Assembly: GCA_026874595.1 (NCBI GenBank)
Contig: CM049306.1
Coordinates: forward strand, 17,009,019-17,073,018
Reading direction: 5' to 3'
Length of the DNA: 64,000 nucleotides
Source of the DNA: Sipunculus nudus
Lineage: Eukaryota > Annelida > Sipuncula > Golfingiida > Sipunculidae
Positions 1 to 64,000 of this stretch are shown piece after piece (position 1 is the stretch's first letter; each line of letters opens with the position of its first letter). The position numbers were made by a program, and so were the translations under genes. The notes beneath the pieces are model-generated. The model saw nothing but the letters and a program-made list of their open reading frames with translations, had not been told where the DNA came from and made no database searches.

Positions 1-152
1 CTGAATGATTCTTCACTATGCTTGGACTACATTGTATTACTGATGTGCAGAAATCTTCACCTGATTACATTTTATTAGTCTGATTATATGCAGATTTTAG
101 CTATATAAAATAAAATTATAAATAACTATGTGAGTCTCTTCCATGGTTTCAG

Positions 153-12307
<12,155 letters not shown>

Positions 12308-13000
12308 TGATCTTAAAAAATATTATTTGGTTCCAGTCAGATGATAGTGAAGTCTTAATTGAGATCATTATCCATTTATATTTCTCAACCATACATCACC
12401 ACTTTGTAACAGATTAAAACCATAAGTGTTTCCTGTTATCCTTCACTGAGTGTAAAAGAAATGTAATGCGACAGAATGACTGCATTATATTTATTAATCC
12501 CCTTGCAAAGCTGTTCACCAGCTGACTGCAAACAGTAGAACTCATAGGACATGCAGATGTTTAGGATTTGGTAGATATAGGAGGGTTGTCCATATATTAG
12601 CAGGGATGTGATTAAATCCTTAGGATTTATGTACATGTGCATCTTTGATTAAATAGAGCAATAATTAAAGAAAATTCCAGAACTTCAGTTATTGTGTTTT
12701 CTCATCATGATACCCACACTTAATATGAAGTATTTTTTCCCTCTGGTTCCATTATGTCATCACACCACATCATTGTATTTCCAGTAGGTTTTTGGCTTTG
12801 ACTGTCTCCTGCTACTATATCACAAGCATGGAAACAGTGATCAACTATGTGTCTGTCTTGTTAATGTCATCTTTCATTACTGTACACTTTCACCTCAGTG
12901 CAGGTAACAAATGATTGATAAGTGAACTGTTTCTCTTGTTTTGAGCTTAAAATGTTACAAGGATAATGAACTTGGCTGATTCTTAAACATACATACATAC

Positions 13001-13085
13001 TAGGGCTGAAACGGGTACAAAATTTTGGACTCGAGTACCCGATAGGCAATACCCGACTCGGACTCGAGTACTCATTACTTTGGCA
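13001..13085 (+). mobile_element. Possible hAT-type transposon end
   Basis: TAGGGCTGAAACGGGTAC followed by GACTCGAGTACCCG resembles the common animal hAT terminus TAGGGCTGNAACGATT. No matching opposite end was found, so it is a fragment at best. Confidence 0.35.
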
Positions 13086-13193
13086 ACGCTGTAAAGTTAA
13101 ACAGACATCTGTTTACCGATGCAAAAAAACATAATGTTTGATGTGACCTTGCTGCTACACCTCATGCCCTAGCAGTGAAAAAAAAACTATAAG

Positions 13194-13234
13194 CTCTCTC
13201 TCTGTCACTCTCTCCCTGTCTCTCTCTCTCTCTG
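13194..13234. repeat. (CT)n microsatellite
   Basis: Interrupted CT repeat of about 40 bp. Confidence 0.85.
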
Positions 13235-14719
13235 TTCATTTGAAAAGCTTTCATCAGAAAATGGTATCTTAAAAATGGTTATTGCCTTCTGTTGATTTGT
13301 GATTCTTTAGGAATCTGTACATTTTCATACTGCACTTGAACTTTACTAAACTGGCCGAGGAGTGGGGGGATTAGGTCCTTTGGACAACTATTTAGTTTGC
13401 TATTAGAACACAGAGGGCAGCACAGTTGTGCATAAGTGTGATTATTCTTTTACAAGATTACCAGGGTGGTGATAAAGGCTTAGCAGATTCTTATAAACAA
13501 ATATTGGTGCTTCTGTTTATCTTGGTGAATACCTGCCATATTTTTTGTGACTCATCCATGTTTACATTTGTAGGATTTTTTTACACTTGTAATATTGTAG
13601 ATCTTTGAACATTTATAATCATGCATTCTTCTTAACTCAGTTTAATATTAAAATTATAACAAATATGCAGTATGCCCACACACATCCCTTTGAGCCATCC
13701 AAATCTGAAAAAAAAAAAAAATCAGCCTGACCAGATTTAGTATGATTTTTCAGGAGTTATGACCTTCAGTATCCTTCTTAAAGATTTTTTTCCCAGTACA
13801 CATATAACAGAGTGCACCATCACAGAAAATTGGCTTGGCTTGTGATGCAGCCCTCCTATTTTTTACAGTATTTTGTTTATTTGAGCCACATAACACACTG
13901 TTTACTGTATGAGATACAATGATTCTTAATTCTGACAGTGCTGTCATTTGTGCAGATGTTTCCACAAGTAAGGATTGAATTCTTAAAATGGATTTCAACA
14001 ACTCATATTACCATGCAGGTACATTTTATAATCAGTACCTTTTAATCATTTATGGTAGTTCTGTTAATAAGGATATTAGTTATTTATTTTATACTACAGG
14101 TGATATTTTTTGTGCTGACTTAAAATGTAAATGAAGTACCGGTAGTTGGTATACAAGATATAGAAGGATAAATGCCATGTTAAATGTCATTGTTGGATTA
14201 TATTGTTGAAAGAATAAATGACGTAATATGAATCATAAACATGTCTTTTACATTTTCTTGTTATTTTTGATGGATGGTCTACTAATTTGCGTAACTGCAA
14301 GATGGAACGTGGACTGTACATACTTAAGTAGAGATTAACATTTAGTTTGTCTTCTTTTTTTGCATTTTCTCTTTTCATTAAATGTTTGTGAATTCTTGAT
14401 GGATTTTATATGAGATTTTCAGTTCCTTCTTCAGAAAATTTAGTTAATATTAACACACAGGCAGCCCTCCTTGTAGTGCTAACACTGGCACTAAATTTTT
14501 TATCCAGGATCCTTAACACAACGAGGCCTACAGGCCTTATGCGAACCTGTTTAATGGGATATTCACCAGATATAATGCTTCAATGCTGGACCATTATGTT
14601 ATATTTCAAATACATGTGTAATATGTATATGAACAATGCAAGTATTGACATTTTAATGAAGAACCAATTACATAAACATCACTGTTTAAATTCCAGCAAG
14701 GATGCACACAACACAAAAA

Positions 14720-15720
14720 TGATTTGAGCTTGCACCACCAGTCTTGTATATGATAAAGCTATCAGAGATATAAAACATATGCCCAATTTCAGGCTGATAT
14801 ATCCAACCCCTCCTGAGAAATAAGCCAGGACATACACTGTGCAAAAATTATTGTAGGTGGAGTCACCAGTCTTGCATACAACAAAACTATCAGTTATGTA
14901 TAAATATGTCGCATTTTAAGCTGATATATCAAATTCCGCCATAGAAATAAGCAGGCACATACACTGTACAAAAGTCATTGTAGGTGGTGATGCCTGTCTT
15001 GTGAACGAGAAAGCCATCAAAGATGCATAGACAGGTCAGAATATCAGGCCAATACATTAAACTTCCCTCGAGTCTGATGCACTGGGCTGACCAGGCTTAG
15101 GTGAGAAAGGCAGCTGCCTGGAGTGAACTGTGACAAATTACTGGCTCAAGCTACTGGCTCAAGCTACTGCACTGAGTGAACTCTTGACCTGCACCTGGCT
15201 AGACTGAGTGAACTTTTGACCTGTACCTGGCTGCACTGAGTGAACTCTTGACCTGTTGCATAATCTGACACAGCAGTCTGCCAAAGCTATAAATAGATTC
15301 AGTGACCAACATTTGCATGAAATTTAGTGACGATAGTTCCAGCCATTTCTGATATTGTAATTTTAGGATCCTTTTTTGGCCAAAGGACTAAGTGTAGCTT
15401 CCTATAACTCTGACAAAATTCACTGAACTGAAACCATTTGAACAAACCTGAGAAGGATTGTTTCAGGGATTATTTCTGTAAAATATTGGACAATTTGGCT
15501 CAACAGTTTCGGAGAAGAAGATTTAGATAACTGTTTTAGCTTTTTCCCTTTTAAATCTAAGTTAATGCAGATAGCCAAAAAAATTAGCAAAATCAGATAG
15601 AGTATTTTAGATAGCTGATTTTTTGCATAAAGTTTGGTGATGTCAGCTCCTGCGGTGTTCGAGATAATAGGGGTTAACGTACAGAAGACATGATGCACGA
15701 TGCTGCACCATCGCATAAGC
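14720..15720 (+). repeat. Diverged family B repeats
   Basis: Several degenerate units with the skeleton GTAGGTGG.GTCACCAGTCTTG, then CTATCA..GATG.ATA, then a receding CC..CTGA motif, as in the clearer family B copies at 39,579 and 62,741. At 15,169-15,257 there is a three-copy 32-bp tandem repeat (ACTGAGTGAACTCTTGACCT). Confidence 0.5.
15169..15257. repeat. 32-bp tandem repeat, three copies
   Basis: ACTGAGTGAACTCTTGACCT recurs at about 15,171, 15,203 and 15,235 with one or two changes per copy. Confidence 0.75.
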
Positions 15721-16372
15721 TCACAGGATCACTTATAAAAACAGACATTCCCTTGCCTTGGGACCTACCACTGATGCAGTTGAGACTTGCCAGTCTAAGA
15801 CTGAGTCCAGTGGTTCTGAGACCATCTTTACCCCACTGTTATCCATTCTCTTATATCAGAGCCAGTTAACACAAAATATCAGTGAATCCTTAAGGCTTAA
15901 CAAGCAGTTGGTGCTATGTTCCTACTAAACATAAAGTCAATAGCACAAATTAGGATTAAACCACTTTCTGTTAAGGAAAAAAAAATTTAAATAAATCAAA
16001 CATACCTGGTTTGCATATCATAAACCTGAATTTTTGCTCAAACCTTTAAGTCAGGACTAGTACAGATCCCAAGGCTATATTACTTCAAAACTCTGACCAC
16101 AACCTCCCACACATTCCTGCAGCATAGTACCAAATCCAGCCACCAGATGCCATCATAATTCTCGTCATCTTTACCTCCTGGTGCATCTCTCCACTAAATT
16201 TAATTAAAATCCATCCTGTGTTGTTCAAAGGTTATGGAATCTTTTACATTGTGATATTTTACAGCTATGGCCACACCTTGAGCAATTTGAATTTGGAAAT
16301 TCTCTTGTTACAACACATTTACAGATTCTTGTATCGCATATGAAGAAAAAACTTGCTAACGTTGTCTAAACT
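15721..16372. other. Intergenic, no gene seen
   Basis: AT-rich sequence between repeat blocks. No exon, RNA gene or complete element could be supported. Confidence 0.5.
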
Positions 16373-17105
16373 AGTGGCCCATGGGCCATGACGCTCAGCT
16401 GATTTAAAAGAATGTTGAACAATGAGCAAAATGACAGCAAGTATGCAAAAAAAAAAAAAATGGGTTTTAGTGAAGAATCGGATAAAAAAGGATTTCAGTG
16501 GGCTTTTGGACAGATGACAACTTCATTTATAGGGCTCATGAATAGAAAAAAATGTGGAAAAAATTTAAAAAAAATACAGGTAGTGCCACCAGTTTGCACG
16601 AACTGATGAAGCACTCCATGATCAATATGCATGCAAAGGAGCATGGCTATCAATCCATTCGTTATTCATAATTCCACAGAACCTCCCTGGATGTCAGGTA
16701 AGAAGATTCCAGGTCCACAGTTACGATTTGTGCCCTGTTAACAGATGACAGCTTCTTAGAAGGTGTCAAAAATAAAGAAAGAAAAAAACGTAAAAATTAG
16801 AAAATAAACTCATGGAACACTCCATGATCAATATTCATGCAAAGAATCATGGTGATCAAGGCAGTAGTTATTCAGGTACTGAAGCTTTAGTATCAAATTT
16901 TTTATTATTCGAGGGGGGGGGGGGGGGACACTTACGAGACCCATACCTCAGAGAATATGGGTAACGGAGACCTAATTTCAGGTTTCCAAGGAGATATTTT
17001 TTGGACCTCCATGGATGTCAAGGTAGAAAATTTCAGGTTCAGCAGTTAAGATTTGTGCCCTGTTAACGGACGCCCGGACGGACAACGAGTGATCGCTATA
17101 GCTCT
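16373..17105 (-). repeat. Family A element, short copy
   Basis: Reversed relative to the copy at 2,903. It starts at the right end (GGCCCATGGGCCATGACGCT, CAGCTGA), contains two degenerate units (CCTAATTTCAGGTTTCCAAG, TTGTGCCCTGTTAAC) and finishes at the left end (GGACGGACAACGAGTGATCG, CTATAGCTC). Having both ends with only about two units shows that copies differ in unit number. Confidence 0.75.
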
Positions 17106-17680
17106 GAACAGAAAACTGAACAGGTGGTGCCACCTGTCTGGTCTACAAAAAAGTTATCCATGACAGATAAACATGCTAAATTTCTGGCTGATACATACAT
17201 CCACTCCTGAGATAAGAGTGATTTTACCTCAAAGCAAATGGACGGATGGATGCCACATGAAAACAATTGCTCAAAGCACCACTTCTCTCGAGTACGAAAT
17301 GGAGGCATAAAAGATCTATGGACATGCACAATTTCAGGCCGATAGGGCAAACCACTCTTAAGATATGGGCTTTCATTACTTTGATACCAAGATTCATACT
17401 GCATGAAAAGGATTGCAGGTGGTGGTGCCACCAGTCCTTGTCACGCACCAATTCACATGTGACCAAATAATTATGCTGGGCTTCCGAAGGATTAGACCAA
17501 GGGACTAAGAGGAGTTCTCTTGAACAAATGCTGCGGCAGTGGAACCCACATGAAAACAGTGTCTGCATAACTGTTTTGGTGGATAAAATGATAGCCTTAT
17601 GGCTTTATTCTAGTACAGAAAAGTAATTGTATCCATGAAAACAAAGTTTTGCGGATACTGTTTTTAAATGGGTTCAACCA
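17106..17680 (+). repeat. Family B repeat, diverged copy
   Basis: Units with GGTGGTGCCACC followed by the family's 3' part: TTCACATGTGACCAAATAAT, AGAGGAGTTCTC, and the terminal hairpin-like GTATCCATGAAAAC and GTTTTGCGGATAC. Confidence 0.65.
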
Positions 17681-17744
17681 ATGCCGCATTAGTTTGTGGA
17701 ATAGATCTCTGAGACCACTGGACAGATTTTTCCAGATTTCCAGA

Positions 17745-17930
17745 TTTTTCGACACTTATCTACCTGAAAGTTTGCATGTGTACAGATCTCATACAGCACA
17801 GCTCTTTATCAAATACTAAACTGGTGGCGCCACCTGCAACAATTTTGCACAGGTTCATCTGTCTGCTGTGGGATAAAATCACTCATATCTTAGCAGTGGT
17901 TTGACTTATCTGTCTAAAATTTTGCTTGTT
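17745..17930 (-). repeat. Family B repeat, inverted fragment
   Basis: GGTGGCGCCACCTGCAACAA followed by the reverse complement of the GATATGAGTGATTTTA and CAAACCACTGC blocks seen in the 39,579 and 62,741 copies. Confidence 0.7.
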
Positions 17931-17939
17931 TAAGTATAA

Positions 17940-18276
17940 GGCCAAAATAAAAAAAAGGTATGGTTCTCAGGCACTTTTTTCAGAAATCAATACAGGCGGG
18001 CGCCTTTTTAATTTTAAATTATTGGGTATGTTTCGATAAAAATGTCAAATTATAAGGGAAAAGCATGAAAATAACAGTTTTATTTTGCTAAATAAGTAAA
18101 AGCCTTACAAAACAAAGCAAATTGTATGGTTTTATCTTCTTGAAAGAAATGTCGGAGCGGCAGCAGCTATAAATTGAAAAGTTTTTATTGAAAATCAAAA
18201 TAAAAAGTTTTAATGCGGGGGTTTAAAATTGATGCGGGCGGTGCCTGAGAACCATACCTTAATTTTTTTTTTGGCC
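17940..18276. mobile_element. MITE with TAA target duplication (Harbinger-like)
   Basis: Inverted ends GGCCAAAATAAAA and TTTTTTTTTGGCC continue inward to a second inverted block (GGTATGGTTCTCAGGCAC and its complement). It is flanked by TAA at 17,937-17,939 and 18,277-18,279. A three-base TWA duplication fits PIF/Harbinger transposases. 337 bp, no ORF. Confidence 0.8.
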
Positions 18277-18279
18277 TAA

Positions 18280-19768
18280 CAGAGTGAGTTTAATGCAAAA
18301 CGTCAAGTCTGTTTTGGTGTAGGAGAGTTGAAGAGGGAAAATAAATATTTACAACAGGTTATATGCATTAACAACAGAGTAAGTTGTGCAGTACATACAG
18401 TTCACACACACTTAAATTTGTAATATAATAAAGCTTTTATTCATCCATTCAAGTTTGACTATATATGAATATGCAACATTTTGATCTGATAAATTATGTG
18501 ATCAGTAAGCTACATAAATGGCTCTTGATCCCATGTGTATCAAAGGGCCAGCTAACCAGATCCATGTAAAATGTAAAGTGTGACCATTTCTCTTTCAAAT
18601 TAAAGAAGAAAAAAAGATAACACTACTGGTGTAATAAAAAAATATTTATTTAACATAGATGTTGCCCATTTCCCATTTATGGGGTTTGTTCTGTTTTTTT
18701 CTTAGCTGAATACTGACTCCCTTTTTTTGGCACTCACATGGTATGATATATCAGGTTCATGATAAATTGTGAAACTAGATATGTGATTTTTATTAAGTGT
18801 CAAAATATAAAAATGTGTGAAGAAACAAAGTGAGCATATAGGTTTTCTTCAACCTACATTGACTATTTTGTCAAACACATATGTAGTGTAGTTTTTGAGC
18901 ATTCCTATGTTGAAGACCCTTGTAATGATTCCTTTAATACATGAACATTTAATGTATATAACATGTTGTAGCTGACTTGCTGCCAAAATTTATGTTTTTC
19001 TCTTTGATACAAGAATTCATTGGTATAACAAAGCAAAGTGAATTAAAAAAAATACATTGATACATGAAATTAGTATATGAAATTAAAACAGTGCAGGAGG
19101 ATACTGAATATGGAATGTTGCCATCCTCATGTAAAACATTTCATAATCCCAACACCTGTACCCTTTATATAGTTCATAAACAATGCCAGTTATGTGGCCA
19201 ATAAATTTGTACAAGTTATTAGTACAAAATGTTTGTATTTTAATACTATTTTAGTATAATGTATACTATTTTGATAAGTATAATAAAAAATTAATATTAA
19301 TAAACATAATGCAAAAAGGCACATTAGTATATCAGTGTGACAATATAACATATCACAAAAGTTTTACCTTTTAGAAGAGGTAATCATTCTTCTCAGTTTG
19401 GAGACAGTTTTACAAGTTGATTGATTAGAAATACTCTTCGTCTTCCATGGTTAGCAAAACACCCAAGTTAGGTTACCATCAGAAAATGTCACATTGAAAT
19501 ATGCAAAATCTTGTTCAGACAAGCATATATAACGTGTGTTTCATCTAGTGTCTCTGGTATATATCAATATGAACCCCCCCCCCCCCAATAACACCAACAA
19601 AAGGGTGTGTCCAGTGTCTCTGTTTGGTATTCATCAAGTTCATATCTGCTCCCCCCTCTAAAAATATAATGAATGAAGATGCATATAAATAGCAAAATAA
19701 ATACATCAGAAGGCACATTTTATAATGTATCATATCACAAACATTACTATCATATTAATATTTATATA
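18280..19768. other. Intergenic / 3' flank of the PLP-enzyme gene
   Basis: AT-rich with short poly(C) and poly(A) runs. It probably holds the enzyme's 3' UTR (minus strand), but no decisive polyadenylation signal was found. Confidence 0.5.
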
Positions 19769-20043
19769 TCATTTCTTATGCATAATGCGCACTTCAGGAA
19801 ATTTAGCATCCAGATCTACTAATTCTGGCACAGTCACATTCCCACCAGTCACAACTACCACTACGTTCTTCCCCTTTACATCAGGAACCTTCCCATGGAG
19901 CAAAGCAGCAAAGGCTGCAGCTCCAGATGGTTCTACCACCAAGCCTCGACGGAAAAGTTCACGAACAGCTCTTACAATTTCTTCATCTGACACCAGTAGC
20001 ACGCCCTCAGCATAGGTCTGGCAGTGCTTGTAGCAGTTGGCTC
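19769..20043 (-). CDS. SRR-like: PLP-enzyme last exon
   Basis: TTTCAATTCAG precedes it; stop TGA at 19771-19769. It encodes ANCYKHCQTYAEGVLLVSDE, EPSGAAAFAALL and VVVVVTGGNV to FPEVRIMHKK. Confidence 0.95.
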
Positions 20044-23000
20044 CTGAATTGAAACAGACACAATGTTAAATTTAATTCATACTAGATAGAAACTACCATT
20101 TATTTAATCATAAAAATTCAACTGATCCCTGAATAAAACATGGTAAGCTAATCTAAAGAAGCTAAGTTCTTACATAAATGAGCTATAATTACATTCTCTT
20201 TCTCTCTGCCAAATTTTCTGGGAATAATTCTTAAAGGGGCCCAATCACCTATAAAGCATGTTAAATTGACACAAAAAAATAACTGCTTCCCTTTGAAATA
20301 AATTTGTATCTGCCAAAATATTGCCCTGTAACAGTTTGCTAAATCCTGTAAACAAGTGTTAAAAACAGTGGACCAGGTGCGAATACATGTGTCAACATAA
20401 ATACAGCAAGCGCATATTCCAGGCCACATGTGTCAATCAAGAGATTCCCTGACTTGACACATAAAGAGTTATTCATTTTCCCTTTGGTTGAAACATCGCG
20501 TATTGTGGGTCATAATCGAACCCCTGGTCATGAGGCCTTGTTATGGAAAACAGACACACGTGGACTGTGTTTACCAACATGCAGAATAATAACAAGTTGT
20601 TAAATGCTGTCGTTGAGGTACTGAGACTTGTGTGCTGGGATGGTTTGGCTGGAAACTTTTGTATAAAGCAAAACTGACCTGATAGTGTGAAACAATAGGC
20701 ATTATATTGCTCCTGATTATGTCCCTTTACATAAGAAACTAGTAGAAGTGACATTTTTGATATAATACAGCTGTAGGCAAGTACATAATTACACCTTTTT
20801 ATGTTAAAGAGACTGAAAGGATTCACCAAGTATTAATGACTTTGCCAAGTAGTGCCGAAAATTAGACTTTTTATTTAAATCTTCCAATTTGTGAAATTGG
20901 CCTGTGTCATAAGATCCTATCTTCACCTTGTTCTGATAAATGTGGGTAAAAGGATATACCTTATTGTTGTTTAGAAGTATAAAAGTCACTGATATTACAT
21001 TTGAACTAAGAATCAGGTATCACAAAAAAATATTTTACCCGCATAAGGAGGTGAAAGTCCAGCAGCAATGGACTTTGGGAACATACTGATTGGTCGGCCT
21101 TGTTTAAAGCTCTCAAACATGGTGCGTGCTGTAAAATACAACAGATTTTTATCATTCATATCATTTGTGGATGTTAATAATTACATCCAAAAATAGCAGA
21201 ATTACAATCCCATATACCATATGGGTAGTCAGTTTGTTTTATACATCCATATTAAGACTGAAATGAATGAGAACACCCCTGAACAACAGAGTAATTATGC
21301 TCATTCTGTAAACAGGGTTGGATGTCCATCTGTACTACAGTGACTACAGTTGTAATTTTTGACAGATGTCCTCTGTCAGACACCTGCATAGTTAGATACA
21401 GATGAAAGAGCCCAAAGTACAGTGGGTTCCTTTTTTATTTGTATGCATTGTTTTATATAAATCATACATGATACCCTAAATGTGACAAAATTATAAAGGG
21501 CTGCTCAGGTCAACTGTCCAGCTATAATACCTCGTTCAGGTTCAACAGCATACACTCTACAGTCATGGCAGCCTGACAGTTTGATGGCTGTGGAGCTACC
21601 AGCCACAAGTCCTCCACCTCCACAGCAGATCAGTACTACATCAGGATGAGGAAGGTCCTCCAGGATCTCCAGGGCACAGCTGTCAGTGTGATAAAACATG
21701 GATATAATGTATCTCCAGAGCACAGCTGTCAGTGTCAGTGTGATAAAACATGGATATAATATATCTCCAGAGCACAGCTATCAGTGTGATAAAACATGGA
21801 TATAATATATCTCCAGGGCACAGCTGTCAGTGTGATAAAACATGGATATAATGTATCTCCAGGGCACAGCTGTCAGTGTGATAAAACATGGATTTAATAT
21901 ACCTGCAGGACACAGCTGTCAGTGTGATAAAACATGGATATAATGTATCTTCAGGGCACAGCTGCCAGTTTGATAAAACATGGATATAATATATCTCCAG
22001 GACACAGCTGCCAGTGTCAGTGTGATAAAACATGGATATAATATATCTCCAGGGCACAGCTGTTAGTGTGATAAAACATGGATATAATATATCTCCAGGG
22101 CACAGCTGTCAGTGTCAGTGTAATAAAACATGGATATAATATATCTCCAGGGCACAGCTGTCAGTGTGATAAAACATGGATATAATATATCTCCAGGGCA
22201 CAGCTGTCAGAGTGATAAAACATGGATATAATATATCTCCAGGGCACAGCTGTCAGTGTGATAAAACATGGATATAATATATCTCCAGGGCACAGCTGTC
22301 AGAGTGATAAAACATGGATATAATATATCTCCAGGGCACAGCTGTCAGTGTCAGTGTGATAAAACATGGATATAATATATCTCCAGGGCACAGCTGTCAG
22401 TGTGATAAAACATGGATATAATATATCTCCCGGGTACAGCTGTCAGTGTCAGTGTCAGTTGAATTGTATTATGTAAAAAACTAAACTCTTTAAATCCTCT
22501 CTTGTAATCTTCTCTGCTTAAAAGGGGGCACCATAATTTCTTTCAGTATGACAATTACTTTACGACATTTTATTAAAAACAAAAAAATGTGATGAAGAAA
22601 ACATAAATTTTAGCAAAACTAACTTCTCCTAAAGCCTTGTCTATATCTCCAGAGCACAGCTATCAGTGTGATAAAACATGGATAAAATGTATCTCCGGAG
22701 CACAGCTGTCAGTGTCAGTATGATAAAACATGGATATAATGTATCTCCACGGCACAGCTGTCAGTGTGATAAAACATGGATTTAATATACCTGCAGGACA
22801 CAGCTGTCAGTGTGATAAAACATGGATAAAATGTATATTCAGGGCACAGCTGCCAGTGTGATAAAACATGGATATAATATATCTCCAGGACACAGCTGCA
22901 AGTGTCAGTGTGATAAAACATGGATATAATATATCTCCAGGGCACAGCTGTCAGTGTGATAAAACATGGATTTAATATATCTCCAGGGCACAGCTGTCAG

Positions 23001-26000
23001 TGTCAGTGTAATAAAACATGGATATAATATATCTCCAGGGCACAGCTGTCAAAGTGATAAAACATGGATATAATATATCTCCAGGGCACAGCAGTCAGTG
23101 TGATAAAACATGGATATAATATATCTCCAGGGCACAGCTGTCAGAGTGATAAAACATGGATATAATATATCTCCAGGGCACATCTGTCAGTGTCAGTGTG
23201 ATAAAACATGGATATAATATATCTCCAGGGCACAGCTGTCAGTGTGATAAAACATGGATACAATATATCTCCCGGGCACAGCTGTCAGTGTCAGTGTCAG
23301 TTGAATTGTATTATGTAAAAAACTAAACTCTTTAAATCCTCTCTTGTAATCTTCTCTGCTTCAAAGGGGGCACCATAATTTCTTTCAGTATGACAATTAC
23401 TTTACGACATTTTATTAAAAACAAAAAAATGTGATGAAGAAAACATAAATTTTAGCAAAATTAACTTCTCCTAAAGCCTTGTAATCTGTGAGTTAGTCAG
23501 TACCTATCACTATATTTCAATCACAAACATCCATGTCACCATCGAGATAACTGTACTCATCACACAGAGTGTCTGGTAAAGCAGCCCAGAACACATGCTT
23601 GTCACAGATAGGCAACTTGTCTTTCTACCAGGGGCAAAAGATTATAACAAGTACTCACCTGGCATGTCCAGCGATTATTTTTATATCGTCAAATGGATGA
23701 AGGTAGACCATCTTCTCCTGTTTAACATATTGGTCAACTTTTCTCTGCAATTCATTGGTTGGCATCTTCTCCACATCAACTCCAAAGTTCTGAATAAAAA
23801 GAAAACTAATTTATGGACACAGGTGTGATTATGGAGAATTCCTTTCCCCTAACACCTCTGTGTGAACAACTCTCTGACTGAAATTATTTGTGAGGTGGAC
23901 AAATTATAAAATTAATACACTGCTTTGACTGTCCTTTAAAGGAATAATTGAGTTTTTTTTAAATACAGCTGCAAAATGAAAATTCCTTGGACATAACTGA
24001 CCTATTATAATTTCAAGGGGCTTATTCCAATGTGTAACACTTATTAACCAAAGATATTCCCTTGAACCTTTTATAACAAGCAAATTTGTGGAATTTATGT
24101 CCCCTGCTTTTGGATCTTTTTTTTTTTGTTTGGACCAACAGACAGACAGACAAAAGCCAGACACTCCAAAACCAATCCCAACCAAGGTAAGCATGAGAGC
24201 AAAAACTGACCCAAATCTGAATGAAAAAGGATAATATTTAGGAAAGTTATGGCACAGAAACGAAAACCTGATGGACAGACAGACAGAGTGACAGATACAC
24301 AGACAGAAGCCAGACACTCAAGACCAATCCCAACCAAGGTAAGCAAGAGAGCAATTACTGCCCATAATTAGAATGAAATCAGATAATATTAAGGAAAGTT
24401 ATCGCTGGGAACTGAATACCTGACAGAGAGACAAAGTAACAAACAGACAGACAGAAGCTAGGCACTCCAAAACTAATCCCAAACAAGGTTTGCATGAGAG
24501 CAACCACTGACCAAAATACAAAAGAAATCGGATAATAGTTAGGATAGTTATTGCACCGAAAAGTAAAACCTGACAGACAGACAAAAGTTACAGAAAGAAA
24601 GACAGACAGCTAGACAGACACGCAGACAGAAGCCAGACACTCAAAAGCCTATCCAAACCAAGGTAAGCATGAGAGCAATCACTGACCCTCATTTGAATGA
24701 AATAAGATAATATTTAGGAAAGTTATCGCAAGGAAATGAAAACCTGACAGATGGACAGACAAAGTGACAGACAGACAGAAGCCAGACACTCCAAAACAAA
24801 TTCCAACCAAGGTATGCATGAGAGCAATCACTGACCCAAATCTGAATGAAATTGGATAATATTTAGGATAGTTATCAAACAGAAACAAAAACCTGACAGG
24901 CAGACAGACAAAAGTGACAGACAGACAGAGGCCAGACACTCCAAAACCAATCCCAACCAAGGTATGCATGAGAGCAGTCATTGACCAAAATTTAAATGAT
25001 ATCAGATAATATTTAGGAATGTTATCACATGGAAATGAAAACCTGATGGACAGACATAGTGACACATAGACAAAAGCCAGACACTCCAAAACCAATCCCA
25101 ACCAAGGTAAGCATGACAGCTTTCACTGACCCAAATTTGAAAGAAATTGGATAATATTTAGGAAAGTTATCACACAGAAATGAAAACCTGACAGGCGAAC
25201 AGACAAAGTGACAGACAGACAGACAGACAGACAGAAGCCAGACAAAAAAAAACCCAAATTAATGTCCCCTGAAACTGCAGTGAGACTGGAGATCTGTACC
25301 CGGTTGAATGTTGCTCTGTTTTGTATATGCTTATTCTGTTATGAATAAGACTGGAGGTCTTTACCAGGATGAGTGTTGCCCTGTTTTGTATATGCTTATT
25401 TTGTTATGAATGAGACCGGAGGTCTGTACCAGGATGAGTGTTGCCCTGTTTTGTATATGCTTATTCTGTTATGAATGAGACTGGAGGTCTGTACTGGGAT
25501 GAGTGTTGCCCAGTTTTGTATATGCTTATTCTGTTATGAATGAGACTGGAGGTCTGTACCAGGATGAGTGTTGCCCTGTTTTGTATATGCTTATTCTGTT
25601 ATGAATGAGACCCAGAGGTCTGTACCGGGATGAGTGTTGCCCTGTTTTGTATATGCTTATCTGTTATGAATGAGACTGCAGGTCTTTACCAGGATGAGTG
25701 TTGCCCTGTTTTGTATATGCTTATTCTGTTATGAATGAGACCCAGAGGTCTGTACCAGGATGAGTGTTGCCCTGTTTTGTATAGGCTTATTCTGTTATGA
25801 ATGAGACTGAAGGTCTGTACGGGGATGAGTGTTGCCCTGTTTTGTATATGCTTATTCTGTTATGAATGGGACTGTAGGTCTTTACCAGGATGAGTGTTGC
25901 CCTGTTTTGTATATGCTTATTCTGTTATGAATGAGACCGGAGGTCTGTACCGGGATGAGTGTTGCCCTGTTTTGTATATGCTTATTCTGTTATGAATGAG

Positions 26001-29000
26001 ACCAGAGGTCTGTACCAGGATGAGTGTTGCCCTGTTTTGTATATGCTTATCTGTTATGAATGAGACTGCAGGTCTTTACCAGGATGAGTGTTGCCCTGTT
26101 TTGTATATGCTTATTCTGTTATGAATGAGACAGAGAGGTCTGTACCAGGATGAGTGTTGCCCTGTTTTGTATAGGCTTATTCTGTTATGAATGAGACTGA
26201 AGGTCTGTACGGGGATGAGTGATGCCCTGTTTTGTATATGCTTATTCTGTTATGAATGGGACTGGAGGTCTTTACCAGGATGAGTGTTGCCCTGTTTTGT
26301 ATATGCTTATTCTGTTATGAATGAGACCGGAGGTCTGTACCGGGATGAGTGTTGCCCTTTTTTGTATATGCTTATTCTGTTATGAATGAGACCAGAGGTC
26401 TGTACCGGGATGAGTGTTGCCCTGTTTTGTATATGCTTATTCTGTTATGAATGAGACTGGAGGTCTGTACCAGGATGATGGTTGCCCTGTTTTGTATATG
26501 CTTATTCTGTTATGAATGAGACTGAAAGTCTGTACCAGGATGAGTGTTGCCCTGTTTTGTATATGCTTATTCTGTTATGAATGAGACCAAGAGGTCTGTA
26601 CCGGGATGAGTGTTGCCCTGTTTTGTATATGCTTATCTGTTATGAATGAGACCGGAGGTCTTTACCAGGATGAGTGTTGCCCTGTTTTGTATATGCTTAT
26701 TCTGTTATGAACGAGACCAGAGGTCTGTACCGGGATGAGTGTTGCCCTGTTTTGTATATGCTTATCTGTTATGAACGAGACCAGAGGTCTGTACCGGGAT
26801 GAGTGTTGCCCTGTTTTGTATATGCTTATTCTGTTATGAACGAGACCAGAGGACTGTACCGGGATGAGTGTTGCCCTGTTTTGTATATGCTTATTCCGTT
26901 ATGAATGAGACCAGAGGTCTGTACCAGGATGAGTGTTGCCCTGTTTTGTATAGGCTTATTCTGTTATGAATGAGACTGAAGGTCTGTGCTGGGATGAGTG
27001 TTGCCCTGTTTTGTATATGCTTATTCTGTTATGAACGAGACCAGAGGTCTGTACCAGGATGAGTGTTGCCCTGTTTTGTATAGGCTTATTCTGTTATGAA
27101 CGAGACCAGAGGTCTGTACCAGGATGAGTGTTGCCCTGTTTTGTATATGCTTATTCTGTTATGAATGAGACTGGAGGTCTGTACTGGGATGAGTGTTGCC
27201 CAGTTTTGTATATGCTTATTCTGTTATGAATGAGACTGGAGGTCTGTACCAGGATGATGGTTGCCCTGTTTTGTATATGCTTATTCTGTTATGAATGAGA
27301 CTGAAAGTCTGTACCGGGATGAGTGTTGCCCTGTTTTGTATATGCTTATCTGTTATGAATGAGACTGCAGGTCTTTACCAGGATGAGTGTTGCCCTGTTT
27401 TGTATATGCTTATTCTGTTATGAATGAGACAGAGAGGTCTGTACCAGGATGAGTGTTGCCCTGTTTTGTATAGGCTTATTCTGTTATGAATGAGACTGAA
27501 GGTCTGTACGGGGATGAGTGTTGCCCAGTTTTGTATATGCTTATTCTGTTATGAATGAGACTGGAGGTCTGTACCAGGATGATGGTTGCCCTGTTTTGTA
27601 TATGCTTATTCTGTTATGAATGAGACTGAAAGTCTGTACCGGGATGAGTGTTGCCCTGTTTTGTATATGCTTATCTGTTATGAACGAGACCAGAGGTCTG
27701 TACCGGGATGAGTGTTGCCCTGTTTTGTATATGCTTATTCTGTTATGAACGAGACCAGAGGTCTGTACCGGGATGAGTGTTGCCCTGTTTTGTATATGCT
27801 TATTTTGTTATGAATGAGACCAGAGGTCTGTACCAGGATGAGTGTTGCCCTGTTTTGTATATGCTTATTCTGTTATGAATGAGACTGGAGGTCTTTACCA
27901 GGATGAGTGTTGCCCTGTTTTGTATAGGCTTATTCTGTTATGAATGAGACTGGAGGTCTTTACCAGGATGAGTGTTGCCCTGTTTTGTATAGGCTTATTC
28001 TGTTATGAATGAGACTGGAGGTCTGTACCGGGATGAGTGTTGCCCTGTTTTGTATATGCTTATTCTGTTATGAATGAGACTGAGGTCTGTACGGGGATGA
28101 GTGTTGCCCTGTTTTGTATATGCTTATTCTGTTATGAACGAGACCAGAGGTCTGTACCGGGATGAGTGTTGCCCTGTTTTGTATATGCTTATTCTGTTAT
28201 GAATGAGACCAGAGGTCTGTACCGGGATGAGTGTTGCCCTGTTTTGTATATGCTTATTCTGTTATGAATGAGACCAGAGGTCTGTACCAGGATGAGTGTT
28301 GCCCTGTTTTGTATATGCTTATTCTGTTATGAATGAGACCAGAGGTCTGTACCAGGATGAGTGTTGCCCTGTTTTGTATATGCTTATTCTGTTATGAATG
28401 AGACTGGAGGTCTGTACAAGGATGATGGTTGCCCTGTTTTGTATATGCTTATTCTGTTATGAATGAGACTGAAAGTCTGTACCAGGATGAGTGTTGCCCT
28501 GTTTTGTATATGCTTATTCTGTTATGAATGAGACCCAGAGGTCTGTACCGGGATGAGTGTTGCCCTGTTTTGTATATGCTTATCTGTTATGAATGAGACT
28601 GCAGGTCTTTACCAGGATTAGTGTTGCCCTGTTTTGTATATGCTTATTCTGTTATGAATGAGACCCAGAGGTCTGTACCAGGATGAGTGTTGCCCTGTTT
28701 TGTATAGGCTTATTCTGTTATGAATGAGACTGAAGGTCTGTACGGGGATGAGTGTTGCCCTGTTTTGTATATGCTTATTCTGTAATGAATGGGACTGTAG
28801 GTCTTTACCAGGATGAGTGTTGCCCTGTTTTGTATATGCTTATTCTGTTATGAATGAGACCGGAGGTCTGTACCGGGATGAGTGTTGCCCTGTTTTGTAT
28901 ATGCTTATTCTGTTATGAATGAGACCAGAGGTCTGTACCAGGATGAGTGTTGCCCTGTTTTGTATATGCTTATCTGTTATGAATGAGACTGCAGGTCTTT

Positions 29001-32000
29001 ACCAGGATGAGTGTTGCCCTGTTTTGTATATGCTTATTCTGTTATGAATGAGACACAGAGGTCTGTACCAGGATGAGTGTTGCCCTGTTTTGTATAGGCT
29101 TATTCTGTTATGAATGAGACTGAAGGTCTGTACGGGGATGAGTGATGCCCTGTTTTGTATATGCTTATTCTGTTATGAATGGGACTGGAGGTCTTTACCA
29201 GGATGAGTGTTGCCCTGTTTTGTATATGCTTATTCTGTTATGAATGAGACCGGAGGTCTGTACCGGGATGAGTGTTGCCCTGTTTTGTATATGCTTATTC
29301 TGTTATGAATGAGACCAGAGGTCTGTACCGGGATGAGTGTTGCCCTGTTTTGTATATGCTTATTCTGTTATGAATGAGACGTGAGGTCTGTACCAGGATG
29401 ATGGTTGCCCTGTTTTGTATATGCTTATTCTGTTATGAATGAGACTGAAAGTCTGTACCAGGATGAGTGTTGCCCTGTTTTGTATATGCTTATTCTGTTA
29501 TGAATGAGACCAAGAGGTCTGTACCGGGATGAGTGTTGCCCTGTTTTGTATATGCTTATCTGTTATGAATGAGACCGGAGGTCTTTACCAGGATGAGTGT
29601 TGCCCTGTTTTGTATATGCTTATTCTGTTATGAACGAGACCAGAGGTCTGTACCGGGATGAGTGTTGCCCTGTTTTGTATATGCTTATCTGTTATGAACG
29701 AGACCAGAGGTCTGTACCGGGATGAGTGTTGCCCTGTTTTGTATATGCTTATTCTGTTATGAACCAGACCAGAGGACTGTACCGGGATGAGTGTTGCCCT
29801 GTTTTGTATATGCTTATTCCGTTATGAATGAGACCAGAGGTCTGTACCAGGATGAGTGTTGCCCTGTTTTGTATAGGCTTATTCTGTTATGAATGAGACT
29901 GAAGGTCTGTGCTGGGATGAGTGTTGCCCTGTTTTGTATATGCTTATTCTGTTATGAACGAGACCAGAGTTCTGTACCAGGATGAGTGTTGCCCTGTTTT
30001 GTATAGGCTTATTCTGTTATGAACGAGACCAGAGGTCTGTACCAGGATGAGTGTTGCCCTGTTTTGTATAGGCTTATTCTGTTATGAATGAGACTGGAGG
30101 TCTGTACTGGGATGAGTGTTGCCCAGTTTTGTATATGCTTATTCTGTTATGAATGAGACTGGAGGTCTGTACCAGGATGATGGTTGCCCTGTTTTGTATA
30201 TGCTTATTCTGTTATGAATGAGACTGAAAGTCTGTACCGGGATGAGTGTTGCCCTGTTTTGTATATGCTTATCTGTTATGAATGAGACTGCAGGTCTTTA
30301 CCAGGATGAGTGTTGCCCTGTGTATATGCTTATTCTGTTATGAACGAGACCAGAGGTCTGTACCGGGATGAGTGTTGCCCTGTTTTGTATATGCTTATCT
30401 GTTATGAACGAGACCAGAGGTCTGTACCGGGATGAGTGTTGCCCTGTTTTGTATATGCTTATTCTGTTATGAACGAGACCAGAGGTCTGTACCGGGATGA
30501 GTGTTGCCCTGTTTTGTATATGCTTATTTTGTTATGAATGAGACCAGAGGTCTGTACCAGGATGAGTGTTGCCCTGTTTTGTATAGGCTTATTCTGTTAT
30601 GAATGAGACTGAAGGTCTGTGCTGGGATGAGTGTTGCCCTGTTTTGTATATGCTTATTCTGTTATGAACGAGACCAGAGGTCTGAACCAGGATGAGTGTT
30701 GCCCTGTTTTGTATAGGCTTATTCTGTTATGAACGAGACCAGAGGTCTGTACCAGGATGAGTGTTGCCCTGTTTTGTATAGGCTTATTCTGTTATGAATG
30801 AGACTGGAGGTCTGTACTGGGATGAGTGTTGCCCTGTTTTGTATATGCTTATTCTGTTATGAACGAGACCAGAGGTCTGTACTGGGATGAGTGTTGCCCT
30901 GTTTTGTATATGCTTATTCTGTTATGAATGAGACTGCAGGTCTTTACCAGGATGAGTGTTGCCCTGTTTTGTATATGCTTATCTGTTATGAATGAGACTG
31001 AAGGTCTGTGCTGGGATGAGTGTTGCCCTGTTTTGTATAGGCTTATTCTGTTATGAATGAGACTGGAGGTCTGTACCGGGATGAGTGTTGCCCTATTTTG
31101 TATAGGCTTATTCTGTTATGAATGGGACTGGAGATCTGTACTGGAATGAGTGTTGCTCTATTTTGTATAGGCTTATTCTGTTATGAATGAGACTGGAGGT
31201 CTGTACCGGGATGAGTGTTGCCCTATTTTGTATAGGCTTATTCTGTTATGAATGGGACTGGAGATCTGTACCTGGATGAGTGCTGCTCTGTTTGCTGGTG
31301 CCGTGTCAGGCATTAACAACTTGGCTTTAAGGTTCATTTGTTTACACATCTCAGCAAATGCCCGACCATAGTTGCCTGCAGACATTGAGATGAGCTTACG
31401 ACCCTCTGTTCCACAGTCTTCAGGTAGACAGTGGAGCTGATTTACAATGCCTCGCACTTTAAAGGAGCCTGCAGAAATATAAATGAACAGTAATCCTGTG
31501 AATAATCTGTATGAATTAAAAATACCATATAGAGTCCTTGTCAGGAAAAATAAGGGAAACATAATTTGACTATGTGTTGTTTAAATGAGGACTCTTTGTA
31601 TTTTGCTTTATAGTTATCAGAATTTTAAAATTTGTAAATGCATTCCTTAAAGCACCTGAGGACATCTCTGATTGTAAATTACTATTTTGTTATTTCTGTA
31701 CAGTTTTATTTTTCAAAACAAATTGATTGGTGTCTACTTTGTGAAAAATTGGCAAAACTCAAGTGTTAAAACTGACAAGCAAACTTTAAAGTTTGGACTA
31801 TCATCCATCCAAAGTTTTCTTTGATTTCTACCTATAGTGAAGAAAATAACTAAGTCAGGAGACTGACTCCAAAATTCCATATTTAATATTGAACAAGATA
31901 AGAGACAATGGGTAACCCTTGAAGCTAATTTTCAACATCAGTTATGATAAAGGACCCTTAACATAGATATTAGATCCATGGTAGGTGAAAATACTGAGCA

Positions 32001-34492
32001 CTGAAGTTAATTTGTTATAATTTCACCTTATCATGCAGTAAACACTGATCCACAGAAATGTTATTATGAGACAGACAAACTGAATAACAGTTGTGATATT
32101 TTTTTTCAATTCAGAGGAACTTCTTCTTTACAATACAAATCATATTTATCATTCCTGTACCGATACCTAGACATGAGGGTCAATTAATATTTTCATTTAA
32201 CTTCAGTTATAATTCAAGATGTATAATGAAACTGCAATTCCAATTCAATACAATGTTTTGGAAAAATATCAATTAAATTTAATTGACAATTTAAATTGAA
32301 GATTCACCCTTCACCAGAGAGTGTGCCAGAATACAAAATTAAGTTCATGAACTTAACAGCACTTAAGCTGCTCAACAGATTCCTTTATAATGACGCCTCT
32401 TAGATTCATCTCTTATTTTAGTCAAACACTATATGGTTTATCTACAAAATAAAACTACTCAGAGACGAGAAAATCTTTTAAGCAATAACTGGAAAAAAGC
32501 GAGTGCATATGTGTCTAATTCAGCTCAATTCCTTTGAGTTTGGAGACTTCAATTCCGTTAAATTCCATTTTATTTTATTTTTTTTAATTTCTTTTAATGA
32601 ATTTCAATTCTAATTTATGTAATATACCCTTAATTTCCAATCTGATGAGAATACAATTTAGATTCGGCCTTAGGTCTGCTGGTGCTATTCAAGAAATGTT
32701 AGCCTGTGTATGTCAATTCAAAATATTAAATTCTACATATATATATTTATAAACGTTTATGTATTAGGTTTATAGGGGTAAATTTCTTTTAAAGATCTGG
32801 TTAAAAACATACTTATTAAACATTAAATAGGAATATATCAACATGTATATTTTGTATAAATTTTCTATAAACAGTGAATTCTCTCTGCATCTAGGTACTA
32901 ATTTCAATACTTTTTCAGAATAAAACTGAAATCACGTTTTGGAACACCAGTATACTCTTTTAATCTACACATCATCTTTTCTGTGTCCTTTTAACATCCT
33001 ACTTCAATTATACAGTATACACTGAAAATAAGACAAGCACTCTAACAGTATCCCAGCTACAAAAACATTTGTGTTGATGCAGATGTAAGTGTTCAGTGGA
33101 AGGCCGATTACATCAATCATTTGGACAGAAGGAAGTAAATCTACTTATAGCTGGTAAATACATTACATACTCTTAATGCTGTTTCACTGGTCCACTACTT
33201 AAACTGTACACACACAAAGCAAAACACAGGTCATGTTATATGTATTAACCTTTACAAGTGACCCCTTAATTGCGTTCAAAAGACATGAGCCTTAAAGGTA
33301 ACAACAGGCATAATTTCAGAAGTGAACTCTGACCTATCAAGAAAATCAATACTGAAAACTCAGATCCTGGTGCAAGAAGAAAAATAATTTTATATGGTTC
33401 ACCCTATTCTGGAACTGTTACATCAACCAAAAGAAACAGTTCGGTGTTTTATAAGAAACTTTTGTTTATATAATTAGCAGGGCTACCCTTTTGACCTGCA
33501 TATATCACATTCTGGTTAAACATGTAAATCAAGATGTCTGAACAAGATGATCTCTTTCACTGTATAAACCAGATCATACTTGGGTGATTGCTCCCACACA
33601 CACATTTAGCCTGTACATAAACATTTGATGCTCTAGATTATACTTGTCTGCATTATCACTGACAGACCAGACATCTGTTGACATATAAGCATGGGACTGA
33701 TAAGACTACACACCAGCATGGCTCTCATACACAAAATCAACTGTACTTATCTTCAAAGAGTCAGGTTATGTCTGACCCACTCAGGAGCCTTTAAAAGGGG
33801 AATTTGTATCCAAAATGATTGAATGCACATAAATAATCTAACAGCGAGGTGTTTTTTGTCCATTTAATGGATCATTTATAAATTGGAATGGCATTTTTTG
33901 TTAGTTTTTCTCCCTAATATACTGAACTTAAATCTATATATCTATATATATATATATATATTATATATATATATTTATATATATCAGAATACGAATGACA
34001 TCACATTTTGAATGAACTCTTTTTTTAGCAGAGCCACCTGTCTATTAAATCCACCATTGAGTGAACCAAGACCATCGCCATTGATTATGACTGAACTGTC
34101 TAATGCGACCACCTGTGAATTAAGACCACTTTGGCCAGTCCCACAGTGGTCTTCCCACAAGTAGCACCGTATATATATACATATATATAAATGAAGTTTC
34201 ATTAACTGAACTCAGCCTTGCCCCTCTGCTAAAATGTTAAGCATTTATTAAATACATGTACCAATATATCTATTTTCTGGCAGAGAGTTTCTGCTTACCT
34301 GTATTCTGCATGTTTTCCAGCTTCAGATACAGGTTTATAGATGGGTCTATTTTATCAAACATGCCGTTCACCTTTAGCAGTGGTGTCCATAAAGTGTAAG
34401 GACTTGCATCCACCACATTTTTAGCAGCCTTAATGTCATCCAGAGTTAACAAAGGATCATCAGACTTATACATCTTGCCTGATAGGTGTGAA
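19769..34492 (-). CDS. SRR-like: Serine racemase-family PLP enzyme, probably threonine/serine dehydratase (6 coding exons)
   Basis: Exons in order: 34492-34299 (ATG at 34473), 31468-31272, 23789-23659, 21679-21531, 21128-21039 and 20043-19769. They join in phase to 338 residues, the normal length for serine racemase (~340). Visible motifs: NTGSFKVRG with the PLP lysine (residue 62), SAGNYG (88-93) in the substrate loop, HPFDD (155-159), GGGG (188-191) for the PLP phosphate, EPSGAA (285-290) and TGGN with Thr313 at the PLP ring. The residue matching human Ser84, needed for racemisation, is Ala89, and the HPFDD loop is as in threonine dehydratases. Of the human metal ligands (E210, A214, D216), Glu214 and Ala218 are kept but Thr220 replaces Asp. 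The likely reaction is deamination of L-Thr/L-Ser to 2-oxoacid plus ammonia, in the cytosol. Introns 2 and 3 contain the splice-site arrays. Confidence 0.93.
20044..21038 (-). other. PLP-enzyme intron 5
   Basis: No further exon is supported. Open frames at 20,148-20,989 on the minus strand do not resemble proteins. Confidence 0.6.
21039..21128 (-). CDS. SRR-like: PLP-enzyme exon 5
   Basis: TTTTACAG precedes it; GCGG|GTAAAA ends it. It encodes RTMFESFKQGRPISMFPKSI then AAGLSPPYA, aligning with human SRR KLKGKLMPNLYPPETIADGV. The phases on both sides fit. Confidence 0.93.
21129..21530 (-). other. PLP-enzyme intron 4
   Basis: Plain AT-rich intron; no repeat or gene seen. Confidence 0.6.
21531..21679 (-). 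CDS. SRR-like: PLP-enzyme exon 4 (tetraglycine loop)
   Basis: CACTGACAG precedes it; GAACGAG|GTATTA ends it. It encodes CALEILEDL, CGGGGLVAG and RVYAVEPER. Its first ~11 bases and acceptor are the seed of the 46-bp array in intron 3. Confidence 0.95.
21668..23299 (-). repeat. 46-bp tandem array carrying 31 copies of a 3' splice site
   Basis: On the gene strand each unit reads CACTGACAG|CTGTGCCCTGG then AGATATATTATATCCATG and TTTTAT. The real intron 3/exon 4 junction at 21,679/21,680 is the outermost copy. I count 31 copies (17 in 21,675-22,440, 14 in 22,650-23,290). Some have an extra CAGTGT (52 bp). A unique 185-bp stretch starting TTGAATTGTATT occurs at 22,459 and again at 23,301, so a block of about 0.84 kb was duplicated whole. 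AG is kept in nearly every copy. Confidence 0.95.
23300..23658 (-). other. Rest of PLP-enzyme intron 3
   Basis: The duplicated unique stretch (23,301-23,482) and single-copy intron up to the exon 3 donor. Confidence 0.7.
23659..23789 (-). CDS. SRR-like: PLP-enzyme exon 3
   Basis: TTTTTATTCAG precedes it; GCCAG|GTGAGT ends it; 43 codons plus two bases. It encodes NFGVDVEKMPTNELQRKV to VYLHPFDDIKIIAGHA, aligning with the VHPNQEPAVIAGQG region of human SRR. It lies between the two splice-site arrays. Confidence 0.93.
24070..25258 (-). repeat. Family C tandem array (about 7 units of ~155 bp)
   Basis: Units contain AAGCCAGACACTCCAAAACC, AATCCCAACCAAGGTAAGCA, TGAGAGCAATCACTGACCC, GATAATATTTAGGAAAGTTA and a (GACA)n tract. 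A 40-bp end block near 24,070-24,105 (GACATAAATTCCACAAATTT reversed) is shared with 11,870. It sits in intron 2 of the PLP-enzyme gene, next to the 65-bp array. Confidence 0.85.
25273..31294 (-). repeat. 65-bp tandem array carrying ~90 copies of a 5' splice site
   Basis: On the gene strand each unit reads AACAGGGCAACACTCATCC, then CG|GTACAGACC, TCCAGTCTCATTCATAACAG and AATAAGCATATAC. The real exon 2/intron 2 junction (CATCCAG|GTACAG, 31,272/31,271) is the outermost copy. Units are 65 bp, with 63-bp variants lacking TT. About 6.0 kb gives roughly 90-95 units. GT is kept in most units; a minor variant (GTCTGTGCTGGG on the + strand) has lost it. A stretch from about 25,609 to 27,350 recurs at about 28,530 to 30,270 with the same order of variants, an offset of about 2.92 kb (45 units). 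Confidence 0.95.
31272..31468 (-). CDS. SRR-like: PLP-enzyme exon 2 (PLP lysine, SAGN loop)
   Basis: TTTCTGCAG precedes it; CATCCAG|GTACAG ends it. It encodes GSFKVRGIVNQL (Lys62) through SAGNYGRAF to MPDTAPANRAALIQ. Its last ~20 bases and the donor site are the seed of the 65-bp array that follows in intron 2. Confidence 0.95.
31469..34298 (-). other. PLP-enzyme intron 1
   Basis: AT-rich, no exon supported. Contains a (TA)n tract at about 33,938-33,983. No array derived from exon edges was seen here. Confidence 0.6.
33938..33983. repeat. (TA)n microsatellite
   Basis: Interrupted TA repeat. Confidence 0.85.
34299..34492 (-). CDS. SRR-like: PLP-enzyme exon 1 (start codon)
   Basis: TTTGTAG at its upstream edge and ACAG|GTAAGC at its end. 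The first 19 bases are probably 5' UTR; translation starts at ATG 34473-34471 (MYKSDDPLLTLDDIKAAKNV). The frame is open upstream to the splice site, so an earlier start in an undetected exon is possible, but the length matches the family from this Met. Residues 1-58 and the first base of Gly59. Confidence 0.9.
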
Positions 34493-35769
34493 CTACAAAG
34501 ACAAATAATATGAATCATGACTGAGGTATATTGCAGTTTTATAATATTACATGTGTACCATATACCTGGCACCACTTAGCAGGGCTATTTGTAAGAACCA
34601 GTATATTAGGATTTTCTGGTTTACACCCAGAAGGTTGTGGGTCTGGAATTACAAAGTGAACCTGAGAATAAAAGTTGTGTAAAACCTGCTGTCTCCAGTT
34701 CTTATTGATGTTGATACATGACAATGATACATTGTCCAAACACTCATGGACATCGAATTCCATAAATTCTCAGGCACTGATATTTCATAGAAACTTGTCA
34801 CCCAAACCTTCAGCTGGGCTAAAAATGTATTTACACTGTGATGGCCACAGCTATGATTAAAGCTAAATTAAGCTAAATGTTTCATGTGAACAAGAAATGT
34901 TTAAAATTTCAATGAAGCAGATTGTTTTATTACTGAAAATAAATTGTACTGCAAAGAATGCAATAATGAAAATAATAACCCCCACAGGTCCTTTATAGAT
35001 AAGGTATAGTTAGATAAGCTACATACCTTTCACATAATACATATGTACACATACTACCCTTCAAAGGGAAATATTTATATACTAGTTATGTGCACATACT
35101 ATCCTTCAAAATGAAATTAAATAGGGAAAATGTGACATCAGCTTAAAACAAACTAGATTTACACACCTTCATGGAACACAACTTGCACAATTGGAAAACC
35201 CTTGATGGGTTCAAGCTGAAGTGAAAGGTAACACATTTATTTCCGGGGTATAATTATTTTTCTGTTCTGTATCTTGTGGAATTGTCCACACATACTTATA
35301 TATGTGTCCAGAGAAATTGATTGTATACACTTTGAGAAAGTATATAAAGATATAAAAGTTAACCTGTATTATTTTCTTGTTAATACATTTTTATTATTCA
35401 AATAGTCTGGACTTAACATGTGTGGACATAGAATATATAGTGGAGATCACAATATACTTACTGCTTCATGTAAAGTTAATGTGAACCAAATATAAAACAC
35501 ATAATAACATTAATGTAGATCACAGTTATGGAAATAAATACTCAAGTCTGAGTTAGGTTATGTGATTCATTTGCTGGAGTTCTGATTTTGCTACCCATTT
35601 CAGCCTTAATTACTCTATATTTAAGTAAACTGAAAATTGCTGAGATTTTCCCCTTGTTAATCCCCTTCTATAAGATACACTTCACATATAAGAATTCAAT
35701 AAAAGTAACAGTTTTTATATATGGAGAAACATGAAATGAGCATAATTTAGAATTTATAAAACCATAAAA
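34493..35769. other. 5' flank of the PLP-enzyme gene
   Basis: No promoter motif could be fixed. Upstream non-coding exons are likely because exon 1 begins at an acceptor-like site. One possible non-coding exon on the minus strand ends ACTCAGAG|GTGAGG near 38,219, another AATTCGAG|GTAAAT near 42,713; both are weak guesses. Confidence 0.35.
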
Positions 35770-36566
35770 AATGAAAAGTCATTCAAGTGTGACCAAAACC
35801 CAATAGGCTAGGAGACCCATACTCTATATGATATGCCTGCCATAACAGGTAGAAGTAGATAAAAGTTTTGAGATATGACATTGCATAATAATAATTTTAG
35901 AATTGGGAAAATTCATTAAAAGTCCAAAAAGTGATCAAGTGTGACCAAAATTTAAATCAGGTTGCTGAGACTCATTGATGGGCCCTTAAATCATTAAATT
36001 TACAGGCTATTTTTTCTCGTATAAAATAGAAAGATATAGGAGAATATTTCTTATGAATATTAAGAAAAACTGATAGTGATTTTGATATTATAGACAGTCC
36101 TGAAGAGTGATAATAGGTTTTAATGGAAATTTGAGGTTTTTCATTACTTTTTCGAAGGAATGAAGTCGAAGGTGAAACAGTCTGGGGTTTGGTAGGAGAT
36201 TTCTGGGACATCTAACAGTATGCTGAATTTTTTATTTGTAGGTCCAACGGTGTAGAAATGTGCCTGGATGTGTTATAACGGACGGATGGATGGACGAACG
36301 GATGGCAGGATGGACAGACAATGGACAATGGACCTAGACTATAGCTCAGATGAATTAGAGTCAGCTGAGCTAATCATTAAAAATAAAAAAACAGTCAATG
36401 AAGTGTGACCAAATCCAAATCGGTTTCGGGACCAAAAGATACAACTGCCAGTATAAGAAGACTTTTTGAGATACCATAAATTGTTTATTGATGGACAGAT
36501 GGCAGGACAGTCATATGGATAGAGCTGATCACTATATCCAGCTCTGCTGGGGCAGGTGATAATTAA
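35770..36566 (-). repeat. Family A-related repeats, diverged
   Basis: Units with CAAGTGTGACCAAA, GGACGGATGGATGGACGAAC and GGACAGACAATGGAC end in the hairpin CTATAGCTCAGATGAATTAG, AGTCAGCTGAGCTAA, the reversed left end of family A. A second, shorter unit finishes at about 36,566. Confidence 0.65.
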
Positions 36567-36637
36567 AATAAAAGAGAGAGAAAGAGGGATGAAAGCATGT
36601 GTAAGTGTATAGTTTATCATCTATATAGTTTATATAG

Positions 36638-36712
36638 TTTAAGCAAAAAAAAAAAAATTAGGATGCAAAAAAAAAGAAAATTTAGGAAGCAAAAATAAAA
36701 AAAAAAAGGTAA
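36638..36712. repeat. A-rich block, left arm of an inverted pair
   Basis: TTAGGATGCAAAAAAAAA and TTTAGGAAGCAAAAA are the reverse complement of the TTTTTGCTTCCTAA blocks at 37,912-37,985, 1.3 kb away. Confidence 0.5.
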
Positions 36713-37911
36713 CTCTAGCTGGGAATGGGTCTTATAACGCCACTTTGACGTATCTACAGGCTACTTGTACACAAGGCACTTGAGCAAGTGTTAACATACA
36801 GATAAAAACATGTAACCAAGTTATTGAAAGATCACTAAATGAAATTTGTTAGAGCATGTGAAGCAATGCAGTTTTTGTCATTTACAGAACTCTGTAATCT
36901 GAAGCCAGATGTTTCTGCCAGACATCTTTCTGTTATGATCGGTGGCAATTTTTGCACCACCCCTCCTCCGACCCATGTTATAAAAACATGTGGATATAGA
37001 CAAAGACACCGCCTTCACCCCTGGGATTGGCTCATTTTTATGACAGGTTTAATAGATTTTGTTTACCTAGATTATGTTTATGATTACCTTCACTTCTTTA
37101 ATATGTATATGCAGAGTTAGCCGGTATTACAGAGATTCTATAGATAAGGTAGGTGAATAGTGACTTTAAGACCAAAGCAGAGCATTTTGCTGAAGAAAAA
37201 TCATGATGAGAGATGATTGAAATATTTAAACCGTTTATTTATTAATATACAACATTTATTAAGATAGGTTGACTAAAGGTTATCTGAGCTATAGTTATAG
37301 CTATAGTGGATCAAGACTTGGGCTTTAGGGGCTGAAGCACCCCCCCCCCCCAAGCGTACCTACCCGAAAACACAGGAATCATTTTAGCATATTTACATTT
37401 ATGATGGTCTAATACATGTTCCATAAAACAACACACCATTTCAATAAAAACAAAAGTTGAAAGAAATTGTATTAAAAGCATGTTTCTATAGGAAGCTCAT
37501 ATTTGTTTGTATTTATAAAATAATAAGGTACCCACAATGCATGCATGCAGACCTAAACAGTTCTATTTGAGTGATTTAGCAGCCATGGCTCCGAATCCGC
37601 CGTTCAGGTAGAATATTTCAGTTTCTTTAGGCTGTGACATCTTCCTTATGGATATGAATAATTAAATATTGAATTTATATTGAACTTTTCTTCAACTCGC
37701 CTTATCTTAGGGGATATACAAACTTGATTGATTTTAAATTAATTATATTGTATTAACGTTCAGTTAAACAATGTATACATGGTCTTTGTTTTATAATTGC
37801 AATAGTTAACACTCTTAATGTATACTGTCCCTTTAACGCTGCTTTGCTTTATGTCAATTCAGCTTCGAATGGTTCGTACAAGTGTGACATTTTATCTGGA
37901 GATCTCAAGAT

Positions 37912-37985
37912 ATATATTTTTTTGCTTCCTAACATTTTTTTTTGCTTCCTAACATTTTTTTTGCGAAATTTATGTCGAGATCTCG
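37912..37985. repeat. T-rich block, right arm of an inverted pair
   Basis: Two copies of TTTTTGCTTCCTAACA, inverted relative to 36,638-36,712, with nearby ATCTCGAGAT palindromes. Possibly the ends of a small transposon, but no target duplication was found. Confidence 0.45.
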
Positions 37986-38524
37986 AGATGTTATCTCGAG
38001 ATAAATATTTTTTTTCTGTGTCCTAAATCAGCCACAGTACAATTCTACATTGCTAATGATAAAATGTTAGCAATTAATGGTTATAAACTGAAAAAGACAT
38101 AATGAAATATATGTACAGAAGTTAAAAGGAGGTCATGCTGGGTTGAGTGATTTAACATACAACAGTGGTTTATGTACTTGAAATGACAGGGGCTATAAGC
38201 ATACTGACCTCACCTCTGAGTCCTCCCTGTGATGTGTTGTGTCCTGAACTCAATCTGCAGACAGACTGAGGTGAAAGATCATGCACCCAGGGTTATTATT
38301 GGTCTGCTATTGATAGTGTGACTGTGACTCCACATAGTGGACTGATAACGTCTAAACACTACACAGTACACAGAATGTTACGTACATAGCCTTAATAACT
38401 GCCCTGCAAGTAAAGATTTAGTTCTGTACTCCAATTAATTTAGGGTAGGTTATGCTTCACTGGTAACAAGTTTGGCTTTGCTGGATTAAGGTTGGTAGTG
38501 TGTACTGCCAACCAGACCACTATA

Positions 38525-38621
38525 TGTGATGTATAGCTGTTAGTACACTAGTCACCCTCTATGTATCAGTGCACAGCCAGCCACACCATACCATTTAATT
38601 AGATGAATAGCTATTTAAACA
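38525..38621 (+). repeat. 97-bp inverted repeat, left copy
   Basis: TGTGATGTATAGCTGTTAGT through CAGCCAGCC..ACCATACCAT to the ATTAGATGAATAGCTAT end; closely matches the reverse complement of 42,377-42,473. Confidence 0.75.
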
Positions 38622-39578
38622 AATGTAGGCATGTTTGATATGTGTACCACTACCATATAGTAGTGTCGCAATTAATCATTATTATTCATCCGAAATCAGT
38701 GTTCATACCACTGAACCAAAGTCGATAAGATTTACTATATTAAATTGAAAAAGTATATAACAAAAGTAAAATGCTAGGAAATTATTTAGGAAGTAGAATA
38801 ATAACTGTAGTGATGGTGTTTATATTCCACAGCCAATTAATTTTACTCACACATTAATCTTGTATGTGTGTAGTTAATTCCCATTGATCTCATTTGATCA
38901 CTTGCATCTTTTTTTTTATGTAACAGTAACCAATTATTAAACTTATAGGTGGGTTGGTGGTCAGAATGGGAGTGTGTTGTGACAGTACATAGGCATACAA
39001 ATACAAAACCAATTAATAGACTAACAAAAACCAGCTAGACAATTGTTTTATATAAATCATAACTATAAATCTTATTTGTGTAAAATCACAAATTCAGTGT
39101 AACATTTAACATTTTATTTAATTACTGTTGTGTGGAAGATTAAATATATTTTAAATGGTGTTTTCCAATAAATAAATATTAGTGAAGCAATTTTTAATAT
39201 TAGTGTTGTTAAAATGACCTATGGAAAAGGAAATATCCTATATTTGTGATGTACTCAAACCGATAAACATCTAAGTATCTGGTAAACGTAAACTGGGTAT
39301 AATGAACTTACCTAAAATCTGGGGGGCTTATATGGGCGATTAAAAGGTTGTTTAATGAATGAATATCTATAATGTATTGTTATATCTTAAATCTTATTAC
39401 AGCTTCTTATGAGATCAAAGGGTATTAGCCTCACAGAATGATCATTCAAGGTTGTGAGAATTTAATTGTCTGTAGTATATACCATCACAACAGATATTAT
39501 TCTACTTAATATATTGTGGCATTACTATTAATATGTTAAATTACATATTATTAGGTTATTGTTAGGAATATTTAGGAA

Positions 39579-40596
39579 GCTATCTAGGATGCATACGCAT
39601 GCCAGATTTCAGGTAATTTGGTCAAACCACTGCAGAGATATGAGTGATTTTAACCTAAGGCAGACAAACAGATAGACGCTGTGCAAAAATGGCTACAGGT
39701 GGCGCCACCAAATTTGTGTATGTTATAAAGCTATCCAAGGGCTACATTTGTGTAAAAATTTTTTCCTGATTGGTCGAATGGTTCCTGACATATGAGCTTG
39801 GATTTCTGCAGTGTGAACGTGAAGGTATGTGGAGCCACCTGTCATAAAATCAAGAAAAATATCTAGGATGTATACGAATGCCGAATTTCAGGTGAATTAG
39901 TCAAACTACTGCAAAGATATGAGTGATTTTAACCTAAGGCAGACAAACAGATGGACGCTGTGTGGAAATGGCTGCAGGTGCATCACCATTTTTGTGTATG
40001 TTATAAAGCTATTCAAGGGCTGCATTTGTGTAAAATTTTTTTTCTGATGGGTCAAACGGTTCCCAAGATATGAGCTTGGATGTCTGCAGGTTAACGTGAA
40101 TGTAGGTGGCGCCACCTGTCATAAAATCAAGAAAGCTATCTAGGATGTATACGCATGCCGAATTTTAGGTGAATTAGTCAAACCACTGCAGAGATATGTA
40201 TGATTTTAACCCAAGGCAGATGAACAGATGGACACTGTGTAAACATGGTTGCAGGTGGCGCCACCTTTTTTGTGTATGTTATAAAGCTATCCCACGGCTA
40301 CATTTGTGTAAAAAATTTTTTCCTGATCGGTCAAACGGTTGCCGAGATATGTGGGTTTATGTGTGGAAACAGACACACAAACAGACGCTGGGCAGAGAGG
40401 AAAGGTCAGAGGTCAAGGTCACTTGGTTAGGCACCAGTTCACATGTGACCTGATAATTTGTGTAAGTTTCGGAAAAATCCGTCCAGTAGTCTCAGAGGAG
40501 TTCTCCGGAAACGAACGCGGCGGCGGCAGCGGCGGCGGCGGAACCAGGTCAAAAATATAGTATCCGCAAAACTTTGTTTTGGCGGATACAATTACA
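39579..40596 (+). repeat. Family B tandem-repeat element
   Basis: Three to four units of about 250 bp (TATACGCATGCCGAATTTCA, CAAACCACTGCAGAGATATG, CAGGTGGCGCCACC, TTATAAAGCTATCC) lead to a unique 3' part: TTCACATGTGACCTGATAAT, AGAGGAGTTCTCCGGAAACG, (GGC)n and a terminal hairpin GTATCCGCAAAAC..GTTTTGGCGGATAC. The hairpin end plus repeat core suggests a HINE/pearl-like non-autonomous element; this class is inferred. Confidence 0.75.
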
Positions 40597-42376
40597 AATA
40601 TATTTGCATTGCCAGAAAACATAAAATAAATAATTATTTATATCAATCGATTTTGAAAAAGCTTTTGATTTTTCAGAATAGTCCCACATTCAGAAAACTT
40701 TAAGTCTCTCTACAAATTTTGAGGATTCTTAAAAAAATCAGATAATATTCTTTACACGAACATCAGCAGTTGTGTCATGAATAGAGGTTGGGCTACTGAG
40801 TATTCATTTAAGCATCTCAAATATTAGCAGGTAAAATCAGAAATAATCAAAATATTAAATTGGTTCATATCAGAGTTAATGAATATAAATTAATACAATA
40901 TGCAGATTATACTACTCTTATACTGACAGCTCTAGGGGGTTACAGGTCAGTTAAGAAAGTTATTAAGACATTTGAACACTGAGAGACATCATGAGATAAA
41001 CATGGATAAAACTGCAGTGATGCCAGTAAATGATATATTAAATGATGAAGAAAATTCGAGTTTAAACTTTGTGAGAGATGATGCTAACCTTACTAAAACG
41101 TATTATATTCAACAAAACTAACTGCTCAAGACATGATATGACAGTAAATGTAAAGACACACCAGCTTCCACACTTTGGCAGCTTTCAAGCTTATATTAGG
41201 CAAATACATAATACTGAGAAAAACATAGCTTAACAAACTACTAATATCTCAGTCCATTATAAAAAATGAAAACCATTAAGGAAGTTTTTAGAATAGTTCA
41301 TACATATTCTATATATATTTTTTTCAATTCAGTAAATTGTCCATTGAACAGTGATTTGTATTTTATCATTTTTATGACCCTCTAGATCCACAAAACAAAT
41401 ATATAAAGGGTTTTGTACATGTATATATAGGTAAATGTATGTCTTCATTTCTTGTTCTTGGTTCTATATATGTAAGAGTCATTTATATATTATCTGTCAT
41501 ATGATTGTCATGTTTTCTTTTTGTTTGAAAAAAAGTCTTACATCGCAGCAGTGAGTGGTGCAAAAATAAGTCACTGTTTACCTCCTATGTATATATGCGC
41601 TATATTGTTAATATGTTAAAAAAAATGTTATCAAATTATTGCCATTTTTTGGATCTAGTACCATCTGTTGGAAATTTTGTACAAAGAATTCAATCAATCT
41701 TTTGAAGCTTTCAGCTTCATTAATTTGCAGATGCATTTGATTTAAAAGCAATTTATCATGTTATTGCTGGAACTATTTGTCATCTTTATGAGGGAAAAAC
41801 TGATAATATCTGGATAATGGTAACTAACTGATAATAAGTATAGTGTGGATTGTGGATTTTAACAGATTATTGTACATACTGGATATTTAAAGTAGTTTTT
41901 ATGATTAAAATGAAATAATATTAATGATTATAATAAATATCATGCTTTCTTTAATGTACTGTAACTGAAATAGTTCATGTACTGTGATCTTGTAGTTAGA
42001 CCATTGACTCTCTATCAGACAGTCTTCTCACCAAAGATTACTGTTACATTAAAAGTAACTCATTAAAGGTTACCATTATATCCTAACCAGTTCACAGGTA
42101 ATTAGCCACACGCAGTGGCACAAGGCTACCTTACTAATTAATAACAAATAATTTATAATATTTAAAAAATTGCTAACTAATATGGTTTGGCTATACATAT
42201 TGTGTATTTAATATTTACAAGGAAAGGTTACAGTTATATAAAATAATAAAATCATCAAAGGTTACTGTTATGTGGATACTATTGATTGTCTATGGTGAAT
42301 ACACACCATCACCCCAGTAAATTACTCTACTGCACATATAATCAGATAATGGCCCCGGTGGGTTATCTGTTAATCT
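40597..42376. other. Intergenic, no gene seen
   Basis: AT-rich, no ORF, exon or element supported. Confidence 0.5.
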
Positions 42377-42473
42377 GTTTATACAGCTATTCATCTAATT
42401 AGATGGTATGGTATGGCTGGCTGTGCACCGATGCATAGAGGGTGTCTAGTGTAGTAACAGTTATACATCACAT
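42377..42473 (-). repeat. 97-bp inverted repeat, right copy
   Basis: Reverse complement of 38,525-38,621 with about 10 differences; 3.75 kb apart. Confidence 0.75.
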
Positions 42474-42919
42474 ATTACTGCCAACCAGACAACACTGCCA
42501 ACCGGACCAGTAGTGTTTTAGACCCTATTGGGATTAAGAGTCAGGTTACCTGCATCCTCTAGGCTCAGTGTAATTCCACAAAGCTGAATCAGTGTCATGG
42601 GACCTGACGTTGAATTTCATTAACCTTAATAACCTAGTACCCAGTCTTGATCGAGATTAAATCACTCGTTACCTTTGCAGCATTGCAAAGCTGAAATTTA
42701 CCTCGAATTAAATTGGAGTAGGCTCTCTGTTGTGATCGCCTGGACAATTCCGCCAAATTCATTAGGCACACACAGACATATATATATATATATAGTGTAT
42801 ACACGCGGACAATACTGCATTAATTTCCTGTGTTGAAACATAATCATTTGATATAAAAAACTTTTGAAGACAATTATTATTTATTAAGACTAAGAGTGCA
42901 GGCTAAATTGAAGTACTTG

Positions 42920-44437
42920 AAATGGCGTCAATTTTTCTTCCAGGGTGGGGGGGGATGACTTTGTATATTTATATATACACACACACACACACATAGCTTT
43001 TTCAGCGTCTCTGAGTGACATATTCAACTATATATATATATATATTATATCTATTTAAATATATATATATATATATATATCATACCAATGTTAATCATAT
43101 ATCAAATAATTATAATCTTGTAATAGAAAATAAGTTTTTGTAATTCAAAGCAAGGTTTAGAAATAACATTTTTAGTAAATGGATCCAAAGTATTTAATTC
43201 TATTTATTAATATATTTCATTTGCAATATCATAATATTATTCTCTGAAAAGTCAGGGGGATGATTACATTGGCCATCCCCCCCCCCCCCCCCTTGCCAAA
43301 AAGTGGGGGGTATATATACAGTCAAGCCGGCTTATTGTCATATCGGTGGTGCATGCATAAATTATAATAACCGGGATGTGACATTATGCGGGCTTCAACA
43401 TTGATGTCCGTTTGAGTCATAGAAGAAGCGTTATGTCTCAAATGATATTAAATAATTCGTCGACAAAAAGGAAACAGAAACGTTTATGAAAATTTTTATT
43501 GCACAACGGCATATCAAATCACGTTTTTGCGCACCTTATTTCCTGTACGTTTTGTGTCGCATGCCGCAACAACTGACAAAAATCCGACTTGCCAGCAGAA
43601 AGAGACGTAGCGTCTAGGTCATGAGATCAAATGTCTGGAAATATGCGGCACAGTTATAACTTTATGCGTAGGCGAACTATTTTACTTAATAATTATCTCC
43701 CCGGCTATTGTGCCTTATTTATGGGATATCTTTTTCAATGACTCGAACTTCCATGATCGTCTTTATGATAGGACTGTTGGGGGTGCGGGCATCGTCATGC
43801 AATCGTCAACTTTCTGATTTGGTGCGGTTGAGGTTTTGGACCGGGTATGTCCTCTAGTGCTCACAAAACCTCCAGCTTTTCATGGACCCTTAAAGGGGAT
43901 TTCAAGTCGTAAGCAACGTTTAGAGCTCGTGCTTCATATATCTTGGCGAAACGTCACCAATATGTAAACAACGGCCTTTCAAAGGCCATGAGTTGATTAT
44001 GTATGACTTGTGATCGCAAACATTGCCCTCTAACTTACGAAGAAATGCAATGAACTGGATTACCGTGGTATCTTAAGACGTTAATTAGCTAAGAGACGGG
44101 GAGTGACCTGCATGCATCACTGCACTTGCCTGCCGCACACAGGTAGGATATGTGATTGTTCGATACGCCTGACCGATTACAGGCTATTGGCCTCGTTGAT
44201 CGGCGTCTGATGTGATATTAACTGCGATCTGGTATCACTGCAAAGGGCTCCAAGCATGACAATAAACGGGATTATGACAATATTCCATGACATTAAACGG
44301 TCAGATTTACTATTGTTTATATAGGAAATGGTTTGGGATTTCAGATTTATGTGACAATAAACCGGAATTTCTATTAACCGATATGACACAAAGTGGGCTC
44401 GACTGTACCCCCCATCCCCCCTAAAATGACGCCCCTG
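42920..44437. mobile_element. hAT-like MITE, interrupted
   Basis: The right end is TAAAATGACGCCCCTG, reading CAGGGGCGTCATTTTA inward, a hAT-style terminus. The left end is a worn AAATGGCGTCAATTTTT. The 8-bp duplication AGTACTTG flanks it exactly (42,912-42,919 and 44,438-44,445). Removing the inner insertion leaves about 430 bp with G-rich subterminal runs and no ORF. Confidence 0.78.
43319..44405. mobile_element. pogo/Tc1-type MITE inserted in the hAT-like MITE
   Basis: Inverted ends CAGTCAAGCCGGCTTATTG and (reversed) CAGTCGAGCCCACTTTGTG both run into GTCATATCGGT. TA lies at each side (43,317-43,318 and 44,406-44,407). CAGTC ends with TA duplication fit the Tc1/mariner/pogo group. 1,087 bp with no transposase-like ORF; ends about 80% alike, so not very young. 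Confidence 0.78.
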
Positions 44438-44445
44438 AGTACTTG

Positions 44446-45060
44446 CTTGATGTCTAGAAGCTTTATTAAGTTATGAATATATACCAGCCTGATATAAGGT
44501 TTGTTAATGTCTATACCATATGCAGTTCTAGGACGATATAGGACGGTATAATACTATATTGATAGGTCTTGTTATCTAGATCCAGCTCACTGCCAGCTGG
44601 GGCTGGTTTCTTCGTGGACCCAGATCCTCCCGGAGTCCATGCAAAATATACGTCCCCTAACAATGTACAAATACCAGTAACGGCAGTAGACAAACCAGTA
44701 TTCTTTAACAACGGTAGAGTTGGTGGCTGTTCATACGACATTTATTTGTACATTTTATTCAGTTAGTTTTGAAATTCACCATCTGATGGTACCAACGTGG
44801 TCTTTACTCCCTGACCAGATAAAGCAGTAAAACGCAGGTGACAGATTACTATCGCGGATGGTGGCCTTAAACACCACGAACAGCGCCACCTGTCTTCGCC
44901 TAGATGAACTTCGTGGGCTGTCAAAATATCACGACACATTTACATGTTTACATCGTTTACAGGCAACTTCTTCCGTCGCCTAACGTACAAAAATGTAGGC
45001 CTATTGATGTAAATATTAGAATAGTAGCTGTATCATATACTTGTAGTCATCCCTCTTTTT
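44446..45060. other. Intergenic between MITE and LINE
   Basis: Holds the weak candidate exon at 44,591-44,741; otherwise nothing recognised. Confidence 0.5.
44591..44741 (-). CDS. Candidate first exon, unidentified protein
   Basis: ATG at 44,741 opens 50 codons (MSYEQPPTLPLLKNTG, then a hydrophobic stretch ending GDVYFAW, then a Gly/Ser/Pro-rich part) up to a good donor GCA|GTGAGC. Its phase does not fit PLP-enzyme exon 1. No partner exon was found, so it may be chance. Confidence 0.3.
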
Positions 45061-45257
45061 CATAGAGGGATAGCGGATAGCCACCGCGTAGGGATAATGT
45101 CACAGTGTTCCACAGAGTATCAAAAGCCCCCTGGCTGTACAACCGGCATTTTGCAATATCCGATGAAAAAAAAATAAAAAATAATAAAAAAAAAAAAAAA
45201 AACCACCTAGATATATAACGAACACAGGCGTACAAAAAATCTTGTCATGCTTATCAT
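45061..45257. repeat. Long direct repeat, 5' of LINE
   Basis: Begins CATAGAGGGATAGCGGATAG and ends GTCATGCTTATCAT. It matches 49,586-49,761 with indels in a poly(A) stretch and roughly 10-15% differences. Confidence 0.85.
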
Positions 45258-45452
45258 ACAAAATAATATCAAGCGCAAGTACTGTGCATTCTAAGCAACA
45301 AATAACTGAATTTAGGTGAGTGTCAGACAAATATTATACGTTAATTCTCTGAAAATTGTTTCCATGAATCAGATACTAAGTCACGCCTGGCTGATTTTCC
45401 CTGGACACACGTTTGTAAAATCCATTTTTGCCCGCTGGGCAGTGAGATCAAC

Positions 45453-46915
45453 ATGAATACCTCCGTTGTTAACGTTATTGCGCAATCACATGAACTGCAG
45501 AATGAGGGGTCGCTCACTGGCATGCAAATTTTGAATGATGAACCGTGTGATCATTGTGATCGTGTGATCACTGTGATGTTGGCGACTTTACCGTTGAGGA
45601 TTTACAGAGGCCTGTCTCGGACATTATTGTTAAAATTCTAGATGATATCAACACAGATCCAAAAGATGCTGTGGTTCACAAAGTCCTTACGTACTCACAA
45701 AACGATGTTTCATTGTTAGAGAACATCAGATTTGAACTTTATAAAAAAGCTAAAATGAAACCAAACTTTCCTGGAGGGTCTCTGATTAAACGACAAAGGC
45801 CAAAGTCTCAAATGGAACAAAGTCTCGGTGAAAAGCTGGCCAAAGACTGCTAAATACTGGCATCATTCATCTGTGATGCTCCAGCAGAAGAGCTGCCCAG
45901 TATTTTCACTACGAGCAAATATAGCGGCAGTGTTATAATTGAAACCTGCGGTAAACCCTCTGATCACCCTTGTGTTCCTTTTCGACAGTTGTAGCAGCCC
46001 GGCTGATACAGTAGCTCTTCACGCTGTGAAACTGGAAGAAATTCAGTCAGAGTGTGCAAATATTAAATAGTTGTTCTCTGATATTGTGTCTGAATTAAAA
46101 CAAGAAATCACAGATAACAATGGTGAAATAAGTCGATGTAATGAAGAAATTGAGAGATTACGATTTTCTATTCAAAGCTTGAATGACGTGAAGGATGACG
46201 TTGCTAAACAATCAGTTGAATTGTCTCAGTTAAGTGTAGAGATGGTAGACATGAAAAATGATATTAAAATGTGCTTTGATGAACTTGGCATGATGCGCTC
46301 TACCTTGGAAATTTCTGTGAGAGGTGTGAAGTACGATTTAGCAAAACATTCCAGTTTAATCAATAATGTGAAGAGACGTGCAGAAGAAATGGCAATTGAG
46401 GCTGTAACTGATCGTTTGAAGATTGGAAATGACATCAGGTTGTCTTATGGAAGGCTCAGGTCTGCAGAAAATGACATCCAAGACTGTGCCCATAAGGCAG
46501 AATCCGCAATAACAACACTGAAATTTTTGCGTGCAAAAATTGCGGAAATAGAATCACACTTTTCTCACCAGAAAGCAGACCGTATGCGGATGCCCTTCGA
46601 CATGGACGCCTGATATCAGGACGGCAGTCTGATACTAGATCGAGTGTGCAGCAGTCAAATAGTCATTTGAATTCATCTGATACTGCGCAGAATGGGATGG
46701 CAACTTCACGGGCACCTCTACACACGGATGACACTTTCCACACACGCACGTATAACAATAGTAATACTGATACAATAGAAGGCTCGTTCACTGGTATCTC
46801 GCTGAGACGGAGCGGGGACCGAGACAGACATATAGTGGACTATTACGTCGGTAAAATAGAAGACTGTGTTTCATATGATGATTTGATATCGTACATCAAA
46901 AGGAGAAATGTATAG
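45453..46915 (+). pseudogene. LINE ORF1 remnant
   Basis: Open pieces at 45,453-45,641, 45,671-45,853, 46,071-46,613 and 46,646-46,915. The third is a 180-codon coiled coil (SELKQEITDNNGEISRCNEE and on, heptad-rich). The last ends DYYVGKIEDCVSYDDLISYI, resembling the start of an RNA-binding domain. Frames change between pieces, so no intact protein is made. Confidence 0.65.
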
Positions 46916-47029
46916 AGGTGATAGATTTGCGATAGTGATAGTGCAAACTGCACTATACCGCCCCGAAAATTAAAAAAAGTACCTTAAACCAAAATGTTTA
47001 ACCTTAGCTTAACTTAAACATGGCGTGAT

Positions 47030-49409
47030 TAGATTCGCACGAATAAAATGGTTTGAAGCAGGGAGACGGCGTGGCTGGGAGTGAAGTGAATATCGTTCGC
47101 ATAAACTAGCGAAATGTGAATTCGGACGTGCAATGGGGCATATTCATAAAGTTGCCGAGGAAGAGCTCTTTCAAGAGCTGCACGATAACTCGGAACTTCA
47201 CTCCAGGTCATATTTCGTATGATCCACAAGATACTGCAGAAGGGTGGGCTGACTATTTCGAAAAATATATATACCCCTAAACAGCAAAATCATTTTGATG
47301 GGGGCTGTTATCACAACGTGGTCGAGCAAGTTGGCAACATGAAAAAGGTATTTTGTTGTAGCAAGAAGCTCCGAGATGGCGTTATAACACAACTAAAAGT
47401 GCGCAATGCGGTGAAGGCCCTTAAAAGAGGGAAATCCGGCGGTCTTGATCGTGTACCAAATGAGCAACTCATTTTTGGTGGGAATGCATTGAGGGATCAT
47501 CTTTGTCACCTTTTCAATTTAATGTTGTACACGGAAGAAATTCCAGTTAGCTTGAAGCGCGGCCTTATTGTAACGATACCAAAAGAGAAAGGAAACAGTA
47601 CAAAACCGGATGCACACAGAAATTTCGCTCCTGTCTGTTATTTATAAAGTTTTCGAAAAAATATTACTTGAACGTTTCTTGAAATTTATAAAGGTGAATC
47701 AGATCCAGTTTCCCGACAGTCTACAATTTGCTTACCAAAAACAAATGTCCTCATTACATGCTTCTTATATAGTTCAAGAAGTTATTTCATATTTTAGAGA
47801 AAAGGGATCTAAATATGTCTGTGCTGCCTCGATAATTAGAGAGCTTTTTATTCAGTATGGTACGATGGCCTTCAATATAAGATTTTCAATTTAGGAATTA
47901 AGGGTAAATTTTGGAGGCTTATTGTTTCTTCCTATACCAATGTTCAGAGCGCGGTTCAGGTGGATAGCTATAGAAGTATAGATGGTTCAATGTTAAACAG
48001 TGTGTACGGCAGGGTGGGGTCCTATCACCCTGGTGGTTTTGGTGTACAAAAATGATCTCTTAGAAGAATTACGATATTTTAAATTTGGAGCCTGCATTGC
48101 CGATACTTATATGGGTTCTCCAGTACACAGGCTGACGATGTTGCGCTACTCTCGCCTACACCCCATGCAGGGTCTTCAAAATATGATCAATATATGCTAT
48201 GCTCACAGTTCAAATGGCGTTTAAACTTCAACCACAAAAAATCAGTTATTCTGACGTTTGGGGAGAGTGTTTTAACGTTTAATAAATATTATTCAAAGAG
48301 AGCGTGGTATTTAGGGCAGGACTTGATTCGACAGGCAAGGAGTCACGTGCATCTTGGTGTACATTTGCAGACTGACTTCACGCACAAAGAATCTGTTGCT
48401 AACGCGTGTCATAGGGTGAAAGGATCTTTTCTGTCATTGGCCGGTTCAGCCAAAGCTTTAAAGCCACTTTCGTGTATGTTGCTATACAAACAGATTCTAA
48501 TTCCTGGTGCTTTATTTGGCTGCGAGCTATGGAATAATTTAAATAAGACTGAACTCTTGATATTGGAAAGATTTCATAGGTTTTGTGTGAAGAATTCTCA
48601 GGACTTCAAGCCTACTGTTAGAACTAATATTGCTTTATCAATGGTAGGTATACCCTGTTTAGAATCTTTCATTGATAAAGCAAAGCTAATTTTTTTGGTA
48701 ACTTCTAAAAATTAATCATTTCAAATCCTTGCAAGAAAATCGTGTTATACCGTTTCATTAACTTCTTGTTGAATAAAAGACTTAAAATATACGGATTTAC
48801 CGCCGACATGTATCGACTGTTAAACAAATATGAACTGCTTGATACCATTTATATCTGCTTAATCGGTTGTGAACCCTTTCCAGACAGCCTGGACGAATGG
48901 AGATGTAAAGTAATTGAAAGTATTGTGAACTATGAGTATACCATGCATGAATTTAGCGTTTCGCGAGATTTGACCTTATATAATTTTTTCGAGGTTCCCG
49001 GTGATCGCTTCTCCTCGTCTGCTCTGTGGGCAACATAAGTCAGATACCTGGTTCATTGCCTAGGTTTAGGTACTTAGCGCAGCTACTTGTGAATCTGGAA
49101 AATTTTAACATGCAACATCAGTTCCTTTGTCATCGTTGCGGAAAATTATATTTCAATGCAGTAGTACATATAGTTGAATCCTGTACTGCTACAATTAACC
49201 AGAGAGAACATATGTGGAACTTTATTTGTGATAAATTACCCGTTCAGGTTGCCCTGTCGGACATTGAACTCGTAAGAGCCTTGATAAAAGCGGACATTGT
49301 ATATGGATTAAACGAATCTTCCGAACTCGAACACTATTCAGCCGCTTTACTAAATGAGGTCTCTCTTTTCTTTAAAGAGTCTGAGAAGATTATTAATGAA
49401 CTATCTTGA
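47030..49409 (+). pseudogene. LINE ORF2 remnant (reverse transcriptase)
   Basis: RT palm pieces: AVKALKRGKSGGLDRVPNEQ (the KSGGPDGIPNE block), GLIVTIPKEKGNS, and KVFEKILLERFLKF in another frame. The catalytic ADD appears as TQADDVALLSPTP near 48,130, where most LINEs have YADD. The thumb and C-terminal parts are at 48,194-49,409, ending in a Cys/His cluster (CHRCG, then HIVESC). Spread over several frames. Confidence 0.8.
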
Positions 49410-49585
49410 TCATTATCAAATAACATATTAATTGCCTGTATGCCATACAACATGAAATGTTTTTCTATTTCACCTTTCCGATTATTGATTTGTAATTTGA
49501 AATGCTTTTGTATTACTTCTGTATTTATATTTTGTATGTTGATCTTCGCTTTGTCGGAGGAAATAAAGGTTAACAACAACAACAA

Positions 49586-49761
49586 CATACAGGGATAGCG
49601 GATATAGCCACCGCGTAGAGATAATGTATTCCCACAGATTATCAAAAGCCCCCTGGCGGAAGATGTTTGTACAACCGGCATTTTTGCAATATCCGAAGAA
49701 AAAAAAAACACTTGGATATATAACGGACACAGGCGTACAAAATTATTGTCATGCTTATCAT
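49586..49761. repeat. Long direct repeat, 3' of LINE
   Basis: Starts immediately after the AAC-rich tail (CATACAGGGATAGCGGATAT) and ends GTCATGCTTATCAT; partner of 45,061-45,257. Confidence 0.85.
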
Positions 49762-50915
49762 TACTATTACATAGTCATTATGTAAGACAATTAGGCCTAA
49801 CAAGGTTCCCGCAACCCCCTTTTTCAGACCGGCAAACCGACATATTCCCGGATCAATCAAGGGCGTTTAATTCTCTAACCCCGTTGCTCAGAACTGAAGA
49901 GAAAAAGTGCCGGAATCCAGATCATTCCCAAATTTATTCAGTCAGATATTCATGCTTGGTCATTTTAAGTTATTGAGGTCGATGTGCAATATTCATAAAA
50001 ATTATTAATGGCTCGGTTAACATTCAAGATAAAATGAACGAAAACCATAAGGAAAAAAAGTTATATGTATGGAAAAATATGCATGTATTTTTGTTATCAT
50101 TGTTTCCAGCCAATTTGAGCAATTTCAGTGTACGTATAACCGTGAAACGATGTCAGCTGCCGGCCACCGCTCATAACTACGTCACATTATAATTCATGCT
50201 ACAAATGTCATTCGCGTTAACACCTCTGGATAAATGTTAGCCCATAAGAATGAACTCCTCAATTGCTTTTTTCCAGTGACTGACGCAAGGTGGAGTCCAT
50301 AGATTGCACCTGCAGTTAACTGTGATCATAACACTCCATACACAACTGTGAGATTTAACATATATCCATTGATTAATGTTCAGTACATCTATGTGTACTG
50401 TATATTTTACCACTAGAAAACATTACTGTTCTGCTCTCAGCCCTATTTTGTACCAAGGAAGTTAAAATATGAACATAATAGTACACAGGCCTAAAGCCTT
50501 ATACAGGACTGCCACCAAATGCAAGATGTCTACAGTCCCTGTTAATGCGTCAATTCTCTCTGGACAAATAATATCAGTTGTTGATGTTACAGGTGCTTCA
50601 TGCTTTCAAGAATAGTTATTTTTTTGTACAGGCCTTTCGACATACAGCATTATGTGAATATTGGTTTGTTTAAACCATGGGAAATATTTTTATTCAATTT
50701 TCCTTTCTCAGAGTAACAGATCGTATCGTGCTATATAACCCAAGTTAGCCCTTTGGTGGGCCGGCGACGCAACAGTAACCTGAAACCTGTTGCGTCGCCG
50801 TCGGCGGGTAAATAAATGTTATTATTCCTTGAGCGGAGACTAAACCTTTAAGGGATTCTAATTGGTTTAATTGCAACTTGAAGTTAAAACGTGAGACCAA
50901 ATCAGTTTCAAACAG
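49762..50915. other. Intergenic, small hairpin only
   Basis: A 13-bp perfect inverted repeat (GGCGACGCAACAG / CTGTTGCGTCGCC) with an 11-base loop lies at 50,763-50,799. No gene seen. Confidence 0.5.
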
Positions 50916-51155
50916 CTGCAGACACTGGCTGCTTCAACCACTGACAAACCTGTTCCGCGTGAACATATCATGGGTCACAGGGATCACGGGTTGATTGAGG
51001 CTGAAGCATTTCACGGGGTTATTGAGGCAATTAAGACACGTGACAAATTGCGTATACAATTGCGACCGAGAAAGTTCATGCAGCGCAGGAAAAAAAAAAC
51101 ATCATATCGATCTCAGTCTGGACCAAACGGAATCTGGGATTTCGTGGTTGTGAGG
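50916..51155 (+). CDS. Candidate internal exon, unidentified
   Basis: AAACAG precedes 80 open codons, phase 0 to 0, ending GTGAGG|GTGAGT. The peptide is basic (LRPRKFMQRRKKKTSYRSQS, then GPNGIWDF). The donor is strong but the polypyrimidine tract is poor, and no partner exon was found. I do not recognise a family with confidence. Confidence 0.3.
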
Positions 51156-51367
51156 GTGAGTTGGTCTATTCACATAACATCAAGAAGGATACACACTGTA
51201 CGTGGGTTTTGAGTAATTAAATGTTCATGATTATTTTAAATACTTTTTGGCTGATGGGGGCGATTTTGTACGATTATGTCACCTCTCACCCTCCTCAAAC
51301 GACAGATTATTACCAATTGTTTTGATTTATTTAGATACACTCGCGGGTGAAGCATATATATCTGGAC

Positions 51368-51369
<2 letters not shown>

Positions 51370-51416
<47 letters not shown>
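51370..51416. repeat. (TA)n microsatellite
   Basis: Uninterrupted TA dinucleotides. Confidence 0.95.
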
Positions 51417-51418
<2 letters not shown>

Positions 51419-51423
51419 AAAAA

Positions 51424-51650
51424 AATTCCTGCCCTTTCACATAACCCCATTTGATACAGTCCAGAAATAAAGCAAACAGCACATGTATGTCCAGCCAGCC
51501 GATTAACTGGTCAAAGGCTGGCTCCCAGTTCTGGGGCCACACACACACACCCTCACACACACACACATTGACAAAATATCCTGCCCTTTAACATGACCCC
51601 ATTTGATACAGTCCAGAAATGAAGCAAACAGCACATGTATGTCAAGCCAT
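51424..51650. repeat. 75-bp direct duplication spaced by a (CA)n region
   Basis: CCTGCCCTTTCACATAACCC through ACAGCACATGTATGTC at 51,429-51,496 recurs at 51,580-51,645 with few changes. Confidence 0.8.
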
Positions 51651-52264
51651 GACACTTTTAAGTTCGGCACACGAAAAACGATTATCCGTTTGATTCGTCA
51701 TGCAAATATGCGCACGAAAGCAGTTGCGCAGCGGATACCAACACTGCTATCTATATCTCAATAGCTGAACTGAAACCTACAGAGAATACCCTAAAATATT
51801 GGGTTTAGTTGGACAAAGTTTCGTTTCGGTAAGACATAATACACATAAATATTTGAGGCTGATACTAGTGTATGGCCGTGTATATTATTTACTTAACTGG
51901 GCTTTCAAAAGGAAGAAAATCTGAAGATACATTTGACTCGAGCTCAAAATTTTGGCGTGTCACATGAGAATTTGAAGCGTCCAAACGAATGGTGGTCTTT
52001 GTCAAATTTTGTAGGATTGTGTAGAACTGTCGTATCATTATATGATTATATATTGTGTCATTATACATGATTAGTTATAAGGATAGTTGTCAGCATAGTG
52101 TTTGCACAACTGCCGACAGGTAGATAGTCGGTCAGTGACTTCCACAAAAGCTAACTTTGGTTTTATCGATCCAACAGCCAGAAATATTGCTCGTCCTATC
52201 GTACGCCTGGACCCCCAGAACCGTTAGATTTCGAGCATAAACCCCTGTGTGAATGCCTTGAATG

Positions 52265-52432
52265 CAGTGGCGGACCCAGAAGGGGCTTTTTTCAGCCGAA
52301 ACAACCTTTTTCAGACATTCAAACCAAATTTTGGGAGCTGGACCCCTCCCTTCCGGATGACCTTTTTATTAGTTTTTCTTTTAGTCTTTTAGTCTTTTAG
52401 TCTTTAGTCTTTTAGTCTTTAGTATTTTAGTC
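52265..52432 (+). mobile_element. hAT-like end with TTTTAGTC tandem repeat
   Basis: CAGTGGCGGACCCAGAAGGG is a typical animal hAT MITE terminus. The opposite end was not found. An 8-bp repeat (TTTTAGTC, with TTTAGTC variants) fills 52,377-52,432. Confidence 0.4.
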
Positions 52433-53856
52433 ATGGATATGCGATGGAACAGTCGACCGTCATAGGTCATGGCACGTATGTCATTCCCAAACAGTCGTAA
52501 ACACTGTTGTAATATAAACATATTTATTCAAATTAACTGGACACAAAACACAAAATATACAACGATATACTCTCCAAGTAACAAAGTTCTGAGATGCGTA
52601 TAACCAGAGAAGCTACCATTTATTATTAAAAGCTATCATTTATTATAAGTTTTGATAACTTAAAGTGCATAATCATTTGCAATAATATGTGGTTTTTCCC
52701 ACGCAATTCTTTTTGACCGAATGCAAAATATTCCCCCACAAAACCTTCCTGGCTGTCTATCTCTTATTTACTTGTTTTGTACATTGTTATGATTTTGTGT
52801 GAAAGAAAACACAGACCATGTGTATCTGTTTATCAGACTGTGTGACCAGAGGCCCGATCTTGCGCGTGCGCTACAATTCCCAAAGAAAGCGTATAAATAC
52901 GAAAGAAGAAATGCAAAAGAAATACCGACTTGAAGCTTGGAAATCTTATTTTGTAGATTTGCGCAGCTCGGTCACCAGGTGGCGTGCGTGCCATGTTAGT
53001 GTTTTGCATCATCGATCGCTCCCGGTGCAAACTTATATCAAAACGTGTACAGGTGTAAAAACACGGTTTGAAAATTAAATATGGGCAGATACCATTATAT
53101 TTAAAGAAGTAAAAAATAGTTCATGTATATTTAACACACCTGACATGTGAATAGGTCTCTTTAATTTTATGAGAGTCACACAATATTCTAACAATGATCC
53201 ATATTATCGCGTGAGCAGCCATCGCATGTATTTAAATTCCCCCCAGCATTTCAAAATTAGTGATAGGAATTAATTTGTGAAAAGTGGAGCTTCCAACTAA
53301 CATTATAGGTGGCTCACCATTACAAGAAGATATGAAGCAGCCCTGTCGAATATAATATATCTTTTTGTCAATAGTTCAGTTTCTCTTTCTGAATGCGGGT
53401 GCATGGTGGTGGGTTGTTTGAGTGCCTTTGGTTGCATGTAGTAAAGCCACCGTGCATAGAGCATTCAGGCTTCATGGACCACTTTTATAGCGATAGATTG
53501 GGCCTCATCATCAAAATGATACAGGAGAGTTGAGGAAACTCCTAGGGGTTGTATTTCATGTCAATGACTTTTTTGGGTAATTAATTGAAAGACCATTTAC
53601 TGTTTTGCGAATGTTATACGCAAATACACGTTTGTAAATGAACTTGTATAGGTCATCCTTTTGACCAAACTTCATTTTGTAATTATACGTTATAAAAATC
53701 AGATATTTCTTTACCTATAAGCATGCCTTGACTCTTTTCCCTCCGATCACAATATTCAGTATACAAAGTAAAATTCCTGTATTTTCGATCTGAAGCCTAT
53801 AGTTATACACACGCTCAATGAACAGCCTTACAAAGCAGCTGTAAACGAATCACCTA

Positions 53857-55038
53857 TCACGACTCAACTGCAATAACCCTGGTGTCTGTTGACAGTCGTT
53901 CATTACACCTTGGCCATGTTTCACTGAGCGCCCACTTTATAAAGTCTATTTTGTTTCTAGCATCACTATCCTTGCCCTCGGTGCTCGGCGTGTTTGTCGT
54001 ATTCTGTGAAACCCTCGGGTTTTCTGAATCGTCAAATGTGGATGACCAGCCAGATGACAAACCAATTACGCTTTTGGGTCGATGCTTTGTCATCCGATCC
54101 GGGGTGTCTTTTATAAGAAAACAAGAGTCAGCACTAAGTAAATTGGGTTTCTGGGAAATTTTCCAAGGGCTTCGCTTATTCCACGTTTGAGGGGATGAGC
54201 CCACGTCTGACCTCACTGTTATTGCTGTTGATGAAGGAACGCTATTGTTCTTATTTAACAGACATTGAGAATATCGACTCGAAGCGCGCGCACTTGAGGG
54301 ACAACTGATCGTAGAGATGGTACCTTGTGTTGGTGATATTCTTGTCACAAACGACGACGTAGGGCGGACTTTCAAAATTTTTCGATTGTCAACTTGGTTA
54401 AAATTTTGCAATGATTGAGAAATTGGTTCAGCATATTTCCAGTTCGGGTCCATGGATCTCCTACGTATATTGTGTATTTGTGATAATCTGATCATTTCAT
54501 CATCTGTCTCTGTGCAATTGTCAACTACGAGCAACAAGTCCTTGTTGACAGTATCATCTGAGATATTTCCTTGCCTTGAGGAATCTTGCCTTGCTTCTTC
54601 CGGTTCTGTGGGAGACGTTACAACTATCAGCGGTGTCACTGGCCTGTTTCTTTCGGAAGCTTTGGCTTTCTTTGATGGAATTTTTAGATGATTATTTATG
54701 CGACTTGTGTTAATTTCACGATTTAACGTTTCTTCTCGGTCTTTCACGCGGACATTTCTTGCAGAAAGTAAGTGAGAAATCCGACGTTCTAAAGCCAAAC
54801 GCTCTTTGGCAAAATACGCAAGACACCTTTTTCGCTCACTTGCTATACTGGTAACTTGCTTTTTCAGTTCAATGGTGTCAGCCCTTACCTTTGCTGATAG
54901 TTGTTTCTGGATCCTTAATTCGTCTAATTCTGATGAACTCCACTGGTCCAAAGGTTTCATTTTGTTATGTCTTTTTTTCGGGAACTTTGCAAGACTTGAA
55001 TGTAGGAAAGCTTCCGTGCTAACGAACAGGTGAGACAT
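53857..55038 (-). CDS. Intronless coiled-coil protein, unidentified
   Basis: A single uninterrupted frame of 394 codons from ATG 55038, much the longest in the window; the frame stays open about 29 codons further upstream without an ATG. A TATATATAA at 55,056-55,065 would place the transcript start near 55,030, so translation may begin at the next Met (54,960; MKPLDQWSSSELDEL, 367 residues). That Met is followed by a charged coiled coil of about 75 residues (LDELRIQKQLSAKVRADTIE and on), then a long Ser/Thr/Pro-rich disordered region and a conserved-looking end DFIKWALSETWPRCNERL. No enzyme motif, signal peptide or membrane segment. Family unknown; possibly a lineage-restricted or retrocopied gene. 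Confidence 0.65.
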   Translation of the reverse strand: MSHLFVSTEAFLHSSLAKFPKKRHNKMKPLDQWSSSELDELRIQKQLSAKVRADTIELKKQVTSIASERKRCLAYFAKERLALERRISHLLSARNVRVKDREETLNREINTSRINNHLKIPSKKAKASERNRPVTPLIVVTSPTEPEEARQDSSRQGNISDDTVNKDLLLVVDNCTETDDEMIRLSQIHNIRRRSMDPNWKYAEPISQSLQNFNQVDNRKILKVRPTSSFVTRISPTQGTISTISCPSSARASSRYSQCLLNKNNSVPSSTAITVRSDVGSSPQTWNKRSPWKISQKPNLLSADSCFLIKDTPDRMTKHRPKSVIGLSSGWSSTFDDSENPRVSQNTTNTPSTEGKDSDARNKIDFIKWALSETWPRCNERLSTDTRVIAVES

Positions 55039-55055
55039 CAACGTTCCCCAATCTG

Positions 55056-55065
55056 TTATATATAA
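55056..55065 (-). promoter_or_regulatory. Possible TATA box of the intronless gene
   Basis: CTTATATATAAC on the minus strand, about 96 bp before the ATG at 54,960 and 18 bp before that at 55,038. If used, it rules out the upstream ATG as start. Confidence 0.35.
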
Positions 55066-55125
55066 GCGTCTGTGGGCTGTCTTGAATGAATCGTATTTGA
55101 GGTTTGAAATATCTGAAGGTAACAA

Positions 55126-57321
55126 CCTCTTTTACATGTAGACCCTGGAATATATATATCCTTAAATACACATATACGATTAAGGATTGGCTAGCTATGT
55201 CGCCAAGTTTTATAATCCTTAGCACATTAGGTGTCTACGAAACAGGCATTTCTTAGTGCCGAGAGACCAGTTGATTGCCCTTACACGAGACCGCTTACAC
55301 ACGTATTAGTGCGATTGACGCTGGCCAGTTCTATAATTGTAAGCAGCTATAGCGACATTTGTATGCAGTCACAACTATTATACACCTTGCATTTAGGATA
55401 TCAGACGTCTGAATTAGGAGGGTATTAGAGATTTCATAAATGACCACGTCAAAGGGATTAATTGTCAAGGCGGAGAACACCTGGTGTTGATTCATAAACT
55501 ATAACTCTGAAAATAAAACCAACCTGCTAACCGTATTTTTCTCTTTATTATGACTCTAGCATTAACATAATGAACTCGCGCCCCCTAATCCTTACAGTAT
55601 GACCGAAGTACCTTCAGGTTTGTGGTCTTAATAATACAAGATTTCCCTAAAAGACGCTTATTAAATGGAGCAGTTTTATTAACAAGGGACCCATGGGTCA
55701 CTGCATGTGCTCAACTGAAGTTGACCTTGAAGGTAAAAATCTAAAATAATATCAAATGAAGATAATATCTAAGAGTAAAAGGTAATATAGCCCATGGCTG
55801 GTTGACATGACTGGTTTGTATTGATGAGTAAGAAATTGTTGTAAATAAAATTTTGTGACCAAACAATGCATTTCCTAATGTTTAAACTGAAGCATTGTGA
55901 ACATAAGATGTAAATAATACCATGGTCATTGGTTGGCTTTTTTGATAAATTGTTGACAGTTCAGTAGTTTACACATTTGTTCAATTGGATCTATTTTTTA
56001 TAATATATATTATCAAATATATGTATTTTTTTTATTTTATAAAATGTATACAGTTGAAAAAATTACTCATGTCCCCAGTCGAAAGGGGCAAGGGGGGGGG
56101 GGGGGTTGGAATGATGGGAGTTACACCATCTGTATATTATTGTAGTGTATATACATGGATTTTCATTAAATTCAACAATGCTTACAGCATAAAAAAAGAT
56201 CATCCACAATTACTTTATATTTAAAAAAGGACGCACAGACTGGTAGCTGATAATATAAGTTTCAATAATTTCATTTTTTTTTATTAGATATAAAATTGTT
56301 TAAAAGTTTAACATCTGCAATATTACACAACTTAATATACAAGTTGCTTTCAAATTTAAGACTTTAATAGCTTAAATCCATACACATACAGCATATGAAA
56401 GTTATTTTAACAGTGCTTATAGGAAAAATTTCATAATTAATATATATTTAATGATAACGGAGAGATGATAGACAGACAGAGCTGATCACTTTATGTTCCA
56501 TTCTCCTGAGGCAAGAATGTGTTTCAAGTAGATCTTAATTTTTTTCTAATCAAATTATTTTTTAAATTAAATTAATTTTACACATTTGCAATAAAAACTA
56601 ATGTTCCAGTGCACAGTTGCAATAAATGGCAGGGGAGAGGGGGTGGGGCATGGTGGGATTAACAATATTTCTGCATATACATACAGGGCAATCAAAGACT
56701 GATTTCCTATTCTGCCGAGGCAGGAAAATAATCAACAAATGTTTGTATTATCATCCTAATTAATTTTATCACATCATTTTTTTATTTGAAGTTTATATTC
56801 TATACATTTCCAATATAACATATATCTGAATATAAAAGTTTTTTCATAGTTCTAAACTGCATTATCATATATTTCAATATTGTTGAATAACACCACATCA
56901 TGCATACAAATGTATATATATATATTTTTTTACCACAAAAATATATATCTTTAAATTTGCAAAACAATAAATATCTTAAAATAAAACTTGATTCAGATTT
57001 CACAATTTTTATAGTGCCTTTTTTAATCCATAATTTGCCTCATATTTTATAGATTTATGCATACTGATGGGTTTAATTATATTTTAATTTGTTAAAATCA
57101 TTTAAAATTATTTCTTTAAAAATGCTACATTAACACAACATTGCATCTTCTGGATTACTCTTTGAATTACTTTTTCAAGGAAAGGTTTGTATATTGGAGT
57201 GTAAACAGCATCACAATTAAAGAAATTCATTGAAACAATATCAATTATTGCATAACACTTGATGGGTTATGCAGGGTTGGCGGGGGGGGGGGGGGGGGTA
57301 GATATGAGAATAACAGTACAC
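55126..57321. other. Intergenic, AT-rich
   Basis: No gene supported. It has a TGACCCATGGGTCA-like palindrome at 55,688-55,702 resembling the right end of family A, G-runs near 56,092 and 57,282, and short (TA)n. Confidence 0.5.
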
Positions 57322-57443
57322 CTGTCACAGCAGGGTATCTCCCCCAGTGACTGTAACAAATCAGGAATCCTTGCATAGCTGACTTCCAGTGACCAGGAGT
57401 GGGCTACCTGCATCTGGACAAAGCGATTGACTATCCAATAGAG
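57322..57443 (-). CDS. Candidate exon, unidentified protein
   Basis: TTTTTTTTCTTGAAG precedes it and TGTGACAG|GTGTAC ends it; 40 codons plus two bases. The peptide (LYWIVNRFVQMQVAHSWSLE, then VSYARIPDLLQSLGEIPCC) looks like a real helical protein. It does not join in phase with the candidate exon at 59,728, so an exon is missing or they are unrelated. Confidence 0.45.
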
Positions 57444-57689
57444 CTTCAAGAAAAAAAATCCAGTAACTAGCCTTATTTTCAAATTTCAGATTTAAACAAT
57501 TAAAAATACTTATGTTTACATGCTGTGAAAATTAAATAAACACAACTCACAGGGGAAAAAACGTGCCATGATCAAAGTTGGGCAAAATTAAAGGTACTGA
57601 TTTTATTTTTATGCTAATAACTTTAAAAAGTTATTATGACAATACATGATTATACAAGTGATAGCATGGTATGACCGTTTTATTATTGG

Positions 57690-57845
57690 GTCGTTTCACC
57701 TGATTCCGTCCTAGTATTTCTAAGAACATTAGAGATATGAAGACTTTATAAAAATAGGGATTCAAGCGCCTGTGGACGGACAGAAGGACGGACAATGGAC
57801 CACGACTATAGCTCAGATGACTTATAGTCAGCTGAGCTAAAAATG
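57690..57845 (-). repeat. Family A left-end fragment
   Basis: CTGTGGACGGACAGAAGGAC, GGACAATGGACCACGACTAT, then the hairpin AGCTCAGATGACTTATAGTC, AGCTGAGCTAAAAA, i.e. the reversed left end of family A. Confidence 0.75.
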
Positions 57846-57997
57846 AGGGGTCCGCTTACCACTTTTTTGTGAAAACACTGATATCAGGAAACATACATTT
57901 TACAAAATGTGTGCATTATTTACCACTTTATTATATAATTCGTGATAAGTGATAATAAGTGCATGCAGCATTTAGACTTAAAACTAAAGGCCAAGAG

Positions 57998-58377
57998 GGG
58001 TGCTTTTCCATGTGCGCGGCAGAAACTGCCGCGCGTCAAACGCATGCGTTTGCCGCGCGGCCAGTCCTTTTCCATGTGAGCGTTTTGTATGCGTTTGCCG
58101 CGCGGCAATCGCATGCCTTCCTGACACAACAGAACGGACTTAAACACACGAGTACGAGGAAACCCCCAAATGTGACGTCATTAAGGCGGAATTCCCATGC
58201 GTTTGCCGCGCGGCAAACGCAGAAATCCAGCACTGCTGGATTCCAAAACTGACGCGTGCGTTTGCCGCGCGGCAATCGCACACATGGAAATAGCACATGA
58301 CTTTTTAACTGGTTGGATTTTCGCCGCGCGGCAGCACGCGGCAAACGCTTGCAAAACGCGTACATGGAAAAGCACCC
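57998..58377. mobile_element. GC-rich palindromic MITE
   Basis: Inverted ends GGGTGCTTTTCCATGTGCGC and (reversed) GGGTGCTTTTCCATGTACGC. Inside are five copies of a self-complementary core GTTTGCCGCGCGGCAAAC or variants, some preceded by further TTTTCCATG(T). No ORF of interest; 380 bp. TAA follows the right end but no matching triplet is on the left. Confidence 0.78.
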
Positions 58378-58380
58378 TAA

Positions 58381-59171
58381 TGATCACTCTGTGCCATACC
58401 ACGAAATACTGTCATGAAATTAAAGAGTTAAATTGACAAAACAATGTTAGCAGTAATATTTAATAGGTTGCGCTACATGTCTATCAACCAAATCTGCTTA
58501 CAAGTCAGAAAATCAACAGTTGATGCGATTCCTGTGACATTTGCCGACAGTCAGTACAGCATTTACGTCATCACGTGAGATCTTAAAATTAAAATTTCCA
58601 CAAAGATAAAATTCCTGCTATTTCAATTTCAATTGCTCTGCAGAATTGCTTACAAAATAAGGAGCAAGATTTAATCTTTTCTGTTTTATTCAGAACAAAA
58701 AGTGGAATTCACAGAAAAAAGGCAAAATTTTGCATGTTAAATGAGTGTTTTTAATAATAGTTTGCACAACGTTATAGGGTTGAAATAAGGTCATCGTGAG
58801 ACCCGAAATGTGCTAAACTTCAGCCTCAAACGTGATGTACACTATAATGGACCGTACGTTTGACTGTTTGTGTGGACAGACGTAAACAAAGCCAGTCTAG
58901 GCAGACCATGCTTCCGGGCGACATGTAGACATTTAAGAAAACAGACCATGCTAATATATATAAATATATAAGTGAAAGTGATACTTGTATAACATTGACT
59001 ATGGTCATCTACCTTTATAGTTCGTCCCTTGAACAACAAACATTTTGTTGTTTCAGATAATCTAACCACACTATGCCGCATGATATGATTGATAAATTGT
59101 AGTATGAACCGTTATATCTGCAGATTTGATATTTATCGGAGCAAATTTTTATACAACAGCAGGAGATCGAA
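58381..59171. other. No gene seen
   Basis: AT-rich. A short open frame at 59,081-59,013 on the minus strand (MRHSVVRLSETTKCL) ends at an AAAG|GTAGAT donor but has no supporting context. Confidence 0.5.
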
Positions 59172-59255
59172 TAGTCCATACATGGACCTCTATGTCCTAT
59201 GATACTTCTGCTGGATGGACATTATAATAGGACATAGAGGTCCATGTATGGACTA
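59172..59255. repeat. Perfect 29-bp inverted repeat with 9-bp flanking duplication
   Basis: Arms 59,172-59,200 and 59,227-59,255 (TAGTCCATACATGGACCTCT, then ATGTCCTAT and its complement) are exactly complementary around a 26-base loop. Flanks are GAGATCGAA and GAGATCAAA (one mismatch in nine), suggesting a miniature transposon insertion. The RNA would form a 29-bp stem. Confidence 0.85.
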
Positions 59256-60248
59256 GAGATCAAATACGTTATCTGTGCTTTGGTTCAGCAGGTGTAGCAT
59301 TAATTTGACAGGCCAGCTGTGACACTGAAATTAACACTGAAATCAACAATCTGGTTCCTGGGTTCGCTTGTTCATATCAGGTCCCCGGATACATGACCAT
59401 GTGTATGTACTGAATGCACCCGTCCAAATGACTCTGTCATAATTTTTTGTGCAGGGTGATATATTCAAAAAGTTTTAACAGTATATCAAGAATAATAATG
59501 CAGATGCCTAATGAATGTAAAAGCAAAATACAGATGCCCTTTATTCCTGGACTTACATTCCACATAAGTTGGGTATTGGCACCGATTATTTATAATGCCT
59601 CCATGTACAACTGTCTATTTATAAACCTTGGAGAGCCAAATATCTATTACTATTGACTGTTACTTGCGTTGTTAACCCAGTACTGGAAACACTCTACTGG
59701 AATCATATGAAATAAAAATAATCCTACCCCACGATCATCTCTTTGAAATATTGAAGGATTTTAGTCAGCAGTTTCAGAGAGGAAGCTTGGCTGAAATGGT
59801 CTTTAATGGCATGTAAATCAGTTGAAACGCCTCTAAAATAGTAAAATATTATAATAAAAAAGATGAATTGCCAGTTTCGTCAAGGAATATTTTTAATTAG
59901 TGGCTTGTTATTGATGGCATCTTAACGCATGGACTCTGGGTGCCTAGTTCTAAGTTACCCTTATTTAAGGTTATCCGTAGCTATACTTAATTCTTCACAT
60001 GAAATTTATAATAATCGTATCCTATAGGCCGAACTTTGTCGTATATCTATCACAGCATACTCCCTGTTGTTATTTAAGCGTCAGACTGACACACGCTTAC
60101 TCATTATAATAACTAGTATATCTACATAACATTTTTAGTCCGAAGGCATTGGTTATACGGCTCTGAATTAATTGGCGATGGGTTATTGTTCAGTAGATTT
60201 TACGTGAAATTAAGAAGAAGTCAAGTGATTGGTCATGACAGCATTGTG
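59256..60248 (-). other. 3' flank of the phosphatase gene
   Basis: Contains the candidate exon at 59,728-59,832; otherwise plain AT-rich sequence. The phosphatase 3' UTR must lie here but its end is not visible. Confidence 0.5.
59728..59832 (-). CDS. Candidate exon, unidentified protein
   Basis: CTATTTTAG precedes it and GTGGG|GTAGGA ends it; 34 codons in the only open frame (GVSTDLHAIKDHFSQASS, LKLLTKILQYFKEMIVG), an amphipathic helical pair. It lies between the phosphatase stop and the 57,322 candidate, on the same strand. Confidence 0.4.
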
Positions 60249-60353
60249 TTACGTCATCGATGACGTCGGAAGTTCAGAAAGACAAAGCCTCGTGTAGAGC
60301 CCAGACGCTTTGATGTATTCTTTCGTCGCTGTATGGAGCCACTCGTACTGCTC
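60249..60353 (-). CDS. Phosphatase last exon
   Basis: CTTTGCAG precedes it. It encodes EQYEWLHTATKEYIKASGLY and 14 more residues to TAA. This is the usual domain end plus a short tail; no donor fits before the stop. Confidence 0.85.
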   Translation of the reverse strand, partial: EQYEWLHTATKEYIKASGLYTRLCLSELPTSSMT

Positions 60354-62211
60354 CTGCAAAGAAAGTGGATGTAACGTGGTCTTCTGTCTTTGAATACATT
60401 TGGTTGATTTATTGTCAAATAATAAACCATGGGTATCTAAGAAATGCATCACTAAATAAATGCTAATATAATATGTATCATGGATCTACTTTTAAAAATA
60501 ACTGTCATAAAAAATGACAATGTGATGATGGGAACGGTTTTTTATTTCTATATGATCCCATTGAGAACATCCCGAAAGCGAAATCGACTTAACAGCATGC
60601 CTACTGCATGGCTGCATGTGTACTAGTCCAGAATTGGACGCTGACGGCCTCACAAACAACCCCAAACCACGGACATCAGCGTTCAGTGCTCAAGGGGAGG
60701 GTGTGGGTGGGGTTATTTGTGAGGCAGTCAGCGTCCATTGCTAAGGACCGGGGCGTCGGGGGGGGGGTATTTTTAAGACCATCAGCGTCCAGTGCTTAAG
60801 GGCTGGTGCGTGGTTGAGGTTATTTGTTACGCCGTCAGCGTCCAGTGCTGAGGACCACGCCGTGGATAGGGTTATTTATGAGACCATCAGCGTCCAGAGC
60901 TTAAGGACCAGTGCGTGAATGGGGTTATTTGTGAGACCATCAGCATCCAGTACTGAGGACCGGGCGTGGATGGGTTATTTGTGCGATCATCAGCGTCCAG
61001 AGCTTAAAGAGCTGTGCGTGGGTTGGGTTATTTGAGAGGCCGTCAGCGTCTAATGCTGAGGACCGGGGAGTGGTTGGGGTTATTTGTGAGACCATCAGCG
61101 TCCAGAGCTTAAGGGCTGGTGCGTGGGTGATGTTATTTGTAAGGCCGTCGGCGTCCAGTGCTGAGGACCGGGGCGTGGATGGGGTTATTTGTGTAACCAT
61201 CAGCGTCTAGAGCTTAAGGACCGGTGCGTGGATGGGGTTATTTGTGAGACCATCAGCGTCCAGTGCCTAGGACCGGGCGTGGATGGGTTAAGGTGATTTT
61301 CCATAAGTGCGTAGTGCGTATCCGTAGTCCGTATGCGTAGTCCGTATCCGCAAAGTTCGTTTTCCAGAAGTACGTATGCGTAGTCCGTACTCCTTGTTGA
61401 TAGGTGCTCGATGGCTGAAGATTTTCTTTCTTGGCAGGCCATTCCACCATATATTTAGTGTACATTTCCAAATATTATCAACAAAAATTTTATATATATA
61501 AATTTTTTATATATATTTATATAATATTTATATTTTCAAAAAGGATCTTAATTATTATTATTTTACACGCGGTTCTGATGTTAACGGCTCAAGCATTTGG
61601 AAAACACGTACGTGTATATGTTAAAGAGAGGACAACAAAATTCAACCAAATGCCAATTTGTTTGGTATACGAAAGACTAATATCAGACATGACATTTATA
61701 CCAGTGGAAATAGAGGTGCATATACAGCACGGCCTGAATGGGAAAACGGTGTGTTAAACCTGAAATTGACAAGGTGATTGGTATGCGTAGTGCGCAAAAA
61801 TCGCTCCCGGCAGCGTGCGGATACGGACTACGCATACGGACTACGCATTCGGACTACGCACGCAAATGAATGGAAACGGCCCAGTTAAAAAGTCTACAAA
61901 GCGATTTTTGCGGACTACGCATGCGGACTACGCATACGGACTACGGATACGGACTACGCACTTATGGAAAACCACCTTTATTTGTGCGATCATCAGTGTC
62001 CAGAGCTTACGGACCGGGGCGTTGGTGGGATTGTTTGAGAGGCTGTCAGCGTCAAGCTCTTTAAAAGATATGTACCTGAGTAGGGATAAATGCAGGACAC
62101 TCCTTCTGTAGCCGTCTGACGGTGTGGAAGACGTCAACCTCGTGGTTCCTGTCTAGCCGTCGACATACCTCGTGAAGCGCCATAAGAAGTCCACACAGGA
62201 CCCGCCCATCA
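60249..62211 (-). CDS. Receptor-type protein tyrosine phosphatase, C-terminal end (2 exons)
   Basis: Exons 62211-62076 and 60353-60249 join in phase (Gln-Glu) to give 79 residues and a TAA stop. DGRVLCGLLMALHEVCRRLD, EVDVFHTVRRLQ, CPAFIPTQEQYEWL and TATKEYI align with the C-terminal third of a tyrosine phosphatase domain (human PTPRA D2: SAGAGRTGTFCAL, LDVFQTVKSLR, TLEQYEFCY). The position of the P-loop arginine (GxGR[ST]G) is Leu here (DGRVLCG), so this is a catalytically dead D2-type domain. The catalytic cysteine position, the active D1 and the ectodomain lie beyond the window. The subfamily cannot be fixed. Confidence 0.85.
60630..62060 (-). repeat. ~55-bp tandem array in phosphatase intron, split by a MITE
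   Basis: Units alternate CATCAGCGTCCAGAGCTTAA and CGTCAGCGTCCAGTGCTGAG, each followed by GGACCGG..CGTGGATGGGG and TTATTTGTGAG. About a dozen copies before the MITE at 61,291 and one or two after it (61,978-62,055). Unlike the PLP-enzyme arrays, the unit does not contain the exon junction. Confidence 0.88.
61291..61977. mobile_element. MITE with TTA target duplication (Harbinger-like)
   Basis: Long inverted ends start AGGTGATTTTCCATAAGTGC and (reversed) AGGTGGTTTTCCATAAGTGC and run about 60 bp as GTAGTCCGTATGC repeats. TTA lies on both sides (61,288-61,290 and 61,978-61,980). 687 bp. The AT-rich centre has a 108-codon open frame with no transposase motif. The ends resemble those of the MITE at 57,998 (GGTG.TTTTCCAT). 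Confidence 0.85.
62076..62211 (-). CDS. Phosphatase penultimate exon (P-loop end)
   Basis: TTTATTAG precedes it and ACTCAG|GTACAT ends it; one base plus 45 codons. It begins just after the expected HCS of the signature motif. Confidence 0.87.
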
Positions 62212-62467
62212 CTAATAAACATATAGACCAGAAGAAATATACTCCATTTATTGGAGTATATATTTATATAAAGAGCAAGAATGGGGTGTAATAAGAATCA
62301 TGCAGCGCATTTATATGGTTCAAATAAAGCAAATACAACAGCGTCTGAATTTAAATATATGCGATTGCGATAAAATTATCAAATGTAAATGCATTTACAA
62401 ATCGATAAGCATTTGAAGTACATATTATTACAAATAACTATAGATACAGCCTCAAGTTTATAACAAC
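62212..62467 (-). other. Phosphatase intron, continuing past the window
   Basis: AT-rich; no further phosphatase exon was found from here to 64,000, so the upstream exons are outside the window. Confidence 0.5.
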
Positions 62468-62645
62468 AAGTGACCCATGGGTCATGTCGCTCAGCTGACA
62501 GGGAAGAGATTCGCTAAAGGAAATTTTATCATCAGAATGGTAGTATATACTCATTCAACTGAAGCATCAAACAGATTAACCAACAGGCCAAGATTTAGTC
62601 TTTATTTATATATCTCAAAAATAGAGAAAAAATGTGTAAACTTTA
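62468..62645 (-). repeat. Family A right-end fragment
   Basis: CAAGTGACCCATGGGTCATG and CGCTCAGCTGAC (reversed right end, with the palindrome TGACCCATGGGTCA), then degenerate unit sequence ending AAAATAGAGAAAAAATG. Confidence 0.65.
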
Positions 62646-62740
62646 AAAACTAGAATACGGGTAGCCGACAAGTGACCACGTGTATCCGCCAAAATCAGAG
62701 TGGAACGGTTGAAGTGAGGCATGGATTGAGTGGCAAGGGG

Positions 62741-63812
62741 AAATAGAGTGAGGTATGTTGCATATTAGCATGGATGTCTGCAGCCTAAATGTGTATGTAG
62801 GTTGTGCCACCTACCACAAATCCAAAAAGCTGTCCAAGTTGTATACATATGCAAAATTTTAGGCAGAAAAGTCAAACCACTACATGTATATGAGTGATTT
62901 TAGCCAACGGCAGACAAACAGACAGACGCTGTGCAAAAATGGTTGCAGGTGGCCCGTCCAGTTTTGTGTATGATAAGACCTATGTGAGATCTATACACAT
63001 GCAAAATTTTGGCCCAATCGTTCAAACGGTTCCCGAGATATGAGCTCGGATGTCTGCAGCGTAAACTAGAAAGTAGGTGGCGCCACCTGTCATAAAATCA
63101 AGAAAGCTATCCAGGATGTATAAAACTGCAAAATTTTAGGCAGATATGTCAAACCACTGCCGAGATATGAGTGACATTATCCCACGGCAGAAAACAGACA
63201 GACGCTGTGCAAAAACAGTTTTGCGTATGATAAAGAGCTATGTGATATCTATACACATACAAAATTTTGGCCCAATCGGTCAAACGGTTCCTGAGATATG
63301 AGCTTGGTTGTGATCAGCTTGAACGTGAATGTAGGTGGTGCCATCTGTCATAAAATCAAAAAGCTATCCTGGATGTATATGCATGCCGAATTTCAGGTGA
63401 ATTAGTCAATTCACTGCAGAGATATGAGTGATTTTAACCCAAGGCAGATGAACAGATGGACACTGTGCAAACATGGTTACAGGTGGCGCCACCATTTTTG
63501 TGTATGTTATAAAGCAATCCAAGGGCTACATTTGTATAAATTTTATTTCCTGATTGGTCAATCGGTTCCCGAGATATGAGGGTTTATGTGTGGAAACAGA
63601 CGCACAAATGGACGCTGGATAGAGGGGAAAGGTCAGAGGTCAACACAAATTGGTTAGGCACTAGTTCACATGTGACTAGATAATTGGTGTAAGTTTCGGA
63701 AAAATCGGTCCATTTTTCTCAGAGGAGCTCTCTGGAAACAAACGTGGCAGCTGCGGAGGAACCCGGTCAAAAACATAGTATCTGCAAAACTTCGTTTTGG
63801 AGAATACAAAAA
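62741..63812 (+). repeat. Family B tandem-repeat element
   Basis: Four units with GGTGGCGCCACC or variants, ATATGAGTGATTTTA and CAAACGGTTCC.GAGATATGAG, then the 3' part (CACATGTGACTAGATAATTG, AGAGGAGCTCTCTGGAAACA, hairpin GTATCTGCAAAAC..GTTTTGGAGAATAC). GTATCCGCCAAAAT at 62,683 may be the other terminus. Confidence 0.75.
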
Positions 63813-64000
63813 TACAGGTGGCTCCACCAATCTGCAGAAACTAATAAAAACACTTAATGGTTAATATCCATGCAAAGAATCATGGTGATCTCCGCATAAG
63901 TTGTTCAGATACTTCAGCTTTTGTATCAAATTGTCCATTATTCTGAGGGATACTTCAGAGTCCTATAGCTTGAAGGATATGGGTAACAGAGACCTAATTT
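63813..64000 (-). repeat. Family A fragment at window end
   Basis: GTGGCTCCACCAATCTGCAG, CATGCAAAGAATCATGGTGA, TACTTCAGAGTCCTATAGCT and GGGTAACAGAGACCTAATTT are reversed family A unit sequence, running off the window. Confidence 0.85.

What the first reader, a model, noticed from the sequence alone, without database searches (positions are those of the whole stretch)
25273..31294. Tandem array built from a 5' splice site: about 90 copies of the exon 2 donor
The 65-bp unit filling most of intron 2 contains the last ~20 coding bases of exon 2 and its donor (CACTCATCC.G|GTACAG). The real junction is the array's outermost copy on the gene's 5' side. About 90 decoy donors follow. Each unit also has AAAACAG 16 bases before its GT, so it could in principle act as a tiny exon. 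One variant class has lost GT, so site loss can be followed along the array.
Basis: partly seen in the sequence, partly recalled or inferred. Interest (0 to 1): 0.88.

Follow-up and report, generated by a model that had tools for sequence, protein, structure and literature searches.

The report
Intron array copied from splice junction
Most of one intron in this animal gene is a string of about ninety copies of the exon's own splice site, a mirror-image array sits at a later exon of the same gene, and similar arrays turned up at several other exons sampled in this genome, giving a natural test of how cells pick the right splice site; the copies themselves look passive.

Summary
On the minus strand, intron 2 of an intact six-exon PLP-enzyme gene (L-threonine ammonia-lyase/serine-racemase-like) begins with 93 copies of a 65-bp unit. 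The outermost copy is the exon 2 donor; units carry about 20 coding bases. A search of the 1.43-Gb genome found the unit only here.

It is not peculiar to this gene. Junction-straddling tandem copies sit at 6 of 75 sampled myosin exons, in six of 18 gene clusters. Three more lie within 90 kb of the window, one on the acceptor of an SNRNP200-like exon.

A decoy role is not supported by sequence. GT is no better conserved than the rest of the unit, 76 of 92 decoys score below the real site, and use of any decoy donor would give a premature stop.

Best reading: duplications straddling an exon end are tolerated because the exon-side copy keeps working, then expand. Human ABCA7 has a donor-containing VNTR of this kind; the apparent frequency here is the new part. 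No RNA was available.

The parts
34299..34473 (-). Exon 1 coding part (ATG to CAG|GTAAGC), 175 nt
   Evidence: homology by tblastn; coordinates and donor
31272..31468 (-). Exon 2 (SFKVRG...ANRAALIQ); its end seeded the array
25281..31293 (-). 65-bp tandem array in intron 2: 93 copies, the first being the real exon 2 donor (last ~20 coding bases inside the unit), 92 decoys
   Evidence: found only here in the genome
23659..23789 (-). Exon 3, lying between the two arrays
21665..23291 (-). 46/52-bp tandem array in intron 3: 31 copies including the real exon 4 acceptor, TGACAG|CTGTGCCCTGGAGAT; interrupted by a duplicated piece of unique flank
   Evidence: found only here in the genome
21531..21679 (-). 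Exon 4 (phase 2 start, SCALEILEDLP...); its start seeded the second array
21039..21128 (-). Exon 5
19769..20043 (-). Exon 6 with stop codon

Best explanation
Shown: the 65-bp unit is the exon 2/intron 2 junction copied in tandem, and a second array in the same gene is the intron 3/exon 4 junction copied in tandem. Inferred: a short tandem duplication first straddled the exon end. It was harmless because the copy joined to the exon still defines the exon, while every further copy is simply intron. Unequal exchange or slippage then enlarged it in multi-unit blocks. Splicing keeps using the exon-side copy, probably through exon definition, and the decoys are passive passengers with at most a small cost in mis-splicing. 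The same process has acted at other exons of this genome.
For: Real junction and array unit differ at 6 of 64 positions. Exon bases inside the unit code for residues aligned with 17 homologues, so the exon is the source. Two exon-like states (A9, T32) occur only in the real junction, unit 2 and the far-edge copy, as expected if the array grew between them. A 24-unit block recurs with 8 differences in 1560 bases. In the intron 3 array part of the unique flank was duplicated with the units. Unit found only at this locus. GT not better kept than the rest. Mirror and sister cases at 6 of 75 myosin exons, in six different gene clusters of 18, and at an SNRNP200-like exon.
Against: No RNA data, so passivity is inferred. 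16 of 92 decoys (CTG|GTAAAG) score above the real donor on a recalled human-like matrix, so splicing must reject better-looking sites. No outgroup shows the state before the array. Tolerance alone does not explain why unique arrays are denser at exon ends than in 264 kb of surrounding DNA.
Confidence: 0.74

Rival explanations
1. Regulatory decoy array: the copies bind U1/U2 machinery, slow or divert splicing and tune gene output by intron retention or nonsense-mediated decay.
For: Decoys keep GT (88 of 92) and one class of 16 outscores the real donor. In human ABCA7 a donor-containing VNTR is reported to alter splicing with length (PMC5954066 passages). Every decoy donor leads to a premature stop (92 of 92).
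Against: Donor letters vary as much as the rest of the unit, and sites as strong as the real one are rarer per kb in the array than in the gene's other introns (2.7 against 4.4). Sister arrays in other genes share no sequence-level design.
Confidence: 0.16
2. Dispersed satellite or transposon piece that landed at the junction and took over the splice site.
For: The region is rich in dispersed tandem elements; many of the arrays in 264 kb match elsewhere in it.
Against: Both units were found only at this locus; the exon bases are ancestral coding sequence.
Confidence: 0.02
3. Assembly artefact in copy number.
For: Long near-identical blocks (24 units, 99.5%) are the kind that assemblers misjudge.
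Against: 53 distinct unit sequences with ordered variants and distinct edge copies. An artefact could change the number of copies but not create a junction-derived unit or the short cases at other exons.
Confidence: 0.05
4. Mini-exon array: the 16-nt stretches between AAAACAG and GT are used as tiny exons.
For: AAAACAG is intact in 83 of 92 decoys and GT in 88 of 92.
Against: 16 nt shifts the frame; no pyrimidine-rich tract precedes AAAACAG (sequence).
Confidence: 0.03

Closest known systems
Human ABCA7 intron 18 VNTR (PMC5954066; passages read)
   Same: Tandem array starting at an exon's donor, GT inside each unit, 25-bp unit, 12 to about 427 copies; the exon-side copy is the normal donor.
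   Different: There the unit begins at GT and the reported text names no coding bases; splicing effects were measured. Here units include about 20 coding bases, a mirror acceptor array sits in the same gene, and effects are unknown.
Tandem repeats at exon-intron boundaries of human genes in segmental duplications (PMC2812944; passages read)
   Same: Tandem repeats overlapping exon ends that can change splicing.
   Different: Recently duplicated paralogues, repeats largely exonic and variable between paralogues; here a single-copy gene with the repeat on the intron side.
Intron gain by tandem duplication across an intron-exon boundary (potato RdRp; PMC4974935, abstract and introduction read)
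   Same: A tandem duplication crossing a splice junction.
   Different: There it made a new intron; here it enlarged an existing one.
Decoy exons in detained introns such as OGT (recalled; papers seen only in a search listing)
   Same: Unused-looking splice sites within an intron.
   Different: Known cases are single conserved decoy exons, not arrays; no functional evidence here.

Membership tests
ABCA7-type donor VNTR | Array begins at an exon's donor and units contain that GT | tested here: met
   Outermost copy is the exon 2 donor; GT in 88 of 92 decoys
ABCA7-type donor VNTR | Copy number varies between individuals | not testable with these tools
   One assembly only
ABCA7-type donor VNTR | Array length changes splicing | not testable with these tools
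   No RNA data held
Rogers-type intron gain by AGGT exon duplication | Duplicated segment is exonic and creates the intron | tested here: not met
   The unit is about one third exon and two thirds intron and expands an intron that has its own further sequence
Dispersed satellite DNA | Unit present at other loci | tested here: not met
   93 of 93 listed matches (65-bp unit) and 14 of 14 (46-bp unit) lie in the two arrays
Recursive splice sites | AG directly followed by GT in the decoys | tested here: not met
   0 of 92 decoys have AG before the donor G; only the real junction does
Decoy exons / detained introns | Decoy sites engage splicing factors and hold the intron back | not testable with these tools
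   No RNA or binding data; conservation test gave no support

The most novel reading that the evidence does not exclude
In this genome exon-intron junctions are hot spots for founding tandem arrays, so that several percent of exons (6 of 75 sampled, 95% interval 4-16%) carry tandem copies of their own splice site with coding bases, apparently more on the donor side (5) than the acceptor side (1). It would be a recurrent class of junction-born minisatellites and a genome-wide natural experiment in splice-site competition.
Probability: 0.4. Interest if true: 0.8.

Novelty: new variant of a known kind. Interest (0 to 1): 0.6.

Why it matters
How the splicing machinery ignores many good look-alike sites is a standing question. 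Here one gene offers 92 near-identical decoy donors before exon 3 and 30 acceptor copies after it, in known order, where each miscall would leave a 65- or 46-nt step in the message and a premature stop. If the class is as common as the sample suggests, one long-read RNA run on this species would give many such tests. It would also suggest that exon ends can found minisatellites, of which the ABCA7 repeat in human disease may be one example.

Tried and rejected
Conservation test for decoy function: negative. Dispersed-satellite origin: not supported. Paralogue without the array as an outgroup: none found; of 7 protein matches, 5 are this gene's exons, one is a distant intron-free match on C135 (31% identity) and one a weak match on C4. 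Local enrichment exactly at the junction against random placement close to exons: not significant, P=0.17. Pfam support for the exons beside the 44-bp and 52-bp arrays: none, so these two rest on open frame and splice signals only. A second gene family (PF00225) and an organism check (PF00115) were asked for, but the search machine did not answer. The literature searches listed no report that I recognised of arrays carrying exon junctions across many genes of one genome; that is no proof of absence.

Rows handled before counts; 32 merged arrays (period 20-200, score 110 or more); 14 were without a far match and above the entropy limit; two pieces of one 44-bp array were counted as one, giving 13, of which 5 straddle exon ends; 11 remain (3 straddling) after leaving out the two in the window's gene. 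Myosin set: rows with score under 110 were not counted (L061, L064, the 14-bp row of L074, the 16-bp row of L087, L090); the 35-bp row of L087 is the same array as its 61-bp row. The myosin search scored 65 of 198 first-look candidates and listed 75 matches, all of which were fetched. The end of the L072 exon was placed from recalled myosin sequence. The 28 SNRNP200-like exons were picked by eye from ranked open frames, only one of them was tested with Pfam, and that gene came to notice through its array, so it is not part of the rate.

Full report
What is there. The window lies on contig C1 of an unnamed 1.43-Gb genome, an animal's to judge by its closest proteins. On the minus strand runs a complete gene of six coding exons, 34473 to 19769. 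It encodes a 338-aa PLP-dependent enzyme with a full-length PALP domain (E=2.9e-69). Its nearest named relatives are animal L-serine/L-threonine ammonia-lyases and serine-racemase-like proteins, 62% identical at best among the 120 listed (Branchiostoma). Intron 2 is 7482 bp and intron 3 is 1979 bp.

The donor array. From the exon 2 junction (31272|31271) to 25281 there are 93 copies of a 65-bp unit. The first copy is the real junction and differs from the interior consensus at 6 of 64 positions. The coding tail it carries (ANRAALIQ) aligns with 17 homologues, and the exon 2/exon 3 join leaves no insertion. So the exon came first and the array is the copy. All 93 listed genome matches of the unit lie in this array.

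How it grew. A block of 24 units recurs 45 units away with 8 differences in 1560 bases; mean pairwise identity of decoys is 92.6%, with 53 distinct units among 93. Two states shared with the real exon copy, A9 and T32, are found only in the real junction, unit 2 and the far-edge copy. Homogenisation of the interior by block duplication explains this simply.

Are the decoys kept as donors? No sign of it. GT is kept in 88 of 92 decoys and four have GC. But 35 of 65 columns are invariant, the donor window carries slightly more alternative letters per column than the rest (0.78 against 0.63), and 46 of 65 circular shifts of the column pair vary as little as GT. On a recalled human-like matrix the real donor CAG|GTACAG scores 4.7, 57 decoys (CCG or CTG before GTACAG) score 2.5-2.7, 16 (CTG|GTAAAG) score 6.0 and the other 19 score lower than the real site. 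Sites as strong as the real one are rarer here than in the gene's other introns, 2.7 against 4.4 per kb. Use of any of the 92 decoy donors would end the protein after 156 (91 cases) or 181 (1 case) residues, and none of 29 decoy acceptors in intron 3 reads through to the normal end.

The mirror array. Intron 3 ends in 31 copies, the real one included, of a 46/52-bp unit with TGACAG|CTGTGCCCTGGAGAT, the exon 4 acceptor and its first 15 coding bases. Of 29 copies tabulated, 28 keep AG and 18 keep 14 exon bases exactly. About 190 bp of unique flank was duplicated together with part of the array. All 14 listed genome matches lie here.

Not one gene's oddity. In 264 kb around the window, 13 arrays of period 20-200 have no match elsewhere in that region. 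Besides the two above, three abut what look like exon ends: a 76-bp array on the acceptor of an SNRNP200-like exon (Pfam SNRNP200_wHTH, E=8.8e-10), and 44-bp and 52-bp arrays on donors of open frames without Pfam support. As a sample not chosen by arrays, the 75 myosin-head matches listed by the genome search (it scored 65 of 198 candidates) were all fetched with 160-bp flanks. Six of 75 have tandem copies straddling an exon end, in six different clusters of 18. Donor side: L063 (36 bp x5), L072 (29 bp x3.5), L074 (83 bp x1.9), L087 (61/35 bp, three copies), L088 (35 bp x2, only three exon bases). Acceptor side: L110 (86 bp x1.9). Three further arrays lie within 160 bp without touching the junction (two at L096, one at L098). 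In the SNRNP200-like gene 1 of 28 recognised exons has one; that gene was noticed through its array.

How strong is the excess? Against the density of unique arrays in the 264 kb, 0.23-0.31 straddling arrays were expected at 150 exon ends (unit taken as 50 bp) and 6 were seen, P about 1e-6 or less; without L088, P=1.9e-5. In the next 100 bp, 3 were seen against 0.45-0.62 expected, P=0.01-0.03. Against random placement close to exons the junction share is not significant (6 of 9, P=0.17). So arrays are concentrated at and near exon ends; whether the junction itself is the focus is open. The background is a single region, and up to ten matches come from one cluster.

Mechanism. A duplication straddling an exon end leaves exon and splice site intact on the exon side and adds only intron on the other. 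It can therefore be neutral where a duplication inside the exon is not, and can then expand. This explains the outermost-copy rule on both sides and the lack of GT selection. It does not by itself explain why arrays are denser near exons; a higher duplication rate in transcribed, exon-like DNA, or loss of intron-interior arrays by transposon turnover, are untested possibilities.

What is known. The human ABCA7 VNTR starts with the GT of exon 18 and is reported to affect splicing (PMC5954066, passages). Tandem repeats at exon-intron boundaries are reported for human segmental-duplication genes (PMC2812944, passages). A boundary-crossing duplication made an intron in potato (PMC4974935, abstract and introduction). 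The present case is a variant of that known kind, with coding bases in the unit, both junction types in one gene, and recurrence across genes.

Noticed in passing
C1:16,989,249-16,992,659 (19.8 to 16.4 kb left of the window; L035-L036): 44-bp array of about 60 copies in two pieces, beginning at a donor-like CACGGCAGTCACAAG|GTGAGTC at the end of an open frame. No Pfam hit for the frame.
   Followed up: partly
C1:16,974,254-16,974,500 (34.8 kb left of the window; L034): 52-bp array of 4.7 copies beginning at a donor-like CAACCCTACCCCCAG|GTAAAAC at the end of an open frame. No Pfam hit.
   Followed up: partly
C1:17,159,465-17,159,727 (L026): 76-bp acceptor array of 3.5 copies in an SNRNP200-like helicase gene, each copy with TTACAG|CCTACACATACCTG and more coding bases.
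   Followed up: yes
22450-23500: About 190 bp of unique intron 3 sequence lies twice, once inside the 46-bp array, so part of the flank was duplicated with the units.
   Followed up: partly
21937-21891 and 22825-22779: Two copies of the 46-bp unit have changed to CCTGCAG|GTATAT, so they carry an acceptor and a donor-like site 13 nt apart.
   Followed up: no
24137-25235: A 150-bp tandem array with GACAGACAG stretches fills the rest of intron 2 next to the 65-bp array; it has matches elsewhere in the 264 kb.
   Followed up: no
46071-49409 (+): Open frames that look by eye like pieces of a non-LTR retrotransposon; three of them gave no Pfam hit at E 1e-3.
   Followed up: no
61310-61960: 13-bp repeats (CGTAGTCCGTATC and its reverse complement) on either side of an AT-rich stretch, like the ends of a mobile element.
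   Followed up: no
G000:C135:19207-20004 (L013): Intron-free relative of the PALP gene, 31% identical in a 519-aa open frame on a small contig; possibly bacterial contamination or a symbiont.
   Followed up: no
C2:44,837,703-44,856,291: Cluster of ten myosin-head matches with several near-equivalent exons, as in muscle myosin genes with alternative exons.
   Followed up: no
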